Of a stretch of DNA of 64,000 nucleotides, positions 1 to 64,000 are shown piece by piece (position 1 is the first letter of the stretch; every line of letters begins with the position of its first letter). The notes beneath the pieces were generated by a model. The model searched no databases. It was not told the DNA's origin and saw only the letters and a list, made by a program, of their open reading frames with translations. The stretch is from Methanobacteriota archaeon (GTDB lineage: Archaea > Halobacteriota > Methanomicrobia > Methanomicrobiales > Methanomicrobiaceae). Location of the stretch: the NCBI GenBank assembly GCA_016841665.1, contig JAENYT010000007.1:1-64000 (forward strand). The letters are read 5' to 3'. Position numbers and translations under genes: made by a program.

Positions 1-1043
1 GCGAGCGCCCCCACCACGCCCCGTCCGCCGGCAAGGCGCACACCATTGCGTTCGGCGACCCCTTCACAGGCACTTCTGGACACCCGCTGTGCCCGGGCAT
101 CGAGGCCAAACGATCGCAGGTCATCGGGGATGGTAAAGCCGGTTTTCATGGCAAGTCCCCATTCTTCAGAGATCGATTCATCCGAGACAAAGCGCGACGC
201 ACGCTCCATGAGCCCGTCGACGACTCTTGGTTCTGCAGCGATCTCGATGTAGCTGCAGGAGTTTCCGGCGGTCTTTTCCTCAATGCCCGGGTAGAGCATC
301 GCAACCCTGTGCATGATGGGGATGATCCCGGGCATTTTCGAGAGGTGCTGCAGCAGTGCGATCGCCAGAGCAAACGTGGCGCCTGCATCCCGTGAATCGG
401 TGTCATCGAGGCCGATGATGACATGGGTCAGTGCCCTGGTATAGACCTCTCCTTCGACGGTGTCTCCGAAGCGGAGGATATCAACATTTTCGACCCCCTC
501 GGCCATCGCCATCATCTCGGTCAGCGAGAAGGCGGGACCGCCGGTACAGCGGATGTGCTGGATGACGTAGTTGCCCTCCCTTCGCACCCCGACCACGCCC
601 ACCGCCGCTCTGGGGTAGAGGCCGATCTCCGCGGTCCCCTCCCCAAGACGGGCCAGTTCGAACAGCAACGTCCCGTCACGGGCGACCTCGGTGACGACGC
701 CTCCCGCTTTGCGGTGATGGTGGGTGCAGTACGCAGCACACCCGCCGCTCATGCATTCGTGGTAAATGCTCACAATATCCCCGTCGACGGTGGTGAAAAT
801 GCGTTTGCAGGCGCTGGAGAGCATCGCGCTGCTTGCTGCATATCTGGCCGGATACCGTCCCCGTTTTTCCTCTTTCAGGATGACACACCGCTCTTCGATG
901 AGACGGTTCACCCAGTCCTGGACCGTGCTGCGGGGCATCCGGGTGCGGTCCGAGAGATCGTGTACCGTAAAGCTCCCCGCATCGAGGGTCAGCTGGCGCA
1001 TTAAATCGAGCAATTCTCTACGTTTCTCAAGTACGCTCGACAT
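1..1043 (-). CDS. Winged-HTH N-terminus fused to a TiaS-like 'IGLDDTDS' domain protein (candidate methanogenesis marker 11-like); 3' end runs off the window
   Basis: Manual minus-strand translation from ATG at 1043 stays open to base 1: MSSVLEKRRELLDLMRQLTLDAGSFTVHDLSDRTRMPRSTVQDW...THVIIGLDDTDSRDAGATFALAIALLQHL. Not in the ORF track, presumably because it has no stop in the window. Confidence 0.6.
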   Translation of the reverse strand, partial: MSSVLEKRRELLDLMRQLTLDAGSFTVHDLSDRTRMPRSTVQDWVNRLIEERCVILKEEKRGRYPARYAASSAMLSSACKRIFTTVDGDIVSIYHECMSGGCAAYCTHHHRKAGGVVTEVARDGTLLFELARLGEGTAEIGLYPRAAVGVVGVRREGNYVIQHIRCTGGPAFSLTEMMAMAEGVENVDILRFGDTVEGEVYTRALTHVIIGLDDTDSRDAGATFALAIALLQHLSKMPGIIPIMHRVAMLYPGIEEKTAGNSCSYIEIAAEPRVVDGLMERASRFVSDESISEEWGLAMKTGFTIPDDLRSFGLDARAQRVSRSACEGVAERNGVRLAGGRGVVGAL

Positions 1044-2013
1044 AGCAATCACGGATGAAGAGAATGTCGGAGATGATGGCGCTCGCGGTTTCACGCGAAC
1101 CCGCACCCCTCCCGATCAGCGTGACCTCGCCTGCCATATCCGTCTCCACCGTCACCGCATTCAGGGTGTCCCTGACTACGAGGGGGTGATCCTTTGAGAG
1201 AATGCGGGGGGAGACCTTCAGCACCCGTTTTTCAGGGATGATTTCGCCGATAAGGCGGATGGTGCAGTCGAGTTCCTCGGCGAGGGCGAGCGCATCGGTG
1301 GTCAGGCTGTCGATCCCGGTGATATCCACATCCTTGAGCGACACATTGAGGCCCCAGATGCTGTTGGCCAGAATGACCAGTTTTATCGCCGCATCGATTC
1401 CCTTCACGTCATAGGTGGGATCCGCTTCCGCATACCCGAGCTCCCGGGCCTCGAGCAGCGCCTGACTGTAGCTCAGCCCCTCGTCGGTCATGCGGGTGAG
1501 GATGTAGTTGCAGGTGCCGTTGAATACGCCATGGAGCCCGTTGATCGTGTTGCCCGCGAGACCCATTTCAAGTGCCTGGATGAGGGGAATCGCCCCGCAT
1601 ACGGTGGCTTCGTATCGCAGCTGGACATTGCTGGATGCTGCCTGCTGCATCAGTGCATCATAGCGGAGGGCGATCGGCCCTTTATTCGAAGTGACAACGT
1701 GTTTGCCGGATGCAAGCGCACGGGTGATATAGCCGAGCGCAGGTTCTCCGCTGTCGGCATTCGTGGGAGTGACCTCAACCAGTACATCGTACACCCCTGA
1801 TCCGATTACATCGTCCGCCGTGATCGCCGGATCGCCGCACAACCCTGTTTCCCGCTTCCGCTGCAGCACATCCCGGATATCGATGCCGTCCGCATCGATA
1901 ACGGCGCTGCGTGAGTCTGCAAGTGCGGTGATAGTCAGGCCGAGATCCTTGGTGCTCACCGCTTCGGCAATACCCCTCCCCACGGAGCCGAAGCCCAGCA
2001 TCGCGATTCTCAT
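1027..2013 (-). CDS. hom: Homoserine dehydrogenase
   Basis: 328 aa ORF; N-terminal Rossmann GFGSVGRGIAEAV, VTSNKGPIA, and GVFNGTCNYILTRM motif typical of homoserine dehydrogenase. Confidence 0.93.
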   Translation of the reverse strand: MRIAMLGFGSVGRGIAEAVSTKDLGLTITALADSRSAVIDADGIDIRDVLQRKRETGLCGDPAITADDVIGSGVYDVLVEVTPTNADSGEPALGYITRALASGKHVVTSNKGPIALRYDALMQQAASSNVQLRYEATVCGAIPLIQALEMGLAGNTINGLHGVFNGTCNYILTRMTDEGLSYSQALLEARELGYAEADPTYDVKGIDAAIKLVILANSIWGLNVSLKDVDITGIDSLTTDALALAEELDCTIRLIGEIIPEKRVLKVSPRILSKDHPLVVRDTLNAVTVETDMAGEVTLIGRGAGSRETASAIISDILFIRDCYVERT

Positions 2014-2516
2014 GGATAGCCCTCCAGGGGTTCGATGACAAGGAGATCCTTTTCTGTGGCAACATTGCGCAGGAGGTCGATAGCCCTGCCCATCTCCCCC
2101 AATGAGGCCGATTTAAGGGTGATCTTCGCAGAGGAGGGTTCGTTGATTGCAGGCATCACCATGCCGAGTTCGGCAACCTCCGCCAGCCCTGAGGAATCTA
2201 TCCTGTCCACCGTGTCGGTGAGGTCCGTGTGCATGATATGGCCGATGAGAATGACCGACCTGCGGATGAGGAGCCGCTCTTCACCGATCCTGACAACATT
2301 CACGCCCTGTGTTTTGAGGGTCCCCACGAGTGATTCGAGTTTGGTTTCGGGGATTTCGAGCATTATCTGCACATCGACCGTGTCCCCCGGGGCGGCAGCA
2401 GGGTCGCGCTGATGGATAATCGCCATGATGTTCCCCCCGACATCAGAAATCGGCTTGAGAGCGGCAATGAGCTGTCCCGGCTTGTCCTTCATCTCAAGCT
2501 TCATCGATACCTGCAA
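2010..2516 (-). CDS. ACT-domain protein (probable amino-acid-binding regulatory protein linked to homoserine dehydrogenase)
   Basis: 168 aa, ACT-like N-terminus (MKLEMKDKPGQLIAALKPISDVGGNIMAI); overlaps hom start by 4 bp. Confidence 0.8.
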   Translation of the reverse strand: MQVSMKLEMKDKPGQLIAALKPISDVGGNIMAIIHQRDPAAAPGDTVDVQIMLEIPETKLESLVGTLKTQGVNVVRIGEERLLIRRSVILIGHIMHTDLTDTVDRIDSSGLAEVAELGMVMPAINEPSSAKITLKSASLGEMGRAIDLLRNVATEKDLLVIEPLEGYP

Positions 2517-2646
2517 TCCTGTTCACCGGGTACACAGTTGTTGTGCCATGGAGATAAGTCTTTTACAATGGCTGGAAGACATGTTATCATATTCTCGGAC
2601 TATAGCGTGCCTGATCCCGAATCGAGCTCCCGGCACCACTGGAGGA

Positions 2647-3120
2647 ATGTCCATCCCGTCGCATCGAATATCCGGAAATAAAGCGTCGTGCGTGATCTGT
2701 TGCGGAAATCCCTACATGGGGAATGATGCTGCGGGCATCCGGGTAGGAGAACGACTCTCCGCCATGCATCCCGAACTTGAGGTGAAAGACGGCGGGCTTG
2801 GCGGTCTGGGTCTGATCCCCATGATGGAAGGGTATGAGAGGGTGATTGTTGTCGATGCCATGACCGGGTATGGGACCCCCGGCGAGGTGCATGTATTCAA
2901 TGAGCCGCCTTCCTCTACCTTTTTTCCGATGACCCTCCATGATGTGGGCATTGCGGAGACGCTCCAGATCGCATCCGCACTGGGTATAACCGCAGACGTG
3001 ATCGTCGTCGGGATCGAAGGCGGGGTGATCGAATCCTTCAGCAACCGCATGGACAGGGAAGTCGAGGAGGGGGTGGGGGAGGCCTGCCGGGTAGTTCTCG
3101 CCCTCCTCGAAAAAAAGTGA
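2647..3120 (+). CDS. Hydrogenase maturation protease (HycI/FrcD family)
   Basis: CCGNPYMGNDAAGIRVGERL...VIVVDAMTGYGTPGEVHVF pattern of hydrogenase endopeptidases. True start may be ATG 2647 or GTG 2692 rather than the long 2425 ORF. Confidence 0.8.
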   Translation: MSIPSHRISGNKASCVICCGNPYMGNDAAGIRVGERLSAMHPELEVKDGGLGGLGLIPMMEGYERVIVVDAMTGYGTPGEVHVFNEPPSSTFFPMTLHDVGIAETLQIASALGITADVIVVGIEGGVIESFSNRMDREVEEGVGEACRVVLALLEKK

Positions 3121-3849
3121 TTATACGGAACCAGGTGCGCCGGTTACAATTTTTATCGCGTCTGCCACATCGGCGATCAGTTCACCGGGAATTCCCGCGA
3201 CCATCTCCTGGTCTTCGATGCCGGAGAATTTTCTCGAGCCGTCGCAGCCCATCGAGAAGTTGACTTCGCCGGTCATGTAGGGCAGGGCCACGGTGTCGGC
3301 ACACACGGACTGGATACCTGCCATCGAGCAATGGAGCCTGCCGCCCATCTTATAGAGGCAGGCCTGTGCGAGCTTGAGCATCATCCTGGGCTGGCCGACG
3401 ATAAGGACCACGTGGGGATCGAACGGCGTCTTCTCCAGCGGGGCGTACACGGTGGCGAAGGTGGGGCCCTCGTTGCCGCCCGGCACGTGCACGTTGGGGA
3501 CCTGGTCGATGGTGCGCATGCAGGCAGCCCAACTGTCGAATTTGCCCAGTTTGTAGTAGAATTCGCCGGATTTCAGGCTGGGCGTCAGCTCCCGCAGGCC
3601 GATCGCCCACGAACCGCCCATGCACTGGTGTTTTTCTGCGGTGGCATAGAATATCCGGCCTTCCTTGCGGGCAATGCTCACCATCATGCAGTGCCGGATC
3701 GTCTCTTCAATCTCGGGGATTCCGTCCGGAATCGCCTCCTCGCTCTTGGCGAGCTTGATCGCCACCGGCGATCCATCGAGGCCCAGGTACTCCTTGAGGG
3801 TTTCGGCAATCTCTTCGTAGGGAACGGACGTTCTCATCTCATCTACCAT
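3121..3849 (-). CDS. DUF169 family protein
   Basis: 242 aa; GSPVAIKLAKSEEAIPDGIP...RHCMMVSIARKEGRIFYATAEKHQCMGGSWAIGL typical of DUF169. Confidence 0.8.
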   Translation of the reverse strand: MVDEMRTSVPYEEIAETLKEYLGLDGSPVAIKLAKSEEAIPDGIPEIEETIRHCMMVSIARKEGRIFYATAEKHQCMGGSWAIGLRELTPSLKSGEFYYKLGKFDSWAACMRTIDQVPNVHVPGGNEGPTFATVYAPLEKTPFDPHVVLIVGQPRMMLKLAQACLYKMGGRLHCSMAGIQSVCADTVALPYMTGEVNFSMGCDGSRKFSGIEDQEMVAGIPGELIADVADAIKIVTGAPGSV

Positions 3850-3970
3850 GTGACATCACTCCAACAATCAGATTCTTGTGATCGTGCGGAACCCATGGAC
3901 CCCGCAGGTAATCATGGATTGCTCTGCGTGCGGCACCTTAAAAATTGTTGTTGGCACCCGAAAAAATCCA

Positions 3971-4792
3971 TTACAGGCGGCGCAGTTTGTTGTCCACCTT
4001 AACAAAGAAATTTTTACCGACATCCACGAATTTCGCCGGCTGTTCTGCCTTTGTTATCCGCAGAGTGCTGTTGGAATTGAGTTCTGTGGTGAACTGACCG
4101 TCGAGGACGAGCCTTGCGGTTTTTTCGCTCTCCAGCCGGATTTCAAGAATCCGTTCATCGCTGATGAGATGGGGACGGGAGGAGAGGAGGTAGGGAGCGA
4201 GCGGAACCATAAGGAACCCTTCGATGCGGGGATCGACGATCGGCCCGCCCGCACTCATGGCGTACGCCGTCGACCCGGTCGGCGTGCTGATCAGGAGACC
4301 GTCCGAGCGGAACCGCTCTGCGATGACTCCGTCGATGCCAATGGAGAACCTGAGCATCTTTGCCGGCCGCTGAGTCACGATGACCGCTTCGTTCAGCGCA
4401 TCGCCGACTTTTTTCCCGTTCAGGTGCAGGCTGATCCGCATCCTCGATTCGGTCCGGAATCCTGTGTCCCGGATTTTTTCGAAAAATGCGGGTGCTTCAT
4501 CAGGTTCAAGTTCAGCGAGAAATCCCACCTCCCCCCAGTTGATCCCGATCACCGGGATCTGCGTCTTCATGCGCTGGACCGCCAGAAGTACCGATCCGTC
4601 TCCGCCGACCACGGCGGCGATATCCGCCTGTGCTTCTGCAAGGTTGATGCCTGTCACGCCGAGAGCGCTCGCGGTCCGCGCTTCAAGGAGCACGTCATCT
4701 CCCGCGGATTCCAGTTGATGCGCAAGCGCTCTCGTGTATTCGAGCGCATCGGGATCATCAATTCTGGACATGAGCACGACGTTCATGAACAA
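3971..4792 (-). CDS. nadK: NAD(+)/NADH kinase
   Basis: [34 protein letters not shown] motifs. Confidence 0.93.
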
Positions 4793-4795
4793 CCC

Positions 4796-5572
4796 CTATC
4801 GTAGATACTCGATGATTTTATGGTGCAGAGTCCGATTTGAGGCAACCATCGACTTCCCGACCGTGACCTCTTCGGGAAACGAAATAGGCTCTCCGGTATG
4901 ATCCGAGACGATTCCCCCCGCTTCCTCGCAGATTATCATCCCTGCAGCCGCATCAGTCACTCGCAGCGTCTCCCGGACATCGACGAACCCGTCGATCCGT
5001 CCGCAGGCGACATAGCATAGTTCGAGCGAGGATGCGCCAAGAAGGCGCCATCTCCGTATTTTTTGCCCCAGTTTGAGCACAGTTCCCGGATTGAACTTCC
5101 TCCCGTACACGCTGATGGAGCTCTCCTCGAGGTATGCGGTGGATGCGACATGCACCCTTGTGCCGTTCAGGAACGCACCCGACCCCTTCGTTGCATAAAA
5201 GGCTTCGTCATGTGCGAGATCTTTCACATACCCCTCGCAGATCGACCCTGCTTCCGCATAGGCCAGCGATACCGAATAAAACGGGATGCCTGAAACAGCG
5301 TTGAAGGTGCCGTCGATAGGGTCGAGAAACACCGTACGGTCCCCCGGTCCCGCCTGCAGTTTCCCCCGCTCCTCGCTGATAATTCTGTCGCAGAGGTCGT
5401 TTTCGAGCAGATAATCCACGACTACATCCTCGGCGACCTGATCAATCTGCTTTGTCGGGGTACCGTCGGCTCCCATTTTGACGTAGGCGCCGCCGGCCGA
5501 TCTTCCTACGAGGTCCCTGGTATGCTCTTCAACCAGCGTGGCGATCTCGTCGCAGGAACGAATGAATGTCAT
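4796..5572 (-). CDS. Bifunctional fructose-1,6-bisphosphatase / inositol monophosphatase family protein
   Basis: IISEERG...VFLDPIDGTFNAVSGIPFYSVSLAYA; VTDAAAGMIICEEAGG. Confidence 0.9.
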   Translation of the reverse strand: MTFIRSCDEIATLVEEHTRDLVGRSAGGAYVKMGADGTPTKQIDQVAEDVVVDYLLENDLCDRIISEERGKLQAGPGDRTVFLDPIDGTFNAVSGIPFYSVSLAYAEAGSICEGYVKDLAHDEAFYATKGSGAFLNGTRVHVASTAYLEESSISVYGRKFNPGTVLKLGQKIRRWRLLGASSLELCYVACGRIDGFVDVRETLRVTDAAAGMIICEEAGGIVSDHTGEPISFPEEVTVGKSMVASNRTLHHKIIEYLR

Positions 5573-5651
5573 TGATCCAGTCTCTCTAATCCACCTTTAC
5601 GTTGAATTTATTTAAGTTAATTGAGATATCATACAGAAGAGATTGATCGTT

Positions 5652-6029
5652 ATGAAGGAACAAACTGAAATTGGTAAGCTGAAAGAAGGCCGCTACGTGG
5701 TTGTTGATGATGAACCCTGCAAAATTCTTTCAATATCAACATCGAAGCCTGGAAAACACGGATCTGCGAAATCGCGTATTGATGTGGTGGGCATTTTTGA
5801 CGGGATCAAGCGTTCGATCGTCCAGCCGGTCAGTGCGAAGACCTATGTGCCAATCGTGGAGCGCCGCACCGCCCAGATCATCTCAATTGCAGGAAATACC
5901 GTCCAGATGATGGACATCAAGGACTTCGATATGTTCGAAATGGAAGTCAGCGACGAGAAACTCGCTGAACTCGAAGCAGGAAAAGAGATCCCCTACATCG
6001 CCTCGATGGGCAAGAAAAAGCTCGATTAG
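5652..6029 (+). CDS. eif5A: Translation initiation factor IF-5A
   Basis: STSKPGKHGSAKSRIDVVGIFDG hypusine-loop motif; AT-rich TATA-like tract at about 5607 (tttatttaa). Confidence 0.95.
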   Translation: MKEQTEIGKLKEGRYVVVDDEPCKILSISTSKPGKHGSAKSRIDVVGIFDGIKRSIVQPVSAKTYVPIVERRTAQIISIAGNTVQMMDIKDFDMFEMEVSDEKLAELEAGKEIPYIASMGKKKLD

Positions 6030-6034
6030 ATTGC

Positions 6035-6895
6035 ATGCCCTTTTTTTCCCATACTTCTTTTGCTGACGCAGATTCCTCATACGAGGACGCTCGTTACGTG
6101 CTGTTCGGCGTGCCCTATGACGGCACAACGTCGTTTCGCGCAGGAACGCGCGACGGTCCGCGGGCCATCCGTGAAGTTTCCTATAATTTCGAGACCTATA
6201 TCGCAGATATCGGCATCGATCTCGCCGGGGTCCCCATGGCGGATATGGGCGATATCGAGCCCTATTCCCTTCCCGGAGACGTAGTGGCACAGGTTCGCAC
6301 AGCAGTGGCGCAGATGCACCGCGACGGCAAGTTTCCGATCATGCTCGGCGGCGAACATTCGGTCACGGTCGGGGCGGTGCAGGCGCTGAAGCCCGACTGC
6401 TACGTGGTCTGCGACGCCCATCTCGACCTCCGCACCGAGTACGGCAACACCCTCTTCAACCACGCGTGCGTAACCCGAAGGGTGGCCGAGGAAGGCGTGA
6501 ATGAGATATTCATCATCGGTGCACGCAGCGGCACGAAGGAGGAGTATGCATTTGCCCGGGATCTCCACCTCTATTCAGCCGATGACGTGAGAATAAAGGG
6601 GATTCGGGCGGTTATCGATGAGATCATAGCAGCGGTTGACGGCAGATCCCTCTATCTCTCCATCGATGCCGATGCCATCGACTGCTGCCTGACTCCCGGC
6701 CTGGGTACCCCCGAGCCCTTCGGCATCACGCACTGGGACGTGCGGGATCTCGTGCGGGCGCTTGCTCCCCTCACGCTCAGCTTTGATTACGTGGAGGTTT
6801 GCCCGGTCGATGTAGGGCAGACGGCAGCGGTCGCGGCAAGGATTATTCGGGATTTTATCGCATCCCACTGGAAAGAAACCGGGTCATCGACATAG
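6035..6895 (+). CDS. speB: Agmatinase
   Basis: Ureohydrolase motifs GGEHSVTVG, VVCDAHLDLR, LSIDADAIDCCLTPGLGTPEP; directly downstream of IF-5A. Confidence 0.93.
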   Translation: MPFFSHTSFADADSSYEDARYVLFGVPYDGTTSFRAGTRDGPRAIREVSYNFETYIADIGIDLAGVPMADMGDIEPYSLPGDVVAQVRTAVAQMHRDGKFPIMLGGEHSVTVGAVQALKPDCYVVCDAHLDLRTEYGNTLFNHACVTRRVAEEGVNEIFIIGARSGTKEEYAFARDLHLYSADDVRIKGIRAVIDEIIAAVDGRSLYLSIDADAIDCCLTPGLGTPEPFGITHWDVRDLVRALAPLTLSFDYVEVCPVDVGQTAAVAARIIRDFIASHWKETGSST

Positions 6896-6946
6896 ATCCG
6901 CACAAAAAGCCCCGGATATGGGGCATATGCGCCCCTTTTCCGGATT

Positions 6947-7639
6947 CTACCGGTTCATATTCTGCGGCACCCTGATGGTGACGGTATAGGAATCGACGAA
7001 CCTCGTCGTGATGATGAAGTAGTAGTTTCTCTCTCCTTCGTAGAACTTCTCTTTCCATGGCCTGGGGTCGTTCTCCTCCCACAGGCGGGGGTCGAGGATG
7101 CCGGGATTAATGATCCGCACAAACCGGTTGGGGTCATTCGCATCCATGACCTGGATATTGATGGTCGGGTAAACAAGACCCGGTTCCGTCATCGGATCCA
7201 CGGTATAGTGCAGCTCCCAGTAGGGGAAGGGGACGGTGATGATCTCCGTCGTCCCGCTCCATTTGCCGTTGATGGTCGCGTAGGTCGTCATCTGGTAGCT
7301 GGAGGGGGGAAGCGAAGAGGGGATATTCGAGGTGATGTGCCCGTCTCCATCGAGATCCTGATGGTAGGTCTCCGGATTCACAAACCCCATCTCATGCACC
7401 GATCCGTCCCAGAGCGGCGTTGGTGTCGGGGTGGCGGTGCTCGGTGGTGCGGGAGTCGGGGGTTTGGAGAGAACCTCATGGGGGGTTGCCGCGGGTGTTG
7501 GCGTCTCCTCCCCGGCAAGAAACGGTATCACGCTTCCCAGCTCCATTTCGCCCTCTGAAAGCATGGGTTTCAGGCCGAACGAGAGAGCGAGCACGATAAT
7601 GACGGCAAGAGCGATTGGGGCAATATCCCGCCACTCCAT
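6947..7639 (-). CDS. Uncharacterised membrane-anchored extracytoplasmic protein with Pro/Thr-rich linker
   Basis: N-terminal hydrophobic segment (IAPIALAVIIVLALSFGL) followed by TPTPAATP...PPTPAPPSTATPTPTP linker. Confidence 0.65.
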   Translation of the reverse strand: MEWRDIAPIALAVIIVLALSFGLKPMLSEGEMELGSVIPFLAGEETPTPAATPHEVLSKPPTPAPPSTATPTPTPLWDGSVHEMGFVNPETYHQDLDGDGHITSNIPSSLPPSSYQMTTYATINGKWSGTTEIITVPFPYWELHYTVDPMTEPGLVYPTINIQVMDANDPNRFVRIINPGILDPRLWEENDPRPWKEKFYEGERNYYFIITTRFVDSYTVTIRVPQNMNR

Positions 7640-7920
7640 ACCATTGGTATGGCATCTCGTGCTATTTTAATGCATACCTTTTTAAAGATCTTTATACCCT
7701 CGTCTCTCTGCCGATATGCTCATTGATAGACCGATTACCCGAGTAAATATGCCTGATTACAATCCCACGAGGCAACACGGATATGCGCCGTAGTTATCTA
7801 ATATGGTCGATTGCAAACGATAAACAGTAAGGATAATCTTAAAGGTAATTTTCCATTTCACCTCAATTTTTGGTCGTTTTGGGAAGTTTCCTTAAGAATC
7901 TTTCTGAAACCAATAAACAA

Positions 7921-7932
7921 AGTATATAAAGG
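7921..7932 (+). promoter_or_regulatory. Probable archaeal TATA box for the archaellin gene
   Basis: 'agtatataaagg' about 78 bp upstream of the archaellin ATG (8000), within an AT-rich 320 bp intergenic region. Confidence 0.55.
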
Positions 7933-7999
7933 ATTTCTCTCTCAATACTTATCATGAATATTGGAGGGATCCGATATTCGCTTTAATGGAGGCATTGCA

Positions 8000-8569
8000 A
8001 TGCGAAAATTCATGAACAGAGAAGAAGCATTCACAGGTCTTGAGGCCGCTATCGTGCTGATCGCCTTCGTCGTGGTCGCCGCGGTGTTCAGTTACGTCGT
8101 TCTCGGCGCCGGTTTCTTCACGACCCAGAAGAGCCAGGAGGTCGTCTCCAGCGGTGTCGCTCAGGCATCGTCCAGTCTGGAGATCCTCGGTGATGTTTAC
8201 GGACATGGAAGCGGTAATACGCTGAACGCTGTCCAGTTCACCGTTGGACTGACCGCCGGTGGCACCGCAATGGACATCAACAAGACAACCATCGTCTGGT
8301 CCACGTCCGAAGTCGTTGAGACCCTTGTATACCTGGGCAACACCACAAGTGTCAGCGCTGGACAGTGGGCAATCATTGAGCAGGTCAATGACGATGGCGA
8401 CTATCTGCTCGAAGATTACGAGCAGTTCGTGATCAAGGCTATGCCATCTACTGCTGTCGGCGTCAACACGGACTTCAAGTGTGAGCTGAGACCCGCTGTC
8501 GGTGCATCGATTGCCATTGACGAGAAGGTTCCGCCGCAGATTGACACGGTCATGGACCTGACCAGATAA
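8000..8569 (+). CDS. arlB: Archaellin (archaellum filament protein)
   Basis: Class III signal peptide NREEAFTG|LEAAIVLIAFVVVAAVFSYVVLGAGFF; SD 'tggagg' upstream of ATG 8000. Confidence 0.93.
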   Translation: MRKFMNREEAFTGLEAAIVLIAFVVVAAVFSYVVLGAGFFTTQKSQEVVSSGVAQASSSLEILGDVYGHGSGNTLNAVQFTVGLTAGGTAMDINKTTIVWSTSEVVETLVYLGNTTSVSAGQWAIIEQVNDDGDYLLEDYEQFVIKAMPSTAVGVNTDFKCELRPAVGASIAIDEKVPPQIDTVMDLTR

Positions 8570-8871
8570 ACACCCCTTCTTTTATTCCGATCATTCCTAA
8601 TTCTCACAATTCGCCGGATCGATTTCCTCTGCTCCGGCGGGGAGCATATTTCTCCGGGTCGGATGCCCCCCTCTCGCGGACATCACTTGAAGCATGCCGT
8701 GTATGGTTTATCAATAACGTATATCGCAACACCGGGGAATGACTGAAAGTCACCGGTGTGCATACCTGATTTTTGTGCACAATCTTCCGAAAAAACATGA
8801 AATTCGGGGTATTCTCCATTCAGACATTACGCAAAGCATTTAAATAATGAACTAAAAATCATATCTTTAAT

Positions 8872-9705
8872 ATGGCGATCAATCAGGCGCAGGTTGACCA
8901 TATCATCACCACCGCATCTGCCGACGACCCCGAGGTGCAGATGCAGCGGCTACAGGATGATGTCGACCTCATCAAAAAATCCATCAAGAAGCTCCTCATC
9001 GATATCCGCGACCGGATGAACGAGCTGGAAAACCCCTTCGTGCTCGGATCCCAGATCCCCGGTGACCGCGCACTCAGTTCACACAAGGAGAGCGTTGTGG
9101 AAAAGAAGGAGGCCTCCGTGCAGGAACCCGAACCCGAGGCTCCAGTGCAGCAGATGCAGCCACCCCAGCCCCCCGCGGCACAGATTACCGCACCCGAACC
9201 GCTCGCTCCCGTATCGCCCATGACAATGCTATCGGATCAGCTGGCCGCCGATGAGCAGCTCCTCCGCACCCTCAAGAAGCAGATGGAGGGAGAACAACCG
9301 CTCTCTTCTGCTGCCAATGAAAAACTGCGCCTGCAAAAGATTCATCGCCTCTTTGACTGGACCGGCAGAATGGTCAAAAAGTACGGCCATGACCGCCTGG
9401 AGATCATGATCGAGTCCTACACCGCCATGGGATACATCTCAAAAGACGCCTGCGCCCAGATCAAGGAAATCACCCGCCTGATGCCCGAATCGCTCGGGGA
9501 ATCCCATGATATCAGCTCGAACGCCTATGTCTCCGAACTCTATGTCCTCAACCGCATTCTCGATCCCGGCGACCAGTCGCTCGACCGGGACATGATTGAA
9601 GTGCTGATGGACAAGCGCCAGACTCCCGGAAATGGGAAAAATCCTGAGGATATCGAGGAGCGGGAACCCGGCGAGGACTGGATCGACGTGCTTGAAAGGA
9701 TCTGA
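8872..9705 (+). CDS. arlCE: Archaellum accessory protein, ArlC-like coiled coil fused to ArlD/E domain
   Basis: N-terminal coiled coil (MQRLQDDVDLIKKSIKKLLIDIRDRMNELENPF), Pro/Glu-rich linker, C-terminal FlaD/E domain (LFDWTGRMVKKYGHDRLEIMIESYTAMGYIS). Confidence 0.85.
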   Translation: MAINQAQVDHIITTASADDPEVQMQRLQDDVDLIKKSIKKLLIDIRDRMNELENPFVLGSQIPGDRALSSHKESVVEKKEASVQEPEPEAPVQQMQPPQPPAAQITAPEPLAPVSPMTMLSDQLAADEQLLRTLKKQMEGEQPLSSAANEKLRLQKIHRLFDWTGRMVKKYGHDRLEIMIESYTAMGYISKDACAQIKEITRLMPESLGESHDISSNAYVSELYVLNRILDPGDQSLDRDMIEVLMDKRQTPGNGKNPEDIEEREPGEDWIDVLERI

Positions 9706-9708
9706 CGG

Positions 9709-10206
9709 ATGTCGAGCGATACCTTCACCACCGCCATATTTTTAATTGCCGCGGTGCTCTCTGCAGCAGTCTTGGTGAACGCGTTTTTTCCGGTGATCTA
9801 CTCGGCCACGAGCACTTTTACCAAATCGTCGCACACAGCCGACGAACGGTTGCGTACCGACGTGAAAATCATCAACACCTTCTCGGGTACAGGAACCCGT
9901 GAGGCGAAGATCTGGATCAAGAACATCGGGTCGACGCATATTGCTGCGAGTACTGTCGGCAACGCCAATATCTTCGTGGGCGCTCCTGCAGATTTTGAGA
10001 TGGTCACCCATGTGGCAGGGGAGCCGGCAAACCACCAATGGAACTACACCATCCTCGATGATGCCAACCAGTACTGGGATGAGGGGGAGACGATCTGCAT
10101 CGAGGTCAGCAGCGATAAAATCCCCGCCGGAAGCACCGAGGTGGTGTACTTCCAGATCGTCCTCCCCAGTGGAGTGCTTCGAACCACCGAATTCACCGTG
10201 AGTTGA
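9709..10206 (+). CDS. arlG: Archaellum protein ArlG (FlaG)
   Basis: N-terminal TM, AKIWIKNIGSTHI motif; position between arlCE and arlF. Confidence 0.8.
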   Translation: MSSDTFTTAIFLIAAVLSAAVLVNAFFPVIYSATSTFTKSSHTADERLRTDVKIINTFSGTGTREAKIWIKNIGSTHIAASTVGNANIFVGAPADFEMVTHVAGEPANHQWNYTILDDANQYWDEGETICIEVSSDKIPAGSTEVVYFQIVLPSGVLRTTEFTVS

Positions 10207-10213
10207 TTGAGCC

Positions 10214-10690
10214 ATGGGTCTGGGATCGCTGATCGCATCGGCAGTCGCCATTATCCTGCTGGTGATCACCGCCTACGTGATCATCGGCGGGACCATCACC
10301 ACCGCGGAGATTGTCTCCCTTGCCCAGGAAGAGCAGGCACACACCATATCGAAGGCCATGCGGACATCCATCGATATCGTGGACGTGGACGTCGATGCAA
10401 ATGCCTCGGTGATGTATGTGCAGGTATTGAACGCGGGAAGCGAGATCATCGCCGATTTCGATAACATGGACGTGTTCGTGATCTATGGCGCCGAACCGCA
10501 GTATGTATCCGCGGGGAGCGGGGCCGGCACATGGACGGCGGGCGCTATCACTCCCGATGCCGTCCATCCGGGGCAGCTCGATCCCGAAGAGACTTTAAAC
10601 ATCTCCGTTGCCTGTACCGGCGGCGATCCGCCCACATGGGTGCAGGTAACGACGGCCAATGGCGTCTGTGATTCGGCTTACGTGATCTGA
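10214..10690 (+). CDS. arlF: Archaellum protein ArlF (FlaF)
   Basis: N-terminal TM and beta-rich stator-like domain; order in the cluster immediately before arlH. Confidence 0.8.
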   Translation: MGLGSLIASAVAIILLVITAYVIIGGTITTAEIVSLAQEEQAHTISKAMRTSIDIVDVDVDANASVMYVQVLNAGSEIIADFDNMDVFVIYGAEPQYVSAGSGAGTWTAGAITPDAVHPGQLDPEETLNISVACTGGDPPTWVQVTTANGVCDSAYVI

Positions 10691-10703
10691 ACGGAGGAAT
10701 AGT

Positions 10704-11450
10704 ATGGGAGATAACAAAGGAGCGGGAATCGGGGACCTCCTCGGAGGGGATGACAAAAGGATCCTCTCGACCGGAAACCCGGAGATCGACAAAAAACTCG
10801 CGGACGGCCTGCCCATGGAATCACTCACGCTCATCGAGGGGGAGAACGATACCGGAAAGAGCGTCATGACCCAGCAGATCATCTGGGGGGCGATGAAAGG
10901 AGGGATGGATGTCGACCTCTATACGTCGGAAAACACCTCCAAGAGCTTCATCAACCAGATGGAGTCGATGAGCCTCGACATCTCCGATTATTTTGCCTGG
11001 GGGCATCTCCGCATCTTTCCCATGCATATCACCGGGTTCAAGTGGTCGGAAGAGGAGATGCATGATGTGCTGACGCGTATCATCCGGCATATGAAGACCA
11101 GCAAGGCCCGGGTCATCGTGATCGACTCGCTCACCCTGATCACCGAATATACCGGCCAGAACGACATCCTCACCTTCCTGACCAGCTGCAAAAACATGGT
11201 CGACCACGGAAAGACCGTCCTGATCACCCTGCATACGTATGCCTTCGAAGAGGACACCCTCGTCCGCCTCCGCTCCATCTGCGATGCCCACCTGTTCATG
11301 AAAAAGGCCCTGATAGGCGACAAGTACGTGATGGTCATGGAGGTGGTCAAGGTCCGCGGGGCACGCAAGACCACCGGAAATATCGTTTCCTTCGAGGTCC
11401 ACCCGGGCTACGGCATGAAGATCATCCCGATTTCGATGGCGAAGGTGTAG
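10704..11450 (+). CDS. arlH: Archaellum regulatory ATPase ArlH (FlaH)
   Basis: KaiC/RecA-like GENDTGKSVMTQQIIWGAM Walker A; VIVIDSLTLITEYT Walker B. Confidence 0.93.
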   Translation: MGDNKGAGIGDLLGGDDKRILSTGNPEIDKKLADGLPMESLTLIEGENDTGKSVMTQQIIWGAMKGGMDVDLYTSENTSKSFINQMESMSLDISDYFAWGHLRIFPMHITGFKWSEEEMHDVLTRIIRHMKTSKARVIVIDSLTLITEYTGQNDILTFLTSCKNMVDHGKTVLITLHTYAFEEDTLVRLRSICDAHLFMKKALIGDKYVMVMEVVKVRGARKTTGNIVSFEVHPGYGMKIIPISMAKV

Positions 11451-11451
11451 T

Positions 11452-13314
11452 ATGAGTTCACTGAGTGCTGCGATCAGTCTCCCGTTCAAGCCGGAGATTC
11501 TCGACGATGAAAACGACTATGGCGAGAATATCGAATCCTGTGCACTCTACCGGATGCTCCCGGCCAATGCCAAGGAGTACGTCACCCAGAGCCCGCACCT
11601 CCTCGAGTACCTCCTCATGTTCCCGGTGAACACCTTCGGCATCCCCCTCTTCTTCTCTGAGCTCAAGCGTGACCTCAAATCAATGGAAAATCCCAATATT
11701 ATCTACCCGGTCAACGAGACGAGCTTCGTCCACATCTTCCCCGACGAAAACGACGTGCGCAACTACTACATTCCCATCGAGCCCTCGTTTCTGCACAGCG
11801 TTGCCGAGTGTTTTCCGGTGGTCGAAAAACGGCTCGTCGACCTGATCGATGCCCTCGATGAGGATCCGGTGAGCGACGAGGAACGTATCGGCGTGCTTAA
11901 ACGGGCGCTTCAGGAGATCGTCTATGTCAAACAGCCGGGCGAATCCACCGAGAGTATCTTTTCGGAAAAAGAGGATAAAAAGGGGTTGAAAGACCGGGTC
12001 GTGGAGTTCCTCAACACCGATTTCACGGCAAAAAAGGCACTCGAGAAAGGGAAGGTTCCCTCCAGCGTGGATGTGCTCCCCGACGGCAGGATTGCTCTCA
12101 CCCCTCAGGAATTCCGGTCGCTCGAGTACCTGATCATCAGGGACAAGATCGACATGGGCATCCTCAAACCTTTCCTCGACGATTCCTACATCGAGGATAT
12201 CACCTGTGACGGCGTGGGCCCCATCTTCATCGAGCACAAGATTTTCAAAGGGCTCAAATCAGCGGTGGAGTTCAGGGAATTACAGGAAATCGACGAGTTC
12301 GTAATAAAAATGGCGGAGCGCATCAAGCGGCCGCTCACCTATCGCAACCCGATCGTGGATGCCACCCTCCCCGACGGGTCGCGTATCAACATCGTCTACG
12401 GAACGGAGATCAGCAAACATGGGAGCAATTTCACCATCCGTAAAGTATCCGAAGAACCGGCAAGCATTCTCCAGCTGATCGACTGGAAAACCACCGATTA
12501 TATGGTCGCCGGCTATCTCTGGATCTGTATCGAATTCGGGATGTCTCTTTTTATGAGCGGGGAGACGGCGAGCGGAAAGACGACGAGCCTGAACGCCATC
12601 ACCACGTTCATACCACCGGAAAATAAGATCGTGACCATCGAAGATACCCCTGAACTGACCGTTCCCCATAAAAACTGGAGCCGTGAAGTATCGAAAGGAA
12701 AGGGAAAGGGCGAGGGCGAGGGATCAGATGTCACCATGTTCGATCTCCTGAAGGCAGCGCTTCGTCAGCGCCCGAACCAGATTCTGGTGGGAGAAATTCG
12801 TGGGGCGGAAGGGTCCGTGGCCTTCGGCGCCATGCAGACCGGCCACCCGGTCATGAGCACCTTCCACGCGGCATCGGTGGAAAAACTCATCCAGCGTCTC
12901 TGCGGAGACCCGATCAACATCCCGAAGACGCATGTCGACAATTTAAATATCGTGATCATCCAGAGCGCCGTCCGCCGCCCGGACGGGAGCATGGTGAGGA
13001 GAATGCTTTCCATCAACGAGCTGGTCGGTTACAACCCCGAGACGCAGGGGTTCTCCTTTGTCTGCATGTTCCAGTGGGACCCGATGACCGACACGTTCAT
13101 CTGGACCGGTAAGGGGAGTAGTTTCCTCCTCGAAAACAAGATCGCCACCATGCTCGGCATCCCGGAGCACAAGCGCTCGGAGATCTATTTCGAGGTTGAA
13201 AAACGGGCCAAGATCCTCGAACGCCTCCATAACGCGGGGTATACCGGGTTCTGGGATCTCTACCATATGATGACCAAAATCAAGAAGCAGGGGCTCCTGA
13301 AGATCGAGATCTGA
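11452..13314 (+). CDS. arlI: Archaellum motor ATPase ArlI (FlaI)
   Basis: 620 aa; secretion ATPase Walker A SGETASGKTTSLNAI, ILVGEIRGAEG, HPVMSTFHA. Confidence 0.95.
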   Translation: MSSLSAAISLPFKPEILDDENDYGENIESCALYRMLPANAKEYVTQSPHLLEYLLMFPVNTFGIPLFFSELKRDLKSMENPNIIYPVNETSFVHIFPDENDVRNYYIPIEPSFLHSVAECFPVVEKRLVDLIDALDEDPVSDEERIGVLKRALQEIVYVKQPGESTESIFSEKEDKKGLKDRVVEFLNTDFTAKKALEKGKVPSSVDVLPDGRIALTPQEFRSLEYLIIRDKIDMGILKPFLDDSYIEDITCDGVGPIFIEHKIFKGLKSAVEFRELQEIDEFVIKMAERIKRPLTYRNPIVDATLPDGSRINIVYGTEISKHGSNFTIRKVSEEPASILQLIDWKTTDYMVAGYLWICIEFGMSLFMSGETASGKTTSLNAITTFIPPENKIVTIEDTPELTVPHKNWSREVSKGKGKGEGEGSDVTMFDLLKAALRQRPNQILVGEIRGAEGSVAFGAMQTGHPVMSTFHAASVEKLIQRLCGDPINIPKTHVDNLNIVIIQSAVRRPDGSMVRRMLSINELVGYNPETQGFSFVCMFQWDPMTDTFIWTGKGSSFLLENKIATMLGIPEHKRSEIYFEVEKRAKILERLHNAGYTGFWDLYHMMTKIKKQGLLKIEI

Positions 13315-13315
13315 C

Positions 13316-14917
13316 ATGTTCGAACACACCGTGGAATCACTCAGGGCGAAAAACGGCGGTTCTCTCCCGTTTGAGAGCACATTTTCCGGCATCAAGCAGA
13401 AGCTGGATGATGTGCGGGAGAACAAGTGCATGGGTGGCGATATCCTCTTCATGACCACCTATATGGCCGCCATCATGACCGCCCAGGTTTCACGGCCGGA
13501 GGTATTCGCGAGGACGTCGGTCCGGAAAGAGTACGTTTCTTCAAAATACATTGAAAAAGTGGAGTTCTTCGTCAAAAAATGGAACTACAGTTATTCGCAG
13601 GCATTGCGCCTCGTGGCGGAGCGGTGCCGCAACACCATCCTGCGTAGCATGCTGAACCGGTACGCAAACGGCATCGACTCCGGCGTCCCCGACGACGAAT
13701 TCCTGAAGCTGGAGCTCTCCACGGTGCGCAGCGTCTACCGCAACACATTCGAACAGGGCTTCGAGATGCTCAAAAAGTGGGGCGATGCGTATATCGCCAT
13801 GATGCTCTCCGGCACCATCGTGGGCATCATCATCATGGTATCGGTGGCCATCTATTCTCCCGATGAAATCGATTCGACCCTCAATATGTCCTACGCCATC
13901 ATCCTGATGATCTCACTCTTCGGCATCACCACCATGTACCGGTCCATCCCTGAGGATACGAAGACTCATGGTCTTCCCGGGCAGGGATCCCATGAACAGA
14001 TGATGGTCAGGCGCCTTGAACGGGTGATCGTCCCCGTCGCCGTCGTGAGCGCGATCGTGCTCGCACTGGCCGGGATCAATGCCGGGCTTATCGCTATCTT
14101 CGTGGGAGTGCTGTTCGCCCCGCTGGGCATCATCGCATTGAAGGACGATATGAATGTGCAGAGGCGTGACGAGGACTTCACCGTGTTCCTGCGTGGACTC
14201 GGATCGATCATGGGGGGCAAGGGGCTGACCACGACTTACGCGCTTGCGGAAGTGGACCGCAAATCTCTCGAGGAGCTGGGTTCGTTTGTCGATTCGGCCT
14301 ATTCGAAATTGAACCTCGGCCTCAATGAAGCGCTGGTCTGGGAACGGTTTATCCGGGAATCAGGCAGCAACCTCATTTACAAATACCTCAACATCTTCAG
14401 GGACTCGATTGCCCTGGGAGGATCCCCTGCCGATAGTGGAAAGATCGTCAGCTCCTCGATGCTTGAGATGGTGCTTCTGCGCAAAAAACGCGAGATGCTC
14501 ACGACCAGCTTCATCGTGCTCCTGGTGCCCATGCATGTGGCGATGGTGGCGATCTTCGCCTTCCTCTTCCACATTCTGCTGACCATGTCCAGGGCCGTCA
14601 AGGAGGTGATGACGGCCTTCGGCGAGACCAGCAGTGCGGCAATGAGCGGAGGCAGCCAGTCTGTGGGAGGATCGATGGCGCAATCGATGAATATCTTCGT
14701 CAACTTTCCCGAAGACAAGATGGGGACCTATCTCATCATCACCCTGATGATGATCACCGTGTCCAATATCCTGGCAGGGAAAGTGGTGAAGGGTGGTGAT
14801 CGTTCGATGCTCTACTTCTTCGGAAGCCTTCTGTTCGCCCTCACCGGCATCGTGTATATCGTGACGCCCATCGTCGTGGAGTCTTACTTCCAGATACCCA
14901 GTTACGGAACGATTTAG
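13316..14917 (+). CDS. arlJ: Archaellum polytopic membrane protein ArlJ (FlaJ)
   Basis: 533 aa multi-TM, follows arlI; GlyGly/KGLTTTYALAEVDRKSLEELG cytoplasmic domain. Confidence 0.93.
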   Translation: MFEHTVESLRAKNGGSLPFESTFSGIKQKLDDVRENKCMGGDILFMTTYMAAIMTAQVSRPEVFARTSVRKEYVSSKYIEKVEFFVKKWNYSYSQALRLVAERCRNTILRSMLNRYANGIDSGVPDDEFLKLELSTVRSVYRNTFEQGFEMLKKWGDAYIAMMLSGTIVGIIIMVSVAIYSPDEIDSTLNMSYAIILMISLFGITTMYRSIPEDTKTHGLPGQGSHEQMMVRRLERVIVPVAVVSAIVLALAGINAGLIAIFVGVLFAPLGIIALKDDMNVQRRDEDFTVFLRGLGSIMGGKGLTTTYALAEVDRKSLEELGSFVDSAYSKLNLGLNEALVWERFIRESGSNLIYKYLNIFRDSIALGGSPADSGKIVSSSMLEMVLLRKKREMLTTSFIVLLVPMHVAMVAIFAFLFHILLTMSRAVKEVMTAFGETSSAAMSGGSQSVGGSMAQSMNIFVNFPEDKMGTYLIITLMMITVSNILAGKVVKGGDRSMLYFFGSLLFALTGIVYIVTPIVVESYFQIPSYGTI

Positions 14918-16222
14918 ATGAAACCGAAAACGCGTAGACTCATTCTCCTTGCGGCATCGGTCATCGCCGGCGGAGTACTTGTGCTGCTCGATGCACCGGT
15001 GCACCTGGTGCTCCTCAACACCGTTCTGGTGGGGTTCATCATGCTCATCCTGCTGGGGATGGTACGGATCACAAAGGGAGGTAAGGAGCATGATAAACCC
15101 CAGCCTGTACCCAAACAGAAGGAACCCCCGCAGAAAAAGGGCCCCGACATCAGGGGGCGCCTTGGCAGATTGAGGGGATCGCTGAGAGCACAGGAGCCGA
15201 AGGCCGCACCTGCGGAAGGGAAGGGCGCTTCCAGGCTCCCGGACCTGAAGGGCATTCCCTCCTACATTGGCGGCGTGGTTTCAGCGCTCTCGGCAAACCT
15301 GCAGGCCTGGCGAAATACGGAGAGAGAGACAGAGAAGATCGACTCGCTCCTCGACCGGGCAATACAGGATCCCCTCGCCGAGGATTTCCCCACCTTTGAT
15401 CATCTCATCGGCACCGAGGACCCGGAAGAACCCTTTGGTGCAGAGAAACGCATCGAGCAAAAGATCGATAAATTATCCTCACTTACCGCCGAAGAGCTCA
15501 AACACCTCGAAAGCGAGGTGAACGAGAAGCTGTTCGGCGAGGATGATGACGCCTCCGATGAGTTCACCTTTGATGAGGCTGACATCCCCGCGTTCGATCT
15601 CCCGGATCCCGATGACGGAATCTCCGGAGGAACGGAGTTCGACGACGCGGAAATCCCCACCTTCGATTCGATTGATCTGCTTTCGGACGGGGAACTCCCG
15701 GATCAGGAAACCGTCTCCGCGGCCGGGGTATCGATGAGCGATGTATTCCCCGACCTGATGGACGGAGAGGAGGATTCGTATGCCGCAGCAGCCGACATCG
15801 ACCCCTCTGAACTGGACAATCTCACCGATCTATCGGATGTCGGGTTCGGGGACGACGATCTCTCGGACCTCGAGAGCATCAATCTCGATGATATTGAGCC
15901 CGATGCGGGTGGAAGAAGGGGGAACGACGATGCAGAGCCGTTTGAAGCCGAGGTTCAGGGCCCTGTACCGATCGCAGTGGAATCGCCGGAATCGAGGGCA
16001 CCGGATGAGGATCCGGACTCAGGTATCGGGAACGATATCGGATCGTTCGGCTTCGGGGATGATGATGCGGATATCATGCAGATGCTCAAACAGGAGACCC
16101 GGCGCCCCCGCATCGTCCAGGATGTCAGTCTCCTGCGGGATCTCAAGGATGTGGACGTGGATACCGGTGAGCTCGTCGAAGAATTGGAATCCGTACTCAA
16201 GATCCTGAACAAAAAGTCCTAG
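14918..16222 (+). CDS. Uncharacterised archaellum-operon protein: N-terminal TM hairpin, basic Pro/Lys linker, long acidic low-complexity tail
   Basis: 434 aa ORF starting at the nucleotide after the arlJ stop; repeated acidic motifs in the C-terminal half. Confidence 0.8.
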   Translation: MKPKTRRLILLAASVIAGGVLVLLDAPVHLVLLNTVLVGFIMLILLGMVRITKGGKEHDKPQPVPKQKEPPQKKGPDIRGRLGRLRGSLRAQEPKAAPAEGKGASRLPDLKGIPSYIGGVVSALSANLQAWRNTERETEKIDSLLDRAIQDPLAEDFPTFDHLIGTEDPEEPFGAEKRIEQKIDKLSSLTAEELKHLESEVNEKLFGEDDDASDEFTFDEADIPAFDLPDPDDGISGGTEFDDAEIPTFDSIDLLSDGELPDQETVSAAGVSMSDVFPDLMDGEEDSYAAAADIDPSELDNLTDLSDVGFGDDDLSDLESINLDDIEPDAGGRRGNDDAEPFEAEVQGPVPIAVESPESRAPDEDPDSGIGNDIGSFGFGDDDADIMQMLKQETRRPRIVQDVSLLRDLKDVDVDTGELVEELESVLKILNKKS

Positions 16223-16257
16223 ACGTCTCTGAACCATATGCTATAGAGAGATCTGCC

Positions 16258-17061
16258 ATGAAAGAAGTTCCTGTCAAAATCGAGGTCGAAGGAAGCTGGG
16301 TGGTATCGAAGATCGGTATCGGTGATGACAGGATCCACATCTTTGAACCGGTGAACAAGGACATTTTGCTCAAATCCATTGTCGATCTCGAAGAAAGGAA
16401 AAATACCCTGCGGATCGAGACAAAAGGAACACCTCCTCCCGTCTATAAAGTTGCTTCAGTTCCCAAGGTCCTCGCTGCCCTGAAACGGATCATCATCATG
16501 TCCTGCACCGCCTACCGGCTGATGGCGTATTTCATGTCGCCCGCGGTCAGGGGCGGAGTGCTGGTGAAAGATGCAGCATGGGAGAAGGGAGCGATCGCCG
16601 TGCTGAAAACGGGGATCTGGTTTGTGAGCCAGCAGAAGCAGATATGCATCCCCCTCGAGGACGTCTCCGATATTGAACTTACGAAAAGGGAGGTGAATGC
16701 CAAAAAAACCGATGTGGTCAAGATCGATCATGTCGAGGGCGGCGGAGTGAGTACATCATACGTGCTCTGTCCGCTCACCACCCTTCAGGTCCTCTACAAT
16801 TTCCTCAAGGATTCAACGAAAGAGATGGATATGGAGGGAAACGAGCTCGATCCCGTCGCTGCCCAGGTGTCAATGCTGGTGTACAGCGGCATGGATTCAA
16901 GTGCAATCGAGAAAATGCTCGCCATATCCAACGACGAACTCGAAACGGTGTTTGAAGCCCTGCTCAATCTCGGCATCGTGGAGGTCGTCCGTACCAGGCG
17001 CGAGGTGCAGCTCACCACAAAAGGCGTCCGTTTCGTGACAGATGCCGCGAAGAATCCTTAG
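16258..17061 (+). CDS. cheF: Archaeal taxis protein CheF (links archaellum switch and Che system)
   Basis: 267 aa between the arl and che genes; DUF439-like sequence with C-terminal wHTH-like domain (LLNLGIVEVVRTRREVQLTTKGVRF). Confidence 0.85.
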   Translation: MKEVPVKIEVEGSWVVSKIGIGDDRIHIFEPVNKDILLKSIVDLEERKNTLRIETKGTPPPVYKVASVPKVLAALKRIIIMSCTAYRLMAYFMSPAVRGGVLVKDAAWEKGAIAVLKTGIWFVSQQKQICIPLEDVSDIELTKREVNAKKTDVVKIDHVEGGGVSTSYVLCPLTTLQVLYNFLKDSTKEMDMEGNELDPVAAQVSMLVYSGMDSSAIEKMLAISNDELETVFEALLNLGIVEVVRTRREVQLTTKGVRFVTDAAKNP

Positions 17062-17126
17062 AATTAACACAAATACTTTTCGTACGATATTTATACTATT
17101 TCATCAGAAATTACATCTGGTGTTAA

Positions 17127-17489
17127 ATGGGAAGAATACTGATTGTCGATGACACAATGTTCATGCGAACACTCGTCAAAAATATTCTTTTTTCAGGGGG
17201 CCACGACATCGTCGGTGAAGCCGAGGACGGCGCACAGGCGGTTGAAATGTATAACAAACTCAAGCCTGATCTCGTCACCATGGATGTGGTGATGCCCAAG
17301 ATGAACGGCATCGAAGCCCTCAAATCGATACGGGCTGCAGATCCCAAAGCACGGGTGATCATGTGTACTGCGGTGGGGCAGGAACAGATGGTCAAACTGG
17401 CAATCAAGAATGGTGCCAAGGGGTACATCGTAAAACCATTCCAGGCACCAAAAGTGATCGAAGAAGTCAACAACGTACTCAATCCCTGA
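17127..17489 (+). CDS. cheY: Chemotaxis response regulator CheY
   Basis: Single receiver domain MGRILIVDDTMFMRTLVKNIL...TMDVVMPKMNGIEALK...GYIVKPF. Confidence 0.94.
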   Translation: MGRILIVDDTMFMRTLVKNILFSGGHDIVGEAEDGAQAVEMYNKLKPDLVTMDVVMPKMNGIEALKSIRAADPKARVIMCTAVGQEQMVKLAIKNGAKGYIVKPFQAPKVIEEVNNVLNP

Positions 17490-17490
17490 T

Positions 17491-18516
17491 ATGATTCGCG
17501 TGCTTGTGGTCGATGATTCGGTGTTCATGCGCACGATTCTCGCAGAAATGCTCGCGAAAGATCCGGATATCGAAGTAGTGGGCACGGCATCCGACGGACG
17601 CGAGGCACTCCGAAAGGCGGAGCAGCTCGCCCCCGACGTGATGACCCTCGATATCCAGATGCCGAAAATGGACGGGCTGGCGACACTTGAGGCGCTCTCC
17701 TCGAAACGCGACGCGCCAAAAGTGCTCATGCTCAGTTCACTCGCCGCAAACGAAGCCGAGATCACGAAAAAAGCGCTTTCCCTTGGTGCGGACGATTTCA
17801 TGCTCAAACCGAGAAACCTCAGCATTTTGAGGACTATTGAACCCGAGCTGACGGCAAAGATCAAGCAGCTTCTTTCCATTCCTCTCGCGGAAAAGCCACG
17901 GCCTCTTTCAGGTGAGCCCGCCGGGTGCGTGGTGCTGATCGGGTCTTCCGCGGGCGGCCCGCCGATGCTTGACATGCTCGTGTCCTCGCTGAAACCGAAC
18001 CTGCAGGCATCGGTTGTCATCACCCAGCACATGCCCGAGGGATTTACCGGTGCGCTTGCCCAGCGGCTGAACCGGGTGTCCGCCCTGCCGGTCCACGAGA
18101 CGGAAAACGGTGAAATCCTGAAAAACGGCAATATCCTCGTTTCAAAAGGGGGGTATCATACGGTCATATCAGGAACGCTCTCGTCCGGCGGGAAGCATGC
18201 GGGACGGGTGATCCACTCCCGTTCTCCTCCCGTGCATGCAATCCGCCCGGCGGTGGACAGAACCTTCACCTCGGCTGCAAAGACCTTCGGGAACAGGACG
18301 ATCTCGGTATTATTGAGCGGTATGGGCAGCGATGGCGGAGAAGGAATGCGTGCGGTAAGGGATGCAGGCGGCACCACGATGGTCGTCAGGGAGGAGGACT
18401 GCCTCGTATACGGCATGGCGCGATCGGCCCTTGAGCGCGACAGCGTGGGATTAGTGGTGCCCTTCAAAGACCTGCCTGAACAGATTATGAAGGCCGTGGG
18501 CAGAATCGGGGGATGA
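17491..18516 (+). CDS. cheB: Chemotaxis-specific methylesterase CheB
   Basis: Receiver domain plus methylesterase GSSAGGPPML..VVITQHMPEGFTGALAQRLN..LLSGMGSDGGEGMRAVRDAGG. Confidence 0.95.
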   Translation: MIRVLVVDDSVFMRTILAEMLAKDPDIEVVGTASDGREALRKAEQLAPDVMTLDIQMPKMDGLATLEALSSKRDAPKVLMLSSLAANEAEITKKALSLGADDFMLKPRNLSILRTIEPELTAKIKQLLSIPLAEKPRPLSGEPAGCVVLIGSSAGGPPMLDMLVSSLKPNLQASVVITQHMPEGFTGALAQRLNRVSALPVHETENGEILKNGNILVSKGGYHTVISGTLSSGGKHAGRVIHSRSPPVHAIRPAVDRTFTSAAKTFGNRTISVLLSGMGSDGGEGMRAVRDAGGTTMVVREEDCLVYGMARSALERDSVGLVVPFKDLPEQIMKAVGRIGG

Positions 18517-18520
18517 TAAG

Positions 18521-20383
18521 ATGGATGACAGTACCTATAGAACCCTGTTTGTAGCCGAATCACGAGAAAATCACGAAAATCTCGTGAAAAACCTGTTGAT
18601 TTTGGAAGAATGCAGCGACGAGAACGCAATCGATGAAATATTCCGTTCAGCTCACACGCTGAAAGGGATGTCGGCATCGATGGGATTTGGTGAAATGGAA
18701 CATCTCTGCCATTCGATGGAGGATGTGTTCCAGCTTCTGCGCACCGGGCAGCTCGCCCCCACTCCTCGCCTAATCGATGTTCTCCTCGCCTGCACCGATC
18801 GGATTGAAGAGCTGCTCGACGACATCGAAACGGGTGGCGACAGTTCGAGCATTTCTTCGGAAAGTCTTGTACGGGACCTGCATGATGTTGCGGAAGCGGA
18901 GACAGGGGACAGCGATCAGGCGGAAGAACCCTGCCAGGAATATGTGGTGACCGTGACCCTCGATGCAGACTGCTCCATGCAGGATGTGCGGGCCATGCTC
19001 ATTCTCCAGAATCTGGAGGAATTGGGGGCTATCCGGTCTGTGGTACCCGACGTTGAAGCAATCGAGGAGGGCAATTTCGCGGGGACATTCACCGTCACTG
19101 TAGAGACCGATGCCGGCAGGGAGGCGGTGTGCAGCGCGGTGTCGCATTCCGAGGTGGTGTCAATTGATTTCGAGGAGGCGGACGAGATCGAATCAGCGCC
19201 CGCAACGGACCACTCACCCGAGAATGTACCATCCCGTGCCGATAAATCCCGAGAAGTGAAGAACCTTCGCGTGGATATCCATCGGCTCGACCAGATGATG
19301 AACCTCGTCGAGGACCTGGTAATCAACGGGGGCCGGTTGAAGCAGGTGGCGAAAAAGTACCAGATCAAGGAGATGGATGAAGCGCTCGCCATGGTCAGCC
19401 GGTCAGTGTCTGATCTCCAGAACCTCACGATGCATATCAGGATGATCCCGCTCAACCAGATCTTCAACCGCTTTCCTCGCGTGGTGCGTGATGTCGCCCA
19501 CCACGACGGCAAAGAGGTGAATTTCACCATGGAGGGCGGCGAGACCGAGCTCGACCGGAGCGTGATGGACGGGCTGAGCGATCCCCTCCTGCACCTCATC
19601 CGCAATGCCGTCAACCACGGCATTGAAACACCCACAGAGCGGACCGAAGCCGGAAAACCGGCGAAGGGGAACGTGCTCCTCTCTGCCTGGAGGGAACAGG
19701 GCAATGTGATCATCGAGCTCTCCGACGATGGTGCGGGCATCGACAGGGAGAGGGTGCTCGGAAAGGCGATCGAAAAAGGCCTTGTATCCCCCGAGAATGC
19801 GGACCTTCTCAAAGACGACGAGATTGTCAATTTCCTCTTCGCACCCGGGTTCAGCACGGCGGAGGAGATCACTGATATCAGCGGCCGCGGCGTTGGTCTC
19901 GATGTGGTCAAGAGCACGATCGAATCGTTGAACGGCTCGATCGTCGTCGACACCGATGCAGGGAAAGGCACAAGGTTCCGGCTCATCCTGCCGCCCACGA
20001 TGGCCATCGTCGAGGTCATGATGGTGCGGATCAATGGAAAGCGCTGTGCCATCCCCATCAACACCGTGGTCGAGGTCGCCAGTGCGGATCCCGGGAACGT
20101 GCACAGGATAGGGGACAGCGAGGCAATTCTCCTTCGCGACGAGGTCCTCCAGATCTATACCCTCGGGGACATGTTCGGGAGATCGAATGTCCTCGATATC
20201 GTCGTGGTTGTCCAGTACCAGGGAAGAAAATGTTGCATTCCCGTCGACGGGGTGGAAGGGCAGCAGGAGGTCGTCGTCAAGCCGGTCAGCCATGTGATCG
20301 GCACCTGTCGCGGAGTGGGCGGAGTAACCATTCCCGGCGACGGAGATGTGGTCCCGATCCTCGATGTGAATACCATGATCTAG
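18521..20383 (+). CDS. cheA: Chemotaxis histidine kinase CheA
   Basis: P1 FRSAHTLKGMSASMGF; HATPase LIRNAVNHGIE, GRGVGLDVVKSTIE; C-terminal CheW-like domain. Confidence 0.95.
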   Translation: MDDSTYRTLFVAESRENHENLVKNLLILEECSDENAIDEIFRSAHTLKGMSASMGFGEMEHLCHSMEDVFQLLRTGQLAPTPRLIDVLLACTDRIEELLDDIETGGDSSSISSESLVRDLHDVAEAETGDSDQAEEPCQEYVVTVTLDADCSMQDVRAMLILQNLEELGAIRSVVPDVEAIEEGNFAGTFTVTVETDAGREAVCSAVSHSEVVSIDFEEADEIESAPATDHSPENVPSRADKSREVKNLRVDIHRLDQMMNLVEDLVINGGRLKQVAKKYQIKEMDEALAMVSRSVSDLQNLTMHIRMIPLNQIFNRFPRVVRDVAHHDGKEVNFTMEGGETELDRSVMDGLSDPLLHLIRNAVNHGIETPTERTEAGKPAKGNVLLSAWREQGNVIIELSDDGAGIDRERVLGKAIEKGLVSPENADLLKDDEIVNFLFAPGFSTAEEITDISGRGVGLDVVKSTIESLNGSIVVDTDAGKGTRFRLILPPTMAIVEVMMVRINGKRCAIPINTVVEVASADPGNVHRIGDSEAILLRDEVLQIYTLGDMFGRSNVLDIVVVVQYQGRKCCIPVDGVEGQQEVVVKPVSHVIGTCRGVGGVTIPGDGDVVPILDVNTMI

Positions 20384-20395
20384 GGGAGAAAACGT

Positions 20396-21004
20396 ATGGA
20401 ATTATCTGCACAACAAATGGATGAACTTAAAGAACTGGGGAATATAGGGGCATCTCATGCCGCAAATTCGCTGTCCCAGATGTTGATGAGTCCGATCGAT
20501 ATGACAGTTCCCGAAGTGGTGCTCATCGATATTGCCGATATTGCAGACTATATCAGGGACGAAATCGCCGCCATCGTGATATTCGAGATTCAGGGCGAAC
20601 TGTCCCCCGGTGGCTACGTTGGCCTGTACATGCCGAGGGATTCTGCGATCCGGCTCACGAACACCATGCTCGGGTCGACCGATATGGACCGCGAATTCAA
20701 TGAGATGGACGAAAGTGCGCTCCTTGAAGTGGGCAATATCATGATATCGCAGTTTCTCGATGCGACCGCAACCCTGCTGGATATCGTGATGATCCCCTCT
20801 CCGCCCGACATTGCCATTGACATGGCCCATGCGGTGTTTGAAACCATCATCTCCCAGGTCGCCAGCGACATCAACAGCATCATCCTGTTCAAGACCGATC
20901 TCAGGAGCACCGAGCACGAAATCCAGGGCGCGATCATGCTGATGCCCGATTACACCACACTGAACGAGATCCTCACGCTGCTTGAACGAATGATACAAGG
21001 GTGA
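20396..21004 (+). CDS. cheC: Chemotaxis phosphatase CheC
   Basis: DELKELGNIGASHAANSLSQML and DESALLEVGNIMISQFLDA motifs. Confidence 0.93.
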   Translation: MELSAQQMDELKELGNIGASHAANSLSQMLMSPIDMTVPEVVLIDIADIADYIRDEIAAIVIFEIQGELSPGGYVGLYMPRDSAIRLTNTMLGSTDMDREFNEMDESALLEVGNIMISQFLDATATLLDIVMIPSPPDIAIDMAHAVFETIISQVASDINSIILFKTDLRSTEHEIQGAIMLMPDYTTLNEILTLLERMIQG

Positions 21005-21528
21005 CGCATCTGAACGTAAATAGCAGCAATCCACCACCAGCAGCACCTTCGCATCCCCCACAGCAGAGTGTCAACGTAGGAATCGGCGCCTATCATGTGG
21101 GAACCTTCCCGATGACCGCCATCGGTCTTGGTTCATGCATCGCCCTCATGCTCCACGACCCGAAACGTTCTATCGGTGCATGCGCGCATATCATGCTCCC
21201 CGAAAGCGGCGGAAAATGCGACCGGCCAGGGAAGTACGCGGATACGGCAGTCCCTCTGCTCGTCGAGGAGTTGATTGCGCTTGGGGGAGTGAAACGCTCT
21301 TTTGTCGCAAAAATCGTCGGAGGAGCGAGCATGTTTTCCAATTTCCAGGGTAAACTCAATATCGGCGAGCGCAATATCGAGGCGGTGCGGGCACACCTCC
21401 AAACGCACGGCATCCCGATCACGGCTGAAGATATCGGGGGAACGGTGGGAAGAACACTCCAGTATAACCCGCTGAATGGCGGAACCATTTCTGTGAAACG
21501 AGCGGATGGGTCGTGCAGCGAGCTCTAG
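21001..21528 (+). CDS. cheD: Chemoreceptor glutamine deamidase CheD
   Basis: TAIGLGSCIALMLHDPKRSIGACAHIMLPE. Confidence 0.94.
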   Translation: MTHLNVNSSNPPPAAPSHPPQQSVNVGIGAYHVGTFPMTAIGLGSCIALMLHDPKRSIGACAHIMLPESGGKCDRPGKYADTAVPLLVEELIALGGVKRSFVAKIVGGASMFSNFQGKLNIGERNIEAVRAHLQTHGIPITAEDIGGTVGRTLQYNPLNGGTISVKRADGSCSEL

Positions 21529-22703
21529 TCTGTCTACTTGGTGTTGTGCTTTTCCTGGTGGTGCCCGTATCCTCTTCCATCGTACTCTTCTCCCCCGGTT
21601 CTGATTCGCTCTCCTCTCTCGGCGTCAGGGACATCACCGACGGACCGGGGAATGCGGTGCTCCTTGCGACCGATAACGGGAGGTCGGTCTTCAACGGCAC
21701 ATGGCAGATCGTGCATGTCGACAGGAGTACGTACCGCAACGGCCCGTTGGGGGATTTTGTGACCGCCCTCGAATACGACCATTTCAGGCACCTCTGGATT
21801 GGATATTCAAACGGTCTCCAGATCCTTGAGGGATCCGCCTATACCACCATCAACGACCAGCAGCTGCTGAAAAATCTGGCAATCAACGACCTCCAGAGCA
21901 GGGGAAACGAGATGTGGGTTGCCACGGGCCATGCAGGGCTGCACCGGTATCGCGAGGGGACATGGACATGGTTTCAGCCGCACGGGGACAGCGGGCTTGG
22001 AAGCTATGAAATTCGCAGCATGGCGGTCGATTACGTGACCGGAGCCCTCTATTGCGCTGCAGATGACGGAGCCCTCTGGATCATGTCCGGGGATCAGGGG
22101 AACGATACGTTTGCGCGTGTTGAGGAGGCAGACATCTCTGGTGGTCTGGAATCGATCGTGAGCTGCCCGTTCGGCGGGATCGCGGGGTTCAATACCATGG
22201 AGATATACCACATCCATTCCGACGGCCAGGTGCAACAGATGGCGAATGCCTCAGATCTCGCCGGGTGTACGCCGCAGATCAATGACATCGCCTTCACGGA
22301 CGAAGGAACACTGGTGATCGGCACAAACTGCGGGCTCTTCTTCATGCAAAATGGCACGGCAACGCGCCGCCTTGCGCAGGAAGACGGCATCGGAAACCAG
22401 GTGATCAAACGCGTATATGTGGATAAAGCCGGCAGAATATGGTTTTTCAGCCAGGTGTATGCAGGGATCTACCTGCCGGAAGATGGCGACGACCCCATCA
22501 TCATCGCGCCACCTCCCGATACGCCCGTCCCCCTCCCTGAGGGAACCTGCTGCACTGCTACGCCTTCCATGGACGAAGCACCCCGCGATGTCCCGACCCA
22601 AGCGCGTGGTGGTGAGCTTCCCCCCTCCTCGCCGGCAACCATTCTCGATACGATTCGGTCGTTTATCGATGCAGTCCTCGGCATGTTCAGCGGCGCGGCA
22701 TAA
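21513..22703 (+). CDS. Secreted beta-propeller-like protein (two-component-regulator-propeller type), uncharacterised
   Basis: GTG start inside cheD; hydrophobic signal segment (ALVCLLGVVLFLVVPVSSS); repeated blades e.g. FRHLWIGYSNGLQILEG, NEMWVATGHAGLHRYREGTW, GALYCAADDGALWIMSG, GRIWFFSQVYAGIYL. Confidence 0.8.
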   Translation: MQRALVCLLGVVLFLVVPVSSSIVLFSPGSDSLSSLGVRDITDGPGNAVLLATDNGRSVFNGTWQIVHVDRSTYRNGPLGDFVTALEYDHFRHLWIGYSNGLQILEGSAYTTINDQQLLKNLAINDLQSRGNEMWVATGHAGLHRYREGTWTWFQPHGDSGLGSYEIRSMAVDYVTGALYCAADDGALWIMSGDQGNDTFARVEEADISGGLESIVSCPFGGIAGFNTMEIYHIHSDGQVQQMANASDLAGCTPQINDIAFTDEGTLVIGTNCGLFFMQNGTATRRLAQEDGIGNQVIKRVYVDKAGRIWFFSQVYAGIYLPEDGDDPIIIAPPPDTPVPLPEGTCCTATPSMDEAPRDVPTQARGGELPPSSPATILDTIRSFIDAVLGMFSGAA

Positions 22704-22815
22704 CGCAATCGTGCAGGGTATCCGTTGCATGACGGCGCACCAGTTGCAACAACCACAGAACTCAGGCTTGGGGAGAACGGGAGAGGGGATAGGATGGGGT
22801 AGTGAGGCGGCCGGT

Positions 22816-24009
22816 TCACTCTTTTTCACGGATCAATTCCATTGCGTAGGCATCGATGGAATCGAAAAAGGCTTTTTTTGCTTTTCGTGCGTGCTCTTCG
22901 TCTCCCGAGAGGATTTCCCTGGCGAGGTATTCTAGCGGGACAAGATAGTAGACGAATGATTTAAAACGCCCCTTCATTTCCTTTAATTGCGCCATGGACT
23001 CCATTTTTTCATTTTTCATCACGAAAAAGCCGAAATCAAGGAGATGAATGAGGTGAAGCGGCATATCCTTTTCAAGTGCCAGATCCCGGTAGGTGGTATA
23101 TGAAGACGTGCTCCCGGAGAGCAGCGAGAGCTTGATCCCGTAATACACCGGCTCGACCATATCGGGATACTGCTGCCGCATCTGCTTTACCACCCCGGCT
23201 GCACCGACCCCGTCCCGGTCCTCGAGCTTGAGGGAAAAATGCTCTCGCAGGAAAACCATGTCATTGAAAAACCTCTCCGTCGCAAAATTGAGCAATTTTC
23301 TGCGCATATCCTCATTGCGGTCTTTTTTTGCTTTTTCCAGCCCGACCATGGCAAACCAGCGCTCGTTAGGAAGCCATTCCAGGGAGCGTGCGATCATCAG
23401 CCAGAACGCTTCCTTCATCAGCGGGCTGTCCCTGATATCCAGCTGCCGGAGGCGGAAGATGGGCGGCTTCACCCGGGCGAGATCGAGCAGCTGTTCACGG
23501 GCATAGAGTTCCATCTCGCTCGGGGGGCGTTTGCCCCCCGCTGCAGTGACCGTCGGTTCCTGCCGGGAAAGCTGGTAGTAGCAGTAGGCGATATAAAACC
23601 CGATGCGAGCGTCGTATTTCCAGTAATTGCTCAAATAGCTGATGGAATCACGGTATTTTCCGACGGTCATCAGTTTCAGGCCGGCAAGAATATTGAGGCT
23701 TGCTTTCCCGCCTTTTTTCCGTTTCCAGCGGTTTGCATTGTCATTGAGGCGCTCGATGAATTCGATGTCCGATGCCTTCGGGCTGGCCTCCAGTACGCGG
23801 TAGGCAATATCATCGATATAGTCATCATAGGCTGCATCATCAAGATCAGGAAACGAGTGATCCAGCGCGGAGATGACGTGGCCGAAGAACACAGGTAGAT
23901 TGGAATCGATTTTGGCGATATTCTTCTCGATGTACACCGAAAAGTCTTTTTTCATGACATCGAGTTTTTCGTACCTGATGGCGTCCTTTAATTTTTCACC
24001 CCTGACCAT
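22816..24009 (-). CDS. Uncharacterised alpha-helical (possibly TPR-like) protein
   Basis: 397 aa uninterrupted ORF with helical-repeat-like segments (GLKLMTVGKYRDSISYLSNYWKYDARIGFYIAYCYYQL). Confidence 0.7.
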   Translation of the reverse strand: MVRGEKLKDAIRYEKLDVMKKDFSVYIEKNIAKIDSNLPVFFGHVISALDHSFPDLDDAAYDDYIDDIAYRVLEASPKASDIEFIERLNDNANRWKRKKGGKASLNILAGLKLMTVGKYRDSISYLSNYWKYDARIGFYIAYCYYQLSRQEPTVTAAGGKRPPSEMELYAREQLLDLARVKPPIFRLRQLDIRDSPLMKEAFWLMIARSLEWLPNERWFAMVGLEKAKKDRNEDMRRKLLNFATERFFNDMVFLREHFSLKLEDRDGVGAAGVVKQMRQQYPDMVEPVYYGIKLSLLSGSTSSYTTYRDLALEKDMPLHLIHLLDFGFFVMKNEKMESMAQLKEMKGRFKSFVYYLVPLEYLAREILSGDEEHARKAKKAFFDSIDAYAMELIREKE

Positions 24010-24303
24010 AGCTCACCACGATTTCGCACACTTGATGCTGGTCGACCTCTCGGTACCGGGACGCGTGGCCCGGCATGCTGCCCCTGACCCTGTTGCATGC
24101 ACCCGATGCAGGACACCGGAAAAACCCGGGGCATATGCGATGATTTCCAAAACCCAGCATATTCTTTTGTCATGCGAAAATAATTAACTATTTTTATTCT
24201 GCATGCGTGTTCACGCGGCAAACCCGCGCCGGATGGTGCATAGACGAGAAGAGAAAGGCAGAATATGCTGTGGTGTGCGGGGTGTCCGATATCCCGCCGT
24301 GCA

Positions 24304-26076
24304 TTATTTCTTGGACACTTCCGCGTAGTAATACTCGCCGATGGAGCGCTGTTCCCGATCAAGAAAGGATCCGGGTTTGTTGATGCGCGGGCGTCCGGAT
24401 TTGTCCCGCCTGAACGTCACCTGGAGCTCTTTGAGGAAATGGTTCATTCCCTCCTTCATATCGAAGGGGCCGCGTGCCTCGCCGTGCACCCCCGGTTCTC
24501 CGTCGAATACCAGCATCCGTTCGCTGATCATGTCGATCAGGTAGATGTCGTGGTCGATCACAAGGATGCCTGAATCGTTGCCCTCTGCAAATCTCCTCAA
24601 TATACGTGCGAGCTTCACACGCTGCTCGACGTCGAGGTGGGCGCTCGGCTCGTCGAGGATGTAGAGATCCGCGTCCTGGCTCAGGCAGAGTGCGATGGCC
24701 ACCCGCTGCAGTTCTCCGCCGCTCAGGGTGTCCACGCTCGATTGAAGGATGGGGGTGAGGGAGAGCGGTTCGAGAATTTCGTGCTGGTAGAAGGAGCTGT
24801 CGAACCGGTTCGTGGCCTGCCGGAGAATCATCTCGACCGGATCCGAGGAACCTGGCTTGATATACTGGGGTTTGTAGGCAATTTTGAGGGTTTCTTCCAT
24901 GTTCCCCTCGTCCGGCTCTTCCGCACCGGCGAGCAGTTTTGCAAACGTACTCTTTCCGATACCGTTGGCGCCGACGACGCCGAGCACCTCGCCGCACCTG
25001 ATATCCCCTCCCTCTACGTTGAGGGAAAATCCCCCGTAGGATTTTTTCATCGCCGGGAATTCGAGAAGCACCTCGCGGGTGACGTCTCTCGTATGGGCAC
25101 GTTCTTCGAACACCACCTCATATTCACGGAACCGGACGTTCTCCTCGTGGAGGAAGCCTTCCAGGTACTGGTTGATCCCGACACGTACCCCTTTCGGACG
25201 GGTGAGAATACCGAACACCGCCGGTTTTCCGTAGCCGATGTGCACCATATCCGCAAGCATATCCAGGATGGCGAGATCGTGCTCGACGATGATGACGGGG
25301 CGGTCTTTGGCCAGTTCCCGGATGAGCTTTGCTACGGTCATTCTCTGGTATATATCGAGGTACGGGGTGATTTCGTCAAGGAAATAGAAATCGGCATCCC
25401 GTGAAAGACAGGCGGCGATGGATACCCGCTGCAGTTCGCCCCCGCTCAGTGCACTGATGGGGCGTGTCAGAAGGGAGCGCAGCCCGAGTTCGTCGAGATA
25501 TTCATCGAGCTTTCCCCGTTCATCGGTTGATGCGAGCAGCTCGTCGACATTGCCTTTGAAGACTTTCGGGATATAGTCGATGTACTGCGGTTTGAGTGCC
25601 GTCCTGACCTTTCCCTCGGAGACCATCTGGAGATAATCGAAGAGCTCGGTTCCGGTGTAGGCCCTGAGAATCCCCTGCCACGAAGGCTCCTCATCGAACC
25701 TCCCCTGGTTGGGAATCAGCTGCCCGCCCAGGATCTTCACCGCCGTACTCTTCCCGATACCGTTCGCACCCAGAATGCCGATTACCTTCCCTTCCAGGGG
25801 AATCGCCATGCCGTAGAGGGCAAACCCGTTTTGCCCATAGCGGTGGGTGGGATGTTCCAGCTCTTCAGGAAGAGTGACGATATCGATGGCCTCGAAGGGG
25901 CATTTTTTCACGCATATGCCGCATCCAACACAGAGCTCCTCCGAGATGGCCGCCTTGCCATCCTCTCCGATAACCACCGTCTCGTCCCCTGTCCGGACCC
26001 GCGGGCAATAGAGAATACATTCGGTGCCGCATTTTTTAGGGTGGCACCTATCCTTATGAACAACGGCGATGCGCAT
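24304..26076 (-). CDS. Ribosome recycling ATPase ABCE1/Rli1
   Basis: N-terminal Fe-S (CHPKKCGTECILYCP; CVGCGICVKKCPFEAI) and two ABC domains (GANGIGKSTAVKIL, GANGIGKSTFAKLL, LSGGELQRVSIA, LSGGELQRVAIA). Confidence 0.96.
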   Translation of the reverse strand: MRIAVVHKDRCHPKKCGTECILYCPRVRTGDETVVIGEDGKAAISEELCVGCGICVKKCPFEAIDIVTLPEELEHPTHRYGQNGFALYGMAIPLEGKVIGILGANGIGKSTAVKILGGQLIPNQGRFDEEPSWQGILRAYTGTELFDYLQMVSEGKVRTALKPQYIDYIPKVFKGNVDELLASTDERGKLDEYLDELGLRSLLTRPISALSGGELQRVSIAACLSRDADFYFLDEITPYLDIYQRMTVAKLIRELAKDRPVIIVEHDLAILDMLADMVHIGYGKPAVFGILTRPKGVRVGINQYLEGFLHEENVRFREYEVVFEERAHTRDVTREVLLEFPAMKKSYGGFSLNVEGGDIRCGEVLGVVGANGIGKSTFAKLLAGAEEPDEGNMEETLKIAYKPQYIKPGSSDPVEMILRQATNRFDSSFYQHEILEPLSLTPILQSSVDTLSGGELQRVAIALCLSQDADLYILDEPSAHLDVEQRVKLARILRRFAEGNDSGILVIDHDIYLIDMISERMLVFDGEPGVHGEARGPFDMKEGMNHFLKELQVTFRRDKSGRPRINKPGSFLDREQRSIGEYYYAEVSKK

Positions 26077-26082
26077 GGTATA

Positions 26083-26454
26083 TCACTGCGGAAAAATGGT
26101 GCTGGTGAGGAGAAGCGTCCAGGAGATAAACCACAGGGCAAAGGTCATGAACGCCTGGTAAAACCAGTCCTTTCCGCCAAGGGACGTGTAGTCGATTCTG
26201 GCGATCATGAACACGTGCCGCTGAAAGACGATCCCTGCAAGGAGAATAAGCAAGCCGATGATTGCATTGGGTTGTGAACCTGTGGCGGCATCTACCTGGC
26301 CGGCAAAGAAGAATGATGCGATTCCTGCAAGAATTCCCATCATACAGGCGATAGCTGTCCGGAGGATGCGCACATTGTGCGCTGCCTTCTTGTCAACCTG
26401 CGCGGACGCCCCAGCGCTCTCCACAACCGCCTCTTTCGGGTTCTCGTTACTCAT
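26083..26454 (-). CDS. EMC6-like small membrane protein
   Basis: MSNENPKEA... with three hydrophobic segments; ORF track start at 26616 is too long and would overlap the opposing RqcH start. Confidence 0.55.
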   Translation of the reverse strand: MSNENPKEAVVESAGASAQVDKKAAHNVRILRTAIACMMGILAGIASFFFAGQVDAATGSQPNAIIGLLILLAGIVFQRHVFMIARIDYTSLGGKDWFYQAFMTFALWFISWTLLLTSTIFPQ

Positions 26455-26510
26455 CTGGACACCAGTGCAGTATTTTTTAGTGCTCAGACCATATGTAATT
26501 TGGTATATCA

Positions 26511-28406
26511 ATGGCGACACTGCAGGGAATGAGCGGGATCGATGTGCGGTGCATGATCTCCGAGCTGGGATCACACCTCCCGCTCTGGGTAGGGAAAATC
26601 TACCAGTATGATCCAAGGATCCTCGGGTTCCGGTTGAACGGGGAGGAAAAGACCAGACATCATTTTATTATTGAATCAGGCCGGCGTGCGCACCTTACAG
26701 AACACCTCCCTCCCGCACCCCCCAACCCGTCGGGATTCTCGATGCTGCTGAGGAAGTATCTTCTCGGGGGAAAAATCCTTGCTATCAGACAGCACGGGCT
26801 CGAGAGGATCTTTGAATTTGTCGTGGGTAAACGCGATACCACCTACCACCTCGTGGTCGAACTCTTCGATGAAGGAAATATCGTGCTCTGCGATGAAGAA
26901 TACCGGATCATCAAGCCCCTCTGGCACCACCGGTTCCGCACCCGGGAGGTAGTGCCGGGAGCGATATACACCTTTTCCGGCCCGCAGTCTGCAGATCGAT
27001 CAATTGAGGAGATCGCCGAGGTGCTGAACGAATCGGACCGGGATCTCGTCAGGACCCTTGCGACGTCGCTTTTTCTCGGGGGATCGTACGCGGAAGAGGT
27101 GTGCCGGATTGCCGGAATCGACAAGGAGACGCCCGCATCTGCAGCGGACCCGGACAGGGTGCAAAGAGCCTACCAGCAGCTGCTTGCACTGGCTGAGGGC
27201 GGGGGAAAGGCGATCGCCGGCGCATCGGGGGCCTGGGTCGTGCAGGAAGACTACGAAGCAGACGGAGAGGTATTTTCCCGCTTCAACGATGCACTGGACG
27301 CCTTCTATCCGCGCGTCGAGGGAAGGTTTGAGGAGGAAGCAAAACCCCGGCTCACCCGGGAAGAGCTGATACGAAGACAGCAGCTGGATGCGATTGCAAA
27401 ATTTGAAAAGCGAATCGAACGCCTCGAGAAATCAGTCGAAGCAATCTACGGCAACTATGCGCTGGTCAACGACATCATCAACACCCTCGATCAGGCGAGC
27501 AGGGAGCGTTCCTGGCAGGACATCGAAACGGTTCTCAAACAGAGCGATAATCCGGTTGCAAAGGCGATCAGGGCAATCCATCCTGCAGAAGCGGCGGTGG
27601 AAGTCGATCTCGAGGTGCCGGTGAAGATTTACGTACACGAACCCCTCGAGGCGAATGTGGGACGGTACTACGACCAGATAAAAAAGTTCAAGCGGAAGCG
27701 GGAAGGTGCCCTTCGCGCCATGGAGCGGCCATTCAAAGCAGAGCCCTCGAAAAAGAAGGAGTACGCATTTTTAAAGCCGCGCTGGTACCACAGGTTCCGC
27801 TGGTGCTATACCAGCGACGGCGTGCTGTTGCTCGGCGGGCGCGATGCGTCACAGAACGAGGATCTCGTCAAGCGATACCTGGAGGGAGGGGACACGTTCC
27901 TCCACGCGGATGTGCACGGGGCAGGTGTCGTCCTGGTCAAGGGTGAAACCGAACACATGGACGAAGCGGCTCAATTCGCGGCATCGTATTCGAATGCATG
28001 GAAATCCGGGCATTTTTCTGCCGACGTGTATGCCGCACGCCCGGACCAGGTAAGCAAAACACCTGAAGCCGGGGAATATGTGAGCAGGGGTTCGTTTATC
28101 ATCCGGGGAGAACGGAGATATTTCCGCAATGTGCCGCTGGGCGTGGCCATCGGCATCCAGGTCGAGCCCTCTGTTGCCGTGATCGGCGGCCCGGTGAGCG
28201 CGGTAGCGGGAAAAGCAAAGGTATGGGTCGTGCTCGCCCCCGGTCAGTACAGCCCGAACGACACGGCAAAAAAGGTGCTCCGCACCCTCAGGCAGAGCCT
28301 TGGGGAGGACGAGGTCAGCGGGTTGAAGCGCGCGCTGAATACTGAACAGGTCGCCGCCTTTGTGCCCCCGGGCGGATCAGATATCGTGGAGACGCATGAA
28401 GGCTGA
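26511..28406 (+). CDS. rqcH: Ribosome rescue protein RqcH (NEMF/Rqc2 homologue, NFACT family)
   Basis: 631 aa; NFACT-N start (MSGIDVRCMISELGSHL), coiled coil, C-terminal NFACT-R (KPRWYHRFRWCYTSDGVLLLGGRDASQNEDLVKRYL...DTFLHADVHGAGVVLVK). Confidence 0.93.
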   Translation: MATLQGMSGIDVRCMISELGSHLPLWVGKIYQYDPRILGFRLNGEEKTRHHFIIESGRRAHLTEHLPPAPPNPSGFSMLLRKYLLGGKILAIRQHGLERIFEFVVGKRDTTYHLVVELFDEGNIVLCDEEYRIIKPLWHHRFRTREVVPGAIYTFSGPQSADRSIEEIAEVLNESDRDLVRTLATSLFLGGSYAEEVCRIAGIDKETPASAADPDRVQRAYQQLLALAEGGGKAIAGASGAWVVQEDYEADGEVFSRFNDALDAFYPRVEGRFEEEAKPRLTREELIRRQQLDAIAKFEKRIERLEKSVEAIYGNYALVNDIINTLDQASRERSWQDIETVLKQSDNPVAKAIRAIHPAEAAVEVDLEVPVKIYVHEPLEANVGRYYDQIKKFKRKREGALRAMERPFKAEPSKKKEYAFLKPRWYHRFRWCYTSDGVLLLGGRDASQNEDLVKRYLEGGDTFLHADVHGAGVVLVKGETEHMDEAAQFAASYSNAWKSGHFSADVYAARPDQVSKTPEAGEYVSRGSFIIRGERRYFRNVPLGVAIGIQVEPSVAVIGGPVSAVAGKAKVWVVLAPGQYSPNDTAKKVLRTLRQSLGEDEVSGLKRALNTEQVAAFVPPGGSDIVETHEG

Positions 28407-29421
28407 ATTCGGTGAATTAAAGAGAAATTACGGGGAAATCAGGCTTTTCCCTGAATCGCTCGACGATCTCTGGCACATGAAGCACCTGGTCAGGTCCGGC
28501 GACCTGGTCTTTGCGACCACCTTCAGGAGCATGGATTCGGTCTCGGATAAACTGCGCCCGGAAAAATCAGAAAAAAAGCCGGTGAGACTCGGGATACGCG
28601 TTCAGAAGGTTGAATTCCACCATCATGCCAACCGCCTCCGCATCAGCGGGACGATCGAACACGGGGTCGATGAAGGGTTCCACCATACCCTCAACGTGGA
28701 GTCCGGATACGAGATTTCCGTGATTAAAACCTGGAAATCCACCGACCTCGATCGCATCGACCGTGCGGTGAAGGCCTCGTCGGCCGGGGTGACACACGTG
28801 GTCTCCATCGAGGAAGGCGAGGCGCAGATCTTTCGCATGCGGCAGTTTGGTCCCGAACAGGTGAGGACCATCACCGTCGGCAGCGCCAAGCGCGAGGGGA
28901 TCGACGGGAGGGGGATGTTTTTTGCCGAGGTCGCGTCCTCCCTTGCGGATATCAGCGGCCCGGTGGTTATCGCCGGACCGGGGTTCGTGAAAGATGATTT
29001 TATGGGATACCTGCGTTCTCACGCCCCCGATCTGGCTTCACGGTGCATTCTTTCGGAAACGAGGAGGGTGGGGCACGGAGCGGTGCAGGAGGTCATCGGG
29101 CAGGGTGTGCTCGACAGGATCACAGAGGATGTGCAGCTCGCCCGTGAAGTGCGGCTGATGGAAGAGCTGCTCAGGCGCATCGGGACCGGCGGCGCCGCCG
29201 CATACGGGGTTGAGGAGGTGCGAAAAGCCATCGACTTCGGGGCGGTCGACGAGGTCATGGTGTGCGACGAGATGATGCTCGATGCCGAGGTGGAAAACCT
29301 TCTCGAGCGGGCAGAGCAGATGCGGGCGACGATCGTCGTCTTTTCCACAGTGTTTGAACCCGGCGAACAGCTCATGTCGCTCGGGGGCATTGCGGCGCTG
29401 TTGCGGTTCCCGATTCAATAA
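28396..29421 (+). CDS. pelA: mRNA surveillance protein Pelota (Dom34)
   Basis: MKAEFGELKRNYGEIRLFPESLDDLWHMKHLVRSGDLV; eRF1-like domains; start overlaps rqcH stop. Confidence 0.95.
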   Translation: MKAEFGELKRNYGEIRLFPESLDDLWHMKHLVRSGDLVFATTFRSMDSVSDKLRPEKSEKKPVRLGIRVQKVEFHHHANRLRISGTIEHGVDEGFHHTLNVESGYEISVIKTWKSTDLDRIDRAVKASSAGVTHVVSIEEGEAQIFRMRQFGPEQVRTITVGSAKREGIDGRGMFFAEVASSLADISGPVVIAGPGFVKDDFMGYLRSHAPDLASRCILSETRRVGHGAVQEVIGQGVLDRITEDVQLAREVRLMEELLRRIGTGGAAAYGVEEVRKAIDFGAVDEVMVCDEMMLDAEVENLLERAEQMRATIVVFSTVFEPGEQLMSLGGIAALLRFPIQ

Positions 29422-29572
29422 TCCTCCGCTGCACCCGGGGATGAACACAGGGACTATCGTATACGGACCCGCGCGCGGCGTCGACCGTACATACGGATTT
29501 CCGGCAGGTGCGCGGTATCGGTACCAACATCCGAACACGTACCCGCGAACCGGAAATGAAAAAGAGAAAAAA

Positions 29573-30325
29573 TTATTCTTCCTGTTCCTCGATTTCCGTC
29601 GATTCTGGTATCTCTTCAGGCACCTCGGCTGCTTCCTCTATCGGTTCGGCGGCCTCTTCGGCCTTTGCCGGGCGCGTGAACATCTCTTTCAGGACGACCT
29701 CATTCACCCCGTCAAGGTATTCAAAGATCTGGTGGACGGCCATTCCCCTGCCCATCATCCACTGGCGGTCATAGGAGATTCCCGGGGGAAGCAGTATGGT
29801 GAGTACCCCGTCGGAGAGTTCGACTTCCATGTCGCGGCCCGAGAAGAGGTTGATGAGGGCTTTCGCCTGTTCGACCGTATCTTCGACGGAATCTTCGATC
29901 TTGAAGGTATACTGGAGTGTCTTTCCCGCCAGCGGATGGTTGAAGTCGACCACGGCACGCTTGCCAATCACATTGACGACCACCCCTTCACGCCCTTCAG
30001 AGCTGACGCGTGTACCCACGGTGGGTTTTTCCTGGAAATCCTTCACCGGAGCGGAGCGCACAAGGTTTTCGTCGCGCGGACCGTACGCTTTCTCGGCGGG
30101 AATCTCGATCTCGCCCTCGTCGCCGATCTCCTTGCCGACGAGCGCCTCATCGAGCCCGGCAAGCACGTGCATGCTGCCGACGCGGACGACAATGGGTTCG
30201 TAGGGTTTCTTGGGGGTGTAAATCCCGCCTTCTTTTGCCTTCTCCTCATCAGTCGTATCGAAGATCTCTTCATCCACCAATCCGGTATAGGAAATTTTAA
30301 CAAAGTCACCTTCCTGAACTGTCAT
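29573..30325 (-). CDS. FKBP-type peptidyl-prolyl cis-trans isomerase (SlyD-like)
   Basis: GDFVKISYTGLVDEEIFDTT...VLAGLDEALVGKEIGDEGEIEIPAEKAYG; VDFNHPLAGKTLQYTFKI. Confidence 0.93.
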   Translation of the reverse strand: MTVQEGDFVKISYTGLVDEEIFDTTDEEKAKEGGIYTPKKPYEPIVVRVGSMHVLAGLDEALVGKEIGDEGEIEIPAEKAYGPRDENLVRSAPVKDFQEKPTVGTRVSSEGREGVVVNVIGKRAVVDFNHPLAGKTLQYTFKIEDSVEDTVEQAKALINLFSGRDMEVELSDGVLTILLPPGISYDRQWMMGRGMAVHQIFEYLDGVNEVVLKEMFTRPAKAEEAAEPIEEAAEVPEEIPESTEIEEQEE

Positions 30326-30381
30326 GCATTCACCTAAACTATATTAAATCGAGAACTACATACAAAATAATTTTGACGCCT

Positions 30382-30909
30382 ATGTATGAAATCGAAGTAA
30401 AAGTACGGGTTGATGACCTTGACGAGGTCCGCAGCCGCTTAACGGAACACCGCGCGGAAAAACACCGCGATGAATCACAAACCGACGTGTATTACAATGC
30501 ACCGCACCGCGATTTTGCCGAGACGGATGAGGCGCTGCGCGTCCGCTATACCGGCGGCGTTCCGGAGATCACGTATAAAGGGCCAAAAATTGCCTCCTCA
30601 GGAGTCAAGGCCCGCAGAGAGATCAACATACGGGTTGATTCGGGGGAACGATTTGAGGACTTGCTGACGCAGCTCGGATTCACGCGTACGGCAAGCGTGG
30701 CAAAACATCGGGAGGAATACCGCTGGCACGGAGCCTCGGTAGCTCTCGATTCAGTTGAAGGGCTCGGTACCTTTGTGGAAATCGAGGTGATGACCGAGGA
30801 GGACCGGGACGGCGCAGAAGCACACATTCTTGAACTGGAAAAGATACTGGGGGTGCAGGGCGCCCACATCCCGGATTCGTATCTGGAGCTGATCCTGGCT
30901 AAAGCGTGA
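30382..30909 (+). CDS. cyaB: CYTH-domain class IV adenylate cyclase-like protein
   Basis: MYEIEVKVRV...ALRVRYTGGVPEITYKGPK...ALDSVEGLGTFVEIEVM. Confidence 0.88.
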   Translation: MYEIEVKVRVDDLDEVRSRLTEHRAEKHRDESQTDVYYNAPHRDFAETDEALRVRYTGGVPEITYKGPKIASSGVKARREINIRVDSGERFEDLLTQLGFTRTASVAKHREEYRWHGASVALDSVEGLGTFVEIEVMTEEDRDGAEAHILELEKILGVQGAHIPDSYLELILAKA

Positions 30910-31540
30910 GCAGCTCGATGGTGAAATCCTTCGCCGTGTCCCCGAAATGGATGAGCGCACAGTCTCCCTGGGAGGCCATGCCCGGGTTGACCACCGTCAC
31001 CCCGCCGCACTCTTTGATTCCCTTTTCTTCATGAATGTGCCCGCAGCACACCAGATCGAAATCCTCCATATGCGTTCTCAGGCTGGCGCTTCCCACGTGC
31101 ATCTCGCCGATGCAGTCGAGGGTCTCGAGGGGAGGTGCATGCGCCACGAGCACATTGTGTACGTTGCGCTTCATCTTTCTCTTGGCTTTCACGAGCAGTT
31201 CGTCGATCTCCTCCTCGCTGAGCTCAAACGGAGTATCGAAGGGTGTGGGATTGGATGCGCCGATACCTGTGAACGTAATGGCTCCTATCTCGATCGACGA
31301 TCCGTGCAGGCCGACCGCATCCGAACGTTCAATCACATCCAGAATTTCGCGGGGGTCGCAATTCCCGGGCACGACAAAGCAGGGCATATCAAATTTTGAG
31401 AGCAGGTCCTTCGCCTGTTCCGCAGGGCCGCAGTCGGTCAGATCCCCGGCGATGAGCACCATGTCGGGGTTCAGCTCGAGAAACCGGTCAATATGCTCGT
31501 AACAACCGTGCAAATCCGAGAGGAGGAGCACATTAATCAT
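30899..31540 (-). CDS. Metallophosphoesterase (YfcE-like)
   Basis: MINVLLLSDLHGCYEH...LIAGDLTDCG...VPGNCDPREIL...CCGHIHEEKG. Confidence 0.88.
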   Translation of the reverse strand: MINVLLLSDLHGCYEHIDRFLELNPDMVLIAGDLTDCGPAEQAKDLLSKFDMPCFVVPGNCDPREILDVIERSDAVGLHGSSIEIGAITFTGIGASNPTPFDTPFELSEEEIDELLVKAKRKMKRNVHNVLVAHAPPLETLDCIGEMHVGSASLRTHMEDFDLVCCGHIHEEKGIKECGGVTVVNPGMASQGDCALIHFGDTAKDFTIELLTL

Positions 31541-31551
31541 GGGTATACATC

Positions 31552-32655
31552 TCAATTCTGCTTAAAAAACCTTGCCTCGGGAGCAATCCACGAACCGGTG
31601 GCCTTTCCCTTCAGGGCGAGTCGACCGAGTGTTTTCTGCGTCTCGGGAAGCACCGGTCCCGGCTGCTGCCCCGCCAGCGGAGTGCCCGGGAGAGGCGTGA
31701 AGTAGTGGGCATGCACCTGTCCGTGGCGCGCCACCCATGTGACGAGATCGAGTGTCGATCGCTGGTCATCATCGGTCTCACATGGAAACCCCACGATCAC
31801 GTCTACCACGGGGACGAGATCGTATTCGAGGCAGAGCTCGACCGCATCGACAACATCCGCCACCGAATGACCCCGGCTGATCTGCTGGAGCACGCGGTCG
31901 CTCCCCGATTGCGCGCCGAAATGGACCTTTGTGTTCGCACAGTACCGGCAGACGAGATCGAGCGATTCGGGGGTGATGAATTCGGGCCGCACCTCGCTGG
32001 GGAACGTGGCCAGGTAGATGTTGTTGTCGAGCGCACTGAGAAGACGCTCCAGTCTGTCGAAGCGGGGGTGGATGCCGTCGGAACCATAGGCAAACGCGTT
32101 CGGGGTGATGAACCGTGCATCCCGGTAGCAGGACGCAGTGCGGGCGATGGCGTCGATCGAACGGTGTCGCATCGATCGGCCGAAAATCCTCGGTGTCTGG
32201 CAGTATTTGCATCCGAACGGGCATCCCCTGCTGATTTCGATGTATCCCCGCACCCGGGAAAAGGGGGGGAATGCCTCGAGCCAGACGCAGGAGTTCGCAG
32301 GACGGGCGGATCGGGCGGTTGCCACGCCGGGCGGGGTGGTGGAGCTGCCGTCCCGGATCATCTCGATCAGGAGGGGGAGGGTTCGTTCCCCCTCACCGAT
32401 GATGGCATAGTCGGCATAGGTGCACACCTCCCGGTAGCATGCTGTTGCATGCGGCCCCCCTACCACCGTGATACAGTCGGCATCCCTGATCTCCTCGCGA
32501 AAATGCGGCTCAATGATCGAATTCAGGCTGTAACAGGTGATATCCGCTGCCGGCCGGTCAACCGCCTCAAGAGATATGCCATAGAGTTCGCATGCGGCAG
32601 AGAGGGCAGCATACGAATTGTTCGTGCCTTTTATCGTTCTCCAGTTCACCTGCAT
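31552..32655 (-). CDS. B12-binding-domain radical SAM protein (TIGR04013-like)
   Basis: VVGGPHATACYREVC..YAIIGEGERTL; radical SAM EISRGCPFGCKYCQTP. Confidence 0.88.
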   Translation of the reverse strand: MQVNWRTIKGTNNSYAALSAACELYGISLEAVDRPAADITCYSLNSIIEPHFREEIRDADCITVVGGPHATACYREVCTYADYAIIGEGERTLPLLIEMIRDGSSTTPPGVATARSARPANSCVWLEAFPPFSRVRGYIEISRGCPFGCKYCQTPRIFGRSMRHRSIDAIARTASCYRDARFITPNAFAYGSDGIHPRFDRLERLLSALDNNIYLATFPSEVRPEFITPESLDLVCRYCANTKVHFGAQSGSDRVLQQISRGHSVADVVDAVELCLEYDLVPVVDVIVGFPCETDDDQRSTLDLVTWVARHGQVHAHYFTPLPGTPLAGQQPGPVLPETQKTLGRLALKGKATGSWIAPEARFFKQN

Positions 32656-32724
32656 ATGCGTGGTGGGAAAAAATGGTGAAGCCCGCAGCCCTTACGGGAC
32701 GGCGTGGGCCCGGGGTGCCGGCGA

Positions 32725-33129
32725 TCACGCCCCGATCTTCAGCGACCCTTCAGTGCCGTCGACCGTGGCGGGGCTGTCATTCTCCAGTTCAGCGAACGCA
32801 ATTTCAGGACGGTCGATCATCGGAATCCCGGCGATGATCGCCCCCACGGCAACAATGGGCTCTGCCTCTTGGTTGATGATGGCGGCCGGGGCTTTTCCGT
32901 TCCGCTGCAGGGCGTACATGACGTAGGACCCCACCGTCGAACCCTTCCCGAAGGGGAAGGCGAGGATCGTCCCCTCGATGGAGACGCCCTCGAGCGGGTG
33001 ACCCTGTTCGATCACCACGCCTGATTCGGGGTCCACACCCGAGAGGAATGATATCGGTGCATTGCTCACCAGCAACGGCCCTGTACCCGTCCCTTTCGCA
33101 ATCGGTCTGGCCCGGATTATCACTTCCAT
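32725..33129 (-). CDS. DUF126 / phosphomevalonate dehydratase small subunit-like protein
   Basis: 134 aa; LSGVDPESGVVIEQGHPLEGVSIEGTILAFPFGKGSTVGSYVMYAL. Confidence 0.85.
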   Translation of the reverse strand: MEVIIRARPIAKGTGTGPLLVSNAPISFLSGVDPESGVVIEQGHPLEGVSIEGTILAFPFGKGSTVGSYVMYALQRNGKAPAAIINQEAEPIVAVGAIIAGIPMIDRPEIAFAELENDSPATVDGTEGSLKIGA

Positions 33130-33166
33130 ACCACATAAATGGTGTGAGAATCAAGTATATATTGCC

Positions 33167-34324
33167 ATGGAAGAGACCATCTTCAACGCATCGGGCGGCG
33201 ATACCGACCTTTCCGGTCTGCAGGTGCAGGATTTGAAGGCAAAACTGCTCGATTTGAAAATGAAAAATGATCTCCTACTCAAGGAGAACAACCAGCTCAA
33301 ACGGGAAAATAATCAGCTGAAGCGCCCTCCGCTCTTCGTCGCCGTGGTGCTGGATACCATGGAAAACAGTGAGGTCTACCTCAGGCAGCAGGGAAACAAC
33401 CAGGAATACATCTCCCAGACCATCGATGAACTTCGCGACGCACTCAAACCGGGGATGAAGGTCGCGGTCAATAATACCCTCTCCATCGTCAGGATCGTCG
33501 GCAACACATTTGACACCCGGGTGCGGGTGATGGAGCTCGATGAATCACCGGAGGTCGATTTCAGTCAGATCGGGGGATTGAGAGAAGAGATCGAAGAGGT
33601 CCGCGAAGCAGTGGAATACCCCCTCACCAAACCCGAGATCTTCAAGCGGATCGGCGTGGAACCGCCGAAGGGAATCCTGCTTCACGGTCCCCCGGGTACC
33701 GGCAAGACCCTCATCGCCAAAGCGGTCGCTCACCAGGCAAACGCCGTGTTCATCCGCATGTCGGGAAGCGAGCTCGTACACAAGTTCATCGGCGAGGGGG
33801 CGCAGATGGTGCGTGAACTCTTCACCCTTGCACGGGAACGCGCTCCTTCCATCGTATTCATCGATGAAATCGATGCAATCGGCAGCATGAGAACACAGGA
33901 CGGGACGTCGGGAAGTGCAGAGGTGCAGCGCACCCTGATGCAGCTCCTTGCGGAGATGGACGGCTTCAACAACCGCGGCGACGTGCGGATCATGGCGGCC
34001 ACCAACCGTGTCGATATGCTCGATCCCGCACTGCTCAGGCCCGGAAGGTTTGATCGAATCCTTGAAATACCGCTTCCTGACGAGGATTCGCGCCACGAAA
34101 TTCTTAAAATCCATTCGGCAAAGATGACCCTGGATGCGGTGGACTTCAGGGAGCTTGTCCGGCTCACCGAAAATTCCACCGGTGCAGAACTGCAGGCAAT
34201 CTGCAGGGAGGCAGGAATGATCGCAGTCAGGCGGGACGCCGACAGTGTGGAGATGAACGATTTCCTGAACGCGGTGAAAAAGGTAAAGAACAAATCCTGT
34301 GCCGAGGATAGAATGTTTCTGTAA
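33167..34324 (+). CDS. pan: Proteasome-activating nucleotidase (PAN), copy 1
   Basis: Coiled coil plus AAA+ [28 protein letters not shown]; start set at MEETIFNASGG. Confidence 0.93.
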   Translation: MEETIFNASGGDTDLSGLQVQDLKAKLLDLKMKNDLLLKENNQLKRENNQLKRPPLFVAVVLDTMENSEVYLRQQGNNQEYISQTIDELRDALKPGMKVAVNNTLSIVRIVGNTFDTRVRVMELDESPEVDFSQIGGLREEIEEVREAVEYPLTKPEIFKRIGVEPPKGILLHGPPGTGKTLIAKAVAHQANAVFIRMSGSELVHKFIGEGAQMVRELFTLARERAPSIVFIDEIDAIGSMRTQDGTSGSAEVQRTLMQLLAEMDGFNNRGDVRIMAATNRVDMLDPALLRPGRFDRILEIPLPDEDSRHEILKIHSAKMTLDAVDFRELVRLTENSTGAELQAICREAGMIAVRRDADSVEMNDFLNAVKKVKNKSCAEDRMFL

Positions 34325-34325
34325 T

Positions 34326-34778
34326 ATGAAACTCCTCCTCGTCCAGCGTGAGGCAACAGACCTCCATTCAACTCTTTTATCCTCGGAAACGAGCAGAAAT
34401 ATTCTCAGATTTTACCGGCCGAAACGGCTCGATTACGGGGTGTCCATCACCTGTGCATCGCTGGGAAGTGTGCTCTCCCTTGCCTCGGAACTTCGGTGGT
34501 ACCTGCGCCGGTACGTGCAGGAAGCCATCGTCGAAGTCTCCCCCGAAACGTTCTGCACGCTGGCCCTCGCCGAGGAGATCTACCAGCGCCGGGAACCGCA
34601 TGAGGCTGACTGGAACCACAAAAAACGCATCGGCATACGGGAAGGGGCAGTGGCCGCAGTTGCGTGGCCGGGGCTGGAGAGCGAACCCGAAGACCAACCG
34701 GACATTGCCGACGGGATGGATACCGTTCTTGACGTCTGGTGCAGTGAATCCGAATTCCTGCAGGACAAAAAAGATTAG
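34326..34778 (+). CDS. Uncharacterised small protein co-transcribed with PAN copy 1
   Basis: ATG one nucleotide after the PAN stop codon; 150 aa uninterrupted; no family recognised. Confidence 0.65.
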
Positions 34779-36013
34779 GCGAACATGGCACCGAATGTGG
34801 TGCCAAGATGGTTTCTGTTAAAGCCGAGCCCGACCTTTTCGATGGCACGGAGGAAATCGTCATGCGTGACAATTTCCCTGTCCGCACGGATGGCATACAT
34901 GCCCGCCTCGGTGCAGATCGCCTTGAGGTCGGATCCGTTTTTCCCTTCGGTGAGCCTGGAGATCTCGCCGAGATTGACGGTTTCGTCGAGATTCATGTTG
35001 TCGGTGTGGATCTTGAGGATCGAGAGCCGACCCTCGAAATCGGGCAGCGGGATCTCGATGATGCGGTCAAACCTGCCCGGCCTGAGCAGCGCGCGATCGA
35101 GGATGTCGATGCGGTTCGTCGCACCGATGATCTTTACATCCCCTCTGGTCTCGAACCCGTCCATCTCTGCAAGGAGCTGCATCAGGGTGCGCTGCACCTC
35201 GCGGTCACCCGAGGTGGTGCTCTCGGTGCGGTGGGCACCGATGGCGTCGATCTCATCGATGAATATGATGGACGGGGACTGTTTTTTGGCCAGCTCGAAG
35301 AGCTCTCGCACGAGTCGGGCCCCCTCACCGATATACTTCTGCACCAGCTCCGAGCCCACGACGCGGAGGAAGTAGGCGTTCGTCTCGTGTGCCACCGCCT
35401 TGGCGAGCAGGGTCTTGCCGCTACCCGGCGGGCCGTAGAGCAGCACTCCCTTGGGAGGCTCGATCCCGACCGTCTTGAAGAGATCGGGCTTTTTCAGGGG
35501 CAGCTCAACGGCTTCCTGAATTTCGGTAATCTGCTGGCCAAGGCCGCCGATATCCCCGTAGTTCTCGAGCGGGGACTCGAGGACTTCCATGCCGTACACC
35601 GCCGCATCGTAGGACTGCGGCAGCACCTCTACGATGGCCAGAGACTGCTGGTTGAGGGAGCAGCGGATCCCCGGCTTGAGGGATTCGGGTTCGATAAAAT
35701 TCGACGTGCGGACCAGGAAGCGGGGCCCCGCACTGCTGCGGATGATAACCCGGTTCGCGTCGATGACGTCGGTGATGGTCCCGATAACAAGAGGAGGGCT
35801 GCGCAGTTGTTCGATTTCACTTTTCAGCTTTCGAATTTCCCGCTCATACCGTATTTTCTGGGTTTCGATATACCGCTTTTCGGATTCGAGCTGGCGCACC
35901 TGCTCGCGCAGCTCCATATTGCGGCTTTCGAGATTGGAGATCCTCTCCAGTAAATATTTGGCTATGTCCTCCTCGTTATGAGAATCCGGAGTGTGTTTGG
36001 GCTTTTCTCCCAT
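34775..36013 (-). CDS. Proteasome-activating nucleotidase (PAN), copy 2
   Basis: [11 protein letters not shown]..., coiled coil, [39 protein letters not shown] track start at 36202 rejected (runs into the MBF1 gene). Confidence 0.92.
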
Positions 36014-36071
36014 TTGTCTCCTCAAATAGATATATAGGTATAAATGACTATAAAGATGTTTGCAGATTGAC

Positions 36072-36563
36072 ATGCAATGTGAATTGTGTGGGGCTAAAAT
36101 TCGAGGAGCCCCAAAAATTGTCCGTATCGAAGGTGCAGAGCTGCGGGTTTGCGGCCAGTGCGCACGGCTGGGGACCGAAGTGCACCGCCCGCCTGCGCGC
36201 ACCAGTGCGCAGAAAAGGACACCCGGAGCCCCGGCCTCTCCTCCACGAAGACGATCGCGCGATATTTTTGATATGATGGAGGGGGAGATTGTCGACGATT
36301 ACTCCGACCGTGTTCGCAACTCCCGTATGCAGAAAGGGTGGAGCCAGAAAGACCTCGCCATGAAACTCAAGGAAAAAGAGCTTCTGATAAAGAAGATCGA
36401 GAAAGGCGACCTGATCCCGGAGGATGATGTGAGAAAGAAACTCGAACAGATTCTCGGGATCAGTCTTCTCGATACGTCGACCGGGGATCTTTCCACAGAG
36501 ACGGGCGGCAAACTCACCACGACTTTCGGCGATCTGATAAAGATCAAAAAGGGTGGAAAGTAA
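36072..36563 (+). CDS. Multiprotein bridging factor 1 (MBF1)-type transcription factor
   Basis: N-terminal Zn ribbon [35 protein letters not shown]-terminal [37 protein letters not shown]. Confidence 0.93.
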
Positions 36564-36766
36564 GAGCGGATCTTCCCGTTCTGCCCACCCCGCATTGATG
36601 GCGCTTTTCCTGACCGGAGGAACCGTTCGGATCCCTTCCCCTCTTCTTTTCGTGCATACGCGCCAAATGCCACCAGATTCAGCCTGATTTCCGGGACAGC
36701 GCTCCTGATGCAGGAGCAGAAAGATAGATAACAAAAAGCGCGAAGTATACTCCTGAGTTGAATGGC

Positions 36767-37435
36767 ATGAGCGCACCCCTGATCATTATCAATCTCAAGG
36801 TCTACAATGAAGGCTTCGGGCAAAACGCCCACCGTATTGCTGTCGCTGCAGAGGAAGTCTCCGGGGAGAGCGGGGTGAGGATAGGCGTGGCCCCGAATTA
36901 TATGGAGATCCACCCCATGAGCAACCACTTCCGGATACCCGTATATGCACAGCATGTGGACGGCGTGGCGCCTGGAGCCCACACCGGACATGTGCTCGCC
37001 GGAGCGGTGAGGGCTGCGGGGGCCCACGGGACCCTCATCAACCATTCCGAACGGCGGCTCACCCTTGCGGATATTCAGGCCGCAGTCGAGGCTGCAAAAG
37101 CCGCACACCTCGAGACGGTCGTCTGCACCAACAACGCTCTCACAAGTGCCGCAGCCGCTTCGTTCGCCCCGGACTATATCGCCATCGAACCCCCCAAGCT
37201 GATCGGGACGGGGGTTTCGGTTTCCAAGGCGGACCCCGGTATCATCGAAGGCTCGGTGGAGGCCGTGCACGCGGTGAACCCTGAGGTGAAGGTGCTGACC
37301 GGTGCGGGGATCAGCACGGGCGAGGACATCAAAATCGCACTCGATCTCGGGACCTCGGGCGTACTGCTGGCATCCGGCGTCGTCAAAGCCGATGACCCCG
37401 CAAAAGTGCTGCGGGATCTGGTCTCGCTCATCTGA
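36767..37435 (+). CDS. tpiA: Triose-phosphate isomerase
   Basis: Archaeal [59 protein letters not shown]. Confidence 0.95.
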
Positions 37436-37437
37436 GG

Positions 37438-37992
37438 TCAGAGGACGAGCGATATCAGGTCGTGCTTGGTGATCACCCCGATTACTTTTCCTTTTTCCAC
37501 CACGAGCACCGCATGATGATGCTGGAGGATGTGGACCACGCTGTCGATATCCACCGAAGGCGGGACGGTGGGAAAGCCCTCCTCCATAAAATCCTTCACC
37601 ATGTTGATATGGTGCTTCTGGAGCCTTCCTTCCTCGATAGCGTTTATGATGGCGGTTTCGGAGATGCATCCCACCGGCACCCCGTCCTCGATCACGGGAA
37701 TTTGGGAGATGCTATTGTGTTCCATAATCTCAACGGCTTTTGTAACGGTATCTGCGGGCGCGACACTCAGTACCGGGGTATGCATGAAATCGACGGCGGT
37801 TATTGCAGAACGTTCTGCCTTTTTGAGAACTTCGACGATCTTGGTAAGCGTGCTCACTCTGGGATCCACTGTGCCTGCCTCGATGCGGGCGACCATGGAC
37901 TGGCTTATGGACGCAGCCTTCGCCACGTCCGACTGCCGCAACCCGAGCATCACCCGCTTTGACTTCAGCTCAGCTGGCGTAGGTATCTGCAT
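37438..37992 (-). CDS. HTH (Xre-type) + CBS-pair transcriptional regulator
   Basis: LKSKRVMLGLRQSDVAKAASISQSMVARIEAGTVDPR then two CBS domains. Confidence 0.9.
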   Translation of the reverse strand: MQIPTPAELKSKRVMLGLRQSDVAKAASISQSMVARIEAGTVDPRVSTLTKIVEVLKKAERSAITAVDFMHTPVLSVAPADTVTKAVEIMEHNSISQIPVIEDGVPVGCISETAIINAIEEGRLQKHHINMVKDFMEEGFPTVPPSVDIDSVVHILQHHHAVLVVEKGKVIGVITKHDLISLVL

Positions 37993-38057
37993 TGCATTAC
38001 TGTTGGTGATATTACCTTATTAATATAATGCACGATTTATGGAAAAATAGAGCAGCA

Positions 38058-38400
38058 TCATGAGTGGGAGGAGTAAGCCCCCTTCTGTTCATTGCGGCAT
38101 TCAGCTTTGCGCCATACCCGGACGGATTCCGGACGATCCATATGTCCTGTTCTGGTTTGCACCCGCAGGGATTCACCGTTCCAGCGATTCCCACTGATAC
38201 GCTCAGCGAGTTATCTTGCGCATACGCGCTTCTCGCCCTTTCGGGCTCGGTCGCATCATTACTGGCAGTGGGGCGTGTCGTTTCTGTGCCAGAGCCATGA
38301 CTCTCGCCATCCGCACTTGCATGCGGCTGCGTGTCCGGAGGGTGGGGGGACTTTCCTCAGCAGCGCATGCGCCACCGTCGGCCGCACTCTCCCTCTCATA
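38058..38400 (-). ncRNA. rnpB: RNase P RNA component
   Basis: Minus strand contains GAGGAAAGTCC (complement of 38348-38358), CAGAAACGACAC (complement of about 38275-38286), GGGTGCAAACC, and ACAGAAGGGGGCTTA (complement of 38074-38088). Ends pair as a P1 helix: GAGAGGGAG (complement of 38389-38397) with CTCCCACTC (complement of 38062-38070), one A-A mismatch. Boundaries approximate. Confidence 0.9.
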
Positions 38401-38430
38401 TTATATTTGGTCGGTTCGATAATTATCTTA

Positions 38431-38994
38431 ATGGTTGCATTGACAGAGAAGGAGGGTGAGCTCGCACTCTCGCTGGCCCGGCGCGCACTCAACAAGGCGA
38501 TCGCCCTTGAACCTGAAGAACCCATCACATTGCCTCCTGTATTTTCTGAACAACGCGGGGTATTCGTCACCCTGAAGCGAAACAATGAATTGCGGGGCTG
38601 CATCGGCTTTCCCTACCCGGTGTATCCACTTGAAAAAGCAATACGTTCGGCCGCAGTCGCCGCGGCAACCGAAGATCCACGCTTTCCTCCCGTGACCGTC
38701 GACGAACTTGCGGTTCTCACCATCGAGGTGACCGTCCTTACCTCTCCCCTGCGGCTCTCCTGTGATGCCTGCGAGCGGGGAAAGGAGATCGAGGTGGGAA
38801 GGCACGGCATTATCATTACCGGGTTCGGCTGCCAGGGCCTGTTGCTGCCCCAGGTCGCCACGGAATACGGATGGGACAGCACGACATTTCTCGATCACAC
38901 CTGTATCAAAGCTGGCCTCCCCCCCGGATACTGGCAGCGCGAAGAGACTGAAGTTATGGTCTTTGAGGGGCAAATATTTACAGAACAGCGGTAA
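38431..38994 (+). CDS. AMMECR1-domain protein
   Basis: [51 protein letters not shown]. Confidence 0.93.
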
Positions 38995-38996
38995 CC

Positions 38997-40448
38997 ATGG
39001 CCATACACTTTGAAGTACTCCAGAAAGATATTGCCGGGCGGGCCGGCAGGCTCCGTGTGGGCGAAAAAACCGTAAAGACCCCCTTTCTTTTTCCGGTGAT
39101 CAATCCCCACATCCAGATCATACAGCCGTCCGAGATGCAGGAGATGGGCGTCGAGGCCATCATCACCAACGCCTATATTTTTTACAAAAGCGAGGAATTC
39201 AGGGAGCGTGCGCTCACGGAAGGGCTCCATGCAATTCTGGATTTCGACGGTGTAATCATGACCGATTCCGGGGCATTCCAGCAGTCGGTCTACGGCGATG
39301 TCGATATCGGCAACCTTGAAACGATCCGCTTCCAGAAAGCCATCGGAAGCGAGATTATCGTCCCCCTTGACATCGCCACGCCACCCGATGCAGACTACGA
39401 GAAAGCGCAATCCGACCTCGAGGTCACCTGCGCGCGCATCGGCGAGGCGCTTGGCGAAGTTTCGTCCGGGCACCTTGCCACCCCCGTGCAGGGCGGGCGG
39501 TTCGGTGATCTCCGCCGCAGGGCCGGGAAGATGATCAGGGAATTCGCCACCCCGTTCTGCCCGATCGGCGCGGTCGTGCCCCTGATGGAAACCTACCGGT
39601 ACAGCGACCTCGTCCATGTGGTGATGGCCGCAAAGCAGGGGCTGTCACCTGCCGCATGCGTCCATCTCTTCGGCGCCGGCCACCCCTCCATGTTCGCGCT
39701 CGCCGTGGCGATGGGATGCGATGTGTTCGATTCGGCTGCATACGCACTCTATGCCCGTGAAGGACGATACATGACCCCCAGGGGGAGCATGAAACTCGAT
39801 GAACTGAACGGGTTGCCCTGCGCCTGTGCGGTGTGCCGCTCCCACACGGCGCAGGAGCTGCAGAAAGCGCCCGACAGGGAGCGCCTGCTCGCACTCCACA
39901 ACCTCCACGTCTCCCTCGCGGAGATCGAACGGATACGCCAGGCCATCCAGGACGGCACCCTGTGGGAGCTGGTCGATGACCGCTGCAGGAACCATCCCCG
40001 GCTCCTGAACGGCTACCGGACGCTTCTCAACTACGGCGATCGCCTGGAGCACCAGGATCGCGCCTCGAAGCGGCGGTTCTTCTACCGGGGAAGCGAGAGC
40101 TGCAGGCGTTCGGAAGTCATGCGCTACCATGCACGGATCGGCCGGATTGCGCTCGGATCGCGGGTACGTATCGTGATCGATGAGCAGCAAGGACGCAGCC
40201 GAGAGGACGTACTCTCATTTAGGCCGCCGTTCGGCCCGTATCCGGCGGCTCTGGCAGAGACCTTTCCGGTGGGGCAGACCGAAATCCCGGAATGGGACGA
40301 GGAGATGGTCAGGGCAGGCTGTGCGGGGATCGCCTCCCTCATCACGTCGCACCCGGGGACCGCGTTTGAGATCGAGTGCGAGGACCGCTGGAAGGCGGTC
40401 GTGGCAGACGCGCTGAGTGCGCAGGAGGAAGGATTTGTCATTCTTTGA
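38997..40448 (+). CDS. tgtA: Archaeal tRNA-guanine(15) transglycosylase
   Basis: [27 protein letters not shown]...[16 protein letters not shown]; 483 aa. Confidence 0.93.
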
Positions 40449-42078
40449 AGCAAAAAAGCGGGACATTCTGGCCCGCACCGGTGTTTTTGAACGCGACGGG
40501 GTGAAGATATCCTCGCCCGCAGCTGTTGATGCAGAGCATGTCTTTCCCGAGCTCGGCACGGTACGGCACACCAACGTGCCGCTTCTGGCGGGAGAATCCT
40601 TCACCGCAACCTATCTCCACCACTACCGCGATCTTGCCGCAATACACCCGCGATCTGCGGAAAGCGCATCTTCGGGATCTTGCGTCATGGTGGAAAACTG
40701 GCACACCGTGATGGAGAACCCCGTTGTGTTCGTGGATATGCTGCGGACACTGAAACGACAGCACCCACCCGACACAATCTGGTACGCTCCCGCGGCGGCC
40801 CTCCCTTCGACAGTCGCCTTTCTCGTATATTCAGGCTTCGATCTCTTTGATTTCAAGGGAGTGGACCTGAAAACCGCACAAGGGTTGTTCTGCACGACGG
40901 AAGGCGAGTTCCCGGCAGATGAGTGGATGGATGCGGGCACCTGCTCCTGTGCCGGGTGCAGGTCAGGCGATCTGGGGGAGCACAACCGCAACGCACTCGC
41001 GGAAGAGATCGCTCTTGCGAAAAAGATGATCGCCATGGGGACGCTGCGGGAGTTCATCGAAGGGCGGTGCCGCAGCCGCGTACCCCTTGTGGCCGCCCTC
41101 CGGCTTTTCGATGCCCGCTACGAGTTCATCGAGCCACACGCACCCGTGGCGCGGGAAGGGACGCTCAAGGCCGCATCCGGCGAATCGCTCAAGCGGCCCG
41201 AGGTCGTCCGGTTTGGCGAGCGTGTCGTGGACCGTTTTATTCCCACGCGGACCGATGTGGCGGTACTCCTGCCATGTTCTGCAAAAAAACCCTACTCGAT
41301 GTCCCAGAGCCACAGGAAATTCCAGGGCGCAATCAGGAACCGGGGCCACGAGCTCATCCTCACCTCGCCTCTGGGGCTCGTCCCCCGGGAGCTGGAGGCG
41401 GTCTACCCTGCAGCCCATTACGATGTTCCGGTGAGCGGGTACTGGGACCGGGAAGAGCGGTTCATCATCGCATCGACCATTGCCCGTTACCTGGAACGCC
41501 ATGGCTACGCACGGGTCGTCGCTCATCTCGAGGGGGGGAGCATGGAGATCGCACGGGAAGCCGCGGAAACGGCAGGTATCGAGCTCAAGGAGACCTGTCG
41601 CGGCCATCCGACCGACCCCGCCTCCCTGGAACGTCTTGCCGAAGCCCTCGAGGGCGAGCGCACCATACGACCTGATCCAATCAAAGGAACGGTATCCTGG
41701 CAGTTTGATGTCGATATCCCGACAAAGGATCTGCAGGTGAGGGGCAAGCCATGGCGCCGCATCGTGGTGCGGGGAAGGGAACAGGTGTTCAGCATCGATG
41801 CGTCGACAGGGCTCTTCCGCCCGACCTTTGCCGGCTGGAAGGTGCTCGGTGACTGCTACCGCGTGGTGATCGACGACTTCATCCCGCAGGGTGATATCCT
41901 GGCACCGGGCGTGATCGATGCCGACGACGCCATACGGGAAGGAGATGAGGTATTCGTGGTCGGCAGGAGAGCCTTCGCAACCGGCAAGGCTGCGATGGGT
42001 GCCGATGAAATGCGCCGTTCATCCCGGGGTGTTGCGGTAAAAGTCCGGAAAGTGCAAAAACGTGCCGTTGAGGACTGA
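40435..42078 (+). CDS. arcS: Archaeosine synthase (ArcS/TgtA2) with C-terminal PUA domain
   Basis: [25 protein letters not shown]...[17 protein letters not shown]-like region; PUA-like C-terminus [28 protein letters not shown] 40435 with SD 'ggagg' or GTG 40417 as start. Confidence 0.9.
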
Positions 42079-42267
42079 TGTGTCCCATGACGGCATATTC
42101 TCCTGCGTTCCCGGCGCATAACCGGGTGTAGCGTAGTAAACTTCTTTCCATTGAGAGGAGAAACTTATCTGGAGAGAGAGATACGACCAGATGGATGACC
42201 GATGGACCGTGAGCGATAGAGAAAACAGACCTTCTGCATACCAATATGACTTTTTTCCCGGAATGGA

Positions 42268-43128
42268 GTGACCGAATTGTACGCAATAGCACGCGCAACA
42301 GAGATTGCAGACAAGATTTTTGAATTCTGGATAACGGCACCCCACGTGGCCCGCCATGCCAGGGCAGGGCAGTTCGTGGTGCTGAGAATCGACGAGCACG
42401 GGGAGCGCATCCCCCTCACCATCTCCGCAGTCGAAGGAGACCTCGTCCGCGTGGTGTTCATGGCGGTGGGAAAGACCACCACCCAGCTCTCCTCGCTCGG
42501 TGCGGGGGACGCCATCAGGGATGTTGCCGGGCCGCTCGGCAAACCCAGCGAGATAGAACAGTACGGCACCTGCATGGTGATCGGCGGTGGGGTGGGCATC
42601 GCCTGCACCCCGATTATCGCACAGGAGCTGAAAAGAGCGGGCAACAAGGTTATCGGCGTCATCGGCGCACGGAACGAGAGCCTGCTCATTCTGGAAGACG
42701 AGTTGCGCGCCGTCTGCAATGAGCTCGTCGTCTGCACCGACGACGGGAGCAAGGGGTTCCACGGATTTCCTGCCGATATCCTCAAACAACGGCTCGCCGA
42801 GGATACGCTGGATGCCGTCTGGATCATCGGTCCCGCCATCATGATGAAGATCACCTCGGGCGCCACCAGGCCCTACGGCGTCAAGACATTTGTCAGCCTC
42901 AACCCCATCATGGTCGACGGCACCGGGATGTGCGGCTCATGCCGTGTCACGGTGGGGGGCGAGACGAAATTCGCCTGCGTGGACGGGCCTGAATTCGATG
43001 CCCATGAGGTTGATTTCGACGAGTTGATGCAGCGGCAGAGGATCTACACGGCCCAGGAGCAGGAATCCATGGGACGCTACCATGAACACACCTGCCGGTG
43101 CGGAGAGGGGGGCGCCCGCCATGAGTAA
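42268..43128 (+). CDS. NfnA-like / sulfide-dihydroorotate dehydrogenase-like FAD/NAD-binding protein
   Basis: GQFVVLRIDEHGERIPLTI; VIGGGVGIACTPIIAQEL; C-terminal MCGSCRVTVGGETKFACVDGPEF [2Fe-2S]-type cysteines. Confidence 0.9.
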   Translation: MTELYAIARATEIADKIFEFWITAPHVARHARAGQFVVLRIDEHGERIPLTISAVEGDLVRVVFMAVGKTTTQLSSLGAGDAIRDVAGPLGKPSEIEQYGTCMVIGGGVGIACTPIIAQELKRAGNKVIGVIGARNESLLILEDELRAVCNELVVCTDDGSKGFHGFPADILKQRLAEDTLDAVWIIGPAIMMKITSGATRPYGVKTFVSLNPIMVDGTGMCGSCRVTVGGETKFACVDGPEFDAHEVDFDELMQRQRIYTAQEQESMGRYHEHTCRCGEGGARHE

Positions 43129-44476
43129 ACGTCCCGCATCCGAGAGGATACAGGACTTCCGCGAGGTGGACCAGGGGCTTTCCGCCGAGGAGGCCGTCGC
43201 CGAGGCGGCCCGGTGCCTGCAGTGCAAGAAACCCAAATGCGTCGAGGGGTGCCCGGTCACTATCGATATCCCCGGGTTTCTCGCAGACGTCGCCGCGGGC
43301 AACTTCCGTGAGGCGGCCCGCACCATCAAGCAGGACAATATGCTCCCGGCCATTTGCGGCCGTGTCTGCCCCCAGGAGACACAGTGCGAAGGGGTGTGCA
43401 TTCTGGGCATCAAGGACAAGCCGGTCAGCATCGGCTCCCTCGAGCGGTTTGTGGCGGACTGGGAGTACGACCACGGCGTCGAGCTCCCCGAGGTGGCCCC
43501 GTCCACGGGAAAACGGGTCGCGGTCGTCGGATCCGGCCCGGCAGGGCTTACTGCCGCGGCCGAGCTCGCCCGGGCGGGACATTCGGTCACCATCTTCGAG
43601 TCCCTGCACGAGGCGGGGGGCGTGCTCACCTACGGGATTCCGTCGTTTCGCCTCCCCAAGGATGTCGTGGCACGCGAGATCGAGCAGGTGCTCGCACTCG
43701 GTGTCGATTTGAAACTCAACCATCTCGTGGGCAGGAGTGTCTCGGTGGACGAACTGCTGGCGTTCGATGCCGTGGTGCTGGGCACGGGGGCAGGACTGCC
43801 CTATTTTATGGGGATTGAGGGCGATAACCTTAACGGGGTGTACTCGGCCAACGAGTACCTCACCCGCGTCAACCTGATGCACGCCGACCGGTTCCCCGAC
43901 TTCGACACCCCGGTGGTGCGTGCGAGCCGCGTCGCCGTCGTGGGTGCAGGAAATGTGGCGATGGACGCCGCCCGCGTCGCCCGGCGGCTGGGGGCGCGCG
44001 TCTTTCTCATCTACCGGCGGCGCGAGGAGGATTTCCCCGCAAGAGCGGCGGAGATCGAGAATGCAAAAGAGGAGGGCATAGAATTCTTGACCTGTGCCAA
44101 TCCGGTGCGGATCCTCGGCGGGCCGACGGTGACCGGCATCGAGTGCGTCCGCATGGAGATGTGCGAGCCGGACCAGAGCGGACGGCCGACGCCGCGTCCC
44201 ATCGAGGGGAGCACCTTCTCCCTCGACGTGGATGCAGTGATCGAAGCCATCGGCCAGGGACCGAATCCCCTCCTCATCCACCTCATTCCCGGTCTTGCGA
44301 TCGGGAGAAAGGGGAATGTGGAGGTGGATGGCGAGGGCAAAACCTCGCTTTCCGGCGTCTATGCGGCAGGCGATGTCGCCACGGGCGCTGCGACCGTGAT
44401 ATGGGCGATGGGAGCGGCAAAGCAGGCAGCACAGCGGGCTGCACGGGCAATCGACAGGATGCTTGAAGAATCATGA
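43121..44476 (+). CDS. NfnB-like / NADPH-dependent glutamate synthase small-subunit family protein
   Basis: EAARCLQCKKPKCVEGCPVTIDIPGF; VVGSGPAGLTAAAELARAGHSVTIFE; VVGAGNVAMDAARVARRLGA. Confidence 0.92.
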   Translation: MSKRPASERIQDFREVDQGLSAEEAVAEAARCLQCKKPKCVEGCPVTIDIPGFLADVAAGNFREAARTIKQDNMLPAICGRVCPQETQCEGVCILGIKDKPVSIGSLERFVADWEYDHGVELPEVAPSTGKRVAVVGSGPAGLTAAAELARAGHSVTIFESLHEAGGVLTYGIPSFRLPKDVVAREIEQVLALGVDLKLNHLVGRSVSVDELLAFDAVVLGTGAGLPYFMGIEGDNLNGVYSANEYLTRVNLMHADRFPDFDTPVVRASRVAVVGAGNVAMDAARVARRLGARVFLIYRRREEDFPARAAEIENAKEEGIEFLTCANPVRILGGPTVTGIECVRMEMCEPDQSGRPTPRPIEGSTFSLDVDAVIEAIGQGPNPLLIHLIPGLAIGRKGNVEVDGEGKTSLSGVYAAGDVATGAATVIWAMGAAKQAAQRAARAIDRMLEES

Positions 44477-44994
44477 GCGAAGATGTGTCATTCATACGGG
44501 AACGGGAGCAGGTGCTCCAGCTTGCACAGGTCGAGGAGAAGGAAATCATTGACATCGGGGCCGGACCGTTTGCACGGCTTGCGGTATCAAAGCACGACTG
44601 TTACGTGACCTCTGTTGACGTTTCGAGCGTAGCGCTTGAGGAGGCCGAACGGGAGGCGGAAAGGTACGGGGTGACCGAAAAGATCAGCTTCGAACAGGAA
44701 AACGCCGCCGACCTCTCCTATGGTGACGAAACATTCGACATCGGCATCTGTTTCTGCGTGCTCCACCACATTCCCGTCGACCAGCGGGAAGCCGTGTTGC
44801 GCGAGCTCTTCAGGGTGGTCTACGAACGGATGGTCATCGCCGAATTCACCGCAGAGGGATTCGAAGAACTGCATGGCACCTCATCCTACACCCCTGTCGA
44901 TCTCGCATGGCTCGAGGAATTTCTCTCCGGCCTTGGCGAGGTTTCAATCCATCCTCTCGGCACGATGAATGCCTACGTCATCAACAAACGCTAG
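44473..44994 (+). CDS. Class I SAM-dependent methyltransferase
   Basis: IIDIGAGPFARLAVSKHDCYVTSVDVSSVALEEAEREAE; overlaps previous gene by 4 bp. Confidence 0.8.
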   Translation: MSEDVSFIREREQVLQLAQVEEKEIIDIGAGPFARLAVSKHDCYVTSVDVSSVALEEAEREAERYGVTEKISFEQENAADLSYGDETFDIGICFCVLHHIPVDQREAVLRELFRVVYERMVIAEFTAEGFEELHGTSSYTPVDLAWLEEFLSGLGEVSIHPLGTMNAYVINKR

Positions 44995-45007
44995 GTATCC
45001 CTTTTTT

Positions 45008-45334
45008 TCAGCCGTAAAAATTCACCCCGAACAGCCAGCCCACATACACCAGCTGGATGGTGAATGCGGTGGTGCAGACCACGGATCCGTACAGTGCGGT
45101 CTGCATGGTCGTATTGAACCATTCCGAAATACGCACAAATCCCCAGAGGAGCGCGATTTTCGGGATGGACAGGAGCATGACATAGAGGGCGGGGGTATCG
45201 ACAAAGGGTGCAAAGAGGGGATTGACCTCAAAGAAGCATGTGGAAAAAAGAACACCGAAGAGCGAGAGAAGAATATCAAGGCTGAAGAGCGCGATAATTC
45301 CGGCGAGAAAAATCGACTGCAGGGGCGTGTGCAT
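45008..45334 (-). CDS. Small integral membrane protein (DUF5658-like)
   Basis: 108 aa with three to four hydrophobic segments; FFEVNPLFAPFVD. Confidence 0.55.
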   Translation of the reverse strand: MHTPLQSIFLAGIIALFSLDILLSLFGVLFSTCFFEVNPLFAPFVDTPALYVMLLSIPKIALLWGFVRISEWFNTTMQTALYGSVVCTTAFTIQLVYVGWLFGVNFYG

Positions 45335-45439
45335 CGACGAGAATAACGGCGCCTTATTTTTTATAATTATTGGAGAATAAATATAATGCGAGGTTCGGCC
45401 CGGGACATGCCCGTGTCGATCACCGTCGATGCGCGGGGT

Positions 45440-46528
45440 CTATTCGGGAGAATAGGCGATCTGTATGCCCCGGTTGTCAACCCGTGTGGTGATCGCCATC
45501 TCAAGGCCGATCGATCTGAGGAACTCTCCCGTCTCCTCCACGCTTCTTTCGGTTACGATGGCGAGGGAGGGGCCGACAGAACTCATTCCCACGAATTCGA
45601 ATCCCGCGTCCCTGATTTTGCTCATATAGTGGTAGATCGCGAAGCTGTGATGCTCGACCTCAGCTCGCTTCGAACCCCGAAACTCGATCTCCCACACAAT
45701 ATCCCCGATCCGTTCGAGGTCGTTGCGTTCGAGTGCGGGCACGAGGTCCATGAGAATAAGGTACGCCTTGAGCTCGCGGTCACGGTAATCGAGCGACCGG
45801 GCCCTGTTCATGAGGAGATCGAACTCCCGCTCTCCGGCCGAAGAGATATCGCTTGGAGGAATGGCAATGATAACGTTTTTCCCTTCGGCAAAGGGCCTCT
45901 GGGACACCAGCGTCAGTTCATCGCCCATAACCGCCATCCCCCCGTAAGTGGCGACCGCAGGGCCCACCCCTGTCTCGAACCCGGGGGTTATCTGGCCGTC
46001 AAGCGTCTCTTCCACGTAGTTGTGCCCGATCAGAAGCCGGATCTGCTGGTCTGTCAGGGGCGATCCGAGGGCGGCATTCATCGCCTGCGCAACCGCCACG
46101 AGAACGGTGCTGGTCGACCCGAGGCCCACATGCTTGTGTTCATGGTCCCTCGCCTTTATCCGAAAGCCACCTTCGTATCCGACGGTATGCCTGAATACCT
46201 CCACAAAATGCCGGATTATGGGTTCACGGGCATAATCGATCTCAAACCCCGAGGAGGTGCATTCAACCTCCGCGGTGCAATATACCTGGATGGCGAACCC
46301 TATCCCGCCGCCACCCGGCCTGTCAGGGGCAAAACGGTTCATATCGAGAACGGTCAGATGAATACGGGCAGGTGCGGTTGTCATCACCGTTCCGGGTACC
46401 GGGACGAGATCGTAGTTCTCTTCGAACCCCAGTGTCTTGATGCACTCACCTGGATGGAACGGATGAAAATCGTATTCCACCAGGTCCAGGTCCCCGCCCC
46501 TGATTTTCATTTTCGGCATGGTCATCAA
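45440..46528 (-). CDS. GHMP kinase-family protein, probable beta-ribofuranosylaminobenzene 5'-phosphate synthase
   Basis: TAPARIHLTVLDMNRFAPDRPGGGGIGFAI...KHVGLGSTSTVLVAVAQAMNA; tetrahydromethanopterin-pathway assignment by family resemblance. Confidence 0.65.
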   Translation of the reverse strand: MMTMPKMKIRGGDLDLVEYDFHPFHPGECIKTLGFEENYDLVPVPGTVMTTAPARIHLTVLDMNRFAPDRPGGGGIGFAIQVYCTAEVECTSSGFEIDYAREPIIRHFVEVFRHTVGYEGGFRIKARDHEHKHVGLGSTSTVLVAVAQAMNAALGSPLTDQQIRLLIGHNYVEETLDGQITPGFETGVGPAVATYGGMAVMGDELTLVSQRPFAEGKNVIIAIPPSDISSAGEREFDLLMNRARSLDYRDRELKAYLILMDLVPALERNDLERIGDIVWEIEFRGSKRAEVEHHSFAIYHYMSKIRDAGFEFVGMSSVGPSLAIVTERSVEETGEFLRSIGLEMAITTRVDNRGIQIAYSPE

Positions 46529-46542
46529 TCCTGCACTGTGTT

Positions 46543-47094
46543 TCAGTGTGTACGGTCAAAGAAGATATTTTTGCCTGATGCCTTGAGGGGGACGGCGTAA
46601 GCGACCGTGGAATCCTCCAGCCACCCGAGGTTCAGCGCTCCTACTCCCCCCGAATACATGATCCGGTTGTCCACATTGTGGATGCTGGCGGTCTTCACCG
46701 CCGAGCCGAGTGCAATCCCGATATCGGCCATGCGTATCACGCAATTCGGGCCAGAAAACGGTGATCCTTCCCCGGGAGAGGTTCCGCGGGCGGCGAGCAT
46801 TTCATCGCAGGTGGCATGCCCGCACCCTCCGCAGTTCAGGCCGGGGTGAACCTTCCCCTTCACCCCGATGAGCAGGCAGGCGTCGCTTTCCTCGATATTT
46901 GCCGCGTCACGAAGAAAAAAAGAATAGCCCTTTTGTTCTCCGAATTCCCGCATTGCCCGGGCAAGCGTGCCGAGTTCGTCCCCCGTGAGGATCCTGGTGA
47001 CGAGGACATCGGTTCCTTTTCCTTTGGGAGCGGTCCGTGCGGCGAGTTCCATAAGCCGGGCAACGACCACTACGGCGCTCTCTTCTCCGCCCAT
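46543..47094 (-). CDS. DUF2148 ferredoxin-like domain protein
   Basis: VHPGLNCGGCGHATCDEM..GPNCVIRMADIGIALGSAVKTASIHNVDNRIMYSGG. Confidence 0.88.
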   Translation of the reverse strand: MGGEESAVVVVARLMELAARTAPKGKGTDVLVTRILTGDELGTLARAMREFGEQKGYSFFLRDAANIEESDACLLIGVKGKVHPGLNCGGCGHATCDEMLAARGTSPGEGSPFSGPNCVIRMADIGIALGSAVKTASIHNVDNRIMYSGGVGALNLGWLEDSTVAYAVPLKASGKNIFFDRTH

Positions 47095-47218
47095 GCCGGA
47101 TCGTAGTACTCGAAAAGGTAAAAAGGTGTGTGTTCACGGGAACATGCCGGAGCAGGCGCCTGCATACGACGAATTGAAGTCGGTAAAGGGGGACACATAC
47201 TGATCATCGTGATATGCA

Positions 47219-48094
47219 ATGCTACAGAAATCGCAGGTGCCGAGGGTCGCCGCTGTCCATGATCTGTCAGGGTTCGGGCGTACATCGCTCACTCTGGTGA
47301 TCCCCATTCTCTCCACGATGGGAGTACAGGTCTGCCCCTTTCCCACCGCAGTGGTCTCGACCCATACCGGGGGATTTACCGATTACCGCTTCGAGGATCT
47401 CACGGCATTCATGGAAATGTGCATCCTTCATTGGAAGCAGCTCGGTATCGTGTTCGATGCGGTTTATAGCGGGTTTCTCGGGTCTTCAAAGCAGATGGGG
47501 TCGCCGACTTCATCGCCACCAGGCCGAACGAGGATCAGCTCGTCGTGATCGACCCCGTTATGGGGGACAGCGGGTCCACCTACGGACCCATCACCGGGAG
47601 ATGGTGGAACACATGCGAAGTTACATCCATGACGCGGACATCATCACCCCAAACCTGACTGAAGCAGCGTTTCTGCTCGATGAGCCCTACCGGCAGGATG
47701 TCGGTGAGCAGGAAGTCAGGGACTGGATACTCCGGCTCAGTGACATGGGGCCGGGACCATCATCGTGACCAGCGTGCCGGAGCCGACATAAAAGAAACGC
47801 ACCTCGGTGCTCGCGTATGACCGTACAGACGGGAGGTTCTGGAAGGTCGCCTGCGACTATATTCCTGCCAATTATCCGGGCACCGGCGATGCGTTCGCCA
47901 TTGTCGTCGTGGGCAGCATCCTGCAGGGCGACAGCCTCCCCATCGCACTCGACAGGGCGGTGCAGTGTGTCTCCATTGCGATCAGGGCGACATTCGAGCA
48001 TACCCACCCTGCGAGGGAGGGGTTTCTCCTCGAACGGGTGCTGGATACCCTGAAGGGACCGGTGGTGGTAAGCAGTTACGAACTGATGGAATGA
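47219..48094 (+). pseudogene. Pyridoxal/pyridoxamine kinase family pseudogene (three frameshifts plus an in-frame stop)
   Basis: Consecutive kinase-like segments in different frames: VAAVHDLSGFGRTSLTLVIPILSTMGVQVCPFPTAVVSTHTGGFTDY / RPNEDQLVVIDPVMGDSGSTYGPIT / EMVEHMRSYIHDADIITPNLTEAAFLLDEPY / GTIIVTSVPEPT*KKRTSVLAYD...ANYPGTGDAFAIVVVGSIL. Confidence 0.85.
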
Positions 48095-48309
48095 CCGACG
48101 CCCCCCGCGCACAGGATGCTTCCACGCCTATCCTCCCCCGGATGAATGTATTCTTCAAAGCTCATCACCAGCGCCTCGCAGCGGCTGAAGGACGACGAAT
48201 GCATTACACAATTTCTATTCATTTTCCTTCTTATGCAGGGTCGTGGAGCGCCGCAAAAGTATTCCACACAAAAGTATAATACTATAAAAATATTATATGC
48301 ACACATCCC

Positions 48310-49017
48310 ATGCGGATCCTGGAAAAAATTCATCCCAAAAAACGCCTGTTTTTTGCCCTCGACCTCTATCACCAGGGAAACAGCTATTCAAAGATAGGGC
48401 GCTATGATGAGGCGCTGCAATGCTACGATCTCTCACTCAAGCACAATCCCCGGGATGCCAACGTGTGGACCAGCAGGGGCATCGTGCTCGCCGGTTCCGA
48501 GCACTTCAAGGCTGCGGTTCAATCGTTCGATCAGGCACTCCGGATCGATCCGATGCATATCAAGGCACTGAAAAACAAAGGCAAAGTCCTGCTCAGAATG
48601 GGAGATTTCCAGAGAGCCCTCATATGCTGCAGGGAAGCGCTCGATCTCGATCCGAACTCCGTCTCCCTCTGGGTGATGAACGGTCTTGCACACTACGGGC
48701 TGCAAAATTTCCGGGAATCGATCCGGTGCTATGACCGGGCGCTGAAACGCGACCAACAATCGCTCTCCGCAATGATCAATAAAGGAATTGCGCTCAACAA
48801 AGCAGGAAACTACCAGGAAGCGCACACATGCTTCGACCTTGCCCGGCGCATCGATCCCGACCTTCCTGTAATCTATACCAACAAGGCCATCTCCTTCTAC
48901 TACCAGGGCAACTATCTTCAGGCACTTCGCTGCATAGAGAGAACGCTTGCGCTCGATCCCGAAAACGAGCGGGCGAAATCACTCCGCAGCATAATCGAAT
49001 CCAGGCGTGCGGAATGA
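48310..49017 (+). CDS. TPR-repeat protein
   Basis: Tandem 34-residue repeats (GNSYSKIGRYDEALQCYDLSLKHNPRD; GIALNKAGNYQEAHTCFDLARRIDPD). Confidence 0.9.
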   Translation: MRILEKIHPKKRLFFALDLYHQGNSYSKIGRYDEALQCYDLSLKHNPRDANVWTSRGIVLAGSEHFKAAVQSFDQALRIDPMHIKALKNKGKVLLRMGDFQRALICCREALDLDPNSVSLWVMNGLAHYGLQNFRESIRCYDRALKRDQQSLSAMINKGIALNKAGNYQEAHTCFDLARRIDPDLPVIYTNKAISFYYQGNYLQALRCIERTLALDPENERAKSLRSIIESRRAE

Positions 49018-49042
49018 ACACGGGAATATGGAAAAAGGGCAG

Positions 49043-49327
49043 TTAAAAATCAGATAAAAGCGTTTCGAAATCGAGTATTTTCGGATTTCCAGGTTCTTTC
49101 GCCTCTTCTATGCAGCAGATAATTTTCTCGATGACCTCATTTTCACTGCGGGGGGCCTTGCCCTGGAGCACGTCATCAAGCGCCCTGCTGTGGTATATGA
49201 CATGCTGGAGGCGCACATCCTTGTAGCCGACCACTGCAACAATGGAATTTGATCGTTGATCAGAGGTGATGGAGATGATATTTTCGACATTCACATAATC
49301 ATCTTTTAATGATTTTATCCATACCAT
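49043..49327 (-). CDS. Hypothetical protein
   Basis: 94 aa ORF, no overlapping alternative gene; no recognised domain. Confidence 0.5.
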   Translation of the reverse strand: MVWIKSLKDDYVNVENIISITSDQRSNSIVAVVGYKDVRLQHVIYHSRALDDVLQGKAPRSENEVIEKIICCIEEAKEPGNPKILDFETLLSDF

Positions 49328-49411
49328 GCTGGGTATACATTAAAAACGAGCATAAATTTTAGTTCCGATCCGCCCTCGGGAAATACATATTGCCTAAATT
49401 GAAAAAATGGG

Positions 49412-50116
49412 CTATTTTTTGTATTCCCGCTGTGCATATGAGTATTTTGCAGACTCCCCACCCTTCGCCACGATATAGATCCATTCCCAGAGCGATTTCA
49501 ATGTGCCGAACTGTTCATACCGCCGCATGGAAAATCCAACCTTCATGTTTGGATTGAGCACCACCCGACCGAAATGCTTCATTCTCCGGGCAATTTCGAG
49601 ATCGTCCCCGGCATCGATGCAGCGATACATGCCTGCCTCAAAGAAGGTTTCCCTGTCAAACGCGGTATTGCACCCGAGCGTATAGTAGATGGTGCCGGTC
49701 AGGTACCCGAGCCTGGAAAAGAGGTTGGCGAGATGCAGGGACATTTTATGTTTGATGCCCTCTTCGATGGCGTATACGTACCCGTAGAGCTGAACGATGC
49801 CATCTTCACGGGCAAAGGAGCGCTCTATCTCCTCCAGCCAATTTTCGGGGATGATGCAGTCGGCATCGGTCGTGGCGATGATGGTGCCGCGGGCTATCTT
49901 CGCACCGTCATTGCGCGCTCCGCCCACCTTCTCGCTGGTCTGGATGACAACCCTGTCCGCGAACGGTGCCGCAAGCTCCCTTGTCCTGTCCTGGGAATTG
50001 CCGTCCACGACGATGATCTCATAGGTATCACGGGGGAGGGTCTGGGTGCAGAGGGAGGAGAGACACCTCTCAATGTTCTCCTCTTCATTGTAGGTTGGAA
50101 CGATTACCGAAATCAT
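49412..50116 (-). CDS. Glycosyltransferase family 2
   Basis: ISVIVPTYNEEENIERCLSSL...IIVVDGNSQDRT...ATTDADCIIPENWLEE. Confidence 0.92.
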   Translation of the reverse strand: MISVIVPTYNEEENIERCLSSLCTQTLPRDTYEIIVVDGNSQDRTRELAAPFADRVVIQTSEKVGGARNDGAKIARGTIIATTDADCIIPENWLEEIERSFAREDGIVQLYGYVYAIEEGIKHKMSLHLANLFSRLGYLTGTIYYTLGCNTAFDRETFFEAGMYRCIDAGDDLEIARRMKHFGRVVLNPNMKVGFSMRRYEQFGTLKSLWEWIYIVAKGGESAKYSYAQREYKK

Positions 50117-51093
50117 GACTCCACCAGTTCACTGTAGAGTGCGATGTGCTGATCCGCAATACGCCGGATATCAAACTGCTCTGTAAATGCACGCGCCCTT
50201 GCAGCAAGGGCGTGGAGCGCACGTTCATCAGCTATCTGCCCGGCAGCTTCATCAATATTTCCAAAATACGCCATATTTTCCCCGAAAATTTCTCGAAATT
50301 CCGGAATATCCCTTGCAACGACAGGAAGGCCGCAGGAAAGCGCCTCAAGGTTCACGAGCCCGAAAGTTTCGGCATGCGACGGCATAAAAAAGATGTCGGC
50401 GGCGCTGTACGCGGAGACGATGTCGGGGACAAATCCGGTGAATATCATATTTTCCCCGCATTTCTTCTTCATCTGCTGTATCTTGAAGTAATCCTTCGAG
50501 CCCATCCCGTAAGGAAACCCACCCACCCATACCCAGAGAATGTCAGGAAACCGCGATGAAAGCTCCATCACATCATAAATCCCTTTTCTCGGCGTTTGCT
50601 GGGCAACGGTAAGAACAATTCGTTTTTCTTCCCCGATACCGTAGGTCTCCCTGAACTCACGCGCTTTTTGTCCGTCATACGCGAACATCTCCCTGTCCAC
50701 GCCGTTCGGGATCAGCGTCGTGGGCACACCGGGGACCATCTCCTCGATCTCCTGCTGGCAGCTTTCAGAAATGGTGATGATATGGTCGAAAGAGCGGTAG
50801 ATTTTGGGGTAGAGCGAATTGATGACATTGTGAAAGGCGACATTGTCCTCGTTGACGCGGGGGGTAGAATGCGCGGTGAGCACAGAACACCCGCGGTTCA
50901 GTTTTTCATTGGAGAGGGCGAGCGGGCCGAAGGTATGGTAGTGCACCACATCGAAGGTGTGGCTCATCCCATTGTAACTCACATCGACGGACTGTCCCCG
51001 CAGCAACGCTTTGTACAGTGTTTTTGCGGCGGTGGAGCAGCCAACGTACTTGAAGAAAAGCATATCCTCGACAAAAAAATTGACATTTATCAT
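50113..51093 (-). CDS. Glycosyltransferase family 4
   Basis: HSTPRVNED...VLTVAQQTPRKGIYDVMEL...FFMPSHAETFGLVNLEALSCGLPVVARDIPEFREI. Confidence 0.9.
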   Translation of the reverse strand: MINVNFFVEDMLFFKYVGCSTAAKTLYKALLRGQSVDVSYNGMSHTFDVVHYHTFGPLALSNEKLNRGCSVLTAHSTPRVNEDNVAFHNVINSLYPKIYRSFDHIITISESCQQEIEEMVPGVPTTLIPNGVDREMFAYDGQKAREFRETYGIGEEKRIVLTVAQQTPRKGIYDVMELSSRFPDILWVWVGGFPYGMGSKDYFKIQQMKKKCGENMIFTGFVPDIVSAYSAADIFFMPSHAETFGLVNLEALSCGLPVVARDIPEFREIFGENMAYFGNIDEAAGQIADERALHALAARARAFTEQFDIRRIADQHIALYSELVES

Positions 51094-52400
51094 AGGGCCT
51101 TCACGAAATCGAACGCTCTGCGGATACATGCATCCATGTTCAGGTATTCGAACTCGGCAAACCTTCCCACCAGATCGATCCCCTGATCCCTGATATAGGT
51201 TCGGACAGCCTCAACATTGTCCAGATACTCGAGATCGTAGACCACGTAGGCGAACTCCTCACGTTCCACCGCATGGTAGACGACACGTTCTGCGCTCTCG
51301 ATGAGTCCCATGTTGACGAGCCCCTCCACCACCTGTGCGACGACCTCGTCATCAGAGAGCGTCGATATGGCATCTCCCTCGTTGCAGGTGATCTCCGCCA
51401 GGATTGACGAGCAGCCCCCCGGGGCGACTTTTGTGCTGTAGTTCGAGGGGAACGAGATGCGGTTGAAGAGCCCGAGTTCGGTCTGGGGGACGTACAGCCA
51501 GGAGTAATCCGGAATATCCCCCTCAATGCCGATGCACGCACAGATGAGGGAATTGTAGCGCAACCATTCGCAGGCCTCCCTGCAGGCGGCAGGAACATCG
51601 TTCATGCAGGAAAGGAGGTGCTGGATGGGTATGGTGGAGACGCACCGGTCGGCTTCGATCGATTCCACGCCATTGCTCACGATAACCCTGTCCCCCTCAG
51701 GCCTGACCGACTTTACCTCAAATCCCGTGACGATCGCATCCTCTACGGGCCCGGCCATCGCCCTGACCAGCGCTTCAATGCCCCCATGGACGGGATAGGA
51801 GAAGACAGCCTGGTGGGTATATCCCTCGGTCTCGATGCCGATGGCAGATTTGACGATATCCTCCACCGGAGGACGTGGAATACGCCCGTCCACCCAGTGC
51901 ATCGACATCTTCTCTGCAGGATAGTTCCAGATCTTTTCATTGTACGGCACCATGTAAAGCTCGGCAATCCCCCTGCCAAAGGTATAGTAGATCCACTCGC
52001 GGAAATTTTCAGGCGGGGCGATCTCCCCTTTTTCGACCGCGATCAGGGTGCGGATATATTCGTTGATGCAGAAAAAGCAATCCTCTTTCGGCAGGTCGGA
52101 AAGCCCGTTTTCAAAGGGATATCTCACAAAATTCCCCTTATAGAATATTTTGGTGTTCCGGTGGCGCTCATCGCGGTTATCCCCGAGCACGTCGCGCATG
52201 AACGAGAGAACTTCCTGATCCCTGCTGAATATGATATGGGACCCGCCGATATCGAAGGTGAACCCTTCCTGTGATCTCGAACGGCAGAGGCCCCCGATTT
52301 CAGCATCGCGTTCGAGAACCACGACTTCTTCACCCATTTCCGCCAGAAGCCTCGCAAGAGTGATTCCGGTCAGCCCGCCGCCCAAAATTGCCCATTTCAC
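51090..52400 (-). CDS. NAD(P)/FAD-dependent oxidoreductase (protoporphyrinogen oxidase / UDP-galactopyranose mutase-like)
   Basis: AILGGGLTGITLARLLAEMGEEVVVLERDAEIGGLCRS...FDIGGSHIIF...VPYNEKIWNYPAEKMSMHWV. Confidence 0.87.
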   Translation of the reverse strand: MKWAILGGGLTGITLARLLAEMGEEVVVLERDAEIGGLCRSRSQEGFTFDIGGSHIIFSRDQEVLSFMRDVLGDNRDERHRNTKIFYKGNFVRYPFENGLSDLPKEDCFFCINEYIRTLIAVEKGEIAPPENFREWIYYTFGRGIAELYMVPYNEKIWNYPAEKMSMHWVDGRIPRPPVEDIVKSAIGIETEGYTHQAVFSYPVHGGIEALVRAMAGPVEDAIVTGFEVKSVRPEGDRVIVSNGVESIEADRCVSTIPIQHLLSCMNDVPAACREACEWLRYNSLICACIGIEGDIPDYSWLYVPQTELGLFNRISFPSNYSTKVAPGGCSSILAEITCNEGDAISTLSDDEVVAQVVEGLVNMGLIESAERVVYHAVEREEFAYVVYDLEYLDNVEAVRTYIRDQGIDLVGRFAEFEYLNMDACIRRAFDFVKAL

Positions 52401-52468
52401 GATACTATCTTCGGCACAGGCTCATAAAAAAGTGTTCAATTTCAACGGCCGACCGGCCTGAAAAAAGA

Positions 52469-53974
52469 TCATTTCGGCTGGATAAACCAGCCCGTGCAGG
52501 TGGAATCGAGGATGTCGGGAGTGTTTTTTGCGGTGAGAAGGCTGACGATCACCATTGCCCCGAAGGAGAGTGCCAGAGCGTAGAAGCTGAAATGCACCGG
52601 CAGAGGGGCGACGTACTGGTGCCAGTAGCCGAACGCCCCTGCCCCCACCAGCCCGAGAGCCATGCTCGAGATGGCCCCTTCCCGGGTTGCCCCTCTCCAG
52701 TAGAGCCCGGCGAGAAGTGGAACGGCAAAGGTAGCAAGCATCACGCCGATGCCCATCCATATCAGCCATGCCAGCATGGACGGCGGATTCACCGCCAGGA
52801 GGAGCGTGCCCCCTGCCGCAACCACGACAGAGATTTTGCTGACCGTGAGCACCTCTTTGTCCGAGGCAGAAGGCCGCAGAATGTTGCGGTATATATCCCA
52901 GCCGAACATGGTGCCCACGGTGAGCATCAGCCGATCCGTGGTGGACATCACCGCGGCAAGCACGATGACGGCGAATATCGCCCATACGAACACACTGGTG
53001 GAAACCGACTGGATGCTGTAGACCAGGATGAAATCCTGCGCATTGACGGTCTCGGGGAGGGCGATGGTCCCGGCTTCAACGAGCGCACGGCCGGCAAACC
53101 CGGTGAACTTGACCAGAAACATGATCACTGCATAGATCACGAATGCAATGATCGGCGACCACCGGAAATATTTCGCCTCTTTTGCGGCAAGCACATTGTT
53201 GATGACATGCGGGGCGCATGCCAGCCCGATTACGAGCAGCAGACCGAATGACATCAGGAATTCAGGGGTAAAGGCGGGAGCGCCCGCGGGCATGAAAGGC
53301 TGGACGAAGTTCGGGTTGATTGTGGCGAGTGCTCCGTTGATGCTGGTGAGACCGCCCGCTTTTAAGATGACGAGCGGCGCCATGATGATCACGCCCAGGA
53401 TAAGGATTCCTCCCTGGAAGAGCGTGGTCCAGGAAACGGCGTATAGCCCTCCGATGGTGGTGTAGAGGGTGATCACGATTCCGGCAATGAGCAGTGCCTG
53501 CCAGTGCGGTATGGCGAACAGCCAGACAAGGATGATGCTGATTGCCGTGTACTGCCCGATGAGGTAGATCAGCGAGACGACGATGCCGGCGACGGCACTG
53601 AGCCCCCGCAATGCCTTCGGACTTTCGAACCGGTGGGCGAAGTAGTCCTGGATGGTCATGTACCCTTCCAGCTTTCCGACATGGTTGAGTTTCACGCCGA
53701 AGACGATGATGGCGAATGCCGCAGCAAGGGGGACGAAGATCTGCTCCCAGATCGTCGGCCATCCGGCCGCATACCCAAGTCCGCTCACACCGAGAAGCGT
53801 CATCCCGCTACAGATGGATGCAACGATGAGGATGGTGAATACCCAGAATCCAAGGGACCTGCCCGCAAGGATGTAATCTTCCGAATTATGGATTTTCTTT
53901 GAGGCCCAGCTCCCGATGGCGATCAGCAGGACGCAGTAGAGCACGATGACCCCGAGAGTCACCATCTCAACCAT
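52469..53974 (-). CDS. Sodium:solute symporter (SSS) family transporter
   Basis: 501 aa multi-TM; SEDYILAGRSLGFWVF...TTIGGLYAVSWTTLFQG. Confidence 0.92.
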   Translation of the reverse strand: MVEMVTLGVIVLYCVLLIAIGSWASKKIHNSEDYILAGRSLGFWVFTILIVASICSGMTLLGVSGLGYAAGWPTIWEQIFVPLAAAFAIIVFGVKLNHVGKLEGYMTIQDYFAHRFESPKALRGLSAVAGIVVSLIYLIGQYTAISIILVWLFAIPHWQALLIAGIVITLYTTIGGLYAVSWTTLFQGGILILGVIIMAPLVILKAGGLTSINGALATINPNFVQPFMPAGAPAFTPEFLMSFGLLLVIGLACAPHVINNVLAAKEAKYFRWSPIIAFVIYAVIMFLVKFTGFAGRALVEAGTIALPETVNAQDFILVYSIQSVSTSVFVWAIFAVIVLAAVMSTTDRLMLTVGTMFGWDIYRNILRPSASDKEVLTVSKISVVVAAGGTLLLAVNPPSMLAWLIWMGIGVMLATFAVPLLAGLYWRGATREGAISSMALGLVGAGAFGYWHQYVAPLPVHFSFYALALSFGAMVIVSLLTAKNTPDILDSTCTGWFIQPK

Positions 53975-54079
53975 TTATGCATCCTCCCTGAATGTGAGGC
54001 CCCAGAACAGCAATACGATAATAACGAGCAGCACCGCCCCTCCTACGAGCGATGTGGTAATCATTGGCAGATCGAACAT
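53975..54079 (-). CDS. Symporter small accessory microprotein (34 aa, single TM)
   Basis: Manual translation MFDLPMITTSLVGGAVLLVIIVLLFWGLTFREDA*; stop abuts the symporter ATG (53974); below the ORF-track size cutoff. Confidence 0.75.
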   Translation of the reverse strand: MFDLPMITTSLVGGAVLLVIIVLLFWGLTFREDA

Positions 54080-54090
54080 AATATCGTGCT

Positions 54091-54111
54091 ATATGTTAGC
54101 ATGCTACATAT
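54091..54111. promoter_or_regulatory. Operator-like near-palindrome upstream of the symporter microprotein
   Basis: atatgttagcatgctacatat: perfect palindromic core TAGCATGCTA flanked by ATATG/CATAT arms. Confidence 0.4.
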
Positions 54112-54169
54112 TAACATAATCGATTCGGGCGAGATGGCTCTTTGGAATGAACTCGATGAAAAATTACAA

Positions 54170-54679
54170 TTATTCGGGTTTTTGACTTTTTACCGTCTTC
54201 AAACCCCTTAAAATGGCGATTCTTCCGGTTCTGACCAGTTCTTTGATCCCGTAATGGCGGAGAAGTTTCTCCAGGGCATCGATCTTCTCGGAATCGCCGG
54301 TAACCTCGAGCACCACGGTCCGGGTGCCCACGTCGATGATCTTGGCCCTGAAAATCGTCGCGATCTGCATGATTTCAGCCCTGCTGGCGCCCGTCTCCGC
54401 ATTGACTTTAATGAGGGCAAGTTCACGGGCGACGTGGTCACGGTAGGTGATGTCGGATACCTTGACGATGTCGATCAGTTTGTTCAGCTGCTTTTTCACC
54501 TGCTCGATCTGGGCATCGTCCCCGTAGGCGACCACCGTAATCCGGCTCATGTTGGGCTCTTCGCAGACGCCCACCGCAAGGCTCTCGATATTGAAGCCCC
54601 GCCGTGAAAAAAGCCCTGCAACACGGCTCAGGACACCTGCCCTGTTCTCCACGAGGATACTCAGCATGTGGGCCTTCAT
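54170..54679 (-). CDS. ilvN: Acetolactate synthase small subunit
   Basis: HMLSILVENRAGVLSRVAGLFSRRGFNIESLAVG. Confidence 0.95.
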   Translation of the reverse strand: MKAHMLSILVENRAGVLSRVAGLFSRRGFNIESLAVGVCEEPNMSRITVVAYGDDAQIEQVKKQLNKLIDIVKVSDITYRDHVARELALIKVNAETGASRAEIMQIATIFRAKIIDVGTRTVVLEVTGDSEKIDALEKLLRHYGIKELVRTGRIAILRGLKTVKSQKPE

Positions 54680-56352
54680 TGCTGATGGCCCCCGATCATC
54701 TCATTGATCGCCGCTCCTGCCGGCACCATCGGAAACACGTTCTCCTCGCGCTCGATCCTGAAGTCCAGAACAAAGGGGCCCTCCGCATCGATCGCTGCCT
54801 GGAGGGCCGGACGCACCTCATCGCGGGACTCCACACGCATGCCCTCAATACCGTATGCCTGGGCGATTTTCACGAAATCCACAGAAGGAAGCTCGGTATA
54901 CGAATAACGGCGGTCGTAGAAGAGCTCCTGCCACTGGCGCACCATCCCCAGGTACATGTTGTTGAGGATGGCAATGCGCACCGGGATATTGTAGTGTGCG
55001 ACCGTCCCCAGTTCCTGGATGTTCATCTGGAAGCTCCCGTCGCCGGCGATATCGAAGACCTGTTCGTCGGGCCGAGCGAAGTGCGCTCCGATCGCCGCAG
55101 GGAACCCGTATCCCATTGTGCCGAGGCCGCCTGACGAGAGCCACTGGCGGGGATGCCTGAAGCAGTAGTACTGGGCGGCCCACATCTGGTTCTGTCCGAC
55201 TTCGCTCACGATTATACCCTCTCCAGCGAGGAGATCGCTCAGCTGCTGAATGATGAACTGCGGGTGGAGTCCGTCGCCGTCATTATACCGGAGCGGGTGG
55301 TTCTTCTTCCAGGCATCGATCTTCTGCAGCCATGGCGAAGCGGCATCCCGTGTGCTTACGCGTGCGAGGATGTCCCTGAGCACCGTTTTGGCATCTCCCA
55401 CAATCGGTACATCGGCCGGCTTGTTTTTGCCGATCTCGGCAGGGTCGATGTCGATGTGCACGATCTTCGCGTGCGGGGCGAAGGTCTCGAGCTTGCCGGT
55501 CACCCGATCATCGAACCGTACCCCGACGGCAAGCATGAAATCGCATTCGGTGACCGCGAAATTGGCATACTCAGTCCCATGCATGCCGAGCATGCCAAGA
55601 TTGAGGGGATGGTCGCAGGGGATGCACCCCAGCCCCATCAGCGTCGAGGTCACCGGAAGCAGGAGCCGCTCGGCAATTTCCACGAGTTCTTGGCTAGCCC
55701 CCGATGCGATAACCCCGCCGCCCGCATAAATGATGGGGCGTTCGGCCTCCATCAGAAGCTGGATCGCACGCTCGATCTGCCGGGCATGCCCGCGGTAGGT
55801 GGGCTGGTACCCGCGAAGCGACACGATGTCCGGTGCCGGTACTGGATTCTTGACGAGGTCGGTATTGACGTCCTTGGGGAGATCGATGAGCACGGGGCCA
55901 TTGCGTCCCGTCTTCGCAATATAAAACGCCTCCCGCACCACACCTGCAAGTTCATTGGCGTCTTTCACCAGATAGTTATGCTTGGTGACCGGAAGCGTGA
56001 TGCCGGTGATGTCTGACTCCTGAAAGGCGTCGTTGCCAAGCATCGAGGTCGGCACCTGCCCGGTGATTGCCACCACGGGCACGGAGTCCATGTACGCGGT
56101 GGCGATGCCGGTGACCAGGTTGCAGGCCCCCGGCCCTGACGTCGCCAGACAGACCCCCACGCGCCCGCTTGCCCGTGCATAGCCATCGGCCGCATGAATG
56201 GCGGCCTGCTCATGGCGCATCAGGATATGCCGGATGGATGAGTCGTAGAGCTCATCGTAGATGGGTAGCACCGATCCACCTGGGTACCCGAAGATAATAT
56301 CAACCCCTTCCCTTGCCAGACTTTCAATGAGAATGTTTGCACCTGTTTTCAT
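54676..56352 (-). CDS. ilvB: Acetolactate synthase large subunit
   Basis: TPP enzyme: IFGYPGGSVLPIYDELYDS, ATSGPGACNLVTGIATAYMDSVPVVAITGQV, GDGSFQMNIQELGTVAHYNIPV. Confidence 0.96.
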   Translation of the reverse strand: MKTGANILIESLAREGVDIIFGYPGGSVLPIYDELYDSSIRHILMRHEQAAIHAADGYARASGRVGVCLATSGPGACNLVTGIATAYMDSVPVVAITGQVPTSMLGNDAFQESDITGITLPVTKHNYLVKDANELAGVVREAFYIAKTGRNGPVLIDLPKDVNTDLVKNPVPAPDIVSLRGYQPTYRGHARQIERAIQLLMEAERPIIYAGGGVIASGASQELVEIAERLLLPVTSTLMGLGCIPCDHPLNLGMLGMHGTEYANFAVTECDFMLAVGVRFDDRVTGKLETFAPHAKIVHIDIDPAEIGKNKPADVPIVGDAKTVLRDILARVSTRDAASPWLQKIDAWKKNHPLRYNDGDGLHPQFIIQQLSDLLAGEGIIVSEVGQNQMWAAQYYCFRHPRQWLSSGGLGTMGYGFPAAIGAHFARPDEQVFDIAGDGSFQMNIQELGTVAHYNIPVRIAILNNMYLGMVRQWQELFYDRRYSYTELPSVDFVKIAQAYGIEGMRVESRDEVRPALQAAIDAEGPFVLDFRIEREENVFPMVPAGAAINEMIGGHQQ

Positions 56353-57836
56353 TATTGACTCCTCAGCAACCTGTTCATTCCGTTGATGACGGCCTCCACG
56401 CTTGCAGTTATAATATCTGTGCGTGCGCCCCGGGATGTAATAACATCTCCGTCCCTGCTCAGTTTGACCATGACGTCCACCATTGCATCGGTTCCGCCGG
56501 TGATGGCATCCACATGGTAATCTTCAAGCCTGATGTCGGCCACCACCGCGACCGATTTCTGGAGGGCGTTTATCGCCGCATCGACGGGGCCGGTCCCGGT
56601 GGAGGCGCCGGTCACTTCGTTGCCGTAGACCTGGAGCGTCACCGACGCGGTGGGGATGGCGTTGCTCCCGCTTACCACCGTGAACTGGCGGAGATCGAGC
56701 ACCGGCTCATATGCAAGCGAAAGCACCGTATCGGTGATGGCCATCACATCCGCATCCGTAATCCGCTTGCCCTCGTCGCCGAGCTCTTTGATGCGGCCGA
56801 CGATCTCCCGCAATTGCACCGGGTCGGGATCGTAGCCCATCTCGTTGAGCGCCGCGAGCACTGATGCGGATCCCGAGTGTTTTCCCAGGATGATGCGCCG
56901 CTTCCTTCCCACAATCTCCGGTTTGATCGGCTCGTAGGTGCTCGCATCGCGCAGAACGCCATGGGCGTGAATGCCGCTCTCGTGGGTGAACGCCATGGCC
57001 CCCACGATGGCCTTGTTGGTGGGCAGTTCCACTCCCGAGAGGCGGGACACCAGCGAGGAGAGTTGGTAGAGCTGTTTTGTCTCGATGCCGGTCGCAATCC
57101 CGTAGAGAACTTCGCCCGCCATCACCACCTCCTCGAAGGGGGTGTTTCCCGCACGCTCTCCAAGGCCGTTTACCGTCACGTGGGCGCAGGACGCGCCGTT
57201 CCTGAGCGCAGCAAAGGTGTTGGCGAGGGCGAAGCCCAGATCGTCATGGCAGTGGATGGAGAGCGGGGCGAAGCAGAGCGCAGGGATCACTTCGGCGACC
57301 CGCTCGGGAGTAAGGAGCCCTACCGTGTCGCAGAAACAGAGCCTGTCCGCTCCGTGGTCGACCGCGGCGGAAAAGATCGATCCGAGAAATGCCTGGTCCG
57401 CCCTCGACGCATCCTCACCGGAAAATTCCACCACGAGGCCGCGCTCTTTCGCATGGGCAACAGCCTCAAGCGCCATGTCCCAGACTTTTTCACGCGTCTT
57501 TCCCAGCTTCTTGGCGATATGCAGGTCGCTCACCGGGATGACCATATGCACGGAATCCACGCCGCATTCCGCGGCGAGATCGATGTCATGCGCAAGTGCG
57601 CGGACATAACAGCAGCATTCTGCATGCAGGCCTGCATCCGCAATGAGACGGATAGCCTCGCGCTCACCTTCGGAAGCCGCCGCCGATCCCGCTTCGATTA
57701 CATCGATGCCGATCCTGTCGAGCGCTGTGGCGATTTCAAGTTTTTCCGCCGGGGTCAGCGAAACACCCGGGGTCTGTTCCCCGTCACGCAGAGTTGTATC
57801 AAAAAAGCGAATCTTTTCAGAGAATAAAGCAATCAC
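56352..57836 (-). CDS. leuA: 2-isopropylmalate synthase family protein (LeuA; citramalate synthase not excluded)
   Basis: FFDTTLRDGEQTPGVSLTPAEKLEIA; HCHDDLGFALANT; C-terminal LeuA dimer regulatory domain. Confidence 0.9.
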   Translation of the reverse strand: MIALFSEKIRFFDTTLRDGEQTPGVSLTPAEKLEIATALDRIGIDVIEAGSAAASEGEREAIRLIADAGLHAECCCYVRALAHDIDLAAECGVDSVHMVIPVSDLHIAKKLGKTREKVWDMALEAVAHAKERGLVVEFSGEDASRADQAFLGSIFSAAVDHGADRLCFCDTVGLLTPERVAEVIPALCFAPLSIHCHDDLGFALANTFAALRNGASCAHVTVNGLGERAGNTPFEEVVMAGEVLYGIATGIETKQLYQLSSLVSRLSGVELPTNKAIVGAMAFTHESGIHAHGVLRDASTYEPIKPEIVGRKRRIILGKHSGSASVLAALNEMGYDPDPVQLREIVGRIKELGDEGKRITDADVMAITDTVLSLAYEPVLDLRQFTVVSGSNAIPTASVTLQVYGNEVTGASTGTGPVDAAINALQKSVAVVADIRLEDYHVDAITGGTDAMVDVMVKLSRDGDVITSRGARTDIITASVEAVINGMNRLLRSQ

Positions 57837-57994
57837 TCATAGGATTTCTCACCCATTTTAATTTGAGGGGCGGTTCTATTTATAATTTGGGGGAAATGGT
57901 ACGATCCGTTCACTTTCCGTAATAATGCGCCAGATTAATCTCCTTATATCCCATTTTGAGAGAATGGGGAGAATATCCAGATAAAAAGGGATTA

Positions 57995-58690
57995 TTATGA
58001 GGCTCCGCTCTCGTAGAGGAGGGTCATGTAGCGGGCCGAGAATATGGCAATTGCCGGAGCTACAATTATGCCTATTAATGTTCCGAGAGGGGGAATCACC
58101 ATAAAAATCCAGGTAATGAATTGAATTACAAGCAGCACAATCAAGAGGATGACGAGGGCGATGATGTACTCGATCCAGCCGATATTGCCGATGGTCTCCA
58201 GAATTGCGCTGAAATTAAACGCCTCCCCGATGCTATCCGTGCGGGCGAACCGCACGATCCCAATGACAGCGAAGATCGAGATTATAATTGCGAGGAAGCC
58301 TGCAATGATGATTCCACCGAATAAACTTAGCATTACAGCACTAATTGCCGAAGGGTCACCGCCTGCGGCAGATGAAGCGATGGCACTGAGTGCGGCGAAG
58401 CCGCCGAAGACAAAGAGGACGATGAGGGGAATGAGCATGTAGATAAGTACGATAATATTCAGCTTCCACCCATCGACAAAGAGTTTTTCCCACTGGTCGA
58501 TCTCCGGTGCAGGCTCTGCTCCGCTCATGACACGGATTATATATCCATTAAATATTGGGAGGAGGGGGAGACCAAAGGGTAATATCTGAATAATCCATAA
58601 GACGGCAAGAATTACCCATTTCACCCACTTACCCACCAGGCCTTCCTTCGTGTAATCGTAAGAGTTTTCAAGGATTTCTCCGATTTCCAT
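57995..58690 (-). CDS. DUF4013 family multi-TM membrane protein
   Basis: MEIGEILENSYDYTKEGLVGKWVKWVILAVLWIIQILPFGLPLLPIFNGYIIRVMSGAEPAPEIDQWEKLFVDG. Confidence 0.85.
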   Translation of the reverse strand: MEIGEILENSYDYTKEGLVGKWVKWVILAVLWIIQILPFGLPLLPIFNGYIIRVMSGAEPAPEIDQWEKLFVDGWKLNIIVLIYMLIPLIVLFVFGGFAALSAIASSAAGGDPSAISAVMLSLFGGIIIAGFLAIIISIFAVIGIVRFARTDSIGEAFNFSAILETIGNIGWIEYIIALVILLIVLLVIQFITWIFMVIPPLGTLIGIIVAPAIAIFSARYMTLLYESGAS

Positions 58691-59334
58691 AAAATCACCT
58701 GTATACTGTTCCCTCTATATATTCATACTTAAATATTACTATATTTTCAAAATTAAGCACTGTATATTGAAACGGCATGCACTCCACAGGCGTATATGCA
58801 GTGGCCATAAATATTCGTTATATTTCGGAGTCATATGCAGGAGAACGATGGCGACACCTATCCAGAAGTGGCATATCGGCAAAAAGGGATGATTATGGAC
58901 TAGGAAGTGGAACAGTCGACACCACGCTCGTACAAGGCACTGATGAACCATGCCGAATACATCCTCTTTGTCGCATGAGGAACATGCGATGACTCGTATA
59001 TCGTCGACAATTGTCCTTCTAAAAAAACTCTCGCACCCAGCTAGTATGAGCATAACAGACGACGCCAATCGTGGATACCAGCAGGATCACAAGTTATACA
59101 ACGAGAATGAACGTAATTTCGACAGTCCGAATTCAATTGCGACAAGCATCTATAGCGATCATATGGCAGAACAGGTGAATAACAAAAAGACGGAATTCAA
59201 GGATCAAGTAAATTGGTCATATGAGACTTAATTCCCCTCTATCTAAAAAAAAAACACTGATCCAGTAAAGAAGGTCGTTTGCAGGAGTAAAATATCAATT
59301 TTACAAAAAAATACATTTATTATTACCTAAACGT

Positions 59335-59511
59335 ATGAAAATTCATATGTTCGATGATGATACTTATAGTTATAAAGGTTGGATAGTTTCTGATTATTTG
59401 ATAAAAAGGGCTTTTGGGGTATTGTTGCACAATTGGGCTGCAATGCTAATAATATATGCAATTATTTTTGCTATTATATTATTTTTTGGAATGATTTTTA
59501 GCTTATTGTAA
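59335..59511 (+). CDS. Possible 58-aa AT-rich single-TM small protein
   Basis: Manual translation MKIHMFDDDTYSYKGWIVSDYLIKRAFGVLLHNWAAMLIIYAIIFAIILFFGMIFSLL*; below the ORF-track cutoff. Confidence 0.4.
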   Translation: MKIHMFDDDTYSYKGWIVSDYLIKRAFGVLLHNWAAMLIIYAIIFAIILFFGMIFSLL

Positions 59512-59706
59512 TTAAGGACGCTGGACCTTAAGGCGGGTTACGGCTCGCCCTACGGGGTCATCACCCCGGTAGATGCGCAGGGTGTAGCCCATGAAGACCG
59601 GGAATATGAGATAGGCGATGAATAGGTGGAACCATCGCACCCATCGCTCCCAGAGAGCCTCCCTGGTGTAGGCAAACGAATCGTGCACGAGGCCGTCGAT
59701 GTCCAT
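59512..59706 (-). pseudogene. Truncated DUF4013 gene remnant (N-terminal ~55 residues only)
   Basis: MDIDGLVHDSFAYTREALWERWVRWFHLFIAYLIFPVFMGYTLRIYRGDDP aligns by eye with the first ~60 residues of the intact 57995-58690 DUF4013 protein, then ends. Confidence 0.6.
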
Positions 59707-59731
59707 TATGTTCCCCCCAAAAAGGTTGCTT

Positions 59732-61216
59732 TTAGTGCCTGAAGTACCGGATACCGGTAAATAGCATGGCCACGTTCAGGCGGTTTGCCGCTTCGATGAC
59801 TTCTGCATCGCGGATCGATCCGCCGGGCTGGACGAGGGCTGTCGCCCCGGCCTCTGCTGCGACCTCGAGCGTGTCAGGGAAGGGAAGGAACGCATCGGAG
59901 GCGACCGAGCACCCCTCGAGGGACCGCCGGGCCTTCTCGATGGCGATCTTTGCCGCGTCCACCCGGCTCATCTGGCCGGCGCCGATGCCGATCACCCCAT
60001 GCTCGTCGGCGAAGATGATCGTGTTGCTCTTGGTGTGTTTGCATACCTTCCAGGCTAGCTGCAGCCCCTGCAGCTCCTTTGCATCGGGATCCCTGTCGGA
60101 GACGACCTCCCACGACTCCGTGTAGTCCGGGGTCCGCTGCACGAGTGCCCCCCCGTCGATTGACCTGATGCGATCGGCAACAATCGGTTCCGGCAGGGTG
60201 AGCACACGCATATTCTCCTTTGTCTTCATGGCTTCGAGGCCGTCATCCGTAAATGAGGGGGCGATGACGACCTCCACGAATGTCGCGCAGATCTCTTCGG
60301 CGAGGGCGGCATCGATCTCCCTGTTGAAGGCGATCACCGATCCGTATGCGGACACGGGATCGACCTCGCGTGCGGCAATGTATGCCTCAAGGGCCGAGGA
60401 GCCGATCGCCACGCCGCAGGGATTGTTGTGCTTGACGATTACCGCACAGGGCTCGTTGAATTCGCGGACCAGCCCCACGGCGGCGTCCGCATCAAGGTAG
60501 TTGTTGTAGGACATCTGCTTGCCCTGCAGGGGGACCTGCGCTGCAATGCCCTCCGTGCCATAGACGGCAGCCTGCTGGTGGGGATTTTCCCCGTAGCGGA
60601 GAACCCTCCCGTTTCCGAACTGCACGGTGTACACCCCGGGAAACAAGCCGTCAAAGCCATGGAGATAATTGCTGATGGCGGCATCGTAGACTGCGGTACG
60701 GGCAAACGCCTTTTTCGCAAGATCAAGGCGCAGCTCCGGGGAAAATTCGCCGCGTGCCACCGCATCCGCAACGGCAGGGTAGTCGGCCGGGTCCACCACT
60801 ACGGCAACGTCCCGGTAGTTCTTCGCCGCGGCACGGATCATTGCCGGGCCTCCTATGTCGATGTACTCCACCAGCTCGGCGAGCGGCAGATCCTTTCCCG
60901 CCATCATCTCGAAGGGATAGAGGTTGACCGCCAGCAGGTCGATACCTTCGATGCCGTGCTCCTCCATCACCGCATCATCGATGCCGCGCCGCCCGAGAAG
61001 CCCGCCGTGGATCTTCGGGTGTAGCGTCTTGACCCGCCCGTCCATCATCTCCGGCGACCCGGTGTACGCGGAGACCTCGGTGTACCCGATGCCCGCTTCA
61101 CCAAGCGCCTTCCCCGTGCCTCCGGAACTGAGGATCTTCACCCCGTTGTCCGCAAGCACCCTTGCAAGGTCAACAATCCCGGTTTTGTCCCAGACAGAGA
61201 GGAGTGCCCGTTTCAT
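59732..61216 (-). CDS. purH: Bifunctional AICAR formyltransferase / IMP cyclohydrolase
   Basis: ALLSVWDKTGIVDLARVLADNGVKILSSGGTGKAL...MDGRVKTLHPKIHGGLLGRR; KHNNPCGVAIG; SDAFLPFPDTLEVAAEAGATALVQPGGSIRD. Confidence 0.95.
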   Translation of the reverse strand: MKRALLSVWDKTGIVDLARVLADNGVKILSSGGTGKALGEAGIGYTEVSAYTGSPEMMDGRVKTLHPKIHGGLLGRRGIDDAVMEEHGIEGIDLLAVNLYPFEMMAGKDLPLAELVEYIDIGGPAMIRAAAKNYRDVAVVVDPADYPAVADAVARGEFSPELRLDLAKKAFARTAVYDAAISNYLHGFDGLFPGVYTVQFGNGRVLRYGENPHQQAAVYGTEGIAAQVPLQGKQMSYNNYLDADAAVGLVREFNEPCAVIVKHNNPCGVAIGSSALEAYIAAREVDPVSAYGSVIAFNREIDAALAEEICATFVEVVIAPSFTDDGLEAMKTKENMRVLTLPEPIVADRIRSIDGGALVQRTPDYTESWEVVSDRDPDAKELQGLQLAWKVCKHTKSNTIIFADEHGVIGIGAGQMSRVDAAKIAIEKARRSLEGCSVASDAFLPFPDTLEVAAEAGATALVQPGGSIRDAEVIEAANRLNVAMLFTGIRYFRH

Positions 61217-61374
61217 AGCCTGACATATGAACGTTTATCCACTAAAAAGGTAGGTTCTCCCGCGATGTTTGGGGAAATGAACGTCAGGGCCGAACGGCTC
61301 CGGCGCACCGGCCCCGCCACGGAACACCTGCCTGCACAGCATCGCTTATTGCCTCTGCAGGAGACCTTGTTCGC

Positions 61375-62757
61375 GTGAAACCAACGTCCCTCAAGAGGTT
61401 TCTCTTCTGGTGTCCCCGGTGCAACATCCCCCTGCTGGCGCGACAGTGCAGCTGCGGGGAGACGGGAAGGGAACTGCCCCTCCTCCAGCCCTACGATGTC
61501 CGTCCGGTGCTCGCACATGACCGGGAGCTCATCATTGCGCTGCTCAGGGAACGCTTCGGCACGGACACCATCCCCCGCATCGTCCTGTTCAATAAAACCG
61601 GAGGCCTCGACCGGAACGATCTCATCATCGCCAATGGAAGACGCTTCGGCTGGCTTTCGTTCGATCCCTGCACGAGAAAGTATGCACTCGATATCTCATT
61701 CGAGGCGCTCGACGCTCTTGCGCCTTCGGCAAGATCGGGCATCATCGATATCACCGAAATTATGGATCGCTCGGGGGGCAGACGGCTTGGCGGAAAACGG
61801 ATCCAGGTCGATACCGATGTACCGGACGGGTGCGTGATCCTGCGTGCGGGACACCTCTGGGGAATCGGCCACCTTTCGGGCGGCAGTGTCCGCGTGCGCA
61901 AACTCGGCCCCCTCAACGCCACAGCGTATCCTGACCCGGCGTGGGAGGACGCGGTGCAACAGAACCGGCGGCACCTGAAAAATCTTGAACGCCACGCCAT
62001 ACGGTTCATACGGCAGCATACCCGGGGACAAAAACGGGTGAATGTCTCGTTTTCAGGAGGAAAAGACAGCACGGTGGTGCTCGAGCTTGCACAGAGAGCC
62101 GGGATCGAGGAGGCATACTTCGTCAACACGGGCCTCGAATTTCCCGAAACACTGGAGTATGTCCGATCAAGGGGGATCCAGGAGGTTCGCTGCAACGCAG
62201 ATTTCTGGCATGCGGTAAGGCTACGCGGGCTGCCGGCTAAGGATGATCGCTGGTGCTGCGAGCTGCTCAAGCTCGAACCGGCAAAGCAATGGCTCGAATC
62301 TCGGGGCCCGTGCATCACCGTGCAGGGGAACCGGGCGTACGAGTCGTTTGCCCGGGCGAATCTGCCGGCGGTCGCACCCAACCCCCATTTCCCCGGGCAG
62401 GTGAACATCTCCCCCATCCTGACCTGGCGGGCGCTGGAGGTCTTTCTCTATATCTGGTGGCGCCATCTTCCCTGCAACCCGCTGTATGAAGAGGGATTTG
62501 AGCGGGTGGGGTGCTGGATCTGCCCGGCGATGCTCGAGAGCGAGCTGGAACGCACCCGCGAGCTCCACCCTGATCTGATCTCCCGGTGGATAGAAGTGGT
62601 GCATGCATGGGCGGAGTCCCGCAGGCTGGATGAGGACATCGTCACCTGCGGCATCTGGCGCTGGAAGAACCCCCCTCCCAAGATCAGGGAGCTGGCAAAG
62701 GAGCATGGCATCGAATTGCCGGACAATATGCATAAGAAAACCAAAAAAAACAGGTAA
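61375..62757 (+). CDS. PAPS reductase-like protein with N-terminal Zn-ribbon and PUA-like domain
   Basis: CPRCNIPLLARQCSCG; PUA-like DVPDGCVILRAGHLWGIGHLSGGSVRVRKLG; PP-loop VNVSFSGGKDSTVVLELAQ; RWCCELLK; GCWICPAML. Confidence 0.85.
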   Translation: MKPTSLKRFLFWCPRCNIPLLARQCSCGETGRELPLLQPYDVRPVLAHDRELIIALLRERFGTDTIPRIVLFNKTGGLDRNDLIIANGRRFGWLSFDPCTRKYALDISFEALDALAPSARSGIIDITEIMDRSGGRRLGGKRIQVDTDVPDGCVILRAGHLWGIGHLSGGSVRVRKLGPLNATAYPDPAWEDAVQQNRRHLKNLERHAIRFIRQHTRGQKRVNVSFSGGKDSTVVLELAQRAGIEEAYFVNTGLEFPETLEYVRSRGIQEVRCNADFWHAVRLRGLPAKDDRWCCELLKLEPAKQWLESRGPCITVQGNRAYESFARANLPAVAPNPHFPGQVNISPILTWRALEVFLYIWWRHLPCNPLYEEGFERVGCWICPAMLESELERTRELHPDLISRWIEVVHAWAESRRLDEDIVTCGIWRWKNPPPKIRELAKEHGIELPDNMHKKTKKNR

Positions 62758-62885
62758 ATGCCAGTATTAATCGAATCAGAGGCCAAAATTGACGTATAAT
62801 CCCCCGGATCATGAAAAAACATATATAGAACCACATTCCTATAGTAATGATGTACGCTGATTAGTATCCAATGGCAGGTAGTTGA

Positions 62886-63440
62886 ATGGAGGAAAAAAAC
62901 CTGGAGCAGGAAGGATTGAACAGCAATTCATCCGCAAAAAACGAGTCTGCCCAGGGTGAGATCCCCGCGTCGGAAGCAGCATTGCAGGAAGCGGATCTTG
63001 CCAGGGAGCTTGAGGAGCTCCAGCAGAAGTACAGCGAACTCAGTGACCGCTGTCTGCGCCTTGCCGCAGATTTTGAAAACTACAAAAAGCGTGTTGCCAG
63101 GGATCAGGAGATGCGCATCAACGCGGCGGTTGAGGCATTCGCTGGGGACATACTCGAGGTTGCCGACAACCTCGAACGCGCGACCACGGCGGAGGATGAA
63201 AACCTTCGTGAAGGGCTTGAACAGATCAGGAAACTCCTCATGGCCATTTTCAAAAACCATGAGATCGCCCCCATCGAAAGTCTCCACGAGAGGTTCGACC
63301 CCGAACTGCAGGAAGCGATCGCGTATATCCCTTCCGAACACGATGAAGGAATCGTCATCGATGAGCTGATTCGCGGGTATCGCATGAAAGACAAGGTAAT
63401 CAGATGCGCAAAGGTTGCAGTATCAAGAGGTAACGATTAG
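62886..63440 (+). CDS. grpE: Nucleotide exchange factor GrpE
   Basis: RLAADFENYKKRVARDQEMRINAAVEAFAGDILEVADNLERA. Confidence 0.95.
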   Translation: MEEKNLEQEGLNSNSSAKNESAQGEIPASEAALQEADLARELEELQQKYSELSDRCLRLAADFENYKKRVARDQEMRINAAVEAFAGDILEVADNLERATTAEDENLREGLEQIRKLLMAIFKNHEIAPIESLHERFDPELQEAIAYIPSEHDEGIVIDELIRGYRMKDKVIRCAKVAVSRGND

Positions 63441-63450
63441 GAGGTTTTGA

Positions 63451-64000
<550 letters not shown>

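Follow-up and report, generated by a model that had tools for sequence, protein, structure and literature searches.

Ribosomes are split by the ATPase ABCE1 acting with either Pelota or aRF1, and RqcH binds the split 50S subunit with its peptidyl-tRNA. ABCE1 works in every round of translation, at all termination events. In B. subtilis the RqcH residues 97DR98 contact the tRNA anticodon at G35, and the D97A/R98A substitution ablates RQC (PMC8373112). Emc6 and Emc3 constitute a minimal insertase, and fused to each other they act as an insertase in yeast mitochondria (PMC8887752). An archaeal EMC6-YidC heterodimer has been predicted with high confidence, both the homology and the pairing with YidC being argued from HHpred and AlphaFold2 (Lewis and Hegde 2021, PMC8675477), and archaeal EMC6 as a partner of YidC is already published. 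The passages of that paper concerned with gene position note only EMC6-like genes lying far from the ribosomal-protein/SecY/YidC cluster, and leave ABCE1 unmentioned. Release and rescue factors have been linked through their gene context, the same approach as is taken here (Int J Mol Sci 2019, PMC6514570), but the links described in its gene-context passages are to hibernation factors and RtcB, not between rqcH and pelota or EMC6 and ABCE1, and its main text contains no word starting with 'membrane'. A search of the open-access literature, with subscription papers mostly outside its reach, found no paper that connects archaeal EMC6 with ABCE1, and the novelty of this link is provisional.

The window, i.e. 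the whole stretch of 64,000 nucleotides analysed here from an archaeon of the order Methanomicrobiales, carries ABCE1, a small EMC6-like gene, rqcH and pelota in immediate proximity:

24304..26076, minus strand: ABCE1 (aRli1), the ribosome-splitting Fe-S ABC ATPase, 590 aa (NF009945, Fer4_RLI, ABC_tran)
26077..26082, minus strand: EMC6-ABCE1 spacer of 6 bp, the ABCE1 ribosome-binding GTGAT overlapping the EMC6 stop codon (from the sequence)
26083..26454, minus strand: EMC6_arch, 123 aa, three TM helices, first gene in the EMC6-ABCE1 pair (PF19094)
26455..26510, no strand assigned: putative divergent promoter region, 56 bp, 37.5% GC (by-eye alignment across the order)
26511..28406, plus strand: rqcH, archaeal NEMF/Rqc2 family, 631 aa (NF041120, NFACT_N, NFACT-R_1)
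26802..26807, plus strand: codons GAG AGG for RqcH E98-R99, the DR-motif position (alignment with human NEMF VDRIV and yeast DQDRIL)
28396..29421, plus strand: pelota (aPelota/Dom34), 341 aa (TIGR00111, eRF1_1, eRF1_3)

The four ORFs (ABCE1, EMC6_arch, rqcH and pelota) are intact and all score above the curated Pfam and NCBIfam cut-offs, which bears out the ABCE1, EMC6-like, RqcH and Pelota identities of the original prediction, as the coordinates bear out its divergent layout, with a gap of about 56 bp at 26455-26510 and rqcH overlapping pelota, here by 11 bp at the rqcH 3' end. ABCE1 reaches 914.8 bits against NF009945 (cut-off 469), the score of an RLI equivalog, matches the Pyrococcus ABCE1 structure 3bk7 at E=1.6e-204, and has eight N-terminal cysteines (the set for two [4Fe-4S] clusters), two Walker A motifs NGIGKST and two signature motifs LSGGELQR. 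Pelota is an equivalog of TIGR00111 at 296.1 bits (cut-off 177.65), its domain 2 match being weak. The locus therefore resembles the ABCE1-Pelota/Dom34 splitting system in holding both factors with full domain sets and the catalytic and Fe-S motifs of ABCE1, but by layout ABCE1 and pelota belong to two divergent units and not to one transcript. The likeness to RqcH/NEMF/Rqc2 quality control lies in the NFACT-N plus NFACT-R architecture of RqcH and its 663 bits against the RqcH_arch equivalog model NF041120 (cut-off 400); the difference lies in the DR motif, where Glu takes the place of Asp in this RqcH and either Glu or Gln does so in the whole order.

Around the four genes, pelota is followed at 29573-31540 by genes for an FKBP-type isomerase (with an FKBP26-like insert domain), a CYTH protein and a phosphoesterase, present in 13/13 genomes of the family and in roughly half of those from the remaining order. 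Two convergent PAN-like (proteasome-activating) AAA ATPase genes, identified by eye only, lie 4 kb past pelota (33062-36202). Downstream of ABCE1 a 397-aa ORF with no Pfam or NCBIfam match (22816-24009) is kept in 13/13 of the family.

The small protein belongs to the EMC6_arch family (Pfam PF19094, 105.2 bits against a gathering cut-off of 26.7, covering model positions 1-87 of 87), and its AlphaFold2 model has three predicted TM helices (pLDDT 86 over the full length, 95.5 in the core). A three-TM small subunit, EMC6_arch family membership and an EMC3-like partner in the genome are features it shares with the EMC3-EMC6 core of the ER membrane protein complex and the archaeal YidC-EMC6-like heterodimer. 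It differs from the latter in that the partner gene is on another contig, the single EMC3/TMCO1-type gene of the host genome (PF01956 EMC3_TMCO1, 148 bits) being located on the separate contig C68. Of the EMC6-like identity originally predicted, family membership stands, while the fold match is top-ranked yet statistically weak alone. Yeast EMC6 (6wb9_6) and human EMC6 (7ado_F) are ranks 1 and 2 of 350,542 PDB chains in Foldseek, with full-length alignments and TM values of 0.41 and 0.47, and with E values of 1.6 and 2.2, both above 1, the match lends weak support through its rank and not its significance. T33, G40 and G44 align with T31, G38 and G42 of human EMC6, the spacing of this TM1 motif, T-x6-G-x3-G, being identical in the two proteins, and the eukaryotic EMC6 model PF07019 weakly matches 6/75 relatives (best E 4e-4). 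A profile search with PF07019 gives no match in the host genome, PDB sequence searches with EMC6_arch, single and profile, return no EMC6, and in hhalign comparison with human and yeast EMC6 TM1 alone aligns (P=0.005, probability 7%).

Since neither the structural nor the profile matches to EMC6 reach significance by themselves, and the nearest genomic partner is ABCE1 and not the EMC3-like gene, the small protein could be viewed as an ABCE1-specific membrane anchor or regulator instead of an EMC6-type insertase subunit. This is very improbable given the full-length Foldseek ranks of yeast and human EMC6, the PF07019 matches among relatives and the common TM1 spacing, and it is likewise at odds with the pairing of the EMC6-like protein with archaeal YidC by HHpred and AlphaFold2, argued in the EMC6 passages of PMC8675477, and with the location of EMC6-like genes away from ABCE1 in other phyla. 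By analogy with the published work on relatives, EMC6_arch would have an insertase role.

Thermoplasmata EMC6-like proteins (L230:1492-2649, L231:712-1851 and L235:1150-1851; 233-385 aa) have a three-TM domain and, after it, a long stretch predicted to be extracellular; two of these proteins also have a C-terminal TM. ABCE1 is not among the neighbouring genes, which include one of aminoacyl-tRNA-synthetase-like type. Open frames of near 385 aa in this group were considered as EMC6-EMC3 fusions and rejected, the extra part being a predicted ectodomain and not EMC3.

An EMC6_arch orthologue is present in 195/197 genomes of the phylum, and an EMC6 orthologue in 58/60 relatives. Outside the order, EMC6 and ABCE1 are adjacent on the same strand, within 10 kb, in 34/39 genomes from other families of the phylum, and the gap between them has a median of 14 bp over 93 loci, being 30 bp or less in 76 of these. 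Slow rearrangement could in principle keep such pairs together without any functional coupling. Indeed, the family of the window is collinear over the whole region, including the chemotaxis and FKBP genes (12-13/13 for most), and a nearby divergent pair has promoters conserved equally well. Taking the local flanking genes of the window as the synteny baseline, most of 13 comparable genes (chemotaxis, FKBP, CYTH, phosphoesterase, radical-SAM, PAN-like and others) are kept at 12-13/13 within the family, but in the 39 regions from other families of the phylum they fall to 0-1/39, against 34/39 for ABCE1 beside EMC6. The linkage of EMC6 to ABCE1 therefore exceeds synteny inertia, and with operon-like spacing also retained, synteny inertia, already disfavoured, is a very unlikely explanation. 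Synteny at the level of the family is uninformative; EMC6-ABCE1 linkage at phylum depth is informative. It hints at joint production of ribosome recycling and membrane insertion capacity. The pair is lost in ANME-1 and some Archaeoglobaceae-like (f9) genomes. The adjacency was not found in sampled loci of Thermoplasmatota, Nitrososphaeria, Thermoproteota, Altiarchaeota, DPANN and one Asgard genome, a named sample that is without Methanobacteria, Methanococci and Thermococci and in which divergent EMC6 may be missed. Beyond the phylum the two genes are generally not neighbours, so their coupling is not needed in archaea at large.

RqcH and pelota are a separable pair in their own right. Both are present in 34/34 genomes of other families, outside the order, and comparison of coordinates places them directly adjacent in 15/34, within 5 kb on the same strand in 8/34 and apart in 11/34. 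Their spacing has a median of -4 bp in 54 loci, and at loci holding both pairs these two genes usually overlap. In Methanomicrobiales the whole set of four fits within 10 kb in 41/41 other genomes sampled (40 regions and L110). The divergent layout of the window recurs in 36 of these, with Methanoregula, Methanolinea and Methanomicrobiales MAGs as the named loci, one (L053) has a 4.8 kb insertion, and in the four of genus g12 (L047, L052, L056 and L061) rqcH-pelota is inverted in place, leaving rqcH, pelota, EMC6 and ABCE1 all in one direction and still adjoining. In other families of the phylum rqcH and pelota are near EMC6 in 7/39 genomes. Conservation across genomes, which had been set beforehand as a check on the original prediction, thus extends well past one genome, with 41/41 in the order and 7/39 elsewhere in the phylum, but the four genes do not occur together wherever they are present, as would be expected of a single operon or module. 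Of the co-regulated four-gene module that had been proposed, what survives is the constant association in the order; across the phylum it splits into EMC6-ABCE1 and rqcH-pelota, pairs that are joined only in the order and a few other families.

It has to be weighed whether the four genes even so make up a single module dedicated to ribosome quality control, with EMC6 assisting when nascent membrane proteins stall at the insertase. This would conform to their association throughout the order (41/41) and on other deep branches, to the conserved short divergent promoter region, to the adjacency that rqcH-pelota keeps even where inverted in one genus, and to the layout of Archaeon NM3, outside the phylum, in which rqcH is divergent from EMC6 with ABCE1 one gene further. 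Against it, when the set breaks up across the phylum it is rqcH-pelota that moves off and EMC6 that remains with ABCE1, EMC6 beside rqcH without ABCE1 nearby was found at none of the loci examined, and ABCE1 serves every termination event. EMC6 tracks ABCE1 and never rqcH alone, and this context therefore ties it to general ribosome recycling, not to quality control. A dedicated quality-control role of EMC6 is possible but, since EMC6 stays with ABCE1 and not rqcH, it is not favoured, and we hold the single-module explanation to be unlikely.

In an ABCE1 tree (FastTree) the four-gene layout is seen in f15, which branches deepest in the phylum, in f28 (the sister of f9), in L184, in the f11/f16/f19 clade and in Methanomicrobiales, where some rows labelled 'none' or 'two' are merely cut contigs. 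The presence of the four genes together on deep branches fits an ancestral arrangement with later separations. The simplest reading of the tree would accordingly have the four-gene arrangement as ancestral, with rqcH-pelota later moving off and EMC6-ABCE1 being lost in ANME-1 and some f9 genomes. In Archaeon NM3 (L169:1810-6952) rqcH is divergent from a 94-aa EMC6-like gene, which is followed by the gene for a 321-aa coiled-coil membrane protein and then ABCE1. The ABCE1 and RqcH trees both place this genome outside the phylum, on a long branch, and its layout tentatively suggests that the arrangement may be older than the phylum.

TATA-like sequences CTAAAAAATA (minus strand) and CATATGTAA (plus strand) are positioned back to back in 26455-26510, consistent with back-to-back promoters between EMC6 and rqcH. 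Across the order the 56-bp region shows good conservation, an alignment by eye giving the consensus CACCAGTAGTCTATTTTTTAGTG..CCATATGTAATTTGGTATA; the nearby, ordinary FKBP/CYTH divergent promoter region is equally conserved. An operator-like block in the 56-bp region was considered as a shared regulatory site but rejected, given the equal conservation of the FKBP/CYTH promoters and the genome-wide occurrence of the pattern, 9 times against 6 for the reversed control, which gives no sign of a regulon. Shared regulation of the two divergent units is plausible.

We consider it probable that the locus consists of two ancient two-gene units placed head to head, EMC6_arch-ABCE1 and RqcH-Pelota, and that EMC6_arch is a YidC/EMC3-type insertase subunit made with ABCE1. 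The genes within each pair would be co-transcribed. In the proposed mechanism Pelota, at stalled ribosomes, or aRF1, at stop codons, would act with ABCE1 in ribosome splitting, and RqcH would bind the 50S-peptidyl-tRNA left by the splitting of stalled ribosomes. EMC6_arch would serve as the small subunit of a membrane insertase of the YidC/EMC3 type, together with the EMC3-like partner that this genome encodes at another site. The EMC6-ABCE1 operon would make insertase subunit and recycling ATPase jointly, so that both capacities follow translation, and the RqcH-Pelota operon would make both stalled-ribosome factors jointly. Each of the gene families is known, but a phylum-wide operon joining an insertase subunit to the universal ribosome-splitting ATPase would be a functional link for which no report was found and for which Haloferax and Methanosarcina are tractable hosts. 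It bears on how ribosomes are recycled at the membrane and on what EMC6 does in organisms other than eukaryotes.

A further and more speculative reading, which we rate as rather unlikely, is that ribosomes docked at the membrane are acted on jointly by ABCE1, EMC6_arch and the YidC/EMC3-like partner of EMC6_arch, so that splitting (after termination or Pelota rescue) is coupled with the chain being released into the insertase. To this the rqcH-pelota pair would have been joined ancestrally to clear stalled membrane-protein synthesis, and the RqcH of Methanomicrobiales would have changed its tRNA-reading residue (Asp to Glu/Gln), such that C-terminal tails, if there are any, may differ from alanine.

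The RqcH of the window has Glu-Arg (E98-R99) at the DR motif. Across the order the Asp is absent from 50/50 sequences, being replaced by Glu in 27 and Gln in 23, whereas it is present in 29/29 other archaea compared; the Arg is invariant. The order thus keeps the Arg but not the Asp of the conserved Asp-Arg expected of a tRNA-Ala-selecting (tailing) RqcH. Among 69 columns that are at least 95% invariant outside the order, just two are lost in every member, the DR Asp and its neighbour (Phe to Leu/Ile/Met). In the RqcH tree the order forms a single clade whose stem is long (0.84) and within which the residue has switched repeatedly between Glu and Gln. Glu at the DR position is also seen in some other phyla (9/22 rows), Gln being limited to the order, and the Glu in RqcH of other archaea calls for caution in any functional reading of the substitution. 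Loss of the Asp may signify altered tRNA choice, weaker tailing or neutrality. No paper on RqcH with Methanomicrobiales was found in the open-access literature, and the order-wide loss is a natural experiment on tRNA choice by NEMF-family proteins.

RqcH is present as two separate pieces on different contigs in two Altiarchaeales genomes and one Woesearchaeota genome (L290/L293, L291/L296 and L292/L295). The break falls at nearly the same model position in each case, about 375-380 when both ends can be seen, which suggests split rqcH genes.
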